DNA of 64,000 nt from Acetivibrio saccincola. Lineage in GTDB: Bacteria > Bacillota > Clostridia > Acetivibrionales > Acetivibrionaceae. Shown piece after piece: positions 1-64,000 of this stretch (the stretch's first letter is position 1; each line of letters opens with the position of its first letter). A program made the translations under genes and the position numbers. The DNA lies in the NCBI RefSeq assembly GCF_002844395.1, contig NZ_CP025197.1, positions 434,001 through 498,000 on the forward strand, in the 5' to 3' direction. The notes under the pieces are model-generated. The model was not told the origin of the DNA, made no database searches, and saw nothing but the letters and a program-made list of their open reading frames with translations.

Positions 1-53
1 GATTTGTTTTTGAGTTTTTTGGTTGATATTGCTATGTATCAGAGAAAGAAATT

Positions 54-920
54 TTGGTTCATAATGAAAAGGATTATTGCAGAAACTTTACTTCATTTTT
101 TAGGCTTGATAATAAAAAATATAAATTTGAAATGAATAATAATGACTTTGATGCAATTTCTATGTCTATCCTTCTGCAGTCAAGAAACGGAGTGAAAAGT
201 TATTACCATTATGACGGACTTGGCAGTACCAGACTTTTAACTGATGAAACACAGAGTATAACCGATACCTATACATATGATGCTTTTGGGAACATAATAT
301 CAAGTACAGGAAACACTGTAAACGAATTTTTGTTTACCGGAGAACAGTATGATGCAAATATAGGATTTTATTACCTGAGAGCAAGATATATGGATCCTTC
401 GGTAGGAAGATTCATAACGGCGGATCCATTTGGCGGGTTTATGTTTGAACCGTTAAGTCTGCACAAATACTTATATGCAAATGCAGACCCGGTAAACAAA
501 ATTGATCCGTCCGGATATTTTTCCATTCAGGAGTTTGCGACTACCCAGACCATACAGGGCATCATAAGCTCAGTTAATTGGAAGTGTATTGGAACTACCA
601 TACTGAGAAATGCTTTAAAAGGCCTGGTAAGAGGTATGATTTTTGGAGGTATTGATGCTTGGCTGGGTGGAGGCACTATAGAGGATATTGTAAACGGAAT
701 ATTAAGCGGAGGAATAACTGGCTTCTTATTAGGTCCATTGGCAATGATAAACAGGCTAAGGCCGGTATTTATAGCCTTTGGGCTTGGAAGCGGCATAAAA
801 GGTGTATACGATTCAATTAAGAACGGAGAATATGATCAGGCAGCATTTAGAGCAACATTTGTAATTTTAACGCTTTGGGAACTAAAGAAAGACCAGCTAA
901 TTAAAGTCAAGAGTTTTTAA
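54..920 (+). pseudogene. RHS core fragment, orphan tip 1 (5' part)
   Basis: C-terminal piece of an RHS-family polymorphic toxin. From about residue 42 it shows the typical core (YYHYDGLGSTRLL, then YDAFGNI, then FTGEQYD and YYLRARYMDPSVGRF) and a glycine-rich hydrophobic stretch before the toxin-processing region. It begins at a TTG with no upstream YD repeats, so it is cut on the 5' side; the first 40 residues do not look like RHS. After the codon for K279 it leaves the sequence shared with the second copy and stops after about 10 more residues. The matching Hint and toxin part resumes near 2789 beyond an IS110-type element, so this is one tip split by an insertion. It is probably not made as a functional protein. 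Confidence 0.85.
178..890 (+). repeat. 713-bp direct repeat, RHS core, copy A
   Basis: Aligns without gaps to 5158-5870 and differs at only a handful of bases by eye. Both copies share codon phase. It ends exactly where this copy is separated from its Hint domain. Such identity between toxin cassettes suggests recent duplication or gene conversion and gives a ready substrate for recombination that would swap toxin tips. Confidence 0.9.
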
Positions 921-1062
921 GAAAAAATTTTAAGAATTTTCTAAAACTCCTGACAGCGAAAAAAGGCACAACGACAAGACCACCTAAGATTAGTAGACAT
1001 AAAATAGCTGGCCTGAAATAGTAAATTGATCTTTGAAAACTAAACATCGAGTACAAGTACTA

Positions 1063-2351
1063 CTAAGCTGCTGTGTGCTTCGCTGCAAGCATTTGCGCGT
1101 GCTCTTGGGGAGAACGTAATTCGTAAGGCTTTCTATCCCTAAGAACAGCAAAAATATAATTAACAAGCTTACGCATAACAGCCCCCAAAGCTACTTTCTT
1201 GGGCTTGCTCTGGCATTTGTTTTTGTAATATTCCATCAGTACAGGGTTGCAAGCTGTTTTGTCCCGCTTGGTGCGGATATTAGCAAGAGCAATTGTGAAA
1301 AGTACTCTGCGAAGCAGTCTTGACCCCCTTTTTGACATCTTGTTTTGTGTGCCGGTAAACTCTCCGGACTGCATTACAGAGGGGTCAATACCGAAATAAG
1401 CAACTAGCTTGCCTGGCTTTGAAAAGGCTGAAAAGTCGCCAATTTCAGCCAGAATGGTAACAGCAGAGATAAGTCCTATACCTGGAATGCTTTGTAGAAG
1501 CTCGAGAGTCAGTGCCAGCATGGGCATGTCCTTTGCCATACTTCAATAATCAATGAACGAATGGCTTTGAGGACTTTCTCAAGGTTTTCTTCCAAGGTTT
1601 TAATCATAGAGATATACACACCAAGCATGGCAACATTTGAAGAGTTACTAATGCTTAAAGGTGCAAATTCTTTGGCCTTGGAATTCAAAAGCTCATACTT
1701 TGCAGTTGCCCATTTAAGGCTTCTGCGGGAATTCTTCTGTATCAGTGCAATCAACTTGTTTCTGTTCGCTTTAAGAATATGCACAGGTGCAGGATATTTC
1801 TCCAATACTGCAAGAGCAGCCTTTGAAAAGATATTAGGGAATACATCCTTGAAGTTTAGCATGAGTTGGTCAACAATACCCATAAGCCTGTTTTTGTAAG
1901 CAGTAAGTTCGTCAGAGAGCTTGTAGTACTGGCGGCAAAGGCTTCGCAGACATTCAATATCCTCGTCGGGGATATTGGTAGTTTTAAGCTCCTGAAATCT
2001 GTATAGCAGAGCAATTTTCCGGGCATCCACTTTATCATTTTTCACTTTCCTTATTCCAATATTTTTGATAGAATCAGTTTGGATGGGGTTTATGACAGAA
2101 ACCTCAAATCCAGCTTTATAAAGTGAATGGAAAAGGATTTTGTGATAGTGTCCAGTGGATTCCATGACGACGAAAGGCCTAGAATCAAAGTCCTTTTCCG
2201 TTTTTTTCAGTAATTCAACGGCTCTTTCAACGTCAGTACTGGAATCATGGCGGATCTTCATGCGGGCAATTACTTCATTGGATGGAGAAAGAATTGCCAT
2301 CTCACTGAAGAACTTGCCGACATCGATTCCGGCGATGGGTCTAAAATTCAT
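1063..2351 (-). pseudogene. IS110-family transposase, frameshifted
   Basis: Read from 2351 down, the start follows a strong AAAGGAGG. The N-terminal part carries the RuvC-like DEDD fold: IAGIDVGK (first D), VMESTGHYH (E) and KNDKVDARKIA (last acids). The C-terminal Transposase_20 part begins with LQSIPGIGLISAVTILAEIG, reading frame 1063-1539, with the conserved FGIDPSV and SKRGSRLLRR segments. The two halves lie in different frames and meet within 1509-1539, where the upstream frame ends in a stop. A single-base indel in the linker explains this. Family length of about 430 residues is met if the frames are joined. The element is probably inactive in cis unless the shift is an assembly error. 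Confidence 0.85.
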
Positions 2352-2691
2352 AAAAATGCCTCCTTTGTAAGATTAATGGACTTAAAAGACTCCATTCCTT
2401 CTCATGTAAGTAAACAACCTTGCGTGTGACACGAGGAGCCAGCTGAAATGCTGGCCTCAACCAGCCAAATCATTTAGACTTACCGGAATGGATAAATACT
2501 CTTTCTTACGGGTAGTCGGCCCAATAAGGTCCGTCCCAGGAGTGATTACAAACACTCTCCAAGTCCGGAAAATATTATACATGATTGACAAGGTTCAGGC
2601 CAGACGAAAGCTAGCAAGCGGTTATAGATGGGGAACCGCAGGCGGCAGGATTTGAAAGCCGCCGCCATCCCCTAGGGGATGGCACATAGAA
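2352..2691 (-). ncRNA. candidate IS110 bridge RNA region
   Basis: Non-coding stretch between the transposase start and the element end, where IS110-subgroup elements encode their bridge RNA. Several stems can be seen: 2435-2459 (GCCAGC with GCTGGC), 2539-2560 (GGAGTG with CACTCTCC), 2641-2663 (GGCGGC with GCCGCC), and a 20-base perfect palindrome at 2664-2683 (arms GCCATCCCC and GGGGATGGC). It is more GC-rich than its surroundings. Strand is assumed to be that of the transposase. Loop positions for target and donor pairing were not assigned. Confidence 0.5.
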
Positions 2692-2746
2692 GTGCTTGAT
2701 GTTTAGAAAAGCAACAAATATGACATTATGTTAACAGGGTCGAACA

Positions 2747-3541
2747 GTGGCAAAAGTCACTGATGAAATAACAATATTAATTGTACAAGGAGTATGGGAT
2801 AAGCGGGCTTGCTTTACAGAGGAAACTCTAGTGCTGACGGAAGATGGCTATAAGCAGATAAAGGATATACAGGAGGGATACCTTGTATATTCGGAGAATG
2901 TTGAAACGGGCGAAAAAGGCTTGAAGAAAGTTGTCAAAGTGTTTGTGAGGGAAGTACACAAGCTTATTCATGTATATGTTGATGGTGAGGAAATAAACAC
3001 TACTGATACGCATCCGTTCTGGGTTGAAGGCAAGGGCTGGATAGAGGCCGGTGAATTAAAAACAGGAGATGTATTAAGGCTTTATACAGGTGAGTTGAAA
3101 ACTGTAGAAAAAGTTGAAATAGAGGTTTTCGACAGACCGGTAAAGGTATATAATTTTGAAGTAGAGGATTGGCATACTTATTATGTGACAGAACAGGGAG
3201 TTTTGGTACATAATGCGAAGAATTATGATGGGAATGGTAAAACTGGAAATACTAATAAACCTAAGCCTAGAAACAAGCCAAAACAGCAAGGTACACCTAA
3301 CTCGGTTGAAATTCAGAGAGATGCCAATGGAAACATAATCAAGTATACAGAATATGGTCCAGATGGTGAGTTTGTTAAAGAGGTTAGGTTGACAGGAAAA
3401 GAGCATGGAAATATACCTAGACCGAATGTAAAAGAGCCAAATTTCAATGTTAATCCAAAGACAGGAGAAATATTTCATAATGGATATAAAGTAAGACCTG
3501 CTGAACCTTGGGAGATTCCAAAATATATGGGGAGTGAGTAA
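2747..3541 (+). pseudogene. Hint domain plus toxin end, RHS tip 1 (3' part)
   Basis: Severed C-terminal half of the RHS tip. From about residue 20 a Hint (hedgehog/intein-type) module runs from RACFTEETLVLTEDG through THPFWVEGKGW and FEVEDWHTYYVTEQGVLVHNA, the usual self-processing unit before a polymorphic toxin. The last 110 residues are the variable toxin: low-complexity KPKPRNKPK, then YTEYGPDGEFVKEV, KEHGNIPRPNVKEP and NPKTGEIFHNGYKVRP. I cannot assign the toxin to a named family. The GTG start is only the first one open after the insertion and is probably not used. The stop overlaps the next gene by 8 bases, the usual toxin-immunity coupling. Confidence 0.8.
2789..3240 (+). repeat. 452-bp direct repeat, Hint domain, copy A
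   Basis: Gap-free match to 5871-6322, less perfect than the RHS core repeat, with changes clustered around 2870-2950. It ends inside the NYDGNG codons, exactly at the border to the variable toxin. The repeat therefore marks the conserved stem onto which different toxin ends are attached. Confidence 0.85.
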
Positions 3542-4001
3542 AATGGTATTATTTGATGATGGATTAATAAAAGAATATGTTGAATGGAAAAACGCGAATC
3601 CTGATAATTTTTCTTGGTGGAACTTTGTAAATATGAAAGCTGATTTAGATGTTGCATTAGCTTTTGCAAAATTTTACTCACCAGAAGTTATCAATATTGA
3701 AGGTTATTTCCTTCTAAAAGATAAATTCTCAAAAAAACTTTTTGAGTTTTGGAAAAAAGAATGTAATAATAGTAAAATTGATGTAGAAAAGATGATGAAT
3801 ATTTACCAGTTAAAAGATTTCTTTCATATAAATGCTCAGGATATAGAGAATATTGATGAAAAATTAAAAGCTCTTGGAAATGTGCTAAAATTTTTTTGGG
3901 AGATGAGTTTTAGTCGCAGATATCCAGATAAGCAAGTAAAAGTGGAAGTTTTTGAGGAAAATGATGGAGAGCTTTTTATTACGGTTTATGAAATAAGCTG
4001 A
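3534..4001 (+). CDS. probable immunity protein for RHS toxin 1
   Basis: A 155-residue acidic, soluble-looking protein whose start overlaps the toxin end by 8 bases. It has no signal peptide or membrane segment. Tryptophans near the N terminus (YVEWKNANPDNFSWWNF) and a C-terminal strand-rich end (VKVEVFEENDGELFITVYEIS) are visible. I do not recognise the family. The role is inferred only from position: immediately downstream of, and translationally coupled to, a polymorphic toxin end. It would act in the cytoplasm by binding the cognate toxin. Since the toxin is cut off from its N-terminal part, the gene may persist as an orphan immunity gene. Confidence 0.7.
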   Translation: MSKMVLFDDGLIKEYVEWKNANPDNFSWWNFVNMKADLDVALAFAKFYSPEVINIEGYFLLKDKFSKKLFEFWKKECNNSKIDVEKMMNIYQLKDFFHINAQDIENIDEKLKALGNVLKFFWEMSFSRRYPDKQVKVEVFEENDGELFITVYEIS

Positions 4002-4595
4002 TTGTTAAAATGAATGCAACATCTGCTAAGTAAATTATAATTTGATATAAAGTCCTTGAATATAATATGATTTGTAACTCTTCGTACTTTGTTTATCGAA
4101 GATAGAGGAAAGTCAAGAGTAAATGATTTGAATTTCGGATGAAGATAGCTTTTAAATTTTCTCAAAATAGAGCAATAGTTTCAAGGAAAGGAAGATTTAA
4201 TCTATTTGTAAGTGCTGCAAAGTTTAGGTTTACATAAATACATAATTAAATATAATTACATTAGTTTACCTGTATAAAACCAATAGTAATTATAAGATAT
4301 CATTATATCAAAATATTTGTATAGCAAGGATTTGATATTATGAGTAGAAGAAAGCTTGAAATAAGTGAAAAAATTAACACATATGAAGAACTTGAAGCTT
4401 TATATAGAGATTGCAAAGATGCAAAATTCAGAATGAGAATGCTTGCTGTATTGCAGACTTGGGATGGGAAACCAAGCTTTGAGACAGCTGTATAGTTTAG
4501 ATTTTCATAAATATAATTTTATCAGCTACCATAATATACAAACATTTACATAAGAGTTGTTAAGCTTATGGCTAGAAGAAACTTTAGACTGTTAA
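4002..4595. other. gene-poor stretch with transposon debris
   Basis: AT-rich spacer between immunity gene 1 and RHS tip 2. Besides the transposase remnant at 4340-4495, a second start-like MARRNF sequence sits at 4567 and stops after 11 codons. Segments near 4205-4260 and 4487-4545 resemble each other (a GCTG..AGTTTAGRTTTWCATAAATA pattern), which suggests decayed copies of the same element end. No intact gene seen. Confidence 0.6.
4340..4495 (+). pseudogene. IS630-like transposase N-terminal remnant
   Basis: A 51-codon frame starting MSRRKLEISEKINTYEELEA and containing RMRMLAVLQTWDGKPSFETA. This resembles the N-terminal helix-turn-helix of IS630-type transposases, where a YK.A.D.R.R.RLLAVL..W.GK.S pattern is common. 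It ends in a premature TAG and nothing of the DDE domain follows. The family call rests on this short pattern only. Confidence 0.5.
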
Positions 4596-5157
4596 CTCTT
4601 TGAAAGAATAAACTATATAGGACCTTCAGGTAACAGGATAAAAGTAGTTGAAAATACAGGCAGGACCGTTGATTATGAATATGACAAATTATACAGGCTT
4701 GTTAAGGAGACAATTACTCAGTCTGATGGTAAAACAAGGGTCATAAGCTATACTTATGATGCAGTAGGCAACAGGCTTGAAAAGAATGACGATGGAGTTA
4801 TAACCAAATACAAGTATGACAAAAATGACAGATTGTTGACAGAAGGAGAAAGTAAGTACTCATATGATGACAACGGTAACCTTATAAGTAAAACCGGTCC
4901 GGATGAAACCACAATTTATGAATACGATTATGAAAACAGGCTTATTCTTTCTAAAACAACAACTATACAAGGAATAAACAGGGTTGAATACACCTATGAT
5001 GTATTTGGAAACAGGGTACAAAAAGTTATAGATGAAGTAAATGTTATAAATTATGTTGTGGATTTAAACACATTGTATGCCAGGGTATTGGAAGAAAGGG
5101 ATGCTGACGGTAATTTAATTGCGGCATATGTGCACAGCGATATGGGGGTTATTCTAC

Positions 5158-5870
5158 AGTCAAGAAACGGAGTGAAAAGTTATTACCATTATGACGGACT
5201 TGGCAGTACCAGACTTTTAACTGATGAAACACAGAGTATAACCGATACCTATACATATGATGCTTTTGGGAACATAATATCAAGTACAGGAAACACTGTA
5301 AACGAATTTTTGTTTACCGGAGAACAGTATGATGCAAATATAGGATTTTATTACCTGAGAGCAAGATATATGGATCCTTCGGTAGGAAGATTCATAACGG
5401 CGGATCCATTTGGCGGGTTTATGTTTGAACCGTTAAGTCTGCACAAATACTTATATGCAAATGCAGACCCGGTAAACAAAATTGATCCGTCCGGATATTT
5501 TTCCATTCAGGAGCTTGCGACTACCCAGACCATACAGGGCATCATAAGCTCAGTTAATTGGAAGTGTATTGGAATTACCATACTGAGAAATGCTTTAAAA
5601 GGCCTGGTAAGAGGTATGATTTTTGGAGGTATTGATGCTTGGCTGGGTGGAGGCACTATAGAGGATATTGTAAACGGAATATTAAGCGGAGGAATAACTG
5701 GCTTCTTATTAGGTCCATTGGCAATGATAAACAGGCTAAGACCGGTATTTATAGCCTTTGGGCTTGGAAACGGCATAAAAGGTGTATACGATTCAATTAA
5801 GAACGGAGAATATGATCAGGCAGCATTTAGAGCAACATTTGTAATTTTAACGCTTTGGGAACTAAAGAAA
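5158..5870 (+). repeat. 713-bp direct repeat, RHS core, copy B
   Basis: Partner of 178-890. Here the core runs uninterrupted into the Hint domain (LWELKKGVWDKRACF), which shows what tip 1 probably looked like before its insertion. Confidence 0.9.
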
Positions 5871-6322
5871 GGAGTATGGGATAAGCGGGCTTGCTTTACA
5901 GAGGAAACTCTAGTGCTGACGGAAGATGGCTATAAGCAGATAAAGGATATACAGGAAGAAGATTTTGTATATTCAGAGAATGTTGAGACAGGCGAAAAAG
6001 GCTTAAAGAAAGTTGCTAAAGTATTTGTGAGGGAAGTACACAAGCTTATTCATGTATATGTTGATGGTGAGGAAATAAACACTACTGATACGCATCCGTT
6101 CTGGGTTGAAGGCAAGGACTGGATAGAGGCCGGTGAATTAAAAACAGGAGATGTATTAAGGCTTTATACAGGTGAGTTGAAAACTGTAGAAAAAGTTGAA
6201 ATAGAGGTTTTCGACAGACCGGTAAAGGTATATAATTTTGAAGTAGAGGATTGGCATACTTATTATGTGACAGAACAGGGAGTTTTGGTACATAATGCGA
6301 AGAATTATGATGGGAATGGTAA
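5871..6322 (+). repeat. 452-bp direct repeat, Hint domain, copy B
   Basis: Partner of 2789-3240 and directly joined to the core repeat, so the shared block is 1165 bases long here. Downstream sequences of the two copies are unrelated toxins. Confidence 0.85.
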
Positions 6323-6669
6323 CACAGGAGTTGGTAATAGGGGAACGCGTAGTACTGGGTTCACGAATACTCAAAATGCATCCCAATCTGTTGCTAAGCA
6401 GTTTAATGGCAAATTAACTGAATTAAAGAATGGATATAAGGTTGAGATTCCTAATCCAGCAGGAGGCAATAAGCCTATAGTAGTTAGAATTATGAATGAA
6501 GGTTCTGGAGGACGTACTCAACCATACTTCAGAGTTAGTATTGACGGAAAGGGCTCATATACACTTGACGGTTTATTATCTTCTGATCGGGCACTTACAC
6601 ATATAGATATGACTGATTCTTTTCTGGAGCAAATAACTAAAATAATAAATAATATAGGTAGGTGAGAGA

Positions 6670-7074
6670 ATGAGCGAGTTAATTGAAACATTAAACTTAT
6701 TATGGGCGGGATCTATTAAAAGAATAGATTTTAATTTACTAAAGCATTCTATTTCATTAGATATAGAAGTAATTGAAAATGCAAGTGTGTTAAAATATGA
6801 GGTGATATTTGAGGGAGTATCTGCTTATTTCTTTTCCAATAATGAAGGCGATGAAAGGCTACAAATTGAACCGTATGATGAAGGCGACTATCTCGAATTG
6901 ACATCAATACATTACATTAAGGAGGGAATCGGAAATATTATTATAGAATCACAGCGAGAAAAGTGGACAAAGAACTGGTATGCATCAGCTAATTTTGTAT
7001 TAGAGATTTGGAGCTCATATTTATTTATTGAGGCTAAAAGTTTGTCAGTGAACGGTAGGACTTTTAAAGCATAA
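6670..7074 (+). CDS. probable immunity protein for RHS toxin 2
   Basis: A 134-residue soluble protein starting 4 bases after the toxin stop, behind a GGTGAGAG ribosome site. Composition is acidic with regular hydrophobic strands (SISLDIEVIENASVLKYEVIFEGVSAYFF, seen in parts), consistent with a small beta-rich binding protein, perhaps of the YxiG-like group, but I am not sure of that. The role as cognate immunity protein is inferred from its position. A rho-independent terminator closes the unit at 7095. Confidence 0.7.
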   Translation: MSELIETLNLLWAGSIKRIDFNLLKHSISLDIEVIENASVLKYEVIFEGVSAYFFSNNEGDERLQIEPYDEGDYLELTSIHYIKEGIGNIIIESQREKWTKNWYASANFVLEIWSSYLFIEAKSLSVNGRTFKA

Positions 7075-7094
7075 TTTCTGATTTATTGTTACAT

Positions 7095-7134
7095 ACCCGG
7101 CAAGCCAATAAAACGGTAAGCTGGGTTTCTTTTT
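7095..7134 (+). terminator. terminator after immunity gene 2
   Basis: Stem CCCGGC (7096-7101) with GCTGGG (7120-7125), then a TTTCTTTTT tract. The same terminator with a different G-U pair stands at 14780, which supports a conserved RNA structure. Confidence 0.75.
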
Positions 7135-7142
7135 ATCCATGC

Positions 7143-7172
7143 TTGACAAAACGTAGTACAATGTGATACAAT
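7143..7172 (+). promoter_or_regulatory. sigma-A-type promoter of phage-like module 1
   Basis: TTGACA at 7143-7148, an 18-base spacer and TACAAT at 7167-7172, about 30 bases before the GGAGG of the next gene. The same promoter appears at 14829. Confidence 0.7.
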
Positions 7173-7203
7173 AAAACCAACAAGAAATACAGGAGGTGCA
7201 ATG

Positions 7204-7593
7204 ATGTCCACAGAAAAGGATAGTATGCTACGGGTAAGGCTTACACAAAGGCAGTCGGATGAATTGGACGCTATCATTAATGAGCTTCAGGCTCAGATGC
7301 CGGAGGCAAGTGTTACCACATCAAGCATAGCAAGATACGCTCTGGAGAAATATGTAAGCGACCATATCGCGAAGCGTGATGGTACCAAGATTTTCATTGA
7401 AATTAGTACAGCAGATGCCACAGAAGAGGACATAAAGAATCTATATGGCCTTCTTTCCAAGTTGTTTGACGAAACCAAGGAAAATTACTCGCAAATGGTT
7501 CATTACATGGTTGGGGAGATTTTAGAGCCTCTGATGATGAAAATGGCAAGACTCATGAAGCTAAAGAAGCCGGAGGTGAAGGCGAATGAGTAA
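7204..7593 (+). CDS. small regulator-like protein, module copy 1
   Basis: 129 residues, soluble, charged. The N-terminal MLRVRLTQRQSDELDAI and SSIARYALEKYVSDH patterns recall ribbon-helix-helix regulators: a short strand, then two helices with a serine-started second helix. The C-terminal half is helical and basic at the end (LKKPEVKANE). The ATG at 7204 is preferred over 7201 for its 7-base distance from GGAGG and because the second copy has ATG only there. The gene overlaps the zinc-ribbon gene by 8 bases. It may control the module promoter; this is inference. Confidence 0.75.
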   Translation: MSTEKDSMLRVRLTQRQSDELDAIINELQAQMPEASVTTSSIARYALEKYVSDHIAKRDGTKIFIEISTADATEEDIKNLYGLLSKLFDETKENYSQMVHYMVGEILEPLMMKMARLMKLKKPEVKANE

Positions 7594-7723
7594 GAAGAAG
7601 TACATTGTACGCTGCCCTCACTGCAATCACAGGGTATTTGATGCCGATTATGCTGATGTTGAAATCAAATGCCCGGTATGCAGGAAGGTTTTTGAAGTAA
7701 AGCTGGAGAAAAAGGCGGGGTAA
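7586..7723 (+). CDS. 45-residue zinc-ribbon protein, copy 1
   Basis: Short frame starting MSKKKYIVRCPHCNHRVFDA with CPHC and CPVC knuckles 20 residues apart, a four-cysteine zinc ribbon of the Com/rubredoxin-like type seen in phages. The start overlaps the previous stop by 8 bases, indicating coupled translation. The duplicate at 15272 is preserved with 44 of 45 residues, which argues that this is a real gene. Confidence 0.8.
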   Translation: MSKKKYIVRCPHCNHRVFDADYADVEIKCPVCRKVFEVKLEKKAG

Positions 7724-7726
7724 AAA

Positions 7727-7777
7727 GTGAATAAATCTGGCACAGAGCCACAAAGGGAGCGAATGACTCACCTATAG
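7727..7777 (+). CDS. possible 16-codon leader peptide, copy 1
   Basis: GTG frame of 16 codons, NKSGTEPQRERMTHL after the start, whose TAG overlaps the first bases of the hairpin at 7776. The second copy at 15412 keeps the frame with one amino-acid change (R to Q). The ribosome site is weak (AAAAAG). The link to the hairpin suggests a leader/attenuator arrangement, not proven. Confidence 0.35.
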   Translation: MNKSGTEPQRERMTHL

Positions 7778-7816
7778 AGCCTGGCAGATAGTCTTAAAAA
7801 ACTATTTGTCGGGCTC
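7776..7816 (+). terminator. hairpin before primase gene, copy 1
   Basis: Arms AGAGCCTGGCAGATAGT and ACTATTTGTCGGGCTCT form a long stem with a small A-rich loop, followed by an interrupted T tract. In the copy at 15461 one base changes so that a U-G pair becomes U-A, so pairing is conserved. It could be a terminator or attenuator upstream of the primase gene. Confidence 0.65.
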
Positions 7817-7844
7817 TATTTATTTTCCCGGCAAGTGAAGTGAG

Positions 7845-10097
7845 GTGAGTAAAGAAATGAAACAGTTTATAAACATTCCAGAGGAACTGAAGCAATTACC
7901 ACAGTGGGTATGTCATAGAAATAAAGTGCCTTTCAATCCGGTGACAGGAGCATCAGCTAAGGCAGGTCAGCTAGCTACATGGGCAAGTTTTGAGGATTGT
8001 GTGAATGCTTTGGATGGCGGAGGCTATGACGGTATCGGCTTTGAATTTAACAATAACGGCATTGTGGGTATAGATCTAGATCATGTTATTGCAGAGAATG
8101 GCTCATTATCTGACGAAGCGGTTGGGATTGTAGCAATGCTAGACAGCTACACAGAGTATTCTCCCAGTGGCAAAGGACTTCATATATTCGTCAAGGGTGA
8201 TATCCCTGTAGATGGCAGGAAGAAAGGCTTTATTGAAATGTATAAAGCCAAAAGGTATTTTACCATGACAGGTAATGTCTATGGTGATGAAAAGCCTATA
8301 AATGAGCGCACAGAGCAAGTCAAACAGTTATTTGGTAAATATTTCTCCGATTCCAAATCGGGAAAATCTGTTGGTACAAACAATCCTTGTATCAGTTCTG
8401 CAAAGGACTATCTTTCCATCGGACTTGCCAAGGATGCTGTGTTCAAGGCTCTTTGGGATGGTGAATACCAAAGTGAGAAGTGTACCAGCGAGAGTGAAGC
8501 AGACCTTGCACTGATGGGTAAGCTGCTCTATTGGTGCTCCGGCAATATAGATGCAGCCATTGAAGCCTTTATCAAATCCCCCTATGCATCAAGAAAGGAT
8601 GACAAGCACACAACCAAGCTGGAGCGGTCAGATTACCTGCAAAGAACCGCTATGAAAGCAATGCAAGGCTTGACTTCCACTGCTGCCGGGGATGATGAGC
8701 AATATTCCAAGCGGCAGGAACTCAGCCTTGACGATATGGGGAATGCCAAAAGGCTGGTTGCTATGTGTGGTAACAGCATCCGCTTCAGCTATATCAAAAA
8801 CAACTGGTACTGCTGGGACGGTAAGGTGTGGCAGGAGGATGAAACAGGAGCAATCAACCGTCTTGCTGATAAAACAGTGGAGGCTATGTATGCGGAAGCT
8901 ATAAAGCTTACAGACCAAGACAAGCGTGATAAATTACTGAAACATGCAGCCAAGAGCCGCTCCATTGCCGGCAGAAAAGCCATGATTGAGGGAGCAAAGC
9001 ACTTGGAGGGTATACCTGTTATTCCGGCAGACTTTGACAAGGATGTGTGGCTGTTGAACCTTCAAAATGGAGTCCTTGATTTGAAATCAGACAAGCTTTA
9101 TCCACACAATCCCGACTATATGATAACACAAATCAGCAATGCCAGTTACAATCCAAGTGCTAAATGCCCAAGGTGGCTTGATTACCTTGATAAAGTAACT
9201 GATGGCAATGCAGACCTTATGAAATACATGCAAAAGGCTGTCGGCTATTCCCTTACAGGTATTACAGGTGAAGAATGCCTGTTCATCCTCTATGGCACTG
9301 GGCGCAATGGTAAGGGAACCTTTGCAGAAACATTAATACATCTTTTAGGTTCATATGCCAAAACTGCACAGGTAGACAGCCTAATGCTCAAAAATGTATC
9401 CGGCAGCGGTGCCAATCCCGATATTGCAAGGCTCAAAGGTGCGAGAGTTGTTAATGCAGCAGAACCACAGAAAAACTCAAGGCTCAATGAAAGCCTTATT
9501 AAGCAGCTTACAGGGGGTGACATGGTTACAGCTAGATTCCTTTATGGAAAAGAGTTTGAATACCGCCCCGAGTTTAAGCTTTGGATTAATACAAATTACA
9601 AACCCCAGATATCCGGCAATGACGAGGGTATCTGGAGCAGAGTTAAGCTGCTACCCTTCACAGTATATTTTCCCCCAGAGAAGCGTGACCCTCATTTGAA
9701 GGACTTCCTTCGTGAAAAAGAGATAGATGGAATATTGAACTGGGCATTGGAGGGATTAAAGCTGTGGCAGAAAGAGGGCTTGGAAATGCCGGAAACAATG
9801 AAATTGGCTACAACGGACTACCGATGCGAAATGGACATAATGCAGAAATTCTTGGATGATTGCACAAAGCCCAAGAATAACAGCAGTGTCGGGGCATTGG
9901 ATTTGTACAAGGTTTGCACCCACTGGTGTAGTGAAAATGGTGAGTATGTTCTCAGCAATACAAAGTTTGGAAGAGATATGAACCGCTACCTTAACAAACG
10001 GAACTGCAGGACTGGGGTGGTTTACCTCAACATTGAACTCACAAAGCCATATGAAAATGCCAAGCAGGACTTTGAAGAAATTGATTTTCTCAAATAG
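7845..10097 (+). CDS. phage/plasmid-type primase-helicase (NrS-1/D5 type)
   Basis: 750 residues. The N-terminal region resembles the archaeo-eukaryotic primase-like part of NrS-1-type polymerases: GIGFEFNNNGIVGIDLDHV around residues 65-79, SPSGKGLHIFVKG and KRYFTMTGN. A helical helicase-binding segment (SEADLALMGKLLYWC) follows, then a D5-type N domain and an SF3 helicase with Walker A GTGRNGKGTF near residue 485 and RLKGARVVNAAEP behind it. It would prime and unwind DNA for replication of a mobile element. GTG 7845 and ATG 7857 are both possible; the ATG has the better spacing from GAGGTGAG. It lies in a phage-like module without integrase, terminase or portal. Confidence 0.88.
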   Translation: MSKEMKQFINIPEELKQLPQWVCHRNKVPFNPVTGASAKAGQLATWASFEDCVNALDGGGYDGIGFEFNNNGIVGIDLDHVIAENGSLSDEAVGIVAMLDSYTEYSPSGKGLHIFVKGDIPVDGRKKGFIEMYKAKRYFTMTGNVYGDEKPINERTEQVKQLFGKYFSDSKSGKSVGTNNPCISSAKDYLSIGLAKDAVFKALWDGEYQSEKCTSESEADLALMGKLLYWCSGNIDAAIEAFIKSPYASRKDDKHTTKLERSDYLQRTAMKAMQGLTSTAAGDDEQYSKRQELSLDDMGNAKRLVAMCGNSIRFSYIKNNWYCWDGKVWQEDETGAINRLADKTVEAMYAEAIKLTDQDKRDKLLKHAAKSRSIAGRKAMIEGAKHLEGIPVIPADFDKDVWLLNLQNGVLDLKSDKLYPHNPDYMITQISNASYNPSAKCPRWLDYLDKVTDGNADLMKYMQKAVGYSLTGITGEECLFILYGTGRNGKGTFAETLIHLLGSYAKTAQVDSLMLKNVSGSGANPDIARLKGARVVNAAEPQKNSRLNESLIKQLTGGDMVTARFLYGKEFEYRPEFKLWINTNYKPQISGNDEGIWSRVKLLPFTVYFPPEKRDPHLKDFLREKEIDGILNWALEGLKLWQKEGLEMPETMKLATTDYRCEMDIMQKFLDDCTKPKNNSSVGALDLYKVCTHWCSENGEYVLSNTKFGRDMNRYLNKRNCRTGVVYLNIELTKPYENAKQDFEEIDFLK

Positions 10098-10413
10098 TGT
10101 GTGGTGAGATGGTGGGTTGTGATGGAAATTTCAGTAACTTTTATATATTAATTTTCTATATAGACTTTTACAAAAACACATCACAACTCTAAACCCATAA
10201 CAATATAAGAATAAATATTTAAACATTAAAGGAGGTGAATTGTGTGAAAGCATTAAGAACAGTGGACTTGAGGGGTAGGGGGAGGTCATATCTCTACAGC
10301 AAAGCATAAAGACAACGGGCTGGCAGCACCGCGTAAAAAAATGCAGATTCAAACGGGGTATTAACCCCAGACCATATTAACAAAAAAACAATTATGAAAA
10401 TGGAGGTTTTAAC
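10098..10413. other. spacer between primase and capsid genes
   Basis: AT-rich, probably a deletion scar where packaging and portal genes would lie in a complete phage. It contains one short frame with a good GGAGG site (10244-10309). A good ribosome site (TGGAGGTTTT) precedes the capsid gene. Confidence 0.5.
10244..10309 (+). CDS. 21-codon frame with strong ribosome site
   Basis: GTG start 7 bases after AAAGGAGG, product KALRTVDLRGRGRSYLYSKA after the start. Not recognised. It could be the N-terminal remnant of a deleted phage gene or a genuine micro-protein. Confidence 0.25.
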   Translation: MKALRTVDLRGRGRSYLYSKA

Positions 10414-11727
10414 ATGAGATTTATAGCAGATTTGGTACATGAGAAAAAGCAATTGGTGGAGAAAGCACAAGCTATTCTTCACGAAGCGGAAAAAGCGGGT
10501 GGAAGTTTGACAAAGGAACAGGAGCGACAGTTTAACCGCTACACAGACAAAATAAAGAGCATTAATGAAAGCATTGACGAGGAATTATTAAATATCAGAA
10601 CCTCTGAGCCAATTCTGAATATGCCACAAAAAGCTGTATCTCCTGTGGAAGAAACAAAAACTCCGGTTACAAAGGCTATATCAAAATCATTCAGAGGGAT
10701 GTTCTATGGCAATGAAACAGTAAAACTCAGCAACAATGGTTTTCATTCCATGGATGAATTCCTGAGAACACTTCACTCAGGCAGAGCCGACAACAGGCTA
10801 ATAAATGCCAGTATGGTGGAAGGAATACCCGAATTCGGCGGATATTCCGTTCCGGAGGAATACGGAGCCTTCCTGATGGATAAATCCCTGGAGAATGAAA
10901 GCATCCGTCCAAGAGCAACGGTATGGGCAATGGGAAGTGAAACAAAGAAAGTACCAGCCTTTGACGGAGCAGACAGAACCAACAACCTATTCGGCGGCAT
11001 CTCGGGCGAATGGCTTGAAGAAGGACAGACAGGCACACGAAAAACAGCCAAGTTAAGGCTGATTCAACTGAAAGCCAAGAAGCTGGCTTGCTTCTCACAG
11101 GCATCCAATGAACTCATTGCAGATGGGATGTCTTTTGAAGAAATGCTTGCCGGAACGCTTATTAAAGGCTTGGGCTGGTACATGGACTATGCCTTTATCA
11201 ATGGAACAGGTGAAGGACAGCCTCTTGGTATTATAAATGACCCGGCGCTGATTACTGTAGATAAAGAGGACTCTCAATCAGCAGCCACAATTACCTATCA
11301 AAACGTGGTCAATATGTTCTCAAGGCTTGCTCCGTCCTGCTTTACCAATGCGGTATGGCTTGCCAATCCATCGGTAATACCACAATTACTTACCATGACC
11401 ATCACTATTGGTACCGGTGGCGCTCAGATACCGGTGTTCAGGGAAGAAAGCGGGAAATTCACACTTCTGGGTAAAGAGGTTTTATTCACTGAGAAATGCC
11501 CCGCATTGGGTGCTAAGGGAGATTTAATCCTTGCAGATCTTTCCCAGTATGCCATAGGCATGAGGAAAGAGATCGCTCTTGACCGCTCCAATGTCCCAGG
11601 CTGGATGGAGGATATGACCGACTACAGGGTGATAGTGCGTGTAGATGGTCAGGGAACCTGGGATAAACCTATAGCGCCGAAAAACGGAGCAACATTCTCA
11701 TGGGCAGTGGCTTTGGAGGCAAGATAG
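10414..11727 (+). CDS. HK97-type phage major capsid protein
   Basis: 437 residues. An N-terminal helical scaffold-like region (LTKEQERQFNRYTDKIKSI) is followed by the HK97-fold body: GGYSVPEEYGAFLMDKSL, a conserved SGEWLEEGQTGTRKTAKL segment, the SQASNELIADG helix, NGTGEGQPLGIIN, and the late ILADLSQYAIGMRKEI with FSWAVALEAR end. Length and order fit phage_capsid (gp5) proteins. No protease, portal, terminase or tail gene is visible on either side, so it belongs to a satellite, a decayed prophage or a domesticated shell. The ribosome site GGAGGTTTT is strong. Confidence 0.9.
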   Translation: MRFIADLVHEKKQLVEKAQAILHEAEKAGGSLTKEQERQFNRYTDKIKSINESIDEELLNIRTSEPILNMPQKAVSPVEETKTPVTKAISKSFRGMFYGNETVKLSNNGFHSMDEFLRTLHSGRADNRLINASMVEGIPEFGGYSVPEEYGAFLMDKSLENESIRPRATVWAMGSETKKVPAFDGADRTNNLFGGISGEWLEEGQTGTRKTAKLRLIQLKAKKLACFSQASNELIADGMSFEEMLAGTLIKGLGWYMDYAFINGTGEGQPLGIINDPALITVDKEDSQSAATITYQNVVNMFSRLAPSCFTNAVWLANPSVIPQLLTMTITIGTGGAQIPVFREESGKFTLLGKEVLFTEKCPALGAKGDLILADLSQYAIGMRKEIALDRSNVPGWMEDMTDYRVIVRVDGQGTWDKPIAPKNGATFSWAVALEAR

Positions 11728-12016
11728 TCTACCCAAATTTGAGACAAAGCAACCATTGAATCCAGTTTTAGGGTAAATGAGTAAATGCTTATTTCATTGC
11801 CATAGAAACAAAATTGAGGCTAAGCAATACTTAGGGTGAAATGAGCAAAATGGAAGTGCTGCTCCTCCTACAAGAGGCTTTGGCAGGGGTGGTGCTCAAT
11901 TCTAAAACTGATAGAAATACTGCTTTCTAAAGCATAATTGACTTGCTATATCAGCGGTTCAGAGTGATGAATGTTACTGCGGAATAAAGGCTTTAACCGT
12001 AGGAAGGGGTGAAAGT

Positions 12017-12319
12017 GTGAGAGCAAAGATTACCACAACCATAGAGGAAGCCTTATTGAACAAAGCTAAGGCACTTGCTAAACAGGAGGGCTTGTCTGGT
12101 GCCAATGCAATTATTGAAAGGGCGCTGGAGCTGTATTTTACCAGTATTCAAAGTGAAGTATGGGAAAAATCGTTGTCCAGCGGCTGGATAAAGAAGCTGG
12201 TTCTCAAAAGGGATTCTATTCTGTACGAAAACATCAAGTGCAGAAAAACCATGGAGAACTGCAGGCCGGATGATTACACACCTGAAAGCCTAAAAGCAAA
12301 AGGCTGGAAGAAGGTTTAG
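12017..12319 (+). CDS. CopG-like small DNA-binding protein
   Basis: 100 residues from a GTG behind GAAGGGGTGAAA. The N terminus MRAKITTTIEEALLNKAKALAKQ and NAIIERALELYF fit a ribbon-helix-helix regulator or antitoxin. The C-terminal half (KLVLKRDSILYENIKCRKTMENC, then YTPESLKAKGWKK) is not recognised. It stands alone between the capsid gene and the second IS110 element, with no obvious toxin partner. The 290 bases before it hold no convincing gene. Confidence 0.6.
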   Translation: MRAKITTTIEEALLNKAKALAKQEGLSGANAIIERALELYFTSIQSEVWEKSLSSGWIKKLVLKRDSILYENIKCRKTMENCRPDDYTPESLKAKGWKKV

Positions 12320-12334
12320 CAGCCGGGGAAAAGG

Positions 12335-12700
12335 CCTCTGTATTGCTCCCTGAAACGTAAAAGCGTAGGTTGCAGCCGTAAGCTTTGTTGAAACAGAAAG
12401 GGCAAATAAGAGGAATTTGAAAGGCTGCTGCAGTTATCAATACAGAAATTTATTGGTCAGAAGCACTAAGAAATTTATGTCCAAGCGAAGCAGTAAAAGA
12501 ACATTAGGAAATTTGAACTAAGGCTCGTGATGCCTGAAATCACGTAATTTGTCACACCAGGAATAGATAGGTTGGCGTTCCCTTGCGAGGATTAAGGTTA
12601 AGGACACTTCTTTACAAGAAATGTCCCTAATCGAATCTAACGCTCTTAAATTGAGGTTGCCGGTACGAGTGGTGGAGACATTGGAAAAAGGAGAGGATAG
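12335..12700 (+). ncRNA. candidate bridge RNA region of IS110 no. 2
   Basis: Non-coding DNA upstream of the transposase with visible stems: 12526-12544 (CGTGAT with ATCACG) and about 12602-12629 (GGACA with TGTCC around CTTCTTTACAAGAAA, itself partly self-complementary). GGTTGGCGTTCCC with its facing AACGCTC may close a larger domain. The position is that of bridge RNAs in IS110-subgroup elements. The boundaries of the RNA are not determined. Confidence 0.42.
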
Positions 12701-12702
12701 AC

Positions 12703-13926
12703 ATTTATCATAAACGAAACACCTGCTTTGTTGGAATTGATATGCACAAGGACGCACATTGTGCAGTTGTAATTGATTGTTGGATGAATAAACTGGGTGA
12801 GGTTAACTTTGAAAACAGACCATCCAGATACCCTGCATTCGTTGAGGATGTTAGGAAGATTTGCGGGACAAAGGAAATTGTATTCGGACTTGAAGATACC
12901 AGAGGCTTTGGCAGAAACCTTGCTGCCTATCTGGTGGGCAGGAAGTTTGAAGTCAAGCACGTTAACCCTGCCTATACAAGCACTGTAAGGCTGGCAAACC
13001 CTATCATTTACAAGGATGACTCCTATGATGCCTATTGTGTGGCAAGGGTCCTCAGGGATATGGTGGACACTCTGCAGGATGCCAAGCATGAGGATATATT
13101 CTGGACAATCCGGCAGATAGTTAAAAGGCGGGATTTGATTGTAAAGAGCAATGTGATGAACAAGAACCAGCTCCACAGCCAGCTTGCTTATAGCTACCCA
13201 TCTTACAGGAAATTCTTTGCCATGATTGATTCCAAGAGTGCCTTATGTTTCTGGGAGAACTACCCGTCACCAGAGTATATATGGAACACAACACCGGAAG
13301 AAATATATCACACAATAAAGCCGGTGCATCAGGCGCTTAAAATACAGCGCATTCATGAGATTATATCCATGATTGAAAGAGATGGAGACACAAGAAAGGA
13401 CTATCAGCCCGAAAGAGATTTTATTGTGAGAAACATCGTAAAGGATATCAGGCACAACAAGGAGTTGATTTCCGAAATTGACGATGAACTAAGAAAGCTG
13501 ATACCTTTGACAGGCTATAAGCTACATACAATGCCGGGAATTGACCTTGTTACAGAAGCACAGATAATATCTGAAATCGGGGATATAAACCGTTTCCCTG
13601 ACTCAGACAAGCTGGCTCGGTTTATGGGCTTGGCGCCGGTGCAATTCAGCTCTGCCGGAAAGGGCAAAGACCAAAGGTGCAGGAATGGCAACAGGGCACT
13701 AAATGCGATATTTCACTTTCTTGCAATCCAGATGGTAGCAGTATCGGCTTCAGGAAAGCCAAGGCACCCGGTATTCAGGGAGTATTTTGAGCAGAAGGTC
13801 AAAGAGGGCAAGAACAAGCCACAGGCGCTTGTGTGCGTGGCAAGGCGGCTTGTGAGGATTATTTACGGTATGATGAAAACCAAGACGGAATACAGGCCAT
13901 ATGAAAAGGTTGATGACAAGAACTGA
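12703..13926 (+). CDS. IS110-family transposase (DEDD recombinase)
   Basis: Recombinase of IS110 type. The catalytic FVGIDMHKDAH lies at the very N terminus, then FGLEDTRGFGRNLA with the acidic E, KDDSYDAYCVAR, and a C-terminal Transposase_20 part with LHTMPGIDLVTEAQIISEIGD, RFMGLAPVQFSSAG and RCRNGNRALNAIFHF. The first ATG (12742) lies after the first catalytic aspartate, so the real start must be upstream. No ATG, GTG or TTG exists in frame back to the stop at 12652. An ATT at 12703, six bases after GGAGAGG, is the best candidate. The C-terminal serine and the whole length of about 400 residues fit the family. Confidence 0.85.
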   Translation: MYHKRNTCFVGIDMHKDAHCAVVIDCWMNKLGEVNFENRPSRYPAFVEDVRKICGTKEIVFGLEDTRGFGRNLAAYLVGRKFEVKHVNPAYTSTVRLANPIIYKDDSYDAYCVARVLRDMVDTLQDAKHEDIFWTIRQIVKRRDLIVKSNVMNKNQLHSQLAYSYPSYRKFFAMIDSKSALCFWENYPSPEYIWNTTPEEIYHTIKPVHQALKIQRIHEIISMIERDGDTRKDYQPERDFIVRNIVKDIRHNKELISEIDDELRKLIPLTGYKLHTMPGIDLVTEAQIISEIGDINRFPDSDKLARFMGLAPVQFSSAGKGKDQRCRNGNRALNAIFHFLAIQMVAVSASGKPRHPVFREYFEQKVKEGKNKPQALVCVARRLVRIIYGMMKTKTEYRPYEKVDDKN

Positions 13927-13985
13927 TTTCATATTCTGGAAGCAAAGCAATGGAAGATAATTCTTTTTTGATTGAGATATGGTAG

Positions 13986-14345
13986 CAGGAATTATATAAT
14001 AGTTATAGTCCTTGTAGTGAGGGAACGCGTAGCACTCTAACTTCTAAAGATATACGTTTTACTCAAGACAGTATCTCAGCAACCTTCAAGGATGGTTCTA
14101 GCGTTGATGATTTAATTAATGGGTTAAAATCAGGAAAAATATCTCCTAATGATGTGCCAGCAATCCGTATATTTGAAAAAGATGGGGTGATTTATTCTTT
14201 GGATAATAGACGACTATATGCCTTTAAAGAAGCGGGAATTGATAATATTAATTATGTATGGGCAACCCCTGAGGAAATTGCCAATGAAGCTTGGAAAATG
14301 ACAACAAACAATGGTGGAGTCACAATAAGAGTAAGAGGAAGGTAG
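13986..14345 (+). pseudogene. toxin end of RHS tip 3, without Hint
   Basis: Open from 13986 without a credible start. The bases GGGAACGCGTAG at 14021 also occur at the toxin border of tip 2 (6341), so the cassette was once joined to the same kind of stem. The toxin itself is about 105 residues: DIRFTQDSISATFKDGSSV, VPAIRIFEKDGVIYSLDNRR, LYAFKEAG, WATPEEIANEAWKMTTNNGG and IRVRGR. The IRIFEKDG.IYSLDNRRLYAF pattern resembles ParB/sulfiredoxin-like domains, which is an inference from pattern only. The stop lies 8 bases before the immunity gene. Confidence 0.7.
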
Positions 14346-14353
14346 GAGGTTAT

Positions 14354-14740
14354 ATGAATATTTTAATCTATAAAAAAGAATATGAATTCCATACAACACC
14401 AATGGAGAACATAGTATTAAATCCTTATTCAATTGAAATCGATATTGATAATATTGAAGAAGAACGCTACAGGATACTCATAAAACCATATATAGCGTTT
14501 AAGGTCGTAACTATTGATTGCGTATCAAGTAGAGATTATTTTCATGAATACTGTTATCGAGATGGAAGATTCCATAGGCATATTTTGGAAATTGAAAATT
14601 CACCTTGGATTGAACAATTAGGGAAAAATATAGCATATCATAATAGCCATATTCTTCGAGACGTAAAACACTTTGTATTACCATTGCAAGATATTGTTAT
14701 AGAGGTTATAGCAAAAGAACTAGTAATCACAAAACTATAA
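14354..14740 (+). CDS. probable immunity protein for RHS toxin 3
   Basis: 128 residues from the ATG at 14354, chosen because AGGAGG stands 6 bases before it; an earlier in-frame ATG at 14291 lies inside the toxin. Soluble, rich in aromatic and acidic residues (YSIEIDIDNIEEERYRILIKP, RDGRFHRHILEIENSPWIEQL in parts). Family not recognised. Role inferred from tight coupling to the toxin end. A terminator follows at 14780. Confidence 0.7.
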   Translation: MNILIYKKEYEFHTTPMENIVLNPYSIEIDIDNIEEERYRILIKPYIAFKVVTIDCVSSRDYFHEYCYRDGRFHRHILEIENSPWIEQLGKNIAYHNSHILRDVKHFVLPLQDIVIEVIAKELVITKL

Positions 14741-14779
14741 TAATGGGCTACTCAACTGAAAGCGCAGTAGCAAGCCAAT

Positions 14780-14820
14780 ACCCGGCAAGCCAATAAAACG
14801 GCAAGTCGGGTTTTCTTTTT
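14780..14820 (+). terminator. terminator after immunity gene 3
   Basis: CCCGGC (14781-14786) pairs with GTCGGG (14805-14810) and is followed by TTTTCTTTTT. It is the counterpart of the terminator at 7095; the two use different G-U pairs, so structure and not sequence is kept. Confidence 0.75.
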
Positions 14821-14828
14821 ATCTGTGC

Positions 14829-14858
14829 TTGACATATCGTAATACAATGTGATACAAT
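14829..14858 (+). promoter_or_regulatory. promoter of phage-like module 2
   Basis: TTGACA at 14829-14834, an 18-base spacer and TACAAT at 14853-14858, the same layout as at 7143. Confidence 0.7.
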
Positions 14859-14889
14859 AAAACCAACAAGAAACACAGGAGGTGCATTG

Positions 14890-15279
14890 ATGTCTACAGA
14901 AAAGGATAGTATGTTACGGGTAAGGCTTACACAAAGGCAGTCGAATGAATTGGATGCCATCATTGATGAACTTCAAGCACAAATGCCAGAAGCAAGTGTT
15001 ACAACATCAAGCATAGCAAGATATGCTCTGGAGAAGTATGTGAGCGACCATATCGCCAAGCGTGACGGTACCAAGATTTTCATTGAAATCAGTACAGCAG
15101 ATGCCACAGAAGAGGATATAAAGAATCTCTACGACCTTCTTTCCAAGCTGTTTGACGAAACAAAGGAAAATTACTCACCAATGGTTAATTACATGGTTGG
15201 GGAGATTTTAGAGCCTGTGATGATGAAGATGGCAAGCCTCATGAAGCCTAAGAAACCGGAGGTGAAGGCAGGTGAGTAA
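14890..15279 (+). CDS. small regulator-like protein, module copy 2
   Basis: 129 residues, nearly the same as the product at 7204 with scattered conservative changes (for example VHYMVGEILEPLMM against VNYMVGEILEPVMM). It has the same ribbon-helix-helix-like N terminus and the same overlap with the zinc-ribbon gene. Start at ATG 14890 behind GGAGGTGCATTG. Preservation of the frame in both copies indicates selection or a recent duplication. Confidence 0.75.
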   Translation: MSTEKDSMLRVRLTQRQSNELDAIIDELQAQMPEASVTTSSIARYALEKYVSDHIAKRDGTKIFIEISTADATEEDIKNLYDLLSKLFDETKENYSPMVNYMVGEILEPVMMKMASLMKPKKPEVKAGE

Positions 15280-15409
15280 GAAAAAGTACATTGTCCGCTG
15301 TCCTCACTGTAATCACAGAGTATTTGATGCCGATTATGCTGATGTTGAAATCAAATGCCCGGTGTGCAAAAAGGTTTTTGAAGTAAAGCTGGAGAAGAAG
15401 GCGGGGTAA
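15272..15409 (+). CDS. 45-residue zinc-ribbon protein, copy 2
   Basis: Same as the product at 7586 except for one R to K change. It starts with GTG here, inside the end of the previous gene, with CPHC and CPVC knuckles. Confidence 0.8.
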   Translation: MSKKKYIVRCPHCNHRVFDADYADVEIKCPVCKKVFEVKLEKKAG

Positions 15410-15411
15410 AA

Positions 15412-15462
15412 GTGAATAAATCTGGCACAGAGCCACAAAGGGAGCAGATGACTCACCTATAG
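15412..15462 (+). CDS. possible 16-codon leader peptide, copy 2
   Basis: GTG frame NKSGTEPQREQMTHL after the start, ending at a TAG that overlaps the hairpin base. See the copy at 7727. Conserved length and frame are the only support. Confidence 0.35.
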   Translation: MNKSGTEPQREQMTHL

Positions 15463-15501
15463 AGCCTGGCAGATAGTCTAAAAAACTATTTGTCAGGCTC
15501 T
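15461..15501 (+). terminator. hairpin before prim-pol gene, copy 2
   Basis: Arms AGAGCCTGGCAGATAGT and ACTATTTGTCAGGCTCT, then TTTAAATTTTTT. It differs from the first copy by one base that keeps the pairing. Terminator or attenuator before the primase gene. Confidence 0.65.
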
Positions 15502-15533
15502 TTAAATTTTTTAGCACGACAGGAGGTGAGAAT

Positions 15534-16523
15534 TTGAAAATGACAATGATGGACGCAGCATTAAAATATGCAGAAGCCAATATCCCCGTTATACCTCTGC
15601 ACTGGATTTATGAGGGTGGCTCCTGCTCCTGCAAGGCAGGGAAAAATTGCGACAGCAAGGGAAAGCATCCGTTATATACCGGCTGGTACAAGAATTCTAC
15701 TGCTTATGTTGAGCAAATAAGGAAATGGTGGACGAAAACCCCCAATGCCAATATAGGCATTCCTACAGGCGAGAAGTCTGACTGGCTGGTACTTGATGTG
15801 GATGATGGCGGTGATGAAACCATATCTGCACTTGAAGCAACACATGGAAAACTCCCGGATACGGTTACTGCTGTTACAGGAAGTGGTGGTCGTCATTATA
15901 TCTTTAAATACCCTCAATGCAGGAGCATTCCTAATAAAACAAAGTTTGCACCGGGTCTTGATACCCGTTCAACAGGTGGTCTGATTGTCGTAGCTCCAAG
16001 CATTCATGTAAGCGGTAATCGGTATGAATGGATAAAGGATCATTCTCCCTTTGACAGAACCCTGGCAGAAGCTCCAGCATGGTTATTAAAGCTCATGGAA
16101 AGGGAGGAAGTATTGCTTACACCCTTTGAAGGTAGCAGTAGTATAGCCGAGATTAAGGAAGGCAACCGAAACAGTACCCTGACGAGCCTTGCCGGAACCA
16201 TGAGGGGAAGAGAAATGACAGAAGAGAGCATCTATGCAGCATTGCTTGCAGAAAACAACGCAAGGTGCAATCCTTCGCTTGATGAAGCGGAAATTAGAAA
16301 GATAGCGCACAGTGTCAGCCGATATCAGCCAAATCTTACGGGGAAGAAGCATTACCACAGGACAGACAGCGGGAATGCAGAAAGGCTGCGTGACCGGTTT
16401 GGTGAAATCATTAGGTATTGTCCGGCTTTCAAGTACTGGCTGGTATATGACGGTTGCTGCTGGAGGAAAGAAACCGGAGAACTTACGCAGTTTGCTATTA
16501 GAACAGCAAGAGATATGCTGTAA
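15534..16523 (+). pseudogene. bifunctional primase/polymerase, 3' end lost
   Basis: 329 residues from a TTG 7 bases after AGGAGG. The N-terminal prim-pol domain shows IPVIPLHWIYEGGSCSC, GKHPLYTGW, NIGIPTGEKSDWLVLDVDDGG (catalytic acids) and GSGGRHYIFKYP. A PriCT-like domain follows (GNRNSTLTSLAGTMRGREM and CNPSLDEAEIRKIAHSV). The last 50 residues match the beginning of the D5 domain in the primase at 7845 (NAERLRDRFGEIIRY against NAKRLVAMCGNSIRF). The frame then enters the ISL3 inverted repeat, which supplies the stop, so the helicase half is missing. Confidence 0.85.
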
Positions 16524-16550
16524 ATTTTCAAATTAAATTGGTTCTTTCCA
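16518..16550 (+). repeat. ISL3 inverted repeat, one end
   Basis: Begins CTGTAAATTTTCAAAT; exact reverse complement of 18409-18441 over 33 bases. Confidence 0.9.
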
Positions 16551-16653
16551 TAGTTAGTTGAATAACCTCATTTTTTCAAGCTGGAGAATTTTGGTTTTTA
16601 ATGTTTCAAAACTACAACGGCCATACATAATTCGTTTTATTACCTTTAGTTTA

Positions 16654-18370
16654 TTAATACACCCCTTCTACAAGCCCATTACTATATTCATATTTTATCG
16701 CATTTCTTACAGCCTCCATATCTCGTTCAACTCCATTTATAAAACTGTTTATTTCCGGTATGTTTAGATTTTTAGCCCGCTCTATCCATTTATCGAAGGC
16801 TTCAATATTTTTATTAGTTAGCATATCCTTAAATTCCCATGTTATTTTATATATTTTTTCAAAAAACGGATATTCTTTGCATATCATTTCAAATTGTTTC
16901 TCACTGATTATTTTTACTTTTTCTATTGGGTGGTACAATAGCTTAAATATATTTTCTCTTTTTATTATTTCTGTTTTTGTCCCATCTTCTCTACTTCTAT
17001 CGTAATATTTTTTTCTCCGTTTCTTCCAGTCTGTCATATAATGCCGCACAGTTGATGACGAACCATCATATCCCATTTCATGTATCTTTTCCACAATATA
17101 TGAACCCATCATTCCTCTCTCAAGGTATTCGTCAATCGTTTTTATATATGGTGTCAGTTTCCCATTTCTCTTTTTACCATAGGAAGCATGAACCGGATTA
17201 AAGTTTTCATCAAGATATCTTCTAACTGTTTTTCTATCAAGTCCGGTACGTCTGGATATCTCTATATTACTCAAACCTATTCTCTTTAACTCCCGCACCT
17301 CATTTATACGTTCCATTTTTTGCTTTACTTTTTCTTCATGTATGATCATATTTTTTGTCTGGAACAACTTTTCCCTTTCTTCAGGGGTCATTGCTATTAA
17401 TTTATCATAAGCTCGTATATCCATATTTAAGCTTCGGCAAATTTCTGTCTTACATCTTCCTTCTAATGAAAGTTGTTTTATCTTTTCATATTTTTCTTTC
17501 AATGTGAGTTTTCTGTTCTCATTCGCCTGTTTTATTGTTTCTACCTCTTTAATTTCCTGACTGACAGATTGTATTGAAACTTGCGGTTTTAATCTCTTTT
17601 TTAGATACTCTGTTACATAGGAAGTCAAATTCTTTAGCAAATGAAAACGGTCACTTATTTGTAAAGCTTCCGGGTGTGCACCTGTAATTGCATTATTATA
17701 GGTGACAGACCCATCTCTTGATATTATACGAAGATTTGGATATGATTTTAACCACTCACAAACAGTCTCATAATCCCTTGAGTCAATCATATCAAGTATT
17801 TGATGCGTAAAAATGTCTACCATAATTGTTCCATAGCTTCTACGCTTTTTAATAGCAAAATCATCAATACAAACAGCTGTTATAGTCTTTTTATCAATTA
17901 CCGGTGTTTCTTTTTTTTAAAAGATTACAAACTGTACTTTTACCAATATCCACAACATTTTCCTTTAGTATTTTTGATGCTGTAATGGAACTGCAATTTA
18001 TTGATAGTCGCACAATTTCATCCTCAAGACGGCGGGTTTTCTTCGCTTTATAGGAGATAAAATCAAACCTTTCTGCAAAGGTAGTATGATTACAATCAGA
18101 ATTATCACAAAAAAATTTTCTGTTACGTATAATAATAAATACCTTATTACCTTGTACTGGAAGGTCCTGAAAGGTTCTGTTATATGTGGAATGTATTCTG
18201 GATGATGGCCAGCCACAAAATGGGCATGTTACTTCTTTTCGATTGGAAGTTACTGTTATATAGCATTTGCCATCTTTTATTTCATGACTAATATAGTCTA
18301 AGTTTGGGTCTAATTGTTTAATAAATTCATCCATGGAATATAATCCTCTTTTCTTTTGTTTAATTTTCAT
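16654..18370 (-). pseudogene. ISL3-family transposase, frameshifted at A8 run
   Basis: Two frames. The first (18370 or the better-placed ATG at 18334, to 17894) has the zinc-finger part CPFCGWPSSRIHSTY and CDNSDCNHTTF. The second has the DDE part VCIDDFAIKKRRSYGTIMVD, the RISRDGS region, SDRFHLLKNLT and a C-terminal IEKVKIISEKQ end. They meet at an A8 run (T8 at 17911-17918 on the given strand), where removing one A or adding two restores one protein of about 560 residues. A minus-one slip would enter the wrong frame, so this is not a standard programmed shift. Probably an inactivating indel or a sequencing error. Confidence 0.85.
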
Positions 18371-18408
18371 TTATTTTATCATATATTGTCATTTAATTCA
18401 ATTAACCC

Positions 18409-18441
18409 TGGAAAGAACCAATTTAATTTGAAAATTTACAG
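18409..18441 (-). repeat. ISL3 inverted repeat, other end
   Basis: Exact reverse complement of 16518-16550. Confidence 0.9.
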
Positions 18442-18637
18442 GTATAGCGAAGGCAATTGGATTGCATCTTATCATGGAGGGAATAACGTATATGGTATAG
18501 AGGCATTTTTTGATATATTAATCTGGGACACAATTCACCTTTGCATTGGTATACCAATATTGCCAATATGTTTTTTGTACCAGCTATTCTACCTGATTAT
18601 TTATTTTAAAAACAGGCGTGAAGAGGAAATAAGTTAA
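18442..18637 (+). pseudogene. membrane-protein fragment right of ISL3
   Basis: About 65 codons beginning inside the inverted repeat: SEGNWIASYHGGNNVYGIEA, then one long hydrophobic segment (IHLCIGIPILPICFLYQLFYL) and a charged end. The beginning is lost and the family is not recognised. It is unrelated to the primase gene on the other side of the element. Confidence 0.45.
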
Positions 18638-18743
18638 TTCTTTACCGATGTGGAAAATATGTTGGCTGAGTTGCTGTTATCTGTTTCCTTAATTTCATGA
18701 CCTTCATATAATACATTAAAAAAATGTATATAGGAGGTCAACA

Positions 18744-19523
18744 ATGTACTATACAAATCCGTATATTAATTTTTATGGGAATTACACAGATAATGGGTTA
18801 AATTATGCCAACAGGCAGAATGTTTACACCCTTGACAGACAGGTAGGGGATGTAAACGGTGACGGGATACCTGATATAGTTTATCTGGTAGGTGAAAAAG
18901 GAGAGAATAACTTTTATGAAAACATCAGGATAATGGTGCAGGACGGCAGTACCAAGCAATGGCATGTTATCCCTCTGTATTCTGATTACAATATGTCCTT
19001 AAATCCATGGATATTTTTAGGTAGTTTTACAAGCTATACTTCAAAAGAAATTATGGTAGGTCTTCCTGTTGGGGGAAGCGGGGCACTGACATATTATTAT
19101 GTGATATCATTCTACAATAACAATGTTGAATATTTTCTCGGTCCTGAGCAATTTGTGGATCTTATGAAACCCTTAGAGTTTAAAGTTAAATATATGGACA
19201 ATTACAAAGTCCTTGTTAAAAGTGACAAACTTAATCAATTTTATATAGTGGATGTAAGTGACAGAAAGGAATTTTACGAAGGAAGGGTTTATGACAGCAG
19301 GGGTAGGCTTATAAAACCTCTAGAAGGATTTGTTATTTACCAGCCTCATCTGTACCCTGTCAAAGACGACGGAATTGTTCCATATAGGTTGATGGCACAA
19401 AACGCTGTAGCCGGAACTTCCCACGCTGACAGGCTTGGATTTATAGTAACATATTGGCAGTATGACAGACATACAAAATCCTGGAGTTTATATCCGGAGT
19501 ATTTTTGGCTTATGCTTGGATAA
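18744..19523 (+). CDS. VCBS/FG-GAP-like repeat protein
   Basis: 259 residues, no signal peptide. A clear calcium-loop-like GDVNGDGIPDIVYLVGEK at about residues 33-50 is typical of VCBS/FG-GAP beta-propeller blades. The rest is strand-rich and tyrosine-rich (YYYVISFYNNNVEYFLGPE). A strong AGGAGG precedes the ATG. Similar stand-alone proteins are known in spore-formers, but their role is unclear. It has its own ribosome site and no close partner. Confidence 0.65.
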   Translation: MYYTNPYINFYGNYTDNGLNYANRQNVYTLDRQVGDVNGDGIPDIVYLVGEKGENNFYENIRIMVQDGSTKQWHVIPLYSDYNMSLNPWIFLGSFTSYTSKEIMVGLPVGGSGALTYYYVISFYNNNVEYFLGPEQFVDLMKPLEFKVKYMDNYKVLVKSDKLNQFYIVDVSDRKEFYEGRVYDSRGRLIKPLEGFVIYQPHLYPVKDDGIVPYRLMAQNAVAGTSHADRLGFIVTYWQYDRHTKSWSLYPEYFWLMLG

Positions 19524-19674
19524 GGAAATAAATATTGATATTATTAACTTTTTCGCATATAATGGAATTTGGTATTTATGCCATGTAATCATTTCTTTTG
19601 TACAGCAATAGAATCTAATAATTAGTTTGGATATGCATAACGAGAATCTAAATAAATTATGGGGAGAATTTTAA

Positions 19675-21162
19675 ATGAGAAAGAGATACTTTTTATTAAG
19701 TATTTTATTTGATATAATGGCCGTTAGTCTAATTCCTGCAAATCTTTTATTAATAAATTTTAATTTTCCTGAGTTGGTGTGTGCAATTGCCTCATTGATG
19801 GTGATTGTTTTTTCTGTTTTATTTTTAGTAAAAGACCGGAGTAAAAAGACGGCAAAAGCAATTGTTAATGTTTTGGCTTTGTTTACAGTGGTGGTATCAA
19901 TTTTTGGAAGCTATTGCAATCCATATTGGAATAGTATTTCATCTCGTAAAGATGTAAATTATTATTCCAAATCATATAATTATCAGATTAGTTCCGATGA
20001 GGCAAAGGAAGATTTGAAATATGCAATGAAATACTTAAGAAAACTTCATCCTGCTTTATACAAAGGAGTTCCGGATGATATCAGCAGACAGTATGAAATT
20101 GTAAAAAAGAGGATTGAACAATGGGATGAAATAAGTGTGAATGAACTGGCAAAAGAGACAGAGTCCATCTTTTCAATTCTAAAAGACGGTCATACCTTTG
20201 TTACCGGTAATTATGAAGACAGAAAAATAATGAAGTATTATCATAAATGGATTTATGAAGGGTATGAAATAACAGCGGTAAACGGTATTTCAATAGATGA
20301 ACTTCTCAAGCAAATGAGCGGTTATTACAGTTTTGAGGCAACGTCATGGGAATATGAATTATTGTCTGATGATATTGTTACCGAAGCCGGGATAGATTAT
20401 TTAGGATTTGACATAGATGATGGAGTGGAGTATACACTGACTTCGGCAGATGGAAGGACACGTATTGAAACTTGTTATTTGAATGATTTTCTTCCGTGGG
20501 ATGAATATGCCGAATTTAATGATATTGACAATGCAAAAACATCAGAGAGAAGTTTTGTAAATTATGAAATTGATACAGAAAAGGATATTGCAATACTGCG
20601 TCTTGATCAGTGTAAATATAATGATGAATACGTAAGCTGTGTGAGAAGAATGTTTGAAGAAATAAAAGATAAGGGAATCGGCAATGTGGCAGTTGACTTA
20701 AGATATAACGGAGGAGGAAGTAGTCTGGTTGCAAATGAATTTATCAGATATTTGGATGTTGACAGTTACAAAGTAGGGTCCATGGGTTGGAGATTGGGTT
20801 TTATATATCTGAAAATTGGAAGCGGAATTTCTAAAAATGAGAAATATAAAGATTTGCTATTTAGCGGTAATCTATATCTATTAACGTCAGCACGTACCTT
20901 TAGTTCTGCCATGATGTTTGCACAATTTGTGAAAGATAATAACTTAGGAACTATTATAGGGGAAGCACCGGGGAACGATCCGAACGGTTATGGTGAAATT
21001 GCGGTTTTTAAATTACCTAATTCACAATTGTATATGCAAATATCTACAAAACGGTTTTATCGTGCAGATAAGGAATGTACAGATGATCTTGTTTACCCGG
21101 ATATTGAATGCAAGAGTGAGCTTGCTATGGAAAAATTGTATAAATTGCTTAATGAAAAATAG
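19675..21162 (+). CDS. membrane-anchored S41-family peptidase
   Basis: 495 residues. Three hydrophobic segments occupy about residues 9-85, then an extracellular region. ISSDEAKEDLKYAMKYLRKLHP opens the peptidase part. The tail-protease core shows VAVDLRYNGGGSSLVANEF, LYLLTSARTFSSAMMFAQF (nucleophile serine about residue 408) and IIGEAPGNDPNGYGE. This is the C-terminal processing peptidase / tricorn-core fold, without an obvious PDZ domain. It probably cleaves peptides or protein tails outside the membrane; the substrate is unknown. Start behind GGGGAG. Confidence 0.8.
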   Translation: MRKRYFLLSILFDIMAVSLIPANLLLINFNFPELVCAIASLMVIVFSVLFLVKDRSKKTAKAIVNVLALFTVVVSIFGSYCNPYWNSISSRKDVNYYSKSYNYQISSDEAKEDLKYAMKYLRKLHPALYKGVPDDISRQYEIVKKRIEQWDEISVNELAKETESIFSILKDGHTFVTGNYEDRKIMKYYHKWIYEGYEITAVNGISIDELLKQMSGYYSFEATSWEYELLSDDIVTEAGIDYLGFDIDDGVEYTLTSADGRTRIETCYLNDFLPWDEYAEFNDIDNAKTSERSFVNYEIDTEKDIAILRLDQCKYNDEYVSCVRRMFEEIKDKGIGNVAVDLRYNGGGSSLVANEFIRYLDVDSYKVGSMGWRLGFIYLKIGSGISKNEKYKDLLFSGNLYLLTSARTFSSAMMFAQFVKDNNLGTIIGEAPGNDPNGYGEIAVFKLPNSQLYMQISTKRFYRADKECTDDLVYPDIECKSELAMEKLYKLLNEK

Positions 21163-21228
21163 ATGTGAGATGTAAAGTTTTAAGGGAAGTGCCTTTTTAA
21201 GGTGCAATTTTAGGAGAACTAACTTACA

Positions 21229-21250
21229 AAGACGGCAAAAAAGCCGTCTT
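21229..21250 (-). terminator. hairpin at end of DUF6485 gene
   Basis: AAGACGGC and GCCGTCTT with a six-base loop; the stem includes the stop codon of the minus-strand gene. The T tract is weak on both strands. Confidence 0.5.
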
Positions 21251-21440
21251 AACCATTCTTTTTATAATCATTATAAAGATTTTCAATTGACCTGTCGTAA
21301 GTTTTTTCTCCGGATTTGGAAAAGAAGCATCCCGGCACTTCTCCGCTTCTGCGGTGGTATGCAACACATTCACAGCATTTGCCATGGCGTGAACATGATG
21401 TATATGTGCAAGTACAATTGATGGTATTATTGCAAGCCAT
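21249..21440 (-). CDS. DUF6485-type small cysteine-rich protein
   Basis: 63 residues: [40 protein letters not shown] and [12 protein letters not shown]. The cysteine spacing and the TYDRSIEN end match the DUF6485 family of anaerobes, whose function is unknown but which probably binds metal. A good ribosome site (GGAGGGGTTAAA) precedes it on the minus strand. Confidence 0.8.
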
Positions 21441-21514
21441 TTTAACCCCTCCAAAATTAAATTATCACAATCATTATAATAAAAAACCTGCTGCGTTTCA
21501 ATAAACAAATGAAT

Positions 21515-21772
21515 TCAGGCAGCATCATGAGAGGAAGAGTATGATAGGATGTTTAGGTTTAAACTGCGAATTACCAAAGGTGCTGAAGAAATTTCATGGA
21601 CTTTACTAAGATCCATATTGAGATTTCCGTTTTTAATATTATTTACAGGCAGGATTTTATTTAAGTCCTTAAACACCACCCTGTGTGCTTTTCCCTCTTC
21701 TCGCTCTTTTAATATGTAAAAATCTTTTCTAATCTTCGTATTATAATCATTTATCTCATCCATACAATCCAT
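21515..21772 (-). CDS. hypothetical protein, possibly broken
   Basis: 85 residues with YNTKIRKDFYILKEREEGKA and VVFKDLNKILPVNN. The frame is open a further 20 codons upstream without a start (GLFRARHVKVRVFGF), while a well-placed ATG behind AGAGAGG lies in another frame and stops after 10 codons. A frameshift near the 5' end would explain both. Not recognised. Confidence 0.3.
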   Translation of the reverse strand: MDCMDEINDYNTKIRKDFYILKEREEGKAHRVVFKDLNKILPVNNIKNGNLNMDLSKVHEISSAPLVIRSLNLNILSYSSSHDAA

Positions 21773-22323
21773 AAATCCAAAAACTCTTACTTTGACATGC
21801 CTGGCTCTAAATAAACCATATGATATCCTCTCTATAATTAAATAAATATTAGTATAAAACTGGCCCTATTTACCTTATATACTCTATTAATTATATAATT
21901 ACCATATAATTACCGTAAACAATTTTACTTGATTTTAAAAACAAGTGAAAATCGCCTGTTAGTAATATATAATATTAATTGGTATAAAAAACAAAAAAGA
22001 AATTGAGAGAAAGGATTTAGTTGTAAACAAAGGGATAAAGAAATACAGTAACATATAGTGTAACGAAGGTAAATGTGGTGGAGATACCGGAAGAAAATAA
22101 ACTTACGTAGGAACTATCAGATAAACACGGATAATATTTTAAGAAATATCTTAATTAGTGAAAGAGAGAATATAAGAGTATATAAAAATGTAAACAAAAA
22201 CCACAAATAATACGATAAAAACATTAGATGATAATAAATACATTTAAATTCTAAAAGTAAGAAATTCAAAATTTTTTAATATACAAGTATATTTTTAAAA
22301 AATTCATATGGAGGTTTGAAAAA
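21773..22323. other. AT-rich intergenic stretch
   Basis: About 550 bases with no frame, hairpin or repeat that I can support. GGAGG stands 8 bases before the next gene; its promoter could not be pinned down in this AT-rich DNA. Confidence 0.5.
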
Positions 22324-23310
22324 ATGAAAAAGATTGCTTTTATACTAGTACTAATAACAGTTGTAAGCACAATACTAACAGTAAATATTTTTGCTGCAAA
22401 AATACCTCTTCGTGTGGTGGTAAACGGCAATAGGATAAACTTTCCGGATGCTCAGCCCTTTATAGATGAAATTGGACGTACACAGGTACCTGTAAGATTT
22501 GTAAGTGAGGCATTGGGAGCAGATGTAGGATGGGACGGCAAAACAAAGACGGTCACTATAGAACAGGGAAGAAATAAAATAACTTTGGTGGTAGGTAAAT
22601 CAGATTATACAGTTAACGGCAAGACAATGGAAATGGACACAACTGTGCTTTTATTGGAAGACAGGACATTTGTACCTGTAAGGTTTGTAAGTGAGGGTTT
22701 AGGTGCAAATGTTGAGTGGAATGCTTCCATAAGGACTGTGTATATAACAACAGGAGGAACTGTGCCAACTCCAAGTCCTGAAGAGGGGGAAATAAGGTAT
22801 TATGACGGCATTGCCTTTAATCCTGCAACAGATGTTGATGAATTTGGAAGGATGACAATAGAGAAGTCCCAGGAGTTTTTATTGAAGATGGCAGACCAGT
22901 TAGCTTTTGTGAAAGAAAATGGTAAGTATTATATTGTAGGTGAGTATCCCGAAATACCGGAGGAATTTGAGTGGTCGTTAGGGATTGGTATAATTCTTAA
23001 AAGTGGAGCAAAACGTTCTTTTGCTCCAGGAACCAGGGTACCAGGGTTTGATATACCTCGAGAAGGAACTTTCAAAAAGGATACAACAGGACTAATAGAT
23101 ATAAATGATATTGAAGGTTTTAATATAGTTATTGCAGTACGAAATAAAGAAATAAAAGAAGATTTAGGAATATTAAATATTGTTTATGTTATTGACGGAG
23201 CATTAAGTGATGGTACAACAAGAAGAGCAAACTTTGTTCCGGAGTCAGCTACTGACCAACGAATTTCATATACCGACATTTTTAACTTTGAAAAAATGTT
23301 TCAATGGTAA
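22324..23310 (+). CDS. exported protein with copper-amine-oxidase-N/stalk domain
   Basis: 328 residues. Signal peptide of about 24 residues (MKKIAFILVLITVVSTILT). Two stalk-domain copies follow at about residues 28-140, each with VPVRFVSEALGA or VPVRFVSEGLGA, VGWDGKTKTVTI or VEWNASIRTVYI. This domain is common on Clostridia surface proteins and probably binds cell-wall polymers. The C-terminal 190 residues are not recognised. Well-placed GGAGG. The next gene begins right behind it. Confidence 0.8.
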   Translation: MKKIAFILVLITVVSTILTVNIFAAKIPLRVVVNGNRINFPDAQPFIDEIGRTQVPVRFVSEALGADVGWDGKTKTVTIEQGRNKITLVVGKSDYTVNGKTMEMDTTVLLLEDRTFVPVRFVSEGLGANVEWNASIRTVYITTGGTVPTPSPEEGEIRYYDGIAFNPATDVDEFGRMTIEKSQEFLLKMADQLAFVKENGKYYIVGEYPEIPEEFEWSLGIGIILKSGAKRSFAPGTRVPGFDIPREGTFKKDTTGLIDINDIEGFNIVIAVRNKEIKEDLGILNIVYVIDGALSDGTTRRANFVPESATDQRISYTDIFNFEKMFQW

Positions 23311-23333
23311 AAAGAAAGCAGGTGAAAACAACA

Positions 23334-23397
23334 GTGAAAAACAAAGTGATTTTCACAATAGTATAGTGAAAAACAAAGTGATTTTCACAATAGTATT
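23334..23397 (+). repeat. 32-bp tandem duplication at a gene start
   Basis: Unit GTGAAAAACAAAGTGATTTT and 12 further bases, present twice in direct succession (23334 and 23366). Each copy carries a GTG start and the same first ten codons. Since 32 is not a multiple of three, copy 1 runs into a TAG that overlaps the GTG of copy 2. Confidence 0.9.
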
Positions 23398-25323
23398 ATT
23401 TATGGTTCTCATTGCTGTTGGTATATTACTAGTTAATGATTATGTAAAAGCCCAGGGAGGTAACATAAATATTGAAGTTTTAATTGACGGAGTAGATGAT
23501 ATACCAAAGATAGGTCGTATAGGTGAACCCATTAAACTTGAAGAATATATTGAAATGTGGCATCACAGTGGAGGGTATTGGAGTTATGAAGACATAAAAA
23601 TTTATGATACTGATTTAAACTTTGATTTGACTGATGAAGATGCTTTAGCAGATAAAATTAAGGGAGAGTTTGTAATTGAACGTGAACTGGATTCTAAGAT
23701 ATACGAGAAGCTAATAAAAGCTGAGGATTTAAAGGTAGTTTGTTTAACGACTTTAAAAAATCCAGTGACGGATGAATATAAGATCATATATGATATCTTT
23801 TATGAAAAACCTTCTATAGAACTCAAAAATGGAAAGATATATTTTAAAGGCAAACCAAAGCTTAATTTTTATAAAAGAGATGAAATTAATTTTGAATATA
23901 TAATAGGGGACACACTTGACATACAAATTCCAGCTGTAGGCTTTCGTTTTGACTATCCAATTGTACTGACCTTTTACTCGCCGGGAAATGACCTGTCTGC
24001 AAATTTTGAAGAAATACCTTCAGGTGCTGTAAAAGACAGCGAAGTTTTAGTAAGTGTCGTAGTTAATTCCACCTTTGAAGAAGAAATAAAAACAAACTAT
24101 GAGTGGGAAATTACAGATAAAAAAGGCAATAAAATAAATGCTGAGTTTTTAGGAAATGCTTCTGAAAAACAAGGAGAAGTAAAAATTCCGGCAGGAGGAG
24201 AAGCACTGTTTTATGCAATTTTTAAAATGCCGGAAAGTGATGTAAGAATACAGTTTAAAATAAATGAAAACGGACAAGAACCAGTGGAAAAATATCTTAA
24301 TAATAATATTTTGGACTCCGAGTCTTTTGCAATACACTTGGTGAAAAAATATGAAACAGAAAGGACATTTGATTTACCATATAATGCACTGTCAAGAAAA
24401 ATACGCTTTCCTTTAGCTGAAGGCGAAGACATCACCGCCCGTTTAACTAAACCACGGGGTGAATGGAAAAAAGGAAGCCTTGCTACAGGAAGTTTAAACA
24501 TAGAGCAAAAAGATTCTCAAATATTAAAAGGCATTAAACTATTCAAATCATACAGCCCAAAAACAATTGGTGTTAGTGAAAACAGCGATACGATAGAATT
24601 AAACCCTAATGTAACGGCAACTGTGGAAAGGCCTGTTTTTGGAGATGACCCTTTAAATAAAAAGTGGCTTAATTTACCTGATCCTAGAAAACCAAAAGTT
24701 TTAGACGGGGAATTTACATACGGTGGAGAGGTAAGAAGGACATATGTTTACAAAAGAGATACCGGTCTGTATGACGAAGATGAAATAGAAGTTGAAGGTG
24801 TGGCAAAGGCGCCGTTTAATCCAGGAAGTGATAGAATATTTATAAATGCTTACATATATAACGGCAAAAAGGATTTAAAACCACCAAGTTTTGAAAATAA
24901 AATAGAGAACAACGGAAACATGTACTTGCAAAAGAGACTTTTATGGCAGAGTGAACCTTATACTTTTGACGTGATAAGATGGATGTGCCACATAAAGGCT
25001 ACAGTGAATCAGGTACTTTAGACAGCAGGGATAATTTTAAATACAGGGAATATGTAAAAGAAGGCCAGAGCATGTACAAAATAACCGAAACTACGGAAAT
25101 CACAATTAAAGTAAACAAAGACAATATAAATTTTTATACCCATGCACACATGCCTGACGGAGAGTATTACATAAGGGTATGGATGGCGGATATAAACCTT
25201 GCAAGTAATAATTTTACAAGCATAAATAATGCATATAATTTGCTTGGTACCTTAAAAGGAATAGTGCCTTTAGATGAGATTATTATTACGGTAAAAGGTT
25301 CTATGTATGATGATACAAATTAA
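23366..25323 (+). pseudogene. large membrane-anchored surface protein, frameshifted
   Basis: The frame from GTG 23366 gives a membrane anchor (KVIFTIVLFMVLIAVGILLV) followed by about 530 extracellular residues, acidic and strand-rich, with a YSPKTIGVSENSDTIEL region and RRTYVYKRDTGLYDED. It ends prematurely at 25021. The reading frame 24979-25323 continues the protein (DVPHKGYSESGTLDSRDNF to the end), so a one-base indel near 24985 splits it. Family not recognised. It probably belongs with the stalk-domain gene before it, as the 5' part lies 55 bases behind. Surface adhesion or wall binding is a guess. Confidence 0.7.
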
Positions 25324-25337
25324 TTAAAGATAAATAA

Positions 25338-25670
25338 TTAAATATTTTACCAAAAAGAATAACCGTTGTATTTTTATTTGACCAGAAAATAGATTCTGAA
25401 CAGTTAAAGGACAGGTTGGTAAAAATGATAGAGATATTAGGGGACCTGTCGGAAGAGGAATTTGGTTTATTTAAAGGTTGGCTAAAATGGATATTAAAGC
25501 CGAGGATATCAGAAGAATTGCGTTTTAAGATAGATGACATACTGGAAAAATCGTGATCTACGGAGGTGGAAAGTATGGTTTACAATCTTGCCAATACAAT
25601 TGACGAAATGACTCAAAGAGCTACGGAAAAGGGAATAAAATTGATAATGCAAGTAACTAATGGTTGCTAA
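25338..25670 (+). pseudogene. remnant of Rpn/PD-(D/E)XK nuclease-like gene
   Basis: Two pieces: KRITVVFLFDQKIDSEQLKD with EEFGLFKGWLKWILKPRISE up to a TGA at 25554, and MVYNLANTIDEMTQRATEKG from 25575. The second piece resembles the helical C-terminal tail (MV.NL..TI.EM...A...G) of Rpn-type recombination-promoting nucleases. The catalytic N-terminal part is missing. Confidence 0.45.
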
Positions 25671-25842
25671 GACGAGATTTACATAAAATATGATACTATT
25701 AAAAATAGATTTAGATTCCGTCTTTATAAAAGGACATGACGGAGACCACCTTATATTTATGTATGGATCTGGATATGATAGAACATTACTTCCGGGGTAT
25801 TGAGGATCTGTAGAAAACCCTCGAATTTTTTTATAATAGTTA
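25671..25842. other. AT-rich spacer before the DUF5320 promoter
   Basis: Contains short open pieces (for example KIDLDSVFIKGHDG) that may be further debris of the nuclease-like gene. No intact gene. Confidence 0.4.
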
Positions 25843-25894
25843 TTGACATATGTCAAAAACATAGTGTATAATATAAAATAAATGACATATGTCA
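25843..25894 (+). promoter_or_regulatory. promoter bracketed by two TGACATATGTCA palindromes
   Basis: TTGACA at 25843-25848, an 18-base spacer and TATAAT at 25867-25872. A perfect 12-base palindrome TGACATATGTCA covers the -35 box (25844-25855), and an identical one lies just behind the -10 box (25883-25894), 39 bases apart. This is a classical two-operator repression layout. The regulator is unknown; the DUF134 protein encoded two genes downstream is the nearest candidate. Confidence 0.8.
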
Positions 25895-26004
25895 GAAGCA
25901 CATATTTTAATGGCATGCCATGGGAAAAAAGACCTGGTGACAGTGGCCAGGTACAGGTATTAAACTGCAACGGAAAATAAAAATAACACAAAGGTGGTGA
26001 AATT

Positions 26005-26313
26005 ATGCCAAGAGGAGACGGAACGGGGCCTATGGGAATGGGTCCGGTGACAGGACGAGGCGCAGGTTTTTGTGCCGGTTTTACAGCTCCGGGCTATGCA
26101 AATTCAGCAGGAGGATTCGGCCGGGGAAGAGGATTTAGACGGATGTTTTGTGCTACCGGCTTGCCAAGATGGGTGCACTGTGGAAACCAGAATGAAAAAG
26201 GGGCATATTTTGCATCAGATGCTGATGAAAAGGAGTTCCTTAAAAATCAGGCTAAATTTCTTGAAAGCCGGCTTGACAGTATAAAAAAGCGCCTTGAAAA
26301 ATTTAAAGACTAG
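26005..26313 (+). CDS. DUF5320-type glycine/methionine-rich small protein
   Basis: 102 residues. MPRGDGTGPMGMGPVTGRGA is the typical start of DUF5320 proteins. A glycine/arginine-rich middle (GGFGRGRGFRRMF) and a helical charged end (EKEFLKNQAKFLESRLDSIK) follow, which looks like a coiled coil. Such proteins travel with NifX/NifB-type, Mrp-type and DUF134 genes in anaerobes. Function unknown; a role in iron-sulfur or other metal cluster handling is inferred from neighbours. Strong AAGGTGG site. Confidence 0.8.
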   Translation: MPRGDGTGPMGMGPVTGRGAGFCAGFTAPGYANSAGGFGRGRGFRRMFCATGLPRWVHCGNQNEKGAYFASDADEKEFLKNQAKFLESRLDSIKKRLEKFKD

Positions 26314-26330
26314 TCCTGTTACAAATTAAA

Positions 26331-26350
26331 AGGCAGGCTGTTGCCTGCCT
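26331..26350 (+). promoter_or_regulatory. intercistronic hairpin
   Basis: AGGCAGGC and GCCTGCCT with a four-base loop, without a T tract. It may be an mRNA-stabilising or processing stem between the DUF5320 and DUF134 genes. Confidence 0.5.
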
Positions 26351-26404
26351 TGCAACAATGTGCAGCCAGATACCTGGTATTGTAAGAAGTGAGGTGAATA
26401 AAAT

Positions 26405-26758
26405 ATGCCAAGGCCGATAAAGTGGAGAAAAGTATGCAGCCTGCCTGAAAGCAACAAGTTTGGACCTCTTGATTTAAATGTGGGCGGTGAACACTGTGTA
26501 AAGATGACTGTGGATGAATATGAAGCCATAAGGCTTATTGATTTAGAGGGTTTTACCCAGGAAGAGTGTGCCAGGCAGATGAATGTGGGACGTACCACTG
26601 TTCAGGGTATTTATGCAGAAGCAAGAAAGAAAATAGCCCAGTCGCTGGTAAATGGGAAAATACTTTTAATAGAGGGCGGCGAATACAGGCTTTGTGAGGG
26701 ACTTGGAAACGGATGCGGACGGGGGTGTCGCAGACGCGGCTATAAAAGAAATTTATAA
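26405..26758 (+). CDS. DUF134-family helix-turn-helix protein
   Basis: 117 residues. [20 protein letters not shown] is the DUF134 signature start. [20 protein letters not shown] leads into the helix-turn-helix [20 protein letters not shown], a sigma-70 region-4-like reader. It ends in a cysteine/glycine-rich tail ([12 protein letters not shown]) that could bind metal. Members sit beside Mrp and DUF5320 genes; this one could bind the TGACATATGTCA palindromes upstream (inference). Ribosome site GAGGTG. Confidence 0.85.
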
Positions 26759-26796
26759 AAAGACAGTGGATTTGATGTTTGAATAAGGAGAGAATT

Positions 26797-27621
26797 ATGA
26801 TTATAAAAACACTGGCGGAAAACACATCCATATCAAAGAAATTTGGCAGTGAGCACGGCCTTAGCCTTTATATAGAGGTAAATGATTGTAAAATTTTATT
26901 TGATACCGGGGCAAGTGAACTGTTTTTTGAAAATGCAAAAAAGATGGAAGTTGATATTTCTCATGTAGATTATTTATTAATTTCCCATGGCCACTACGAC
27001 CATGGCGGGGGACTTGAGGCTTTTTTTCGTGAAAATACAAAGGCACAGGTTTTTCTTCATCCATTGGCATTTGGAAAATACTATGCCCTGCGATCAAATG
27101 ATAAATTTGAGTATATTGGCTTAAAAGAAGAACTAAAAGAAAACAGTCAAATTGTATTTACGTCAAATAATTTTGTTATCAGGGACGGCATACGGGTGTT
27201 TTCAAATATTACCAAAACAGAGCCGCCTCCGGCATCAAATAACAGACTGTATATGGAGGAAAAGGGTAAAATGATTCAAGATACCTTTCTCCATGAGCAA
27301 AATCTTATAATTGAAGAGAATGAAAAAAACTTTTTAGTGGTAGGCTGTGCACATAACGGCATTACAAATATTTTGCAGCATTTTTATAATTTAAAAGGGT
27401 GTATGCCTGATTATGTAATAGGGGGATTTCATCTTTCCAACCGTTCAGGAGAAGACAACGAAAGCCTTGACACTGTAGGCAGGATAGGCAAATTTTTTAT
27501 GGATACCAATGGAAAATATTACACCTGCCACTGTACAGGTATAGAACCCTATAAAAGACTTAAAGCTGTTATGGGGGATAGGATTGGTTATCTGTCAGCA
27601 GGAAGTGAAATAAAAATTTAA
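26797..27621 (+). CDS. metallo-beta-lactamase-fold hydrolase
   Basis: 274 residues from ATG 26797, chosen for AAGGAGAG 6 bases before it. The metal motif LISHGHYDHGGGLEAFF sits around residue 65, with later VVGCAHNGITNILQH and GGFHLSN, and a C-terminal TCHCTGIEPYKRLKAV. The pattern fits the subfamily often annotated as dihydropterin-ribofuranosyl-aminobenzene phosphate synthase-like, found beside Mrp and NifX-type genes in anaerobes. Actual substrate unknown. Followed directly by a minisatellite. Confidence 0.8.
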   Translation: MIIKTLAENTSISKKFGSEHGLSLYIEVNDCKILFDTGASELFFENAKKMEVDISHVDYLLISHGHYDHGGGLEAFFRENTKAQVFLHPLAFGKYYALRSNDKFEYIGLKEELKENSQIVFTSNNFVIRDGIRVFSNITKTEPPPASNNRLYMEEKGKMIQDTFLHEQNLIIEENEKNFLVVGCAHNGITNILQHFYNLKGCMPDYVIGGFHLSNRSGEDNESLDTVGRIGKFFMDTNGKYYTCHCTGIEPYKRLKAVMGDRIGYLSAGSEIKI

Positions 27622-27919
27622 AGCAGGTAAAATACAATTAAAGCGGTAAAATACAATTAAAGCGGTAAAATGCAATTAAAGCAGGTAAAATACAATTAAA
27701 GCGGTAAAATGCAATTAAAGCAGGTAAAATACAATTAAAGCGGTAAAATACAATTAAAGCGGTAAAATGCAATTAAAGCAGGTAAAATACAATTAAAGCG
27801 GTAAAATGCAATTAAAGCAGGTAAAATACAATTAAAGCGGTAAAATGCAATTAAAGTGGTAAAATAAAATTAAAGCAGGTAAAATACAAGCAAAACCGGT
27901 AAAATACAAGTAAGTTCAA
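27620..27919 (+). repeat. 15-unit minisatellite between MBL and mrp genes
   Basis: Tandem 19- and 20-base units of the form AAAGC(A)GGTAAAATRCAATT: thirteen clean or near-clean and two degenerate at the right end. Unit types a (AAAGCAGG..TAC), b (AAAGCGG..TAC) and c (AAAGCGG..TGC) run a-b-c-a-c, a-b-c-a-c, a-c and so on, so two copies of a 97-base higher-order repeat stand head to tail (27620-27716 and 27717-27813). It contains the last bases of the upstream stop codon. Confidence 0.9.
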
Positions 27920-27962
27920 AATTAAGCACAACAAAATTATAAGAAAAAGGGGAGCTAAGATT

Positions 27963-28844
27963 ATGAGTGAAAAATGTAATCAAGGTTGTGGCAGTTGCAC
28001 AGAGAACTGTGCAGAAATAAAAGAAAATGCAGAACAAGAAAGAAATGCAAAGTTAAAAGAAAATGCAAAATCTAAAGAAAAGCACAATGATTTTTCCGAA
28101 AAACCCCATGAAATGAGCAGAATCAAAAAAGTTATTGGGATTGTAAGCGGTAAGGGAGGTGTGGGTAAATCCCTGGTAACCTCCATGCTTGCAGTTACAA
28201 TGAAAAGGCTGGGTTATAACAGCGCTGTTTTAGATGCGGACGTTACAGGACCTTCAATTCCAAAAGCCTTTGGTATCAAAGAAAAAGCATCAGGCTGTGA
28301 ATTTGGACTGTTCCCTGTTAAAACCAAGACAGGTATTGATATCATGTCCATTAATTTACTTTTAGAAAATGATACCGATCCTGTGGTGTGGAGAGGACCT
28401 ATAATTGGCAATACAGTAAAGCAGTTCTGGACGGATGTTATATGGAGTGATGTGGATTTTATGTTCATTGATATGCCCCCGGGAACCGGCGATGTACCTC
28501 TTACGGTGTTTCAGTCCATTGCCGTTGACGGGATTATCATTGTTACTTCGCCCCAGGAACTGGTATCAATGATTGTATCAAAAGCAGTTAAAATGGCTGA
28601 GCTTATGCATATTTCTATCATTGGTCTGGTGGAGAATATGTCCTATTTTAAATGTCCGGACTGTGGCGGCAAACACAAAATTTTTGGGGACAGCCATATT
28701 GACGAAATTGCCCAAAAGCACAATTTAAAGGTGCTTGCAAAAATTCCAATTGATCCGAAGATCTCTGCTGCCTGTGATAAAGGCATGATAGAGCTATTTG
28801 AGGGCAATTGGCTTGACCCTGTTGCAAAGATATTAGGGGGTTAA
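27963..28844 (+). CDS. Mrp/NBP35-type iron-sulfur carrier ATPase
   Basis: 293 residues. An N-terminal cysteine cluster (CNQGCGSCTENC, residues 5-16) and a charged lysine/glutamate linker come first. Then a deviant P-loop ATPase of the MinD/Mrp family: SGKGGVGKSLVTSM near residue 62, DADVTGPSIPKAFG, and DMPPGTGDVPLTVFQ. A CPDCGGKHKIFG loop near residue 238 is the usual bridging cysteine pair. Mrp proteins carry and insert Fe-S clusters in the cytoplasm. The gene is fourth in the DUF5320-DUF134-MBL series but separated by the minisatellite. Start behind AAAAAGGGGAG. Confidence 0.9.
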   Translation: MSEKCNQGCGSCTENCAEIKENAEQERNAKLKENAKSKEKHNDFSEKPHEMSRIKKVIGIVSGKGGVGKSLVTSMLAVTMKRLGYNSAVLDADVTGPSIPKAFGIKEKASGCEFGLFPVKTKTGIDIMSINLLLENDTDPVVWRGPIIGNTVKQFWTDVIWSDVDFMFIDMPPGTGDVPLTVFQSIAVDGIIIVTSPQELVSMIVSKAVKMAELMHISIIGLVENMSYFKCPDCGGKHKIFGDSHIDEIAQKHNLKVLAKIPIDPKISAACDKGMIELFEGNWLDPVAKILGG

Positions 28845-28860
28845 TGTAGTATGCTGATAG

Positions 28861-28900
28861 ATAGTGCTTACATCATAAGGTGTAGGTACTATTTATTTTT
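28861..28900 (+). terminator. terminator after mrp
   Basis: ATAGTGCTTACA pairs with TGTAGGTACTAT (10 of 12) around an eight-base loop and is followed by TTATTTTT. Confidence 0.7.
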
Positions 28901-28999
28901 ACATATAAAGAAAAAAGTATAGGCAGATAAAAATACTGCGTTCCCGTTGAACTTGCGACGGACCGGCAAATATCATCTCCCGCAAAACTATACAATATA

Positions 29000-30712
29000 C
29001 TATTGTTTTAATTCTTCATGGCGCTTAATTTTTTTTGTTGTTGTTTTAATAAACTCCTCTTCCTGAATGCTGATTTCCTTAACATGTTTATAACTTACCA
29101 GAGCATTATTTACATTTCTAACCTCTTTTTCAATAATCTTTTCCACAGATTCATCCGGGATAAGGTTATTTTCTTTATCTTCTTTTATTTTGTCGATATC
29201 GGGAACTATTTTTACACATATTACTGTATCGCCGTCAGACTGGCCTTTTCCATAAACCAAAGACTCCTTGATATACGGGCTTCTGTTTAACAAAGTTTCT
29301 ATTTCCTCAGGGAAAACATTTTTTCCGTTTCCGGTGATAATTACGTTCTTTTTGCGTCCGGTAATATGAATGAATCCGTCTTCATCGAGAAAACCGCTGT
29401 CACCTGTGTAAAACCATCCGTCCCTGATAGCTTCTTTTGTGGCCTCAGAATTTTCGTAATAGCCCAGCATAACATTTCCGCCTTTACACTTAATTTCACC
29501 GATGCCGTCTTCATCAGGACTGTCAATTTCAACCCGGACATTTGGAAGTGGCAGTCCGGCAGCCTCATCTTTATAGTAAACATCACGGTTTAGTGCAACT
29601 ATAGGAGCACATTCAGTAAGACCATATCCTTGTATTAATGATATACCAAGTTCCCTAAACCCCTTAGCTATCTGAGGGTCAATACCTGCAGCACCGCTGA
29701 TTAGCAGCCTTATATGCCCGCCTAAAGCCTCATGAATTTCTTTGAATATTTTTTTGCGAATATCAATTCCAATTTTAGCTAAAGCATTGCTAAGCTTAAT
29801 TGCAAACTTAATCTTTTTCTCTCCCTTTGATTTTATGGCCTTGTTCATTATTTGACGGTACATGGATTCAAAAATCAAAGGCACTCCCAACATAATTGTA
29901 GTCTTGGATTCTTTAAGGTTTTTAACTATATGACGTAATCCTTCACAATATGCAATGGTACAGCCCCTGTATATCTGACACAAAAAACCGCAGGTACATT
30001 CATAGGTGTGGTGAATAGGGAGCACTGATAAAAATGTATCCTTTTCATCAATATAAACCATGGAACACATACCTTTTAAATTTTCCACTATATTTTTGTG
30101 AGACAGCATAACAGCCTTGGCAGTGTCGGTAGTTCCAGAAGTAAAGAGAAGTATGCTCATTTCTTCAGCATCTATTTTTGTATCAATAAACTCACGTCTT
30201 CCTTCTTCTAAAAGTTTATGCCCCTTTTGTAAAAGTAAATGGAATGATAATATGTTTCCCTGGTTTTCTTCCCTGTCCATACTGATAAAATATCTTATGG
30301 AAGTGTCTTTTTCACAAAGAGGCTCTATTTTATCCCTGACACTGTCTGAGTAGATAATGGCATCTGCCTTAGAGCGTTTTAGAAGTAGTTCAATTTCGTT
30401 TGCAGGAAGTTCTTTATCTAAAGGCACAATAACCCCTGTCCCGTTTACAGCTGAAAGATATGTGATAGACCATTCATAGCGATTTTCACCTATTAGAGCA
30501 ATTTTCTTATTTTTAAGTCCAAGGTCAATAAAAGCCGTTCCCATGGCGTCTACATCGGATTTATACTGTTTATATGATATGGGAAAATATTGGGATTTGC
30601 CCTTTGGTTTTGATAAAAAAGCCGCCTTGTCCCCGTATATCTCCGCACTGGAATTTAGCATATCCTTTAAATCCTTAATAGGTCTTACTTCATATAACTT
30701 ACTGTTTTTCAT
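29000..30712 (-). CDS. AMP-forming acyl-CoA synthetase (FadD-like)
   Basis: 570 residues of the adenylate-forming enzyme family. The phosphate-binding loop is LLFTSGTTDTAKAVMLSHKN, where the usual G-x-P-K is altered. VLPIHHTYEC follows, then IRLLISGAAGIDP, IQGYGLTECAPIV, GWFYTGDSGFLDEDGFIHIT and GRKKNVIITGNGKNVFPEEI. The C-terminal lysine region is KTTTKKIKRHEE. It activates a carboxylic acid, most likely a fatty acid, to its CoA thioester in the cytoplasm. Monocistronic on the minus strand, with a GGAGG-type site (AGGTAAAATT) before the start. Substrate not deducible. Confidence 0.88.
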   Translation of the reverse strand: MKNSKLYEVRPIKDLKDMLNSSAEIYGDKAAFLSKPKGKSQYFPISYKQYKSDVDAMGTAFIDLGLKNKKIALIGENRYEWSITYLSAVNGTGVIVPLDKELPANEIELLLKRSKADAIIYSDSVRDKIEPLCEKDTSIRYFISMDREENQGNILSFHLLLQKGHKLLEEGRREFIDTKIDAEEMSILLFTSGTTDTAKAVMLSHKNIVENLKGMCSMVYIDEKDTFLSVLPIHHTYECTCGFLCQIYRGCTIAYCEGLRHIVKNLKESKTTIMLGVPLIFESMYRQIMNKAIKSKGEKKIKFAIKLSNALAKIGIDIRKKIFKEIHEALGGHIRLLISGAAGIDPQIAKGFRELGISLIQGYGLTECAPIVALNRDVYYKDEAAGLPLPNVRVEIDSPDEDGIGEIKCKGGNVMLGYYENSEATKEAIRDGWFYTGDSGFLDEDGFIHITGRKKNVIITGNGKNVFPEEIETLLNRSPYIKESLVYGKGQSDGDTVICVKIVPDIDKIKEDKENNLIPDESVEKIIEKEVRNVNNALVSYKHVKEISIQEEEFIKTTTKKIKRHEELKQ

Positions 30713-30916
30713 TATAATTTTACCTCCACAAAATAGGTTGTACCCTAGTAAAGTTTTTCTGTAAAGCTTTAATAATAATTATTATACAATACTATCAGCA
30801 AAAAATCTTTAAAAAATGATTGGATTTATTTATTAGTATAAAATTATGCAAGTACTAAAAGTTATATACAAACCAAAAGTTTATCCAATCAAAGGAATTT
30901 TTACAGAAGATTTTAT

Positions 30917-30954
30917 TTAAGGTTAATTTAAGGTTTATCTAAGGGTGGTTAAAG
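30917..30954 (+). promoter_or_regulatory. 11-bp-spaced TTAAGG repeats, likely response-regulator site
   Basis: TTAAGG at 30917 and 30928 and CTAAGG at 30939, exactly 11 bases apart, with a weaker TTAAAG at 30949. This is the usual binding pattern of OmpR/PhoB-type regulators, one per helical turn. It stands just before the ABC-transporter operon that also encodes such a regulator at 33613. Confidence 0.6.
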
Positions 30955-30988
30955 ACACATATTTTATAATGTATTTGAGGTGATAAAA

Positions 30989-31687
30989 ATGATACTCAAA
31001 ATGAAAGGAATAAAAAAATCCTTTGGAAAAAAGAAAATATTCACCAATTTAAATATTGCACTTAAAAAGGGTGAGGTATTTGCCCTGATAGGTCCTAACG
31101 GCGTTGGAAAAACCACTCTTATGCGGATAATACTTGAGTGGGATAAGGATTTTGAAGGGGAGTATTTTAAAGAAGAGGGGGTTAAGATAGGGTATTCACC
31201 GGAAACCCCTGTGTTTCCGGAAATATTAACAGGCCGCAAGGTATTGGAATACTACATGGAAGTAAGGGAAATGAAAAAGTCCGTATACAGAAAAGAAAGT
31301 GTAAATTTAATGGAAAGAGTAGGTCTTGTACTTAGTAAAGATACATTGGTTAAAAATTATTCTAAAGGAATGAAGCAAAGGCTTGCAGTTGCCCAGTCCC
31401 TAATAGGAGACCCGGATATACTTTTACTGGACGAACCTTCTGCAGGGCAGGATTTTCTAGGTCAGCAGCAAATGCAGGATTTGATAGGGGAATTAAAAAA
31501 AGAAGGAAAGGCCATAATGCTAAACTCCCACCTGCTTTATGACGTGGAAAGGGTTGCGGACAGAGGGATTATCATAATGGATGAAAGTGTATATAGGGAA
31601 TTTACAAAAGAGGATTTTAAAAGTACTACACTGGCGGATATGTTTATTGAAACGGCAAAGGAGGTAAAGCATGAAAGCTGTAATTAA
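30989..31687 (+). CDS. ABC transporter ATP-binding protein
   Basis: 232 residues from ATG 30989, 7 bases after GAGGTG; an in-frame GTG at 30980 is less likely. It has Walker A IGPNGVGKTTLMR, signature YSKGMKQRLAVAQ, Walker B DILLLDEPSAGQD and the switch histidine in LNSHLL. It overlaps the permease gene by 17 bases. Together they form an exporter-type ABC system resembling those of peptide-antibiotic resistance or bacteriocin immunity. Cargo unknown. Confidence 0.9.
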   Translation: MILKMKGIKKSFGKKKIFTNLNIALKKGEVFALIGPNGVGKTTLMRIILEWDKDFEGEYFKEEGVKIGYSPETPVFPEILTGRKVLEYYMEVREMKKSVYRKESVNLMERVGLVLSKDTLVKNYSKGMKQRLAVAQSLIGDPDILLLDEPSAGQDFLGQQQMQDLIGELKKEGKAIMLNSHLLYDVERVADRGIIIMDESVYREFTKEDFKSTTLADMFIETAKEVKHESCN

Positions 31688-32453
31688 ACTGCATTTAAAA
31701 GAAAATATAAAGAAGAATTCGTTTATAATTTTTGGAATATTAGGAACCATAATAACACTTATAGTTTTGTTTCAGCTAGAGTTTAGTGTAAACGGGGTTC
31801 AGGCCACTTCAGACCATGCCGTTTACGGGATTCAATGGAAGATACTTTCTGTTATTGCGTCCTTAGCGGGTGTTTCCATATCCATGAATATTATATCAAA
31901 TCACAGGCAGGGAACCAAAAGGGAACTCCTGAAACTGCACGGTTTGACTCTTGAAAAACAGTATTTAAGTTTAATTTCCGGGAATGTAATAGTTACTTCT
32001 TTAATGGCTTTGATTTTTTGTACAGGCATGTTTATTCAAATAATTATTAAAGGCGGGAACATAACTGTTTTAGGCTTTATAACCGCTGTATTTCTCTACC
32101 TCCTTACAATAATGACTTTAACGGTATTGGTATCACTGCTGACATTGATACTGCCCTCCGCTGTGGCTGCCCTTTTGGGGGTGTTGGCAGTTGCTTTAGG
32201 AAGCGTAAGAGGGACTTTACAGCTTTTAGTAGGAAATAAAGGCGGGATGTTTGGCAGTGTGGCAGGTTTTTTTCTAAAACTTATCCCCCCTCTTGACCAG
32301 TTTGGAAATCTAATCAGGGATTTTTTTATGTGGGAGTTTTTTGACCATGGGAAATTATACTACGGCAAATTATTTGGCAGCTTGTTTTACCTGTGGGCTT
32401 TGATAGGAATTACGTACCTTACAGTCAAGGTGGTGGCGAGAAATGAAAACTAA
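31671..32453 (+). CDS. ABC transporter permease (ABC-2 type)
   Basis: 260 residues with about six membrane segments: FIIFGILGTIITLIVLFQL, then ILSVIASLAGVSISMNII, VIVTSLMALIFCTGMF, FITAVFLYLLTIMTLTVLVS, SAVAALLGVLAVALG and LWALIGITYLTVKV. No P-loop. It partners the overlapping ATPase gene. The end overlaps the next gene by 11 bases, so all three are one translational unit. Confidence 0.85.
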   Translation: MKAVIKLHLKENIKKNSFIIFGILGTIITLIVLFQLEFSVNGVQATSDHAVYGIQWKILSVIASLAGVSISMNIISNHRQGTKRELLKLHGLTLEKQYLSLISGNVIVTSLMALIFCTGMFIQIIIKGGNITVLGFITAVFLYLLTIMTLTVLVSLLTLILPSAVAALLGVLAVALGSVRGTLQLLVGNKGGMFGSVAGFFLKLIPPLDQFGNLIRDFFMWEFFDHGKLYYGKLFGSLFYLWALIGITYLTVKVVARNEN

Positions 32454-33432
32454 ATTAATTTATTTACTGACAGGAATAGTTTTAGTTTCAGGGATGTACT
32501 TTACCAAAACAGATGATATGGATAAAGATACCCTGGTATTAATAGAAAAGGCATTGGAAATAGATTCAAAGCTGGAATTGTGGCCAGGGTACAAACTTGG
32601 CAAATACCCTATAGATGTTAATTATGAAAATGTGGAATTTAGATACTTTAAAGGGGATATAATTGAAAAAAAACCTACTTTAGAAGTATTGGCATTTACC
32701 GCCTGGGTTGAAGAAGGGCAGCCTGTGGTTAAAGTACTGCCTGAATCAATGCTGAGTCAGGTTCTTAACGTTATGGGGAATATGAGCAGTGAGAAAATGG
32801 AATATCATTATATTAAAGCCCTTTTTCATGAAGGTTTTCATGCTTTTCAAATTGAAAGGGGCATTATATCAGATATAGATAGTTTTCAGGCAAATAATGA
32901 ATTTGAAGCAAACAATATACATAAAACAAATAATTCACCTGAATTAAATCCCCATAGTGAAGATAATAAAGAAAATTCAAGTTCTTATGAAAAATTTTTA
33001 AATATACTGTACCTGCTGGATAATGACATTAAATATCGTAAGCTGTGGACGGAAGAAGAGAAAAGTCTGATGGATTATTTTAAGAACAATAATAAAGAAG
33101 GCTGGGTGAAATGCCATAATAGAAGAGTAAAATATCTAAAAGAAGTTTTGGGGGATGATTTTGATTTTTATATTAAAATGGAAAATGACAGGGAGCTGGT
33201 GGAGGGGACAGCTCGGTACATAGAAGATAAAATTATGGACATTCTGACGGGAAAAGTTGACGAAATTTCCGTTAGTGTAATATACTCAAAAGGAGTTTCA
33301 AAATTTTATACCACAGGAAGAATAAAATGCCTGATTCTTGATAAGAACAGCAACTTTCAAGACAATGACTGGAAAGAAAACTTATTTAATTCTCAGAGTA
33401 CATTAACGGATTTATTGATGCATCCTTATTAG
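32443..33432 (+). CDS. membrane-anchored HExxH protein, putative metalloprotease
   Basis: 329 residues. One N-terminal membrane segment (LIYLLTGIVLVSGMYF) is followed by an external domain. It has FHEGFHAFQIE at about residue 128, an HExxH zinc-protease motif, and ELVEGTARYIEDK near residue 250, where a third metal ligand could come from the glutamate. Between them lies an asparagine-rich variable loop (NNEFEANNIHKTNNS). I do not recognise the family. Position in an ABC-exporter/two-component operon suggests processing or sensing of an exported peptide. Overlaps the permease gene by 11 bases. Confidence 0.6.
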   Translation: MKTKLIYLLTGIVLVSGMYFTKTDDMDKDTLVLIEKALEIDSKLELWPGYKLGKYPIDVNYENVEFRYFKGDIIEKKPTLEVLAFTAWVEEGQPVVKVLPESMLSQVLNVMGNMSSEKMEYHYIKALFHEGFHAFQIERGIISDIDSFQANNEFEANNIHKTNNSPELNPHSEDNKENSSSYEKFLNILYLLDNDIKYRKLWTEEEKSLMDYFKNNNKEGWVKCHNRRVKYLKEVLGDDFDFYIKMENDRELVEGTARYIEDKIMDILTGKVDEISVSVIYSKGVSKFYTTGRIKCLILDKNSNFQDNDWKENLFNSQSTLTDLLMHPY

Positions 33433-33612
33433 CATATTTTCATTAATACATCTTTATTAATTACCAGTATATCTATTAGCACTTTTATTAGTGCATCTAT
33501 TAATGTATCTACTAATGTATATATTGATGAATCTAATAATGCATCTTTATTTTTATCAATACATTGACAGATTTACTGCTTTACTATAAATTAAGGGAAA
33601 AGGGGTGAGCAT
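33433..33612. repeat. AT-rich degenerate repeats
   Basis: Imperfect repeats of the type TATTAATGCATCT or TACTAATGTAT occur six to eight times between 33437 and 33570. No gene. The regulator gene starts behind GGGGTGAG at 33602. Confidence 0.5.
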
Positions 33613-34288
33613 TTGAAAGATACAATAATGATTGTTGACGACTCTAAAGAACTTAGAAAGGTTATAAAACTATATTTAGAGAATGCCGGCTATGAAACAA
33701 TTGAAGCAGAAAACGGAAAAATGGCTTTGGAAATATTAAAAGAAAAAGATATATCCCTTATGATTCTTGATATAATGATGCCTGAGATGGACGGATTTGA
33801 AGTGCTGGATGCTTTAGGAGAGGACAGAAAATTTCCGGTTATATTTCTTTCTGCCAGGGGAAAAGTGGAGGACAAAATTAAAGGCCTTAATTTAGGCGGT
33901 GATGATTATATATCCAAGCCCTTTGATCCGGGTGAAGTTGTGGCAAGGGTTATGGCAGTCCTTCGCAGAAATCAAAGAAGTATGAAAAAACAAATAGTAG
34001 TGGGTTCCCTTAAATGGGATGTGGAAAACAGGGTGGTATATTTAGGAGACAAAATTCTTGAGCTGAGGGCAAAGGAATATAAACTGCTTACATTGTTTAT
34101 AGAGGCCGGGCAAGGTGTTTACCAAGCAGGAAATATATGAATATTTGTGGGATGAGCCGTATTTTCGAGATGACAACACCATAATGGTGCATATAAGCAA
34201 TTTGAGGGATAAAATAGAAGGTGAACCCAACACCCCAAAAATTTTAACCATAAGGGGTTTGGGGTATATGATGGATGAAGGGTGTTGA
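33613..34288 (+). pseudogene. OmpR-type response regulator, frameshifted
   Basis: TTG start. The receiver domain is normal (MIVDDSKELRK, LMILDIMMPEMDGF with the phospho-aspartate near residue 55, SKPFDPGEV). A winged-helix domain begins with LRAKEYKLLTLFIEAG but runs into a TGA at 34138 after a one-base indel near 34105. The other frame continues exactly: VFTKQEIYEYLWDEPYF, TIMVHISNLRDKIEG and ILTIRGLGYMMDE. The joined protein would have about 225 residues, the family norm. The recognition helix is lost in the truncated form. The likely target is the TTAAGG repeat site at 30917. Confidence 0.85.
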
Positions 34289-34289
34289 C

Positions 34290-35561
34290 ATGGACAGGCG
34301 GAGGAATATTTTAAAAAATACATTTAAGTTTGCAGCTTCATTTATTGTTATAAATATTTTATTTTTATTTGTTGTAGTGGCGTTTGTGCTGTATTCTACT
34401 GCAGGAAAAAATATAAATTCCCTTGTTCCAATATCAAGGAAGGTAAATCCAGATGATTTAGACTGGGAAGCTATTAATGAAATTGGAGGCTGGGGCATTG
34501 TTGTAGATAATGAAGGAAATGTTGTAAAATCCTATTATCAAGAGGATGATAAAAAGAATTATACTTATATAGAACTTGTGGATTTATGTTGATATAAGGC
34601 ATAATGATAAAACCGCCTTTTCGTACGGTACCGTGGACGGTAATAAGCTTATTATAATATATCCCTCTTTGGTTTTTCAAAAGTACCCACCTTAAACATA
34701 GCAGCCGTGGGAAACGGATTTCCTTATTCAGAGGTACTTTTTATACTGGGAGGGGCTGTGTACATTTTTTTGATATATTTAATAATAAAAAGGCTTACCA
34801 GGAGATTAAAGCTTGAGTTTAATTTAATAAAGGCGGAAGAAAACAAAAGACAAAGTATGTTTTTAAGAGGGCTTGCCCATGATGTAAAAACTCCATTGTC
34901 AACAATTATTACTTATTCTAAAGCTTTAGAAGACGGGATTGTAAAGGAAAATGAAGTTGGGGATTATTATAAAGTTATTTATAGTAACGGGATAATTTTG
35001 AAAGAAAGGGTTGAAAATATGCTAAGCCTTACAACCTTAGGGGATGAAGGCATATTTTCAATTGAAGAAGGGGATGTACTGGAAGAAGTAAGGCGTTTTA
35101 TAGGAGAAAATTATTCATGGTTTGTAAAAAATGATGCTTCTATAAATGTAGAAATAAGTGATGATGCTAAGTTTATCACCAAATATGACAAAAAGCTTTT
35201 TGCACGGGTACTGGAAAACTTACTTCAAAACAGAGTTTATCACAATAATAAACCTGTTAATATATTTGTTGAATGGGATAATAAAGACAAAATGCTTATT
35301 ATATATGATGACGGTGTAGGGGTTCCGGAAAAAATCAGGGATTATATGTGGGACCCTATGGTAACAGGGGAAGAGAGCAGGACTGGAGAAAAACTGCGGG
35401 GTATCGGCCTTGCCAATGTAAAAAGGATTGTGGAACTTCATGGATGGGATATAGAATATGACGGTAAGTTTAAAATAAAGATAAAAAATGATATAAAGAT
35501 AAAGAGACAAAAAAATAAAATAATAAAAAATAAAAAACGTAATAATAAAAAAACAACGTAA
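34290..35561 (+). pseudogene. sensor histidine kinase, two frameshifts
   Basis: Starts one base after the regulator stop. The first frame to 34592 has a membrane segment (FIVINILFLFVVVAFVLY) and a short external region (WGIVVDNEGNVVKSYY). A second piece (about 34590-34690) and the frame from 34707 continue with a second membrane segment, then RGLAHDVKTPLSTIITYSKA (phospho-histidine), ENLLQNRVYHNN, YDDGVGVPEKI and LRGIGLANVKRIVELHG. At least two indels, near 34585 and 34690, break it. The kinase half has no good start. The C-terminal tail is a lysine/isoleucine simple repeat. Confidence 0.8.
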
Positions 35562-35607
35562 GAAGCAGTGTAAGACAAACATATTATTTTGACGGGGTGG
35601 TGTCTTT

Positions 35608-36720
35608 ATGGATTTTAGTATGGAATTTAAATACAGTATGCCAACGCAAATATATTTTGGCAAAGATGTAATTTTAAAAAACAAAGAAGTATTTGGCAAA
35701 ATAGGCAGCAGGGCTTTAATTGTTACAGGAAGGCGCTCTGCAAAAGAGAACGGTTCATATGATGATGTGGTAAAAGCCCTTTTAGAAACCGGAGTAGAGT
35801 ATGTTCTTTTTGATGAGGTGGAGGAGAATCCTTCTTTAGAAACCATAGAAAAAGGAAGCAATATAGGAAAGGATTACAATGTTGACTTTGTAATTGGAAT
35901 TGGGGGCGGTTCACCTATGGATGCTGCAAAAGCCATGGCTGTATTTATAAAAAACCCCCAAATCAATAAAAATAATATATTTGGCAGCGGGAAGCTTAAC
36001 AGCATCCCCGTGGTGGCTGTGCCGACAACTGCAGGGACAGGCTCGGAAGTCACCCAATACAGCATAGTGACTTCTCATCAGGAAAAGACAAAGAAAAACT
36101 TAGGACAAAGCATATTTCCAAAAGTCGCTTTTATAGATTGTAAATATACATACAACCTGCCCTATGATATCACTGTAAATACTGCTATTGATGCCTTTAC
36201 CCATTTAGTTGAAGGTTATCTGAACACAAACAGCACTTATATGTCAGATATCTATGGTGAAAAGGGTTTTGAGCTGTTTGGATACTGTTTTAAAAAATTA
36301 GTAGATAAGGATTTAGACCCGGAGTTTAGAAACAAAGTTATGATGGCATCAACTTTAGCCGGGGTACAAATTGCACAAACCGGTACATCCCTGCCTCATG
36401 GAATGGGATATCCCCTCACTTATTTTAAAGGGCTTCCCCACGGACTTGCCAATGGTGTTTTGACAGTGGAGTACTTAAAATCCTTTAAGAACAAGACAAA
36501 GATAGAAAGAATGTTAAGGTTTTTAGGTGTTGGCAGTTTAGAAGAATTAGAAGACATTCTCAAAAGATTAATAGATGTAAAAATAGACATAACGGAAGAG
36601 GAAATTTATGAATATTCAAAAAAATTAATGCTCAATAAAAAGAAATTGAAGAATCACCCGCAGGAAGTAGAACTTGAGGTTCTTGTAAACATTTACAGCA
36701 ATAGTCTTTTGAAAAAATAA
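35608..36720 (+). CDS. iron-containing alcohol dehydrogenase
   Basis: 370 residues, group III Fe-ADH. It has FGKIGSRALIVTGRRSAK, the nucleotide-binding GIGGGSPMDAAKAMA, VPTTAGTGSEVTQ, and the metal ligands in FIDCKYTYNLPYDITVNTAIDAFTHLVEG (read in parts), HGMGYPLTYFKGLPHGLANG. It probably interconverts an alcohol and aldehyde, such as ethanol or butanol, with NAD(P)H. Substrate cannot be told. Start behind GGGGTGGTG. It is 8 bases from the converging AAA gene's stop. Confidence 0.88.
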   Translation: MDFSMEFKYSMPTQIYFGKDVILKNKEVFGKIGSRALIVTGRRSAKENGSYDDVVKALLETGVEYVLFDEVEENPSLETIEKGSNIGKDYNVDFVIGIGGGSPMDAAKAMAVFIKNPQINKNNIFGSGKLNSIPVVAVPTTAGTGSEVTQYSIVTSHQEKTKKNLGQSIFPKVAFIDCKYTYNLPYDITVNTAIDAFTHLVEGYLNTNSTYMSDIYGEKGFELFGYCFKKLVDKDLDPEFRNKVMMASTLAGVQIAQTGTSLPHGMGYPLTYFKGLPHGLANGVLTVEYLKSFKNKTKIERMLRFLGVGSLEELEDILKRLIDVKIDITEEEIYEYSKKLMLNKKKLKNHPQEVELEVLVNIYSNSLLKK

Positions 36721-36727
36721 TACGTTT

Positions 36728-37918
36728 TTATTGCCTGCGGATATAGCCGGAACGGTGTGCAGGTGCAACATTGCATATCCTCCTTACGGCTTCCTGCAGG
36801 TGATTTTTTGTTATTTCTTCCTGTCCTTGTCCGGCAGCAATTACTGCGGCTTCATTAAGTATTGTTTCAATTTGGGAACAGCTCAAATCCTCAAATTTAG
36901 AGGCTATCTCTTCAATTGATACATCTTGTGAAAATTTTTTGTCTTTAGAATGTATTTTTATCAGTTCAATTCTGGTTTTATAATCAGGGTAAGGAACGGT
37001 GTATTTTTTATCAAATCTTCCTGCACGCACCAAAGCTTCGTCAAGAGCCTGATAGTTATTAGTTGCAGCAATAACCATAACACCTTCCTCACGGGTAAAT
37101 CCGTCCATCTCATTTAGCATTGCGGCAATAATTCTGTTGTTTTCTTTGTCGATTCCAGTTCCGGAAAAATAACGCTTTTCTCCTATTCCGTCAAATTCAT
37201 CTATAAATATTATGCAGGGTTTGTTGGCTCGGGCTTTTCTAAAGAGGGCTTTGATTTTGGCAGGTCCTATGGACATAATTGCACTTTGAAAATCCGTAGC
37301 CTTGGTTGCAATGAAATTAACTTTGGCCTCCCCTGCTAATGCCCTTGCAAACAAAGTTTTTCCGTTTCCGGGGTCTCCTTCAAGTAAAATACCGTTTATG
37401 GGGCGTATACCCTTTGCCGCATACTTATGTGGGTTTTTTAATATGTTCACAGCCTGAAGCATATCTCTTTTTAAATCTTCCATGCCTGCCACATCTGAAA
37501 ATTTGGTATTGTTATTGCGGATAACTTTAAATGTGTTTTTTCTAAAATCAAAAAGTTTATATAAGCCAAATATTATAATCCCAAAAAAGATGACATAAAA
37601 AATCATGTCTACAACTGTATATAAAATTGTATCCACATCTTCTTCTGAGGTAACTTTAACCCCGTTTAGGAGTAAAAACTCTTTAAAAGAATCTAATTCC
37701 GGATTGTCAGTATGATATTCTGTTTCCTCACAGTCTAAGCAGAATTTTACTTTATCACTTGCAATTTTGGCAGAAATCACATTGCCCTTTTCCACATGGT
37801 TGTAGAATTCAGGGTAGGGCATATATTGGGAGTTATCCTTTTCAAAATAAAAAGATATGCCGATGACCGCTGCAAGTATAACCATAGAAATAATCAGTAT
37901 ATTTTTTTTGTTTTTCAT
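36728..37918 (-). CDS. FtsH-like AAA ATPase without protease domain
   Basis: 396 residues. N-terminal membrane segment (ILIISMVILAAVIGISFYF), a small external FtsH_ext-like part (YPEFYNHVEKGNVISAKI), a second membrane segment (MIFYVIFFGIIIFGLYKLF), then an AAA module: DVAGMEDLKRDML, Walker A LLEGDPGNGKTLFARA near residue 187, IIFIDEFDGIG, and second-region arginines ALVRAGRFDKK. It ends after the lid domain at YIRRQ. FtsH proteins of 600 or more residues carry an M41 HEXXH protease next; here none follows, and nothing of it lies downstream. Likely a membrane-bound unfoldase or dislocase. Confidence 0.85.
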   Translation of the reverse strand: MKNKKNILIISMVILAAVIGISFYFEKDNSQYMPYPEFYNHVEKGNVISAKIASDKVKFCLDCEETEYHTDNPELDSFKEFLLLNGVKVTSEEDVDTILYTVVDMIFYVIFFGIIIFGLYKLFDFRKNTFKVIRNNNTKFSDVAGMEDLKRDMLQAVNILKNPHKYAAKGIRPINGILLEGDPGNGKTLFARALAGEAKVNFIATKATDFQSAIMSIGPAKIKALFRKARANKPCIIFIDEFDGIGEKRYFSGTGIDKENNRIIAAMLNEMDGFTREEGVMVIAATNNYQALDEALVRAGRFDKKYTVPYPDYKTRIELIKIHSKDKKFSQDVSIEEIASKFEDLSCSQIETILNEAAVIAAGQGQEEITKNHLQEAVRRICNVAPAHRSGYIRRQ

Positions 37919-38116
37919 TTTGTTTCCCCTTTGTTTAAAATATATTCAAATTAAAAATTTATTTAAATTCAATTATAGCAAAAGCATTTATATTATTCAA
38001 AATTTTTGCTATAATACAATTTATAAATTTTATTCCAATATAAATATTTATTAACATCAACTTTAATACAAAAAAGCATAGGCATGATATAAGGAATTGC
38101 AGGGGGAGGATTATAT

Positions 38117-39025
38117 TTGAATAAAGTTATTGAAGTACAGGGGTTAAAAAAACGCTATGGTGAAATTTATGCGGTTAAAGGAATTGATTTTTATGCTGAG
38201 AAAGGAAATTATTTGCATTTCTAGAACCAAACGGTGCGGGAAAACCACCACCATTAACATGATTACAACAATGCTTCCAATGGATGAGGGCTTAATTCAA
38301 GTAAAAGGTTTTAAAGTAGGTGTTGATGATATTTCAATTAAAAAATGCATAGGCATTGTTTTTCAAGACAATTATCTGGATGAACTTTTGACGGTAAAGG
38401 AAAACTTGATGACAAGGGAAAGTTTATATGGAGGTACGAAGGCAGAAATAAAAGAGCGGGTGGAAAAGGCAATGGATGCGGTGAAAATTACTGATTTGGC
38501 AAACCGCTCGTATAGCAAACTGTCAGGCGGGCAACGCCGGCGCACTGCTATTGCACGGGCACTTGTTCACCGGCCTGACATTTTATTTCTGGATGAACCA
38601 ACAACCGGTCTTGATCCTCAAACGCGTGAAAATGTCTGGGAAACAATTCAGCACTTGCAAAAAAGTATGGGCATGACTGTATTTTTAACGACGCATTACA
38701 TGGAAGAAGCAGCGCTGGCTGATTATGTGGTAGTTATAGACGATGGGATGATTGTTGCAAAAGGTACACCTGCAGAACTTAAAAGCCGGTATGCAACGGA
38801 TACCCTGCGTTTTGTTCCAAAAGACAGAAAAAAGGCAAAGGAAGTTTTGGAAAGTGAAAAGTCAAGTACCGGGAGGAAAACGGGGAAATTGTTGTCAATC
38901 TGGAAGAAACCGTTGACAGTTTACCTCTTCTTAATAAATTAAGTGGTAATCTTATGAATTTCCAGGTCTTAAACGGAACTATGGACGAAGTTTTTATTCA
39001 AATAACGGGAAAGGAGATGGGATAA
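38117..39025 (+). pseudogene. ABC transporter ATPase, three frameshifts
   Basis: TTG start behind GGGGGAGGA. MNKVIEVQGLKKRYGEIYAV is frame one, FAFLEPNGAGK frame two (shift near 38205), and TTTINMITTMLPMDEGLIQV onward frame three (shift at 38242, where GGAAAACC lacks one A). Signature KLSGGQRRRTAIARAL and Walker B ILFLDEPTTGLD are intact in the main frame. Near 38865 the frame changes again to REENGEIVVNLEETVDSLPL and VFIQITGKEMG. Once a DrrA/daunorubicin-type resistance ATPase of about 300 residues. Unless these are sequencing errors, no functional ATPase is made here. Confidence 0.85.
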
Positions 39026-39877
39026 ATGCTAAAAGCCATGGTGATACGCAATCTCAAGCTCTATTTCCGGGACAAAGCCGCTGTTTTCTTTTCTCTCCTT
39101 GGTGTTTTAATTATTATTTTGCTGTATGTATTGTTTCTTGGGAAAATGATTGCCCAAACTGCAGAAGGTTTCTCTGATGCGGTTGCCAGGTTTTTCACAG
39201 ATTCCTGGGTAATGGCCGGCGTTATTGCCTCAGCCACCATGACTACTTGTCTTGGAGGCTTTGGGATTATGGTTGAGGATAAGGCAAAAAATATTTCTAA
39301 AGACTTTGAGAGTTCACCCATACCACGCTCAAAGCTGGTTCTTGCCTACATTATTTCATCGGTTGTTATCGGACTTATTATGTCTGTATTTACTTTTTTA
39401 CTTGGAGAGCTATATATTGTTATGCTTGGTGGGGAATTTCTTTCACTGCATGGGCTGCTTAAAGCTTTGGGTATAATTGTCTTGTCAGTGGGAGCATCCA
39501 GTGCAATTGTTTTCCTGCTTGTGACATTCATCAAAAGCATGAATGCATTTAGCAATTTGTCAATATTAATTGGAACTTTAATTGGATTTTTAACCGGCGT
39601 TTATGTTCCCATTGGCAACTTGCCTGTGTTCATTCAAAATGTAATAAAGATTTTTCCCATTTCCCACGGTGCTGCAGCTCTTCGTCAGGTAATGGTGCAG
39701 GAAGCAATTTCTCTTGAACATATTCCGGCGGATATCAAGGCATTTATGGGAATTGAATTTGAAGTGGGCGGCAATATCATGCCGTTTTGGCTTTACCTGG
39801 CAATATTGTTTGGAACATTGGTTGTTTTTTACTTTCTTTCGGTTTTAGTTGTTTCAAAATGTAAGGTGAGGTCTTGA
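39026..39877 (+). CDS. ABC-2 type permease (drug-export type)
   Basis: 283 residues, intact, with six membrane segments (AVFFSLLGVLIIILLYVLFL, VIASATMTTCLGGFGIM, VLAYIISSVVIGLIMSVFTF, LGIIVLSVGASSAIVFLLV, FSNLSILIGTLIGFLTGVYV, LYLAILFGTLVVFYFLSVLV). LPVFIQNVIKIFPISHGAAA is typical of DrrB-like permeases. It starts one base after the ATPase frame ends, behind GGAGATGGG. Its own ATPase is broken, so activity would need another ATPase. Confidence 0.8.
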   Translation: MLKAMVIRNLKLYFRDKAAVFFSLLGVLIIILLYVLFLGKMIAQTAEGFSDAVARFFTDSWVMAGVIASATMTTCLGGFGIMVEDKAKNISKDFESSPIPRSKLVLAYIISSVVIGLIMSVFTFLLGELYIVMLGGEFLSLHGLLKALGIIVLSVGASSAIVFLLVTFIKSMNAFSNLSILIGTLIGFLTGVYVPIGNLPVFIQNVIKIFPISHGAAALRQVMVQEAISLEHIPADIKAFMGIEFEVGGNIMPFWLYLAILFGTLVVFYFLSVLVVSKCKVRS

Positions 39878-39966
39878 CAATGAGGATGCATGGCATATTT
39901 TGAATAAAACAGTATTTTCATCACAAATTAACATTGCAACAAGTTTTTTGTATTGAAAGCCGGATC

Positions 39967-40002
39967 AACCCATTGCTTTTGCTGCGGCAGTGGGTTTTTT
40001 TT
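39967..40002 (+). terminator. terminator after permease gene
   Basis: AACCCATTGC pairs with GCAGTGGGTT (one mismatch in the inner part) followed by a T8 run. Confidence 0.85.
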
Positions 40003-40104
40003 AAGAATATATTCTTTTGTTTTATTAGTAATCCGTTTCTTAATTGAAAGGCTTTTTGGAGATCGTTTTTTATAGATAAGTTTTTTAGGGAAGCATATTA
40101 TCCC

Positions 40105-40440
40105 GTGCCGTTAATGAAATGCCTTTTTTGTGACGATCCGGAGTTTTCCTTACAATATTTTTTTGTTATTGAAAATAAGGAAATTCATTACCTATTAGAA
40201 TTTCATATAGAAGAGGGAATAATTAATGAAAAATTATATGTTGATAAAAAATTATTGCTTGAGAGAATGGGTTCAACGGCAAAGTCGTATATTACAGAAA
40301 AAAATACTTATACAGATTTAAAAAATGATATACTTTTTTTAAGGACCGTTTATTTTAACACAGGATTTTCAAACAACAGTATTTTGCGTAAGTGGTTTGA
40401 TTACATGAAAAATTCAATATATGTTAATCCGTTTATTTAA
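40105..40440 (+). CDS. hypothetical protein
   Basis: 111 residues from a GTG (a second start, ATG, follows four codons later). Soluble, with YFFVIENKEIHYLLEFHIEE and a C-terminal FDYMKNSIYVNPFI. Not recognised. No promoter or ribosome site of quality. Codon use is AT-rich like its neighbours, so it may be real. Confidence 0.4.
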   Translation: MPLMKCLFCDDPEFSLQYFFVIENKEIHYLLEFHIEEGIINEKLYVDKKLLLERMGSTAKSYITEKNTYTDLKNDILFLRTVYFNTGFSNNSILRKWFDYMKNSIYVNPFI

Positions 40441-40467
40441 CTTGTTGTATCCTATAACCAAAATAAT

Positions 40468-40740
40468 ATGAGTATTATTAAGTATCTTGAAGATAATGGT
40501 GTGGAAAAAATTAATCAATTTTTTGAGAATTATAATTTTGAATATACTGTGGATTATCATAAAGAGATAAAGGTGGATAATACTGAAAATGTAGTTGATG
40601 CCCGCAATGAAGGATTAATTCTTTTTAAGCGTAAGGGCATAAATGTGCCGATTCCCTATTCCATTGAATCATTGGGAAACACAAATGTTTTTTGTATCCC
40701 ATTCTACAAATTTATTGTCAACTTCAATACTAAGACCTGA
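40468..40740 (+). CDS. hypothetical protein
   Basis: 90 residues, 27 bases behind the previous frame: MSIIKYLEDNGVEKINQFFE and GLILFKRKGINVPIPYSIES. Not recognised. No good ribosome site, so it may be a fragment of a longer decayed gene. Confidence 0.35.
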   Translation: MSIIKYLEDNGVEKINQFFENYNFEYTVDYHKEIKVDNTENVVDARNEGLILFKRKGINVPIPYSIESLGNTNVFCIPFYKFIVNFNTKT

Positions 40741-40768
40741 CCAGATTTACACTGTTGAATTCAATGTT

Positions 40769-41908
40769 TTAAATAGTCCATTCACCATGGGCAATACATA
40801 CAAGGTACCACTCACCGTCATACTCTTCAAAAACCAGTCTTAGACTTGCCCAATCCGCTCCATCATGAGCTTTGGTTCCGGGAAAATAGTACTCTATAAA
40901 TTTACCTTCAGGATAAACATCCAAAATATTGACAATGGTATTTCCATATGACTGTATTTCATTGTATGCCACTTTTTCTGCATTGGCAAAATCATGGTCA
41001 TATATGAATTTATCGTAGTACTGCTTAAATGTTAATTCAATTGGATTACCTGAACCGTCATAACTTCCCCAATTATATACTTTTTCTGATTCCAACAGAC
41101 CTTTAAATTGATCCTTTGTAAACACTTTATGCTTTTCCGGATCAATGTGGGAATATGGGGAGAACAGTACACCTTTTACAGGGTGCACCATAGATGCTAA
41201 CTTTTCCATGTCCTTTTCTTTAATAGCTTTAATGGCTATTTGAGACCTGGTTTCAACTTTAACTTTTGTCTCACCCGAATTTTTTTCAATAATACTGTCA
41301 TCTCTTTTGAAGGGTTCATTAAATATAGCATGTATATATACTTCTTGCTTTTGTCCTTCAATGAGAAACTGTACTTTATCGATGCCAGGAAGTTCTGTCA
41401 TGGTATTAATTATTGAGTATAAAGTCATTAACTCTCCTGCCGAGCCTCCAGGGTGGTTATCAACAAACTCTTTGGAAAGATCCAGTGTGCAGGTACCGTT
41501 CTTGGTTGATGTGGATAAGAGCTTTGTTCCCTGGGGTATTGTTGCATGTAAATTTTCACTTTTTGGACCCTTTTGCAGTTCCTCAAATACTAATCTTTCC
41601 ATTTGTGTGTCTTTTTCTGTTTCAACTTCCCTTTTCTCAGCAACAACTTTCTCTGCATTGGAATTTGCAAAATAAAGGGTAATTGTTCTTTTTTCTAAAG
41701 GTTCTTGAGTTGCCGGTACTGTATTTTCAGGAGAAACAGTTGCATTAGGAGTTTTAAGGCCAATCCGGCCGGTTGGACTAGGTTCCTCACTGCTCCCGTT
41801 GTTGGTTGATCCTTTGATTTTATCAATATTTACCGCAAATACTATTGCCGTTGTTACTACAAGAAGTACTGCTGCAGATATCAAAACTGGTTTTATGTAT
41901 TTATTCAT
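40769..41908 (-). CDS. GerMN-domain membrane-anchored protein
   Basis: 379 residues from ATG 41908, preferred because GGAGGC lies 7 bases before it. A membrane anchor (VLISAAVLLVVTTAIVFAV) precedes a proline/threonine-rich linker. The GerMN domain lies at about residues 70-190: ITLYFANSNAEKVVAEKREV, LVFEELQKGPKSENL, LDLSKEFVDNHPGG and QFLIEGQKQE. A C-terminal domain (LASMVHPVKGVLFSPYSHID, then YYFPGTKAHDGADWASLRLV) resembles stand-alone domains of clostridial lipoproteins. GerMN proteins occur in germination and cell-surface complexes of spore-formers. Exact role unknown. Confidence 0.8.
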   Translation of the reverse strand: MNKYIKPVLISAAVLLVVTTAIVFAVNIDKIKGSTNNGSSEEPSPTGRIGLKTPNATVSPENTVPATQEPLEKRTITLYFANSNAEKVVAEKREVETEKDTQMERLVFEELQKGPKSENLHATIPQGTKLLSTSTKNGTCTLDLSKEFVDNHPGGSAGELMTLYSIINTMTELPGIDKVQFLIEGQKQEVYIHAIFNEPFKRDDSIIEKNSGETKVKVETRSQIAIKAIKEKDMEKLASMVHPVKGVLFSPYSHIDPEKHKVFTKDQFKGLLESEKVYNWGSYDGSGNPIELTFKQYYDKFIYDHDFANAEKVAYNEIQSYGNTIVNILDVYPEGKFIEYYFPGTKAHDGADWASLRLVFEEYDGEWYLVCIAHGEWTI

Positions 41909-42188
41909 ATCAATTGCCTCCATTACGTTTTTATTGATATTTTACTTTCTATACTTCCTAAATATATATAGTCTGCTTAGTTTTTTATATTATACAGATT
42001 ATTATATACCTTTGATTCGTAAATAAAAAGCCCCTATAGTGATTTTAAGTATAAATCAACAATTTTTTTGTAGCGAGGGCTATGTCTTTTTGTGTAATTT
42101 AGACGTAGTTTTTACTGTAGTTTTCTAATTAGATTGCCGATATATTAATTAGATGGCGTGTTCTTTAGAAACCAGGGAGGTAAAGATC

Positions 42189-44605
42189 GTGGATTATCCA
42201 TCAATTTTTCTAATTCTTTTTATTTCTGTATGTGTTGTTTCCACAGTTTTAGGAATATTAGTAATAATTAATAATCATAAAGCACTGGCTAACAAGATTT
42301 TTTTAGTACTGATTATGTCGGTTAATATTTGGACGGTTGGTCTAGGTTTTGCAACGGTTGCACCAGATGTTGTAACCGCTGAATTTTGGAGGCGGTTTGC
42401 GTCATTTGGCTGGGGGTCAGCATATGCAATTATTTTTCACTTTATATTAATTATCACAGATAATCATGCTTTAATTAAAAAAAGGTGGTCCCGCCTGTTG
42501 TTATATTTACCTGCAGCTTTATGTATACTGGTTTTTGGTCTTCCAACCGGTCTCAATAAAAAACCCTACAACCTTCATCTTACACAATTTGGCTGGATCA
42601 ACGTGGCTGAGAATAATTTGTGGGACTGGTTCTTCTATATTTACTATATAAGTTATACTGTTACAGGGCTGGTGCTGTTGTTGAGGTGGGGTATAAAATC
42701 ATCAGATTCTAAGATAAAGGTTCAGTCACGTTTTCTTTTTCTATCTTTTACCATTACTTTCCTTTTGGCATCAATTAGCGATGTAATGATAAGCGATATT
42801 CCTCAAATAGCTCCTATTATTTTATTAATGCCAATTGCTGTAATATACCAGGCTATTACAAAATATGGTTTTATTATATCTAAGCCTACTGAGAAAAAAA
42901 GCCGTTTTTCATTTGTAATAATGGAAGTTGTCGCATACATAGTTCTTACATTTTTGCAGATACGTTTAACGGAATTACCCAGTACTTTCAAATTAGCAAT
43001 TGTAGATGGACATACTTTGAGAGGAATAATAACCCAATTACAAATGCTTTTATCAATCTATATGGTACTTAAGGAAGATAAACCTGGATTTATAGCAGCT
43101 GTTTTGATAAACGCACTCAATTTGCTGTTTACTTTATCTTTTATAATCAGGCTCAAAACAGTTGGACCTTTGCCGGCAACAATTTCCCATTTATCAACAC
43201 TTTTTATTATAGTGCTTATAGGTATGTATAAAAAAAAACCGCTGCAAATATCAGAGAAATCAATGAACAGAGAAATATTCTTAAATTATCTGAACAAAAA
43301 TTGTATCATATGGCTTATTATGACTCATTAACGAGACTTCATAATAAAGAGTGGTTTATGGAAAAACTTGAAAGTTCAATTCAGGAAGCAAAGAAAGATG
43401 CTACTTTGTTGGGTGTAATATTTCTTGACCTGGATTCATTTAAATCCATCAATGATACAATGGGTCACTCAACCGGCGACAGTGTATTAAAGATGACGGC
43501 AGAACGGCTGTCATCCTGTTTAAGGGAAAAGGATACCATTGCCAGGTTTGGTGCTGATGAATTTCTCATATTGATTACAAATATAAAAAGGCTGGAAGAA
43601 CTTAAAAAGATTACAGATAGAATTATTGGCGTTTTTGACCAATGTATACATGTTCAGGATATTGAATATTTTATGACTGCAAGTGCCGGAGTAGCTGTAT
43701 ATCCGGTTGATGGTGAAGACCCTGAGACGCTGGTTAAGAATGCGGATATTGCCATGTATGAGGCAAAAGCAGGAGGAAAGAACCAAATTATTTATTGTTC
43801 GCCGGCTATGAAAGAAGAAGCAACAAAAAAGATGAAATTAACAAACAGCTTATACAGAGCCCTTGATAAAAATGAACTGTATTTACATTACCAGCCCCAG
43901 GTTGATGTAAAGACCCAAAAAATAATTGGCTTTGAAGCACTTTTACGCTGGAACAACGGAGAGTACGGGATGGTTTCCCCAAATATTTTTATACCTATGG
44001 CAGAGCAAACAGGTTTAATTAGACCCATTGGATTATGGGTTATAAAGACAGCATGTAAAGAGTTCAAAGAATTTAATAAAAGTGGTAATAAAAGCATTAC
44101 TCTCTCTGTAAATTTATCAATAGAGCAATTAAAAGATATTACCATTGCTGAAAAGATAAGCGAAATATTATATGCTACCAAAATGAACCCTAAAAATTTG
44201 CAGATTGAAATTACTGAATCTATTGCATTTAATGAGGATTACAATATTTTAAAGCGTTTAAAAGATATCAGAAACCTTGGGATATCGGTATCGATAGATG
44301 ATTTTGGTAAAGGATACTCATCATTAAACAGACTAAAAACATTTAGCATTGATTTGCTTAAAATAGACATGGACTTTGTACATGGAATTACTTCCCAATC
44401 ACAAAAGGACAGGGCAATTATTAAGAGTATCATACAAGTTGCCAAAAACCTTAATGTCAAGGTGCTGGCAGAGGGAGTAGAAACAGAAGAACAGTTTACA
44501 TTTCTAAGAGATAATGGATGTGATATAGTTCAAGGCTACTATTTTTATAAGCCAATGCCTGCAAGTGAAATTGAAAAATTAGACATAATGGAAGCATATC
44601 GATAA
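42189..44605 (+). pseudogene. 7TM-GGDEF-EAL protein, frame broken at A9 run
   Basis: From GTG 42189 (behind GGGAGG; an ATG at 42153 is less well placed) the first frame gives an 7TM sensor region like that of histidine-kinase N-terminal 7TM modules, plus three more membrane segments. At an A9 run (43230-43238) the frame must gain one A to continue as KTAANIREINEQRNILKLSE, then YHMAYYDSLTRLHNK. The GGDEF domain reads RFGADEF, a variant of GGDEF. The EAL domain is intact in its marks: GFEALLRW, ITESIAF, DDFGKGYSSL, KIDMDFV and EGVET. It would make or degrade cyclic di-GMP at the membrane; degradation is more likely. Whole length is about 805 residues. Confidence 0.8.
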
Positions 44606-44637
44606 TATGTTATACTAATTCTAAATCACTACCCCAA

Positions 44638-44677
44638 ATGTCAATAAAATAATAAACATTTATTATTTTATTGACAT
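44638..44677. promoter_or_regulatory. 40-bp perfect palindrome over -35 box
   Basis: Two 17-base arms (ATGTCAATAAAATAATA and its complement) around AACATT, which itself pairs partly. The right arm contains the TTGACA of the promoter for the OFA transporter gene. Either an operator or the end of the preceding gene's transcript. Confidence 0.7.
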
Positions 44678-44700
44678 GCCATAATCTCCTGTATTATATT
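44671..44700 (+). promoter_or_regulatory. promoter of OFA transporter gene
   Basis: TTGACA at 44671-44676, an 18-base spacer and TATATT at 44695-44700. Confidence 0.55.
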
Positions 44701-44809
44701 TATGGTATCCTTAATTGACGGTTAATTTAAAATTTACCCTCTAGGTATAATTGGGTTGCGTGAAAACGCAGTTCATTATATAAAAAATATTTATGGGGGA
44801 GAGAAGTAA

Positions 44810-46045
44810 ATGAAACAAAAGTACAATCGCATTATTCCAGTTATTGCGGCAATTGCGATCCAATTATGCCTTGGGACGGCATATATTTGGAGTGTATTCC
44901 AGAATGGGATAGCTTCAAGTATATTTGGTGGGTCAAATGCAGATGCAGCACTTACATTTTCACTTCTATTGGCTTTGCTAGGCATAGGCGGTACCATAGG
45001 CGGGACACTGCAGAACAAAATAGGTCCGAGAATAACAGTTATAATTGGTGGTTTAATACTGTCCATTGGCTTTTTTGTAGCTTCATTTACCACGTCATCA
45101 GTACCATGGTTATTATGGCTCACATATGGAGTCCTTGGCGGTATAGGTATGGGCTTTACTTATTCTACAACCATTGCATGTGCTCAAAAGTGGTTTCCCG
45201 ACAAAAGAGGTTTTGTTACAGGTATTATAGTTTCCGCCCTTGGATTTGGCGGTGTTGTCTTTACGCCTATTGTTGAGGCCATCATTAGTACACTGGGAAA
45301 GGGTATTCCAGGTCAGGGGGAGCTTCTTTCATTTAGAATACTCTCTTTTATATTTTTAATTGTGTGTACAGTTGGTGGTCTTATGGTTAAAAATCCTTCC
45401 GAAGGTTTTAAACCTGAAGGATGGACGCCAAAAGTATCTGCCACTGACACTGTGGCTCTGACAACTTTAGAAGTTATAAAAACACCCCAGCTTTATTTAC
45501 TCACATTTTCATTAATGCTTGCATGTATGGGCGGGCTTATGATGATTGGTTTTGCAAAACCTATTGCAATAGCCCGTGGTCTTGCTGAAACTGCTACCAT
45601 TGGTGTTTTTGCAATTACAATGTTCAACGCATTTGGAAGGCTTTTCTGGGGTGGTGTTTCAGATAAATTAGGATGCAAGAAAACTATTATTCTTCTTTTA
45701 GCCTTGACGGCAGTTCTATCTCTTTGTGTTAATATTGCAGGGGGCTATATGATATATGTTCTTATAGCTTGTATTGGTTTTGCCTACGGTGGTTTTCTAA
45801 GTACTTTTCCTGCTTACACGGCTGAACTTTTTGGCACAAAATACAATGCAACAAACTACGGTATAGTTTTGATAGGTTTTGGGATAGGTGCTGTTGCGTC
45901 TTCAATCATCGCAGGTATTTATAAAGATATCGCAAAAGATGATATTAACCTTATGTTCCCGGCGTTTGTTATAGCATCTTTAGCTGCAGCCGTTGCAATT
46001 ATTATGGTGCTTCTTGTTAAACCGGTCAGCAAAAAGGCAGGGTAA
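44810..46045 (+). CDS. OFA-family MFS transporter
   Basis: 411 residues with twelve membrane segments. The start QLCLGTAYIWSVFQNGIASS is typical of the oxalate/formate antiporter family, with GGTIGGTLQNKIGPR, GVLGGIGMGFTYSTTIACAQ, KWFPDKRGFVTGI, FWGGVSDKLGCKK and FAYGGFLSTFPAYTAELFG. Members exchange small carboxylates such as oxalate, formate, lactate or pyruvate. Substrate not deducible. Start behind GGGGGAGAG. Single gene closed by a terminator. Confidence 0.88.
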   Translation: MKQKYNRIIPVIAAIAIQLCLGTAYIWSVFQNGIASSIFGGSNADAALTFSLLLALLGIGGTIGGTLQNKIGPRITVIIGGLILSIGFFVASFTTSSVPWLLWLTYGVLGGIGMGFTYSTTIACAQKWFPDKRGFVTGIIVSALGFGGVVFTPIVEAIISTLGKGIPGQGELLSFRILSFIFLIVCTVGGLMVKNPSEGFKPEGWTPKVSATDTVALTTLEVIKTPQLYLLTFSLMLACMGGLMMIGFAKPIAIARGLAETATIGVFAITMFNAFGRLFWGGVSDKLGCKKTIILLLALTAVLSLCVNIAGGYMIYVLIACIGFAYGGFLSTFPAYTAELFGTKYNATNYGIVLIGFGIGAVASSIIAGIYKDIAKDDINLMFPAFVIASLAAAVAIIMVLLVKPVSKKAG

Positions 46046-46132
46046 ACACAAAAAACACAAAATAACAGGGTCGGCAAAAAAAAAAGGCGGCAAAAAATAA
46101 CACATATAAAAAATAATAGATATAGGAATAAA

Positions 46133-46168
46133 AATATAGGAAGTATTTTTGGACTTCCTATATTTTTT
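46133..46168 (+). terminator. terminator after OFA transporter gene
   Basis: AATATAGGAAGT and ACTTCCTATATT with an eight-base loop, then TTTTTATTTT. Confidence 0.85.
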
Positions 46169-46387
46169 ATTTTGCCGGTACAAGGAAAACCAAGGATTAG
46201 CTAGTTTTTTGGATAAAAACATTAAAAAATTAAAAAAAAGCTCCATGTGTTGCAAAAACAACATACAAACGCTATTATATATAGTATAATATTGTCATAA
46301 GACAGAGAATTATGAAAAAATACACAATTATCTAAAACTATGGGAAGAATTTTGACAATTTATTCATTAAAAAACAGGAGGTAAAAA

Positions 46388-46691
46388 ATGACTAAAAAAA
46401 TAGCTTTTGAAGAAGCGGTAAAAAAACATTTTCCAACATTAAAACAATATGTTCCTAATTGTGGCAAAGGTTCATGGGAAAAGCCACCCGGAAATTTATG
46501 AAGTTCATAAATTGTTTGATGTAATCAGTGGGAAAATACAAGAAGCATCATCTGATAAGCCTGATTTAAATGATGAATTTGCAAAACTCCGGGAAATTAC
46601 AGACAATTACCAAGTACCTGAAGATGTATGCGAAAGCTATGAGGCTGTTTATAATATGTTAGCTGAGCTTGACAGTGCTTACCAAATTTAA
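46388..46691 (+). pseudogene. small conserved protein before metal ATPase, frameshifted
   Basis: ATG behind AGGAGG. MTKKIAFEEAVKKHFPTLKQ, then YVP in frame one; from 46455 the second frame continues IVAKVHGKSHPEIYEVHKLF, LNDEFAKLREITDNYQVPED and CESYEAVYNMLAELDSAYQ. One extra A near 46455 breaks the gene. I recall similar about 95-residue proteins near metal and iron-sulfur repair genes of clostridia, but cannot name the family. It lies 4-40 bases before the ATPase gene, so they were probably one operon. Confidence 0.65.
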
Positions 46692-46731
46692 TTAAATGCA
46701 AACTACCAAAAGAGAAGGCAGGTGGCTTTCT

Positions 46732-48585
46732 GTGCAAAGATTTATATTAAGCAAGAAAAACCACATAATGACAATAAGTATAATTTTAATTGTAATTGGA
46801 TTTGTCAGTAAACTAGTTTTTAAAAACCAAATGATTGCTATTTGTTCTTTAGCCATAGCATCTGTTTTAGGTGTGCTTCCCATTGCAATTCAAGCAGTTC
46901 AGGCACTAAAAGTTAAGGTAATTAGTATAGATGTCTTGGTTACCATTGCTGTTATTGGGGCATTTTTAATTAAGAATCTGGAGGAATCAGCCATTGTAAC
47001 ATTCTTGTTTCTCTTTGGTTCTTTTTTAGAACAGCGTACATTAAACAAAACCCGTTCTGCAATTAAAGAACTAACTGAGATGGCTCCTGAAAGTGCTTTG
47101 AAGCTGATGGAAAATGGTGAGTTTGAAGAAGTGGAAGTAGATGAAGTGGATGTAGGTGATGTCCTCCTTGTTAAAACAGGCAGTAAAATTCCCGTGGATG
47201 GTACAGTGCTTGCCGGGGAAGGATATGTAAATGAGGCCAGTATAACCGGAGAATCTGTCCCTGTAAGCAAAAAGAAAGATTCAGGTGTGTATGCAGGTAC
47301 AATTTTAGAAAATGGAACCATTCAAATTATTGCCAACCGCGTTGGCGAAGACACCACCTTTGGAAGAATTATTGAACTGGTTGAAGAAGCACAGGACTCA
47401 AAATCTGAAGCAGAGCGTTTTATTGACAGGTTTTCAAAATATTACACCCCGGCGGTACTGGTGCTGGCTTTTATGGTGTGGTTAATTATACGGGATGTTG
47501 AGATTGCAATTACAATATTGGTTTTAGGATGTCCCGGTGCGTTGGTTATAGGGGTGCCAGTTTCAAATGTAGCGGGTATTGGTAACGGGGCAAGGCATGG
47601 TGTTCTTTTAAAAGGCAGTGAGATTATCAGTGATTTTAGCAAAGTTGATACCATAGTATTTGACAAAACAGGAACGCTAACAATAGGAAATCCTAAAGTT
47701 ATAGACAAAGAAGTTTATGGCGGTAATACTGAAAAAGTACTTAGCTACCTTGCAAGTGTTGAAAAAGAATCAGACCACCCGTTAGCCAAAGCAATTGTAG
47801 AATATATTGGGGACACAACACTGTATACAGTTGAAAAAACAGATGTTGTAAAGGGAAGTGGTATTGTTGCCTATGTAGACGGACATAGGGTTGCTGTAGG
47901 CAATGTTTCATTAATGGTTAAGGAAAATGTTCCTTTAAGTGAAAAAGCTAAAGCAGATATTTCATCTTTCCAGGAGAGAGGAAACTCCCTTGTCCTTACA
48001 GCAGTGGATGGTGAACTGAAAGTGTTAATGGGCATACGGGACCAGATTCGTGAAGGTGTTAAAGAAGACCTTCAAAAATTAAAAAAATTAGGAGTCAAAA
48101 ACCTGGTGGTGCTGTCAGGTGATAACCAGGGAACAGTTGATTTAGTGGCAAAAGAACTTGGTCTTACAGAAACACATGAAAATATGCTTCCAGAGGATAA
48201 AGCAGCATATATAGAGAAATTAATAGCAAAGGGGCAGATTGTTGCATTTGTTGGAGACGGGGTAAATGACAGCCCGTCACTGGTACTTGCACAGGTTGGA
48301 ATTGCAATGGGAGGCGGCACAGATGTAGCAATTGAAACTTCAGATGTTGTCCTGATGAATTCAGATTTTAGCCGCCTGCCTCATGCCTTGGGTTTGGCAA
48401 AAGCAACAGCAAGAAATATGCGCCAGAATATTATTATTGCAGTGGGAGTTATAGTAATACTTCTTGCAAGTGTATTTTTAAGTGAGTGGATGAATATGAC
48501 CATAGGTATGTTGGCACATGAAGGAAGTATATTAGTGGTAATCTTTAATGGAATGAGGCTTTTACGTTATAAATTAAAATATTAA
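46732..48585 (+). CDS. heavy-metal P1B-type ATPase with CPG motif
   Basis: About 617 residues from GTG 46732, which has AAGGCAGG before it; the ATG at 46696 has no ribosome site. The actuator domain shows ITGESVPVSKKKD. The membrane metal site reads LVLGCPGALVIGVPVSN, i.e. CPG where CPC, CPH or SPC is usual. Phosphorylation site VFDKTGTLTIG, nucleotide site SDHPLAKAI, and hinge VAFVGDGVNDSPSLV. There is no N-terminal metal-binding domain; a separate HMA protein follows. It exports or imports a transition or soft metal across the membrane. Metal unknown. Confidence 0.88.
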   Translation: MQRFILSKKNHIMTISIILIVIGFVSKLVFKNQMIAICSLAIASVLGVLPIAIQAVQALKVKVISIDVLVTIAVIGAFLIKNLEESAIVTFLFLFGSFLEQRTLNKTRSAIKELTEMAPESALKLMENGEFEEVEVDEVDVGDVLLVKTGSKIPVDGTVLAGEGYVNEASITGESVPVSKKKDSGVYAGTILENGTIQIIANRVGEDTTFGRIIELVEEAQDSKSEAERFIDRFSKYYTPAVLVLAFMVWLIIRDVEIAITILVLGCPGALVIGVPVSNVAGIGNGARHGVLLKGSEIISDFSKVDTIVFDKTGTLTIGNPKVIDKEVYGGNTEKVLSYLASVEKESDHPLAKAIVEYIGDTTLYTVEKTDVVKGSGIVAYVDGHRVAVGNVSLMVKENVPLSEKAKADISSFQERGNSLVLTAVDGELKVLMGIRDQIREGVKEDLQKLKKLGVKNLVVLSGDNQGTVDLVAKELGLTETHENMLPEDKAAYIEKLIAKGQIVAFVGDGVNDSPSLVLAQVGIAMGGGTDVAIETSDVVLMNSDFSRLPHALGLAKATARNMRQNIIIAVGVIVILLASVFLSEWMNMTIGMLAHEGSILVVIFNGMRLLRYKLKY

Positions 48586-48604
48586 TTACAAAGGAGAGAT
48601 AAAA

Positions 48605-48832
48605 ATGAAAAAAGCAACAATTCAATTGGAGACATTAACTTGTCCATCATGTATTTTAAAAGTTGAAAATGCAACAAAATCTGTACCGGGTGTGGATAAG
48701 GACAGTGTAAAGGTAATGTTTAATTCAAGTAAAGTAAAATTTGATTTTGATGATGAAAAAACTTCAGTTGAAGAGGTTGAAAAGGCTATTACCGCCCTTG
48801 GATACCAGGTAATGAAATCTAAAGTAAAATAA
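48605..48832 (+). CDS. HMA-domain metal chaperone (CopZ-like)
   Basis: 75 residues with the ferredoxin-like heavy-metal fold: IQLETLTCPSCILKVENATK has the CxxC as CPSC, then VPGVDKDSVKVMFNSSKVKF and EEVEKAITALGYQV. It lies 19 bases behind the ATPase gene with its own GGAGAG. Probably delivers metal to the ATPase. Followed by a terminator. Confidence 0.88.
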   Translation: MKKATIQLETLTCPSCILKVENATKSVPGVDKDSVKVMFNSSKVKFDFDDEKTSVEEVEKAITALGYQVMKSKVK

Positions 48833-48884
48833 AAGAAAATATATTCTGAAGGTTGTATTTCAAAAGCTTATATTCTAAAGGTTT

Positions 48885-48912
48885 CCGGCATTAATTTTGC
48901 CGGGGTCTTTTT
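48885..48912 (+). terminator. terminator after HMA gene
   Basis: CCGGCA and TGCCGG with a seven-base loop, then GGTCTTTTTTT. Confidence 0.85.
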
Positions 48913-49035
48913 TTGTTTTTATCAACAGGCATTTTTTATAAATATGAAGATAATCCTATATTATTAAAAAATTGTATAGTGTATGTAAAAAAAATATGAT
49001 ATTATTGTAGAAAACAACAAGGAAGGGATACTGTT

Positions 49036-50031
49036 ATGAAAAGACTGTGGATAGTTTTACTGACTTTTGTACTACTTGTAGGCTTCATAGGTTGCAGCTC
49101 CGGGGGTACTTCTAACATTGCACCGGATGATAGCGACGGGAATGTTGACTTGTCCTCTCCAATGAACCCAACAATGCCCGAAGACAAATCTTCTGGTATC
49201 TCGGAAGGTTCATCTGATGAAATGCCAGCAGCAATGCCGGAGAATGAAAAAAATCTTATGCCCTTGGAAGTACACTTTTTAGACGTGGAACAAGCAGATT
49301 GTATTTTAATTAAGACACCCGGGCAAAAGGCTGTATTAATTGATTCGGGAAAAAACACCCATGAAGATACCGTTGTATCCTATATAAAATCCCAGGGAAT
49401 TGATACAATCGATGCAGTAGTGGGAACGCACCCCCATGAGGACCATATCGGAGGTTTAGATGCTGTAATAAATAGCTTTAATATCGGAAAGATATACATG
49501 CCAAAAGTTTCCCACACAACCAAAACCTTTGAAGATGTTCTTAATGCCATAGATAATAAAGGCTTAAAAGTGACAACTGCTTTTGCTGGCACAAATATTG
49601 AGGTAGATCCGGATTTAAAAATTGAGATATTAGCACCCAACAGTCACACTTATGATGAAATTAACAATTATTCTGCAGTTGTTAAGCTTACTTACAAAAA
49701 CACATCCTTCCTTTTTACAGGTGATGCTGAAAGTGTTTCAGAGCAGGAAATGATTTCAAAAGGCTATGATTTAAAAGCTGATGTACTAAAAGTAGGACAT
49801 CATGGAAGTGCAACATCCACTACAGCTCAATTCTTAAAAAAAGTAAGTCCTGATTATGTTGTTATCAGTGTGGGCAAAGATAACAGATATGGACATCCGG
49901 ATAATTTAGTATTAAACAGGCTTAAAACCTTTGGGGTGGAAATATTCCGTACAGATGAATACGGGACTGTTATAGCAACAAGTGACGGAGAGACAATAAA
50001 ATTTGATAAAAAAGGAGATGAAAACATATGA
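49036..50031 (+). CDS. secreted metallo-beta-lactamase-fold lipoprotein
   Basis: 331 residues. Lipoprotein signal with lipobox VGFIGC (cysteine 20), then a serine/proline/methionine-rich linker. The fold is of the ComEC C-terminal type: VHFLDVEQADCILIKTPGQK, VLIDSGKN, GTHPHEDHIGGLDAVI (metal ligands), LFTGDAE, VLKVGHHGSATST and VISVGKDNRYGHP. It would hydrolyse a phosphodiester, perhaps extracellular nucleic acid or nucleotide, at the outer face of the membrane. Overlaps the DUF3006 gene by four bases (ATGA). Confidence 0.85.
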   Translation: MKRLWIVLLTFVLLVGFIGCSSGGTSNIAPDDSDGNVDLSSPMNPTMPEDKSSGISEGSSDEMPAAMPENEKNLMPLEVHFLDVEQADCILIKTPGQKAVLIDSGKNTHEDTVVSYIKSQGIDTIDAVVGTHPHEDHIGGLDAVINSFNIGKIYMPKVSHTTKTFEDVLNAIDNKGLKVTTAFAGTNIEVDPDLKIEILAPNSHTYDEINNYSAVVKLTYKNTSFLFTGDAESVSEQEMISKGYDLKADVLKVGHHGSATSTTAQFLKKVSPDYVVISVGKDNRYGHPDNLVLNRLKTFGVEIFRTDEYGTVIATSDGETIKFDKKGDENI

Positions 50032-50225
50032 AAGTTGTAATTGACAGGTTTGAAGGAAATTATGCCGTTGTAGAACTTGAAGACAAAAGGGTATGTAGTA
50101 TGCCTGTAGAATTACTGCCTAAGGGGGCAAAGGAAGGTTCGGTGATTAGAATTGAACTTGATACAGAAGAGACAGACAAACGAAAAGAAAGAATTCAAAA
50201 ATTAATGGATAAATTATGGGAATAA
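50028..50225 (+). CDS. DUF3006 protein
   Basis: 65 residues: MKVVIDRFEGNYAVVELEDK, then VELLPKGAKEGSVIRIELD, the usual DUF3006 beta-barrel, with a charged helical end. ATGA overlap with the lipoprotein gene. This pair, MBL hydrolase and DUF3006, is common in Firmicutes. Function unknown, cytoplasmic. Confidence 0.85.
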   Translation: MKVVIDRFEGNYAVVELEDKRVCSMPVELLPKGAKEGSVIRIELDTEETDKRKERIQKLMDKLWE

Positions 50226-50290
50226 AATTACCAAAGCACAAAGAAAAAAGGGGACGCCAGCCCACTTTATAATAATTTTTTAGATGTTTT

Positions 50291-50935
50291 CTAAAGCAAT
50301 TTTTCAACAAGCTGGGGTATTTTACTTGTAGCATTTTTTATTGCCTCTTGTCTTTCTTCTTCTGTATCTCCCGTTCCATCAACCAATAGTTCATAGAAGT
50401 TGCTGATGCCTATAAATTTCATAATGTCCTGTACATAGTTCAATCCCTTAGAAAGGGCTGGTTTTAACAGCCATGGGATGCTGGCTCCGGAAGATTGGAC
50501 ATAGATAAAAGTTCTTGGCTTATCATTTATAAGACCATAGGGTTTATTATTTTTAAATGCGATGGTTTTTCCGGTCTGGATAATACAGTCTATATACTCC
50601 TTTACAGGGGCGGGGAAGGACAAGCTCCACATGGGGACAGCCAGAACATAAATGTCCGCTGATTTAAACTGGTCGCACAGCTGTTCAATTTTAGCAACTT
50701 CCCTTTGCTCCTCTTTGGTAAGGCTGCTTCTTGCCTCAACACTTACAATTGCACTCCTGCTTTCAAAATAGCAGCCTTTTAACTGTGGAATATGTTCTTC
50801 ATATAGATTTAATTCCTCCAGCTCTACATTATCTATTTTTTCCAAAATTGCATTTACCAGTCTTCTGCTTACCGTTCTACTGGAAGACTCTTCTTCTTTT
50901 TTTGAATTTCCAATAATATAGAGTAATTTTTTCAT
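50291..50935 (-). CDS. FMN-dependent NADH-azoreductase-like flavoprotein
   Basis: 214 residues of the flavodoxin_2/AzoR family: KLLYIIGNSKKEEESSSRTV, YVLAVPMWSLSFPAPVKEYI, TFIYVQSSGASIPW and the late FIGISNFYELLVDGTGD. Probably reduces quinones or azo compounds with NADH, using FMN. Single gene on the minus strand, no obvious partner. Confidence 0.8.
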   Translation of the reverse strand: MKKLLYIIGNSKKEEESSSRTVSRRLVNAILEKIDNVELEELNLYEEHIPQLKGCYFESRSAIVSVEARSSLTKEEQREVAKIEQLCDQFKSADIYVLAVPMWSLSFPAPVKEYIDCIIQTGKTIAFKNNKPYGLINDKPRTFIYVQSSGASIPWLLKPALSKGLNYVQDIMKFIGISNFYELLVDGTGDTEEERQEAIKNATSKIPQLVEKLL

Positions 50936-51254
50936 TAAATTTCACCTTCTACACATTGATAAACGCTAACTTATTGTGTGCCTTTTTAATACTCTTTATT
51001 CTTAACCTTGATTTAATTTTTATTGTAAAATAAAATATAGATAATAATACAGATATATAATATAGATATATAATACATATGTATAATACATATATATAAT
51101 ACATATATACCTTGTTTATATGGCTTTGTTGTTTATATGTTTTAATTATTTTGATATTTCACAATACAAAAGTTTATATTTGCATACATTGTTATAGAAT
51201 TGGTTATATTTATTTTTTAGATAAAAGCACAAAAAAACTAAAAGAGGTAAAAAC
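50936..51254. other. AT-rich divergent intergenic region with short repeats
   Basis: Between divergent genes. About 51040-51112 is built of TATAATACATATAT- and AGATATATAAT-like repeats, four to six imperfect copies. Promoters for both genes should lie here, but none stands out. AGAGG precedes the next start. Confidence 0.5.
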
Positions 51255-52157
51255 ATGGAAGATAAAGTCTTAAAAATTTTAGAAGAATATGGTCCCATGA
51301 CAGGAAAAGAACTGCAGCAAAAGGCGAGGCTTGACGATTTTTATTTGTGGAAAATTTGCAATACCAATGAGAAAATAATAACAAAGACAATTGGAAAAAG
51401 GTATTTAAGGTTTGACAAGCAGGTAGAAGGATATGCCAGATTATCCCCCTCTATAGTGAGGGAATTTTACTCCTATACCATTGTTGGTCTGAAAAAAGAT
51501 TTGGAAAAAATATCAGAAGAAATTAAGAATCTTAATAAAACCATAATTGAAATTAGTAGAAATAAATTCCGCTTAGCCTATGAGGTGATGAAGCAGATTG
51601 TTGAAACCAGTGAAAATGCAGAAGTGCTGAAAAAATACGTATGTTTTTTGATTGCAGGAGATGTGGTGTTTGAAATGGCTCATTTAGAGCCAAGGCCGGA
51701 ATCTTCCACGGGAAAATTAGTTAAAGGTTCAGATTTGGATATTGTGGTGGTTACCAAAGGTCTTCCAGACAGTCTGGTTAATAATATTGATCTTTTAATA
51801 TATAACAAGAAAAATTTTCTTTTAAAAAACCCTAGCTACAATGAAGAAATTGACTATGTAGTAAAGGACATTTCTAAAGTGAGGGAACAGCTGGAGTTTA
51901 AAGACTTTAAGTCTATGATAGCTTCTAAGGTTCTATATGAAAGCCAGTTTCTCTATGGAAGCTATGAAATGTATAAAGATATAAAACAAATGGTGAAAGA
52001 TGCAGGCATACCACAGAAAATAGCAGAGTTAGAAGAAAAGGCCGAGATTGACAGAAGCAATGCAAGAATATATCTTTTAAAAGCCCAGGTTCCTTTGGCA
52101 GAAGAGGAGAGTTTAAAATTATTCTATACAAAAGAAGAGAAAGAGGAGTTTTTTTAA
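51255..52157 (+). CDS. winged-helix plus nucleotidyltransferase-like protein
   Basis: 300 residues. The N-terminal 70 look like a winged helix (VLKILEEYGPMTGKELQQKA). A coiled-coil stretch (LEKISEEIKNLNKTIIEISR) follows, then a nucleotidyltransferase-like core with KGSDLDIVVVTKGLPDS, the GSxxD motif, around residue 160, and IDYVVKDISKV. The C-terminal part is helical. Substrate unknown; could modify or read a small molecule or tRNA. The M50 protease gene begins 18 bases behind. Confidence 0.6.
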   Translation: MEDKVLKILEEYGPMTGKELQQKARLDDFYLWKICNTNEKIITKTIGKRYLRFDKQVEGYARLSPSIVREFYSYTIVGLKKDLEKISEEIKNLNKTIIEISRNKFRLAYEVMKQIVETSENAEVLKKYVCFLIAGDVVFEMAHLEPRPESSTGKLVKGSDLDIVVVTKGLPDSLVNNIDLLIYNKKNFLLKNPSYNEEIDYVVKDISKVREQLEFKDFKSMIASKVLYESQFLYGSYEMYKDIKQMVKDAGIPQKIAELEEKAEIDRSNARIYLLKAQVPLAEEESLKLFYTKEEKEEFF

Positions 52158-52175
52158 ATTTTACGGAGGGTCGTT

Positions 52176-53294
52176 ATGGGTGAAACAGGAGAAGTCAAGA
52201 AGAAAAAAACAGAGGGTATAGTGCTTATATTGCCGGCATTAATAGCGGTATTATCAGGCATTGCTACGGGGGTTTTTTTAGTTGACAGGTTATTCTTCGG
52301 CGACTGGGGTTTTACTGAACTTTTTTTGTGTTTTTTTTATGTAATTACAGGACTTTTCATTTCTGTTAACATACATGAGGCAGGACATTTGATATTGGGA
52401 AAACTTAACGGGTACAAATTTGTTTCTTACAGGGTAGGTTTTCTTACATTAAATAGCGAAAATGGAAAGATTAAGTTTTCCATTATGAAAAATTTCGGGT
52501 ACATGGGGCTTTGTGCAATGATACCTCAGGAAAAAGAGATACCCCGTTGGAAGCATTTACTTTATTATTCAGGTGGGATTTTATTTAATATATTGTTTGG
52601 AATTGCTTTAATAGTCATTAAAAAAGCAGCAAAACCACAAGATTTGTTAAACATGTCTTTAACCATGATTTCAGTGTTTTCCATTTTACTAGGAATAGTC
52701 AATTTAATTCCCTTCTTTTCAGGGAATAATCCTTCAGATGGGAAAATAATATGGAGCATAATATTTGGAAATCCTTTTTCAAAAAAGCTTATGAAAGTCA
52801 ACAGGCTGTGTTCCCAGTTTGCTGCAGGAAAGCCACTAAGGGAATTGGATGTCCCGTCAGATTTTAATATCTACCAGCCTGATGCATTAGACGTGACCCT
52901 TTTATTTTACTCGTATTTTAAAGCTTTAGATACGGATGATGATGAAAACCGTTCTAAATACATAAAGAAAATGAAGCAGTGGATAAACTATATTCCCGGT
53001 CAGCTCTTTCCCCATGCCTGTTATGAAATTTGTTATAATGCCTGTATAGACGGGGATAGGGAAGAGGCGGAAGAATACTACAAAAAGGCCGAAAAAGTAT
53101 TAAAAAATGACAAGGATATGAATGGTTTAAGGGTAAAAGCTTATTATGAATATTATGTAAACAAAAATATAAACGTGGCAAAATTTTTGTGTGAAAGCGC
53201 TTTAGAGGTTGCTGACAGATTTCCTGTAAGGGGTCAGGCTTTAATTGAAGAAAAACTAGTTAAAAGACTTATCGATATAATGGGTAATAATTAA
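52176..53294 (+). CDS. M50-type intramembrane metalloprotease with helical tail
   Basis: 372 residues. Membrane segments flank VNIHEAGHLILGKLNGYKFV, an HExxH on a membrane helix around residue 67, and a second motif FFSGNNPSDGKIIWSIIFG near residue 185 that could supply the third ligand (N-x-x-D-G, S2P pattern). The last 150 residues are soluble and TPR-like (EEAEEYYKKAEKVLKND, KAYYEYYVNKN). Probably cuts a membrane-bound regulator or peptide. Together with the preceding gene it may form a two-gene unit. GGAGGG site. Confidence 0.75.
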   Translation: MGETGEVKKKKTEGIVLILPALIAVLSGIATGVFLVDRLFFGDWGFTELFLCFFYVITGLFISVNIHEAGHLILGKLNGYKFVSYRVGFLTLNSENGKIKFSIMKNFGYMGLCAMIPQEKEIPRWKHLLYYSGGILFNILFGIALIVIKKAAKPQDLLNMSLTMISVFSILLGIVNLIPFFSGNNPSDGKIIWSIIFGNPFSKKLMKVNRLCSQFAAGKPLRELDVPSDFNIYQPDALDVTLLFYSYFKALDTDDDENRSKYIKKMKQWINYIPGQLFPHACYEICYNACIDGDREEAEEYYKKAEKVLKNDKDMNGLRVKAYYEYYVNKNINVAKFLCESALEVADRFPVRGQALIEEKLVKRLIDIMGNN

Positions 53295-53483
53295 AAGCAG
53301 TTGAAACAAATGGATTATAAATATAAAATTAAATTTAAGTTGGGAAAATAAAAGACTGTACAGTAAAATACAATGTAAATAGTAAGCAGGGTACAAATAA
53401 CAAATACAGTGTAAATACCACTGGAATGAAAATACAAATAAATATAAATACAGATAAAATGCACAGAAAGATTGGCGGGATAT

Positions 53484-55103
53484 ATGATGAAGTTAAGTAA
53501 AGGCGCAATAAAAGAAAGACAGGCATGGGAAAATGCAGGGATTGAACTTCCCAAATTTGATATTGAAAAAATGGAAGCTTTGACAAAGGAGAATCCCACT
53601 TGGGTTCATTTCGGAGCAGGGAATATTTTCAGGGGATTTATAGCGGTTTTGCAGCAGGAGCTTTTAAATTCCGGCAAAGCCCGGACAGGGATAGTTGCAG
53701 TGGAGACATATGACCATGAAATAATAGACTGCATATATGAGCCCTATGATAATTTAAGTCTATTAGTGCTTATGGAACCGGACGGAACTCTGAGAAAAAA
53801 GGTTGTAGCCAGTATTTCAGAAAGTCTTGTAGGGGACACTTCAAGGGAGAAACACTGGAAAAGGCTAGAAGATATATTTAAGAGCAAATCCCTTCAAGTA
53901 GTAAGTTTTACAGTTACCGAAAAAGGTTATTCACTGACAGACATATCAGAAAACTATTTACCTGATGTTATAAATGATTTCAAAAGAGGACCTGAAAGTC
54001 CAAAGCATTTCATTTCTAAAGTTACAGCACTGGCATATTTAAGATATAAAAACGGGAAATTGCCGGTTGCCTTTGTCAGCATGGACAACTGTTCCCACAA
54101 CGGGGATGTTTTAAAAAATGCCTTTTTAACTGTGGCTGAAAAGTGGGTAGATAACGGGCATGTGGAAAGGGAGTTTTTAGAGTATCTTAATGACAGGGAA
54201 AAAGTCTCTTTTCCTTGGACCATGATTGATAAAATAACTCCAAGGCCTTCTGAAAAAATAAAAGACCACTTAAATAAAATTAGATTTGAAGATGCCCGGA
54301 TACTTTGTACCGGCAAAAATACATTTATTGCTCCCTTTGTAAATGCCGAAGTACCTGAATATCTTGTCATAGAAGATGATTTTCCAAACGGGCGCATGCC
54401 CTTAGAGGCAGCGGGAGTTCTTTTTACAGACCGGGAAACTGTGGACATGGTGGAGAAAATGAAGGTAACAACATGCTTGAATCCACTTCATACAGCACTG
54501 GCGGTTTTTGGATGCCTTTTGGATTACAAACTGATAGCCCATGAAATGCAAGACAAACATTTAAGAAAATTAGTGGAAAAAATAGGCTATGTTGAAGGAA
54601 TGCCTGTTGTTGTAAATCCTGGAATAATAGATCCTAAAGCTTTTATAGATGAAGTGATAAATAAAAGACTTGAAAACCCCTTTATTCCGGATTCTCCTCA
54701 AAGGATTGCCACAGATACCTCACAGAAAGTTGGTATAAGATTTGGTGAGACAATAAAGACATATGCTTCCCGTGAAGATTTGAATGTTGAAGATTTAAAA
54801 TATATACCTCTGGCAATTGCAGGGTGGCTCAGGTATTTACTTGGAATAAATGATAAGGGGGAAAAGTTTGAGTTAAGCCCTGACCCTATGTTAGAAGAGC
54901 TCAAAGAACATTTAGAAGGAATAGAAATAGGAAATCCGGACTCTGTAGGAAGTAAATTAAAGCCAATTTTATCAAACAAAAAGATATTTGGAGTAGACCT
55001 TTATGAAGTTAAACTGGCAGAAAAAATAGAAGGGTATTTTAAAGAAATGATTACAGGTAAAAATGCAGTAAGAAATGTACTGGCAAAATATTTAGATGAA
55101 TAA
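53484..55103 (+). CDS. uxuB: fructuronate reductase / D-mannonate oxidoreductase
   Basis: About 539 residues of the polyol/mannitol dehydrogenase family. N-terminal WVHFGAGNIFRGFIAVLQQE is the NAD site, with YEPYDNLSLLVLMEP, VAFVSMDNCSHNGDVLKNA, KITPRPSEKIKDHL, and the C-terminal catalytic part LHTALAVFGCLLDYKLIAHE. Converts fructuronate to mannonate with NADH. The ATG at 53484 or 53487 follows GCGGGA; a TTG at 53472 is less likely. First gene of the uronate series; its own promoter is not clear in the 175 bases before it. Confidence 0.88.
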   Translation: MMKLSKGAIKERQAWENAGIELPKFDIEKMEALTKENPTWVHFGAGNIFRGFIAVLQQELLNSGKARTGIVAVETYDHEIIDCIYEPYDNLSLLVLMEPDGTLRKKVVASISESLVGDTSREKHWKRLEDIFKSKSLQVVSFTVTEKGYSLTDISENYLPDVINDFKRGPESPKHFISKVTALAYLRYKNGKLPVAFVSMDNCSHNGDVLKNAFLTVAEKWVDNGHVEREFLEYLNDREKVSFPWTMIDKITPRPSEKIKDHLNKIRFEDARILCTGKNTFIAPFVNAEVPEYLVIEDDFPNGRMPLEAAGVLFTDRETVDMVEKMKVTTCLNPLHTALAVFGCLLDYKLIAHEMQDKHLRKLVEKIGYVEGMPVVVNPGIIDPKAFIDEVINKRLENPFIPDSPQRIATDTSQKVGIRFGETIKTYASREDLNVEDLKYIPLAIAGWLRYLLGINDKGEKFELSPDPMLEELKEHLEGIEIGNPDSVGSKLKPILSNKKIFGVDLYEVKLAEKIEGYFKEMITGKNAVRNVLAKYLDE

Positions 55104-55144
55104 AAACATTACAAAGGAAACATGCTGGAAGACACAGCACAAAC

Positions 55145-55186
55145 ATGTAAACAGTGCAAATATGTAAACTGCACAAGCGTGTAAAA
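55145..55186 (+). repeat. three 17-bp-spaced ATGTAAAC repeats
   Basis: ATGTAAAC at 55145 and 55162 and GTGTAAAA at 55179, exactly 17 bases apart, in the 131 bases between uxuB and uxuA. Could be a short tandem repeat or a binding array. Confidence 0.5.
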
Positions 55187-55234
55187 ACCTACAAAAAGGT
55201 TTAAAAAAGGCATTTAAGGAGGGAGATTTTACAG

Positions 55235-56320
55235 ATGAAAATGACATTCAGGTGGTTTGGGGAAAAGGATGACAGCGTAGAGCTTTGGCAGATAAAGCAG
55301 ATACCTGGGATGACAGGGGTTGTGGGAGCGCTTTTTGATATTCCCGTGGGTGAGGTCTGGCCTTTGGAAAAAATAAACCGGCTAAAGACCGCTGTTAATG
55401 ATGCCGGGCTTGAGCTGGAAGTAATAGAAAGTGTAAATGTACACGAAGATATAAAATTAGGACTTCCCACAAGGGACATGTATATTGAAAATTACATTGA
55501 GACTATAAAGAATTTAAGCAAAGCAGGAATAAAGGTGATTTGCTATAACTTTATGCCTGTGTTTGATTGGCTTAGATCCGACCTGGCCAAAAAATTAGAA
55601 GACGGTTCAGAGGTTCTTTCATATGACAACAGCATTATAAGCAAAGTTGACCCTGTAAAACTTGTTGAAGATATGGAAGAGGGCTCACAGGGCTTTAGTT
55701 TGCCGGGGTGGGAGCCCTACAGGCTGAAAGAATTGAAAGATACCCTTGAAAAATATAAGGATGTTGATGAGGAAAAGCTTTTTGAAAATTTAAAATACTT
55801 TTTAGAATGTATAATTCCTGTATGTGAGGAAGTGGATGTGAAAATGGCCATCCACCCTGACGATCCACCATGGAATCTTTTTGATCTTCCGAGGATTGTA
55901 AAATCCAAAGCCAATCTTGAAAGGCTTGTAAAACTTGTAGATAGCCCGTATAATGGTCTTACTTTATGCACAGGCTCCTTAGGTTCGAATCCGGATAATG
56001 ACATTCCTGATATGATAAGATATTTTGGAAAAATGGGAAGAATTCATTTTGCCCATATAAGAAATATTAAATTTGTATCAGAGAGGACATTTCACGAGAC
56101 TTCACATTTGTCCGGTGACGGTTCACTTGACATGTATGAAATTGTAAAAGCATTTTACGATATAGGCTTTAAAGGCTACATAAGGCCTGACCACGGTAGG
56201 ATGATTTGGGGGGAAAGAGCAAGACCGGGATACGGTCTTTATGACAGGGCTTTAGGAGCTGCATATATAAACGGGCTGTGGGAAGCTATAGATAAGTCTA
56301 AAAAGGAGCGGAAAGCATGA
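55235..56320 (+). CDS. uxuA: mannonate dehydratase
   Basis: 361 residues, TIM-barrel mannonate dehydratase. [105 protein letters not shown] and [13 protein letters not shown] are all typical of UxuA. Removes water from D-mannonate to give 2-keto-3-deoxygluconate. Overlaps the aldolase gene by four bases (ATGA), so they are translated together. Confidence 0.93.
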
Positions 56321-56958
56321 ATAAAGAGGAAATACTCTATAGAATAAAAGAATGCGGGCTTGTTGCCGTAGTGAGGGCAGAGACAAAAGAAGAGGCTTTT
56401 AAAATTGTTGATGCATGTATAGAGGGAGGAGTGTGTGCAATAGAGATTACATACACTGTGCCCGGGGCAACGGAAATTTTGAAGGAATTAAGCTCTGAAT
56501 ACACTGATGAGGAAATTATTTTGGGGGCAGGAACCGTTATGGATGCAGAAACTGCCAGGGTTGCTATTTTGGCAGGGGCACGGTATATTGTGACACCATA
56601 TTTAAATAAAGATGTGGTGTACCTCTGCAATAGATACAGAGTTCCCTGTATGCCGGGTGCAATGACCATTAAAGAAGTTGTAGAGTGTTTAGAGGCAGGC
56701 GCTGATATAATAAAGGTTTTCCCGGGGGAAGTATTAGGACCTGAATTCATCAAAGCAGTGAGGGGACCTATACCCTATGCGTCTTTAATGCCTACAGGGG
56801 GTGTGGATTTAGAAAACGTTTCCCAGTGGATAGAGGCGGGTGCCGTTGCTGTAGGTGCAGGGGGAAGTTTGACAAAGGGCGCCAAAAGCGGCGATTACCG
56901 ATCTATAACTGAAACTGCAAAAGAGTTTATTAATAAAATAAAGCTTGCGAGAGGTTAA
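56317..56958 (+). CDS. eda: KDPG/KHG aldolase
   Basis: 213 residues. [20 protein letters not shown] with the catalytic region, [24 protein letters not shown]-like [30 protein letters not shown] and the Schiff-base lysine in [15 protein letters not shown]. Cuts 2-keto-3-deoxy-6-phosphogluconate into pyruvate and glyceraldehyde-3-phosphate, the last step of the route. Confidence 0.93.
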
Positions 56959-57017
56959 TATTTTAGCGAAATACAGCAAAACAAAAGATAAATAAAATTT
57001 TGTCCGGAGGTATGAGA

Positions 57018-58040
57018 ATGTCAAGAATAATATGCTTTGGAGAAATAATGCTCAGGCTTTCACCACCAGGATATTTAAGATTTGTACAGGCAAACTCCTT
57101 TGATGCCACATATGGGGGAGGGGAGGCAAATGTAAGTATTTCCCTTGCCAATTACGGTATGGATGCTGCTTTTGTCACAAAGATACCAGATAATTCCATT
57201 GGTCAGGCAGCTATAAACAGTTTAAGGCAGTATGGTGTAAATACAGACTTCATTGTAAAAGGTGGAAGCAGGCTTGGAATATATTTTTTGGAAAAAGGGG
57301 CATCTCAAAGGCCTTCAAAGGTTATATACGACAGGTCAAATTCTTCCATAGCAACTGCCGGTGAAGGGGATTTTGACTGGGACTTTATATTTGAAGGAGC
57401 CAAATGGTTTCATTTTACAGGGATTACTCCTGCATTAAGCGAAAATGTCCGGAAGATTACAGAAAAAGCGTGTATAAAGGCTAAAGAAAAAGGACTTACA
57501 GTAAGCTGTGATTTAAACTACAGAAAAAACTTATGGTCAACGGAAAAAGCAGGTAAAGTAATGGGACAGCTTATGGAGTATGTGGATCTTTGCATTGCAA
57601 ATGAAGAAGATGCAGAAAAAGTATTTGGGATAAAGGCAGAAAATACAGACGTTACAGGAGGACAGCTGGATACTGAGGGGTACAAAGAGGTTGCTAAAAA
57701 GCTTAAAGAGAAGTTTAATTTTGATAAAGTTGCAATTACGTTAAGAGAGAGTTTTTCCGCTTCCCACAACAACTGGAGTGCTATGCTGTATGCTGAAGAC
57801 GGGTTTTATTTTTCAAAAAAATACTTCATAAATATTGTAGACAGAGTAGGCGGAGGGGACTCCTTTGGAGGAGGTCTTATATACGCACTTATAAATCAGT
57901 ATGATTTACAGGAAGCTATAGAATTTGCAGTTGCTGCATCATGCCTAAAGCATTCCGTTGAAGGGGATTTTAATCATGTTACTGTTGATGAAGTAAAGAC
58001 CCTTATAAAAGGTGACGGTTCAGGAAGGGTTCAAAGATAA
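57018..58040 (+). CDS. kdgK: 2-keto-3-deoxygluconate kinase
   Basis: 340 residues, PfkB/ribokinase family. Start at ATG 57018, eight bases after GGAGGT; 57012 is too near. MSRIICFGEIMLRLSPPGYL, YGGGEANVSISLANYGMDAA, FHFTGITPALS, VSCDLNYRKNLWS and the catalytic end DRVGGGDSFGGGLIYALINQ. Phosphorylates KDG to KDPG for the aldolase before it. Confidence 0.92.
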   Translation: MSRIICFGEIMLRLSPPGYLRFVQANSFDATYGGGEANVSISLANYGMDAAFVTKIPDNSIGQAAINSLRQYGVNTDFIVKGGSRLGIYFLEKGASQRPSKVIYDRSNSSIATAGEGDFDWDFIFEGAKWFHFTGITPALSENVRKITEKACIKAKEKGLTVSCDLNYRKNLWSTEKAGKVMGQLMEYVDLCIANEEDAEKVFGIKAENTDVTGGQLDTEGYKEVAKKLKEKFNFDKVAITLRESFSASHNNWSAMLYAEDGFYFSKKYFINIVDRVGGGDSFGGGLIYALINQYDLQEAIEFAVAASCLKHSVEGDFNHVTVDEVKTLIKGDGSGRVQR

Positions 58041-58165
58041 AAAAATCCGGACATAAAGTTATTAATTAAAGCTATTATAAGCAAAAATTAAAGCTATTAT
58101 CAACAAAACTAAATTGCTTAATGTAATTTGCTTAATGAAAAATTAATTAAAGAAGGAGAAACACA

Positions 58166-59413
58166 ATGAGGGAGATTGTAAACAGGGAAAATATAAAAGA
58201 AGTTGTGAAAAAAGCAATAAATTCTACATATATCACTGATATCCATACACATTTATTTTCTGAATGTTTTGGGGATTTGTTTCTTTATGGCATTGACCAT
58301 CTTCTGACATATCATTATTTAATTGCCGAAGCCATAAGATACACAGATATGGATTATAATAGCTTTTTCAGTATGAATAAAAGTCAGCAGGCAGAGTTTG
58401 TGTGGGATACATTGTTTATTAAAAATACCCCTGTAAGCGAGTCAGCCAGATCTATAATAACAATATTTAACAGGCTGGGGCTTGATGTAAATGTTAAAGA
58501 TATAAATTACTACAGAAATTTTTTCAGGTCCATAAACCTTTCAGACTACATAGATGAAGTATTTGAAATTGCAAAGCTGAAATGTGTAGTAATGACCAAT
58601 GACCCTTTAGATGATGCGGAGAGAAAGGTGTGGGAAAACTCATATGTAGAGGATGAAAGGTTTAAGGCGGCTCTTAGGCTTGACAGGGTTTTAAATTCGT
58701 GGGAAGAAAGCTTTACGGATATAAGAAAACTAGGCTATAATGTGGGAAAAGACTTATGCGGTCCGGTAATTGAAGAAATACAAAAATTCCTCACTGACTA
58801 TATAGAAAAAATGGATGCCCTTTACTGTGCAGCATCCCTTCCCCCTGACTTTAGCATGACTGACGGCTCATACCGGGCTAAAATAATAGAAGAATGTGTA
58901 CTTCCCGTATGTAAGAAAAAAAATATCCCCTTTGCGCTTATGATAGGGGTAAAAAGGGCGGTAAACCCGGAGCTTCATCTTGCAGGGGATTCTGTTAAAA
59001 AAGCCGGTATTGAGTCTTTAGAATACTTATGCTCAAAGTACCCTGGAAATAAATTCCTTGTTACAATGCTCTCTTTAGAAAACCAGCAGGAGCTTACCGT
59101 CACTGCAAGAAAATTCAAAAATTTAATGATATTCGGATGCTGGTGGTTTTTAAACTCCCCTTCTTTAATAGAGTTTATAACCAATATGAGAATCGAATGG
59201 CTAGGTAATTCCTTCATCCCCCAGCATTCTGACTGCAGGGTGTTTGAACAGCTGATAAGCAAATGGGAGCACTCAAAAAAAGTTATAGCAGGTGTGTTGG
59301 TTAATAAGTACAGCGATTTAATATCTGAAGGCTATAAAATATCAGTGGATGAAATAGAAAGAGATGCAAATAATTTATTTGGAGGTAATTTTTGGAGGTT
59401 TTTAGAAAAATAA
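58166..59413 (+). CDS. uxaC: glucuronate isomerase
   Basis: 415 residues, shorter than the usual 450-470. Metal-dependent amidohydrolase-like fold with TDIHTHLFSECFGDLFLYGI near the N terminus, HLLTYHYLIAEAIRYT, VVMTNDPLDDAER, LRLDRVLNSWEE, FALMIGVKRAVNPELHLAGD and FGCWWFLNSPSLIEFITNM. Interconverts glucuronate and fructuronate, the entry step. AGAAGGAG before the start. The 125-base spacer before it has duplicated pieces (ATTAAAGCTATTAT twice, TTGCTTAATG twice). Confidence 0.88.
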   Translation: MREIVNRENIKEVVKKAINSTYITDIHTHLFSECFGDLFLYGIDHLLTYHYLIAEAIRYTDMDYNSFFSMNKSQQAEFVWDTLFIKNTPVSESARSIITIFNRLGLDVNVKDINYYRNFFRSINLSDYIDEVFEIAKLKCVVMTNDPLDDAERKVWENSYVEDERFKAALRLDRVLNSWEESFTDIRKLGYNVGKDLCGPVIEEIQKFLTDYIEKMDALYCAASLPPDFSMTDGSYRAKIIEECVLPVCKKKNIPFALMIGVKRAVNPELHLAGDSVKKAGIESLEYLCSKYPGNKFLVTMLSLENQQELTVTARKFKNLMIFGCWWFLNSPSLIEFITNMRIEWLGNSFIPQHSDCRVFEQLISKWEHSKKVIAGVLVNKYSDLISEGYKISVDEIERDANNLFGGNFWRFLEK

Positions 59414-59571
59414 AAATCATTCTAATAAATGCAGTTTTTGCTTTAAAAGCCTGGAAAAGCAAAGGGTGTTATGTAAATTTAAAAGAATGGGGCGTTGATA
59501 AAATTCTATAAAAATTGTACACTTAATATATATGTATTTAGCAGGATAATGTGTTAAGTAGGTGAATTTAG

Positions 59572-61164
59572 TTGTTAAAGGTACTGCTTGTTGATGATGA
59601 GCCATATGTATTTGAAGGACTTAGGATTATGGTTGACTGGGAAAAGTATGGCTTTTCAATTTGTGGCGAAGCTTCAAATGGTGAAGATGCTTTAGAAATA
59701 ATCAGGACATGCAATCCCCATTTGGTAGTTACAGATATAAAAATGCCTGTAATGGATGGTATCCAGCTTATAAAAACCGTATATGAAGATTCAAATATAA
59801 GGGCTAAATTTATCGTAATAAGCGGCTACGATGAGTTTGAATATGCTAAAAATGCCATGAAGTATGGTGTAAACAGCTATATTTTAAAGCCTTTAGATGA
59901 AGATGAGCTGAACCAGGCAATAGAAAAAGTAAGCCGCCAGATTTTAGAAGAAAGAAAAGATGAAGAATCAAGAAACAGACAATTGTCCTTTGTGGCTGAA
60001 AGCGCTATAAACAGCATATTAAAGGGGGAGGCTACAGAGTCAGATATTAAACGTGCTAATTTTATATTGGAATTGGATGAAAATGAAGAAATAAAAATGC
60101 TTTTATTGGAAATTGATAATTTTGACAAGTGGATGAGTGAGTTTGATGAAGTACAGCTTAAGGAAATTAGGGAAAAAATAAAAAAGATAATCAACAGCAG
60201 TATGAATAATAAGTTTGATTTAAAAGTTTTTGAAGATGATTTAAACAGATTCTGCATTCTTGTTTCTAAAAGTATGGACATTTACGATACAATTTGCGGA
60301 TATGCTAAAAATTTAAAAGAAATGATAGAAGAAAAATTAGACTGCAGTGCTTCAATTGCTATAAGCGAACCGGTGGCTGGTATAAAATCCCTTGCAGAAC
60401 TTTATAAGCAAGTAGACTTGGCCATAAGTTATAAATTTTTTAAAAACATAGGGAGTATTATTTTTTACAAAAACATAAAAAACATGTCAATGAATCATAA
60501 TTTACTTGAAATAGATATTGATGGGCTAAAAGATTGCATAAGGGAAAATGATACTGAAGGAATAAAAAGAAAAATAAAAAATTTATTCCATGATTTTTCA
60601 AAGGACCTTACAGCGCCGGAATTAATTAAAATTTATATAGAAAATTTAGAACTGGAATTCATAAGATATGTACAGGAAATGAAGGGGAATGTGCAGGAGT
60701 TTACCAACAAATTAATGGATTTTAACAAAAAAATAGAAAAATCTACTATAGAAGAGCTTAAAAAAGAAGCAACTGACTTATGCATGTTTTTAGGACAGTA
60801 TATAGAGTCCATTACAACAAGCAATTCAAAGGATATTATAGCTGAAATGAAGCAGTATATTAAGAAAAATTACAATAAAGATATAAATTTAAAAATAATA
60901 GGCAAACATCTATATGTTAATCCTGTATACATTGGCAGGAAGTTTAAACAGGTTACAGGAATGCAGTTTAATGAATATTTGCACCAGGTGAGGATAGAGG
61001 AAGCTAAAAAACTTTTGAGAAGAACAAATATGAAAATATCTGATGTGGCAAGAAGTGTGGGGTATAGCAGTACAGAATACTTTACATCTAAATTTAAAAG
61101 CTTTACAAATTTCTCCCCATCAGAGTTTAAAAATGACTTTTTAGTTAGTTTGCATAAATATTAG
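59572..61164 (+). CDS. YesN-type AraC response regulator
   Basis: 530 residues from a TTG. The receiver domain shows VLLVDDEPYVFEGLRIMVDW, VVTDIKMPVMDGIQLI (phospho-aspartate near residue 55), ISGYDEFEYAKNAMKYGV and ILKPLDED. A long helical middle part follows, then a C-terminal AraC domain: ADMKQYIKKNYNKD-like start, LYVNPVYIGRKFKQVTGMQF and DVARSVGYSSTEYFTSKFK. Paired with the sensor kinase 33 bases downstream. Probably controls sugar-uptake or uronate genes. Confidence 0.88.
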   Translation: MLKVLLVDDEPYVFEGLRIMVDWEKYGFSICGEASNGEDALEIIRTCNPHLVVTDIKMPVMDGIQLIKTVYEDSNIRAKFIVISGYDEFEYAKNAMKYGVNSYILKPLDEDELNQAIEKVSRQILEERKDEESRNRQLSFVAESAINSILKGEATESDIKRANFILELDENEEIKMLLLEIDNFDKWMSEFDEVQLKEIREKIKKIINSSMNNKFDLKVFEDDLNRFCILVSKSMDIYDTICGYAKNLKEMIEEKLDCSASIAISEPVAGIKSLAELYKQVDLAISYKFFKNIGSIIFYKNIKNMSMNHNLLEIDIDGLKDCIRENDTEGIKRKIKNLFHDFSKDLTAPELIKIYIENLELEFIRYVQEMKGNVQEFTNKLMDFNKKIEKSTIEELKKEATDLCMFLGQYIESITTSNSKDIIAEMKQYIKKNYNKDINLKIIGKHLYVNPVYIGRKFKQVTGMQFNEYLHQVRIEEAKKLLRRTNMKISDVARSVGYSSTEYFTSKFKSFTNFSPSEFKNDFLVSLHKY

Positions 61165-61197
61165 AAAATCTGATTCAGAGAGAAAAGGCGGGGTTTT

Positions 61198-63027
61198 GTG
61201 AAGTTTAGATTGCGTATTTTTAGCAAAATAGATGATATACCCATCAATACAAAATTTATTCTAGTAAGTTTCTTATGTGTAATACTTCCTATACTAACAG
61301 TGAATTTAATTTTTCTAAATAACTTATCAAGAACTGTAAGGGAAAGGGAAGAAGAAAACTTTAAAATTTCTTACGAAAGGGCAAAAACAGATATTGTAAA
61401 TGCAATAAGAGAAAGTGTTGCAGTGAGTCATTCCATATATACCGATGCAGATATATACAGGGAACTGGACAGGTATTACAAAAAAGGCGAGTATTACGGT
61501 GTATTTATCAGCTCATTAAGGGAGAGGGCAGGAAGGTATTTGGCTATTTACAAAAATATCTCAAATATAACAATATACACCTCAAACAGAACTATAGATT
61601 CAGGTGGGCATTTTATTGTAATAGACGATGAAATAAGAGAAAGCCCTTGGTATAAGAAAAACAGGGAAGTTGACGGAAAGCCTGTGCTGTATGCATTTGT
61701 TGAGCCCAGGGAATATGGCGGTGGCAAATACAAAGAATTCTTAAGTCTTATAAGGACTATGGACGGGTTTCAAAGAGGTATGCATGACAGGGTTCTCAGG
61801 ATTGACATTGATACAATTTGGATCCGAAATACATTAAAAAGGGAAGAAGATTATTTAAATTTATATATAGTTGATAATGAAAGAAGAGTGGTTTTGTCTT
61901 CTAATGATGAACATATATATGAAGGAGGCAGTGGTTATAGATTTGTAAATTTTGATGATTTGTTTCAGGATGATGAACTTTTGCTTGACTACAATCTTGG
62001 GGAAGCTTCCTACATGAAAGGCTGGAGGCTTGTAGGAGTTCCAAATGAAGAAAAAGTATATATGGCAATGAAACAGTCCAGAAATTTCATTTTGCTTCTT
62101 GCATTTATAAGCATTTTTATTTCGGGCATTTTAGTATATATAATTTTAAGCTCATACAATTACAGGATAAAAAGACTTTCAAGTCACATGTCCAAATTCG
62201 GAGAAGGACAGATGGACATTATATCCTTAAATGAAGGAAAGGATGAAATCGGGCAGTTAATAAACAATTTTAACAAAATGGCTAAAAGAATAAATAACCT
62301 TATAAATGATGTTTACAAACTCGAAATTCAAAAAAGGGATTTGGAGCTGGAAAGGGTACAGGCTGAAATTAATTTTCTCCAAAGCCAGATGAATCCCCAC
62401 TTTTTGTTTAATACTTTAAATGCAATACTGATTGTAAGTAAAAGAAATGGATATACAGAGATAATTGATGTAATAGGATATCTTTCCAAGACTCTTAGAA
62501 GACTCCTTAGCTGGAAAGATGATTTGGTTACAGTGGATGAAGAAATATCATTCATAGAAATGTATCTGGAAATAGAAAAGTTCCGCTTTGTAGAGAAATT
62601 CAAATATGAAATATTGGCAAATGATGATGTAAAAAATTACAAAATACCAAAAATGAGTATACAGCCTTTGGTGGAAAATGCATGTAAGCATGGTATACAG
62701 CCGAAAAAAGATCATGGGAGTATTACTGTTGAAGTAAAGCTTTATAAAGGGGAAGGGGATTTTGAAAAAAAATTAAAAATATCTGTAAAAGACAGCGGAG
62801 TAGGTATTCCTGAGGAAAAAATACGGGAAATATTAGAGAACTTAGAAGAAGATATATATACAATAGGAAGTATCGGCATAAAAAATGTATACAGAAGGCT
62901 TAAGTTGTATTATGGTGAGGATTTTAAATTTTTCATCCAAAGCACAAAGGGAAAGGGCACGGATGTAAGCTTTATAATTCCACTTGAGAGCAAACTTCCT
63001 GATTTATCAAACGAAAAAGACATGTAA
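61198..63027 (+). CDS. YesM-type sensor histidine kinase
   Basis: 609 residues from GTG behind GGCGGGG. Membrane segment FILVSFLCVILPILTVNLIF, a 250-residue external dCache-like sensor, a second segment (FILLLAFISIFISGILVYII), HAMP, then the His_kinase domain with FLQSQMNPHFLFNTLNAILI (phospho-histidine) and ATPase motifs PLVENACKHGI and VKDSGVGIPEEKI. Such kinases sense sugars or ABC-binding proteins outside the cell. Partner is the regulator just upstream or the one downstream. Confidence 0.9.
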   Translation: MKFRLRIFSKIDDIPINTKFILVSFLCVILPILTVNLIFLNNLSRTVREREEENFKISYERAKTDIVNAIRESVAVSHSIYTDADIYRELDRYYKKGEYYGVFISSLRERAGRYLAIYKNISNITIYTSNRTIDSGGHFIVIDDEIRESPWYKKNREVDGKPVLYAFVEPREYGGGKYKEFLSLIRTMDGFQRGMHDRVLRIDIDTIWIRNTLKREEDYLNLYIVDNERRVVLSSNDEHIYEGGSGYRFVNFDDLFQDDELLLDYNLGEASYMKGWRLVGVPNEEKVYMAMKQSRNFILLLAFISIFISGILVYIILSSYNYRIKRLSSHMSKFGEGQMDIISLNEGKDEIGQLINNFNKMAKRINNLINDVYKLEIQKRDLELERVQAEINFLQSQMNPHFLFNTLNAILIVSKRNGYTEIIDVIGYLSKTLRRLLSWKDDLVTVDEEISFIEMYLEIEKFRFVEKFKYEILANDDVKNYKIPKMSIQPLVENACKHGIQPKKDHGSITVEVKLYKGEGDFEKKLKISVKDSGVGIPEEKIREILENLEEDIYTIGSIGIKNVYRRLKLYYGEDFKFFIQSTKGKGTDVSFIIPLESKLPDLSNEKDM

Positions 63028-63071
63028 AGTGCAGGATATCTGTAAAAATTTAAACGGGAGGTCACCTTAAA

Positions 63072-64000
63072 ATGTTAAAGGTTTTACTTGTAGACGATGA
63101 ACCACTGGCTATAGAAGGTATGAAGAATAATATAAAATGGGAAAAAATGGGATATAGAATTTGCGGTGAAGCTGCCGATGGGGAAGAAGCTGTATCTATA
63201 ATACAAAATGTAAAACCTGATGTGGTGGTTACAGATATCAGGATGCCTGTAATAGATGGATTAGAGCTTATATCAATTGTAAAAAAGAGAATAGACAGCA
63301 GTATAAAGTTTATAATACTAAGTGGCTACAGTGAATTTGAATATGCTAAAAAAGCAATGGAATTTGGTGTAAGGCATTATTTGTTAAAACCTGTATTTGA
63401 AGAAGAAATGCATCAGGTATTAAAGGAGCTTTATACTGAAATTAATGAAGAAAAGAAAAGCCAACTGCAAAAAACAGAAGAAGCCCATATGTCAATAAGC
63501 AGTTTAATTAAAAAACTAACTCAGAAAGACGGAAACTACCATGAGCTTATAAACATTTATAATTGTGCCTTTAATGAAAATCCTGCAAAAGTCTGGTATT
63601 ATGCCCTGCTGAGAATAATACCTGACTGTGCTGACAGGCAGTATTGTGCCAGCAGCCGTGAAAAAGAAGATTTAAATGTAGTTGCAGAATATATGAGGGA
63701 AATTGCTAATTTATCAATTGAAAAAAATAAAGAGTTATTTGTCATTAACCATAGTGCAAATACTTTTGGTCTGTTTATAGGGATTTTAGCTGAAAAGCCA
63801 AATTACAATCATGTTAAAAATATATTAATTGAGATAGCAGAACCCATAAGACAAAAATACGGTTTTGACTATCAGATTTCCGTAGGTATTCATATTAAAA
63901 GCTTAAAAGAGATAAAAAAAGCCTATAATACTTCACTTAAAGCGTTAGAACGCAGTTTTTATTCGGACTTAAACAGTGTGGTATTTTATCATGCAGTTAA
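63072..64000 (+). CDS. second YesN-type response regulator, cut by window end
   Basis: ATG 8 bases after GGGAGGT, open to the last base (309 codons). Receiver domain VLLVDDEPLAIEGMKNNIKW, VVTDIRMPVIDGLELI, LSGYSEFEYAKKAMEFGV and LLKPVFEEEM, clearly related to the first regulator but diverged. The middle part ends in YNTSLKALERSFYSD; the AraC domain should lie outside the window. Two regulators around one kinase suggest either a branched pathway or that this one belongs to another kinase further on. Confidence 0.88.
   Translation, partial: MLKVLLVDDEPLAIEGMKNNIKWEKMGYRICGEAADGEEAVSIIQNVKPDVVVTDIRMPVIDGLELISIVKKRIDSSIKFIILSGYSEFEYAKKAMEFGVRHYLLKPVFEEEMHQVLKELYTEINEEKKSQLQKTEEAHMSISSLIKKLTQKDGNYHELINIYNCAFNENPAKVWYYALLRIIPDCADRQYCASSREKEDLNVVAEYMREIANLSIEKNKELFVINHSANTFGLFIGILAEKPNYNHVKNILIEIAEPIRQKYGFDYQISVGIHIKSLKEIKKAYNTSLKALERSFYSDLNSVVFYHAV

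Follow-up and report, generated by a model that had tools for sequence, protein, structure and literature searches.

DUF134 as a candidate autorepressor at a pair of identical palindromes, with a recognition helix resembling that of sigma region 4

The DUF134 protein encoded in the analysed window (the whole 64,000-nucleotide stretch of the Acetivibrio saccincola genome) is, judging from sequence and model comparisons, very probably a local dimeric autorepressor that would read its DNA in the manner of sigma region 4. Two identical palindromes, TGACATATGTCA, lie around the promoter of its gene series. Pairs of the same palindrome adjoin DUF134 or its partner genes in other genomes, and the letters of the sites track residues of the DUF134 recognition helix, so DUF134 itself is the probable binder. 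The first-pass annotation had proposed that the palindromes serve a dedicated dimeric repressor and had put DUF134 forward as a good candidate for an autorepressor. The proposal is supported by both observations, and the evidence exceeds it: the covariation between residues and bases allows the partner protein to be identified with good confidence.

The palindrome pair, the promoter and the gene series

The two exact copies of TGACATATGTCA were located at 25844-25855 (candidate operator site 1, 14 bp with its flanks, TTGACATATGTCAA) and 25883-25894 (candidate operator site 2), 39 bp from start to start, which confirms the earlier description of two identical palindromes 39 bases apart around one promoter. 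The -35 hexamer TTGACA (25843-25848, forward strand) is also the left half of palindrome 1 and is followed after an 18 bp spacer by the -10 hexamer TATAAT (25867-25872, forward strand). The resulting promoter agreed with the sigma70 consensus in all 12 positions and was the top one among 18 promoter-like sites in 25500-29100. Site 2 begins 10 bp past the -10 box, just 3' of the presumed start site, and would cover approximately +4 to +15 if transcription starts 7 bp beyond the -10. The complete genome (3,604,547 bases) contains no exact copies of TGACATATGTCA other than these two, and the window search with up to two mismatches gave no further match. As the shuffled window yielded on average 3.28 matches at up to two mismatches, single near-matches carry little weight and the evidence lies in the exact repeated pair.

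Four genes on the forward strand follow the pair, each over its own Pfam cut-off. The DUF5320 gene (26005-26313, 102 aa; PF17253, 108.7 bits) is followed by the DUF134 gene (26405-26758, 117 aa), the product of which belongs to DUF134/UPF0251 with a PF02001 score of 77.9 bits against the cut-off of 27, covering profile positions 6-96 of 98. The third gene encodes a metallo-beta-lactamase-fold (MBL) protein (26797-27621; PF00753, 43.3 bits; the start codon is uncertain and the listed ORF opens at 26779). The series ends with the gene of an Mrp/NBP35-type P-loop ATPase (27963-28844; PF10609, 292 bits). DUF5320, DUF134 and MBL, and possibly Mrp, would be transcribed from the one promoter. As second gene behind the palindromes, DUF134, the putative regulator gene, is placed under its own candidate operators. 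Between the MBL and Mrp genes a tandem array was also noticed (27618-27913), with units of 39, 58 and 97 bases, all of them composed of AATTAAAGCGGTAAAATACA-like repeats.

Repression is suggested by the positions of the sites. One DUF134 dimer is expected per palindrome, each of its subunits placing its helix-turn-helix (HTH) recognition helix in a half-site. With one palindrome on the -35 and the other past the start, occupancy would block RNA polymerase and turn DUF5320-DUF134-MBL(-Mrp) off. For the ARTTVQG helix the half-site equals TTGACA, and DUF134 would rival sigma at the -35 element of its own promoter. An alternative is that DUF134 binds and activates, or does both depending on its metal state; some HTH regulators work both ways. 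However, both sites overlap what RNA polymerase needs, one the -35 hexamer and the other the first bases beyond the start, and a promoter already at 12/12 consensus should make an activator needless, so this alternative is regarded as improbable in comparison with simple repression.

Recurrence of the pair and of its variants

For the comparison of genomes, the exact pair was defined as two copies of TGACATATGTCA with 12 to 42 bases between them. It was detected in 4 of the 58 genomes of the order, own genome counted, and in a scan of 84,980 species genomes at least 120 stretches carried it. The titles of those listed include Clostridia, Bacilli, Synergistaceae, Spirochaetales, a Flexilinea and a Deltaproteobacterium. 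The first-pass annotation had named absence of the palindrome from relatives as a result that would speak against it; such absence was found inside the family, where all 13 other genomes lacked the exact pair, but not beyond, the pair being present across many genera. The same annotation had suggested a search for the palindrome before DUF5320, DUF134 and Mrp genes in the genome and its relatives, and the outcome was in its favour: 112 of the 120 stretches listed adjoin DUF134 or its partners (DUF5320, Di-Nase/NifX, Mrp, MBL) within 1.5 kb, a count in which many DUF134-Di-Nase fusions were scored as NifX, whose query scored higher. Six of the remaining stretches end at a contig edge and two (L074, L089) look unrelated. 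In 95 of the 120 listed the DUF134 gene is at most 900 nt away. The copy spacings of the listed stretches cluster at 33-34 and 38-39 bp; since the clusters are about half a helical turn apart, a fixed contact between two bound dimers is disfavoured.

These counts also bear on whether the pair could be a chance or structural inverted repeat that serves no regulator. Near-matches are indeed frequent in the window, as the shuffles indicate, but a specified 12-mer pair would be expected only about 0.03 times in 257 billion bases (an estimate for even base composition) against the at least 120 stretches found, and the same gene set recurs at 112 of those 120 listed. With these comparative data a chance origin is hardly credible.

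The exact 12-mer as the sole search was abandoned as too narrow, as variants occur at many DUF134 genes, and CATATG-cored pairs were used, defined as two sites with a CATATG core that lie no more than 1 kb upstream and are spaced 26-46 bp. In a class-level sample picked solely for DUF134 (101 distinct DUF134 domains), such a pair was found upstream of 39 genes; the next-best 6-base palindrome reached 6 and the shuffle mean was 0.06. The first site opens with TTGACAT in 35 of the 39. At the other 62 genes of the sample no CATATG pair was found within 1 kb; helix position 1 is S in 42 of these and A or G in 20, the latter being the pairless ones among the 52 genes of the sample with A or G at this position.

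Of 348 phylum genomes, 123 contained a general pattern, TTGACATATGN{20,40}CATATG, and 2 contained its reversed form. DUF134 matches (E 0.001) were obtained in 232 of the 348 genomes, comprising 117 of the 123 with the general pattern versus 115 of the 225 without it (Fisher p = 2e-19). A member of the set (DUF134, DUF5320, Di-Nase/NifX, Mrp or MBL) was present at 101 of the 124 general-pattern loci listed, and about eleven of the 23 listed loci without set genes show no palindromic flanks by eye; these are probably chance matches. DUF134 itself lies within 2.5 kb downstream at 54 of the 124 loci listed and does not at 70, a finding that favours another regulator and is weighed with the covariation below.

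Other helix types were associated with other sites. With SRxTFQ[NL] helices, 5 of 24 genes had TGGCAWWTGRCA sites, against 0.0 in shuffles, and these five all belong to the class sample; a search for exact palindromic dyads in this group gave nothing convincing, since its sites resemble TGGCATTTGACA. With SRxTFQR helices, GGGCATATG or its complement was present at 10 of 34 genes (shuffles 0.5). Pattern-selected loci are included in this group and in the ARTT group, and the CATATG counts are inflated there. Genes with SRxTF[GSH] helices, most of which belong to the phylum of a genome with the title Deltaproteobacteria, yielded a partial motif alone, GAGCATATG or its complement, in 5 of 25 cases (shuffles 0.15).

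The genome itself holds two further DUF134 copies. The second one (L004, genome positions 131915-132193) has an SRQTFQN helix and, by eye, a zinc-ribbon-like tail; it sits downstream of an Mrp gene, the promoter of which is flanked by TGGCATTTGACA and TGGCAAATGCCA. The third (L005, 3169072-3169179) has by eye decayed to a remnant, which is of the ARTTVQG type; one near-palindrome, reading TGACATACGTCA on the coding strand, overlaps a TTGACA that resembles a -35 box. Members of the family have also been annotated in halovirus PH1 (gp47, COG1342; excerpt of PMC3622292) and in a Bacillus pumilus phage region (excerpt of PMC8347963), which indicates that DUF134 also travels on viruses.

Some loci carried additional features. 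At L338 (G518) one DUF134 gene is preceded by two identical promoter-palindrome units 220 bp apart, and at L312 and L315 the same promoter type precedes a protein of 538-549 aa with cysteine motifs that by eye are like Fe-S binding sites. At L299, L370 and L401 the first ORF after a matching promoter belongs to a cluster that is Fur-like by eye, and a DUF134-Fur link is possible.

Covariation between helix residues and site letters

The correspondence between protein and DNA was determined with 70 DUF134 genes, the site flanks of which had not been selected for. Half-site positions were numbered from the dyad (right half A1 T2 G3 N4 N5 N6 N7) and residues as in the DUF134 protein of the window, the recognition helix of which comprises residues 62-70 (GRTTVQGIY; 26588-26614, forward strand). 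Of the 81 half-sites that go with Gly68, 66 have A at position 6 and 2 have C; of the 96 that go with Arg68, 63 have C there and 24 have A. Thr64 was accompanied by T at position 4 in 115 of 159 half-sites; with another residue at 64, C was found in 37 of 51, and the four ARSTVQG proteins had C at position 4 in 12 of 12 half-sites. Arg63 and Thr65 were present in all 320 sequences compared, a set that contains duplicates. Among proteins from the set with TGACATATGTCA pairs, 94 of 95 lack Arg68 and 90 of 95 have Thr64; the corresponding counts for the class sample are 52 and 47 of 101.

According to the corrected mutual information over 88 alignment columns, residue 64 was the top column for position 4 and residue 68 for position 6. 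At position 4 the z value of residue 87 (7.4) was slightly higher than that of residue 64 (7.1), though residue 64 leads in corrected information. The two-residue code is loose: 8 of the 32 Arg68 proteins had no majority of C at position 6, position 4 was mostly C in 11 of the 53 Thr64 proteins, and it was not so in 4 of the 17 proteins with another residue. In the proposed reading, Arg63 would contact the C:G pair next to the CATATG centre, residue 64 would help to set position 4, and residue 68 would set position 6.

Shared descent was taken into account with a relatedness tree that was built leaving out the helix, path-disjoint pairs of proteins being compared on the best tree regardless of branch support. 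For residue 68 and position 6, six independent pairs differed in the predicted way, none in the opposite way and one showed no difference (sign test 0.031); for residue 64 and position 4 the counts were 7, 0 and 2 (sign test 0.016). The crossed controls, with residues and positions swapped, gave 2, 2, 3 and 1, 2, 6. With only well-supported branches, 2-4 independent pairs remained, none of the results being significant.

The code was also used in the direction from DNA to protein. Residue 68 was predicted from the DNA alone for 37 genomes that have a site but no DUF134 within 2.5 kb downstream of it. DUF134 is encoded somewhere in 35 of the 37, with a copy within 5 kb of the site, mostly adjoining, in 17 of the 35 and farther than 5 kb or on another contig in 18. 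For all 31 genomes that could be scored, the prediction of Arg or another residue at 68 was right (27 Arg and 4 not Arg); DUF134 is more than 5 kb away or on another contig in 16 of them, with 16 of 16 calls right, and near in the other 15. The genomes share ancestry and are not phylogenetically independent. Three undecided sites, one genome with both Arg68 and Gly68 copies (predicted not Arg) and two genomes with no detected DUF134 were left unscored. Two of the scored genomes contained three extra matches over the cut-off, two of them with Arg68 (SRGTVQR, SRGTFQR) and the third, at 27.9 bits, not DUF134-like.

Against these results the possibility has to be weighed that the palindromes are bound by some other regulator, with its gene elsewhere, to which the DUF134 genes are only targets. 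The 70 listed loci with no DUF134 in the 2.5 kb downstream and the three loci with a first ORF in a Fur-like cluster fit such a regulator, and the CRP/FNR family is the obvious candidate. CRP/FNR proteins are unrelated to DUF134, and in CRP-type sites the spacer is free. The palindrome fits the CRP-type outline TGA-N6-TCA, and an E. coli CRP site quoted in an excerpt of PMC4655474 contains the same 12 letters as TGACATATGTCA. In the present sites, in contrast, the central CATATG is conserved and the flanking letters vary with the DUF134 helix. Furthermore, the site letters covary best, by corrected information, with DUF134 residues 64 and 68, do so in independent pairs and predict the protein from the DNA, and 35 of the 37 scanned genomes with a site and no DUF134 within 2.5 kb downstream encode one somewhere. 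Another regulator is therefore considered improbable, and DUF134 remains the preferred binder; the confidence in it was eased to the high level given at the outset because the prediction was in trans for a part of the genomes alone and because the sites have a CRP-like outline.

If the code is true, the G68R and T64S substitutions would shift the preference toward GGGCATATGCCC and TGGCATATGCCA, respectively, with GGACATATGTCC as a further comparison site beside TGACATATGTCA.

Fold, possible signal and significance

The predicted model of DUF134 had a mean pLDDT of 81, with helices at residues 36-47, 52-59 and 63-83. Its best structural matches were sigma region 4 domains, 5fgm (0.8 A over 47 residues) and 2h27 (0.9 A over 48 residues). 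The Foldseek E-values for sigma region 4 were weak (best 0.067), the VIA Z values did not exceed 7.3, and HTH folds are common; in VIA-align no family beyond sigma region 4 and the common HTH folds stood well above the rest. By Pfam profiles the protein was assigned to the sigma70 region 4 HTH group, with Sigma70_r4_2 at 27.7 bits against 25.7 (residues 35-77), while Sigma70_r4 at 22.9 was below its cut-off of 24.1. It cannot be classed as a sigma factor: the 117-aa protein gave no match to region 2 (Pfam, E 0.001), the region of sigma factors for core binding and -10 recognition.

In hhalign with two of the genome's own sigma factors, the DUF134 helix was aligned gaplessly to NVTRERIRQIEAKALRK with a probability of 90.7. 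In E. coli sigma numbering we take this alignment to pair Arg63 with R584, Thr64 with E585 and Gly68 with Q589. In TTGACAT the C at -31 is position 3 of the half-site, i.e. the C of CATATG. According to an excerpt of PMC2613000, R584 contacts -31 (C:G) and E585 contacts -33 of the -35 element. The base that covaries with residue 64, position 4 (-32), is one base off the contact of E585, and the register of DUF134 thus fits sigma region 4.2 closely, not perfectly.

The sigma70 region 4 domains are the closest solved folds to DUF134, and their -35 hexamer TTGACA is the DUF134 half-site. In comparison with sigma70, DUF134 is a stand-alone protein of 117 aa that has no region 2, is associated with palindromic sites, is probably a dimer and carries a cysteine tail. 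The best sequence match among solved structures was the HTH of DeoR (SorC/DeoR; PDB 7bhy, E 1.3e-4), limited to the HTH, the helix of which, ISRPTVSRLLQYAKEK, is similar to that of DUF134; as no C-terminal effector-binding domain was found in the 117-aa protein, it does not belong to SorC/DeoR. The UPF0122 proteins (1xsv, SAV1236) are also stand-alone proteins with a sigma-region-4-like fold (Z 6.0) and constitute a different family.

The C-terminal tail (26690-26755, forward strand) contains C97, C104 and C108. C104 and C108, together with C11, were at least 90% conserved among 56 DUF134 proteins. Extensions of at least 100 residues at the C-terminus were found in 69 of 297 DUF134 proteins, a set not deduplicated; the one extension scanned (L100) contained a Di-Nase domain (PF02579) followed by a His/Cys-rich end. 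Similar Di-Nase-like fusions with repetitive His/Cys-rich tails were seen in L071, L076, L058 and others, the domain being confirmed for L100 alone.

In excerpts of the literature, both the Mrp and the Di-Nase domains of Desulfovibrio MrpORP are described to bind Fe-S clusters (PMC6345978) and the orp operons to be sigma54 controlled (PMC3897727). The predicted DUF134 regulon likewise encodes Mrp ATPases and Di-Nase (PF02579) proteins; the MrpORP/Di-Nase proteins are carriers, whereas DUF134 is a predicted DNA-binding regulator. Metal or redox sensing by DUF134, as suggested in the first-pass annotation, is plausible. The conserved cysteines, the Di-Nase extension and the Fe-S binding in MrpORP favour a metal or an Fe-S cluster as the signal, a suggestion with roughly balanced chances of being right. 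Release from the operators would probably be triggered when a metal or Fe-S cluster is gained or lost, either at the cysteine tail or, for the fusions, at the Di-Nase domain.

No study of DUF134/UPF0251 as a regulator was found in the open-licence literature searched, and an excerpt of PMC7565180 calls DUF134 and DUF5320 proteins without known function. The present results propose a function and a target sequence for a protein family matched in two thirds of the sampled phylum genomes and join the DUF5320, Di-Nase, Mrp and MBL genes in one predicted regulon, and a testable protein-DNA code results from the covariation. Whether DUF134 proteins generally constitute a widespread group of sigma-region-4-like repressors, which would compete with sigma for the -35 element in the same register, by a code of largely two residues and two bases, and hold an Mrp/Di-Nase/DUF5320 regulon under Fe-S or metal control, is in our estimation evenly poised. 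If the sigma-like reading is true, DUF134 would be a clean example of a repressor that recognises a promoter hexamer as sigma does.
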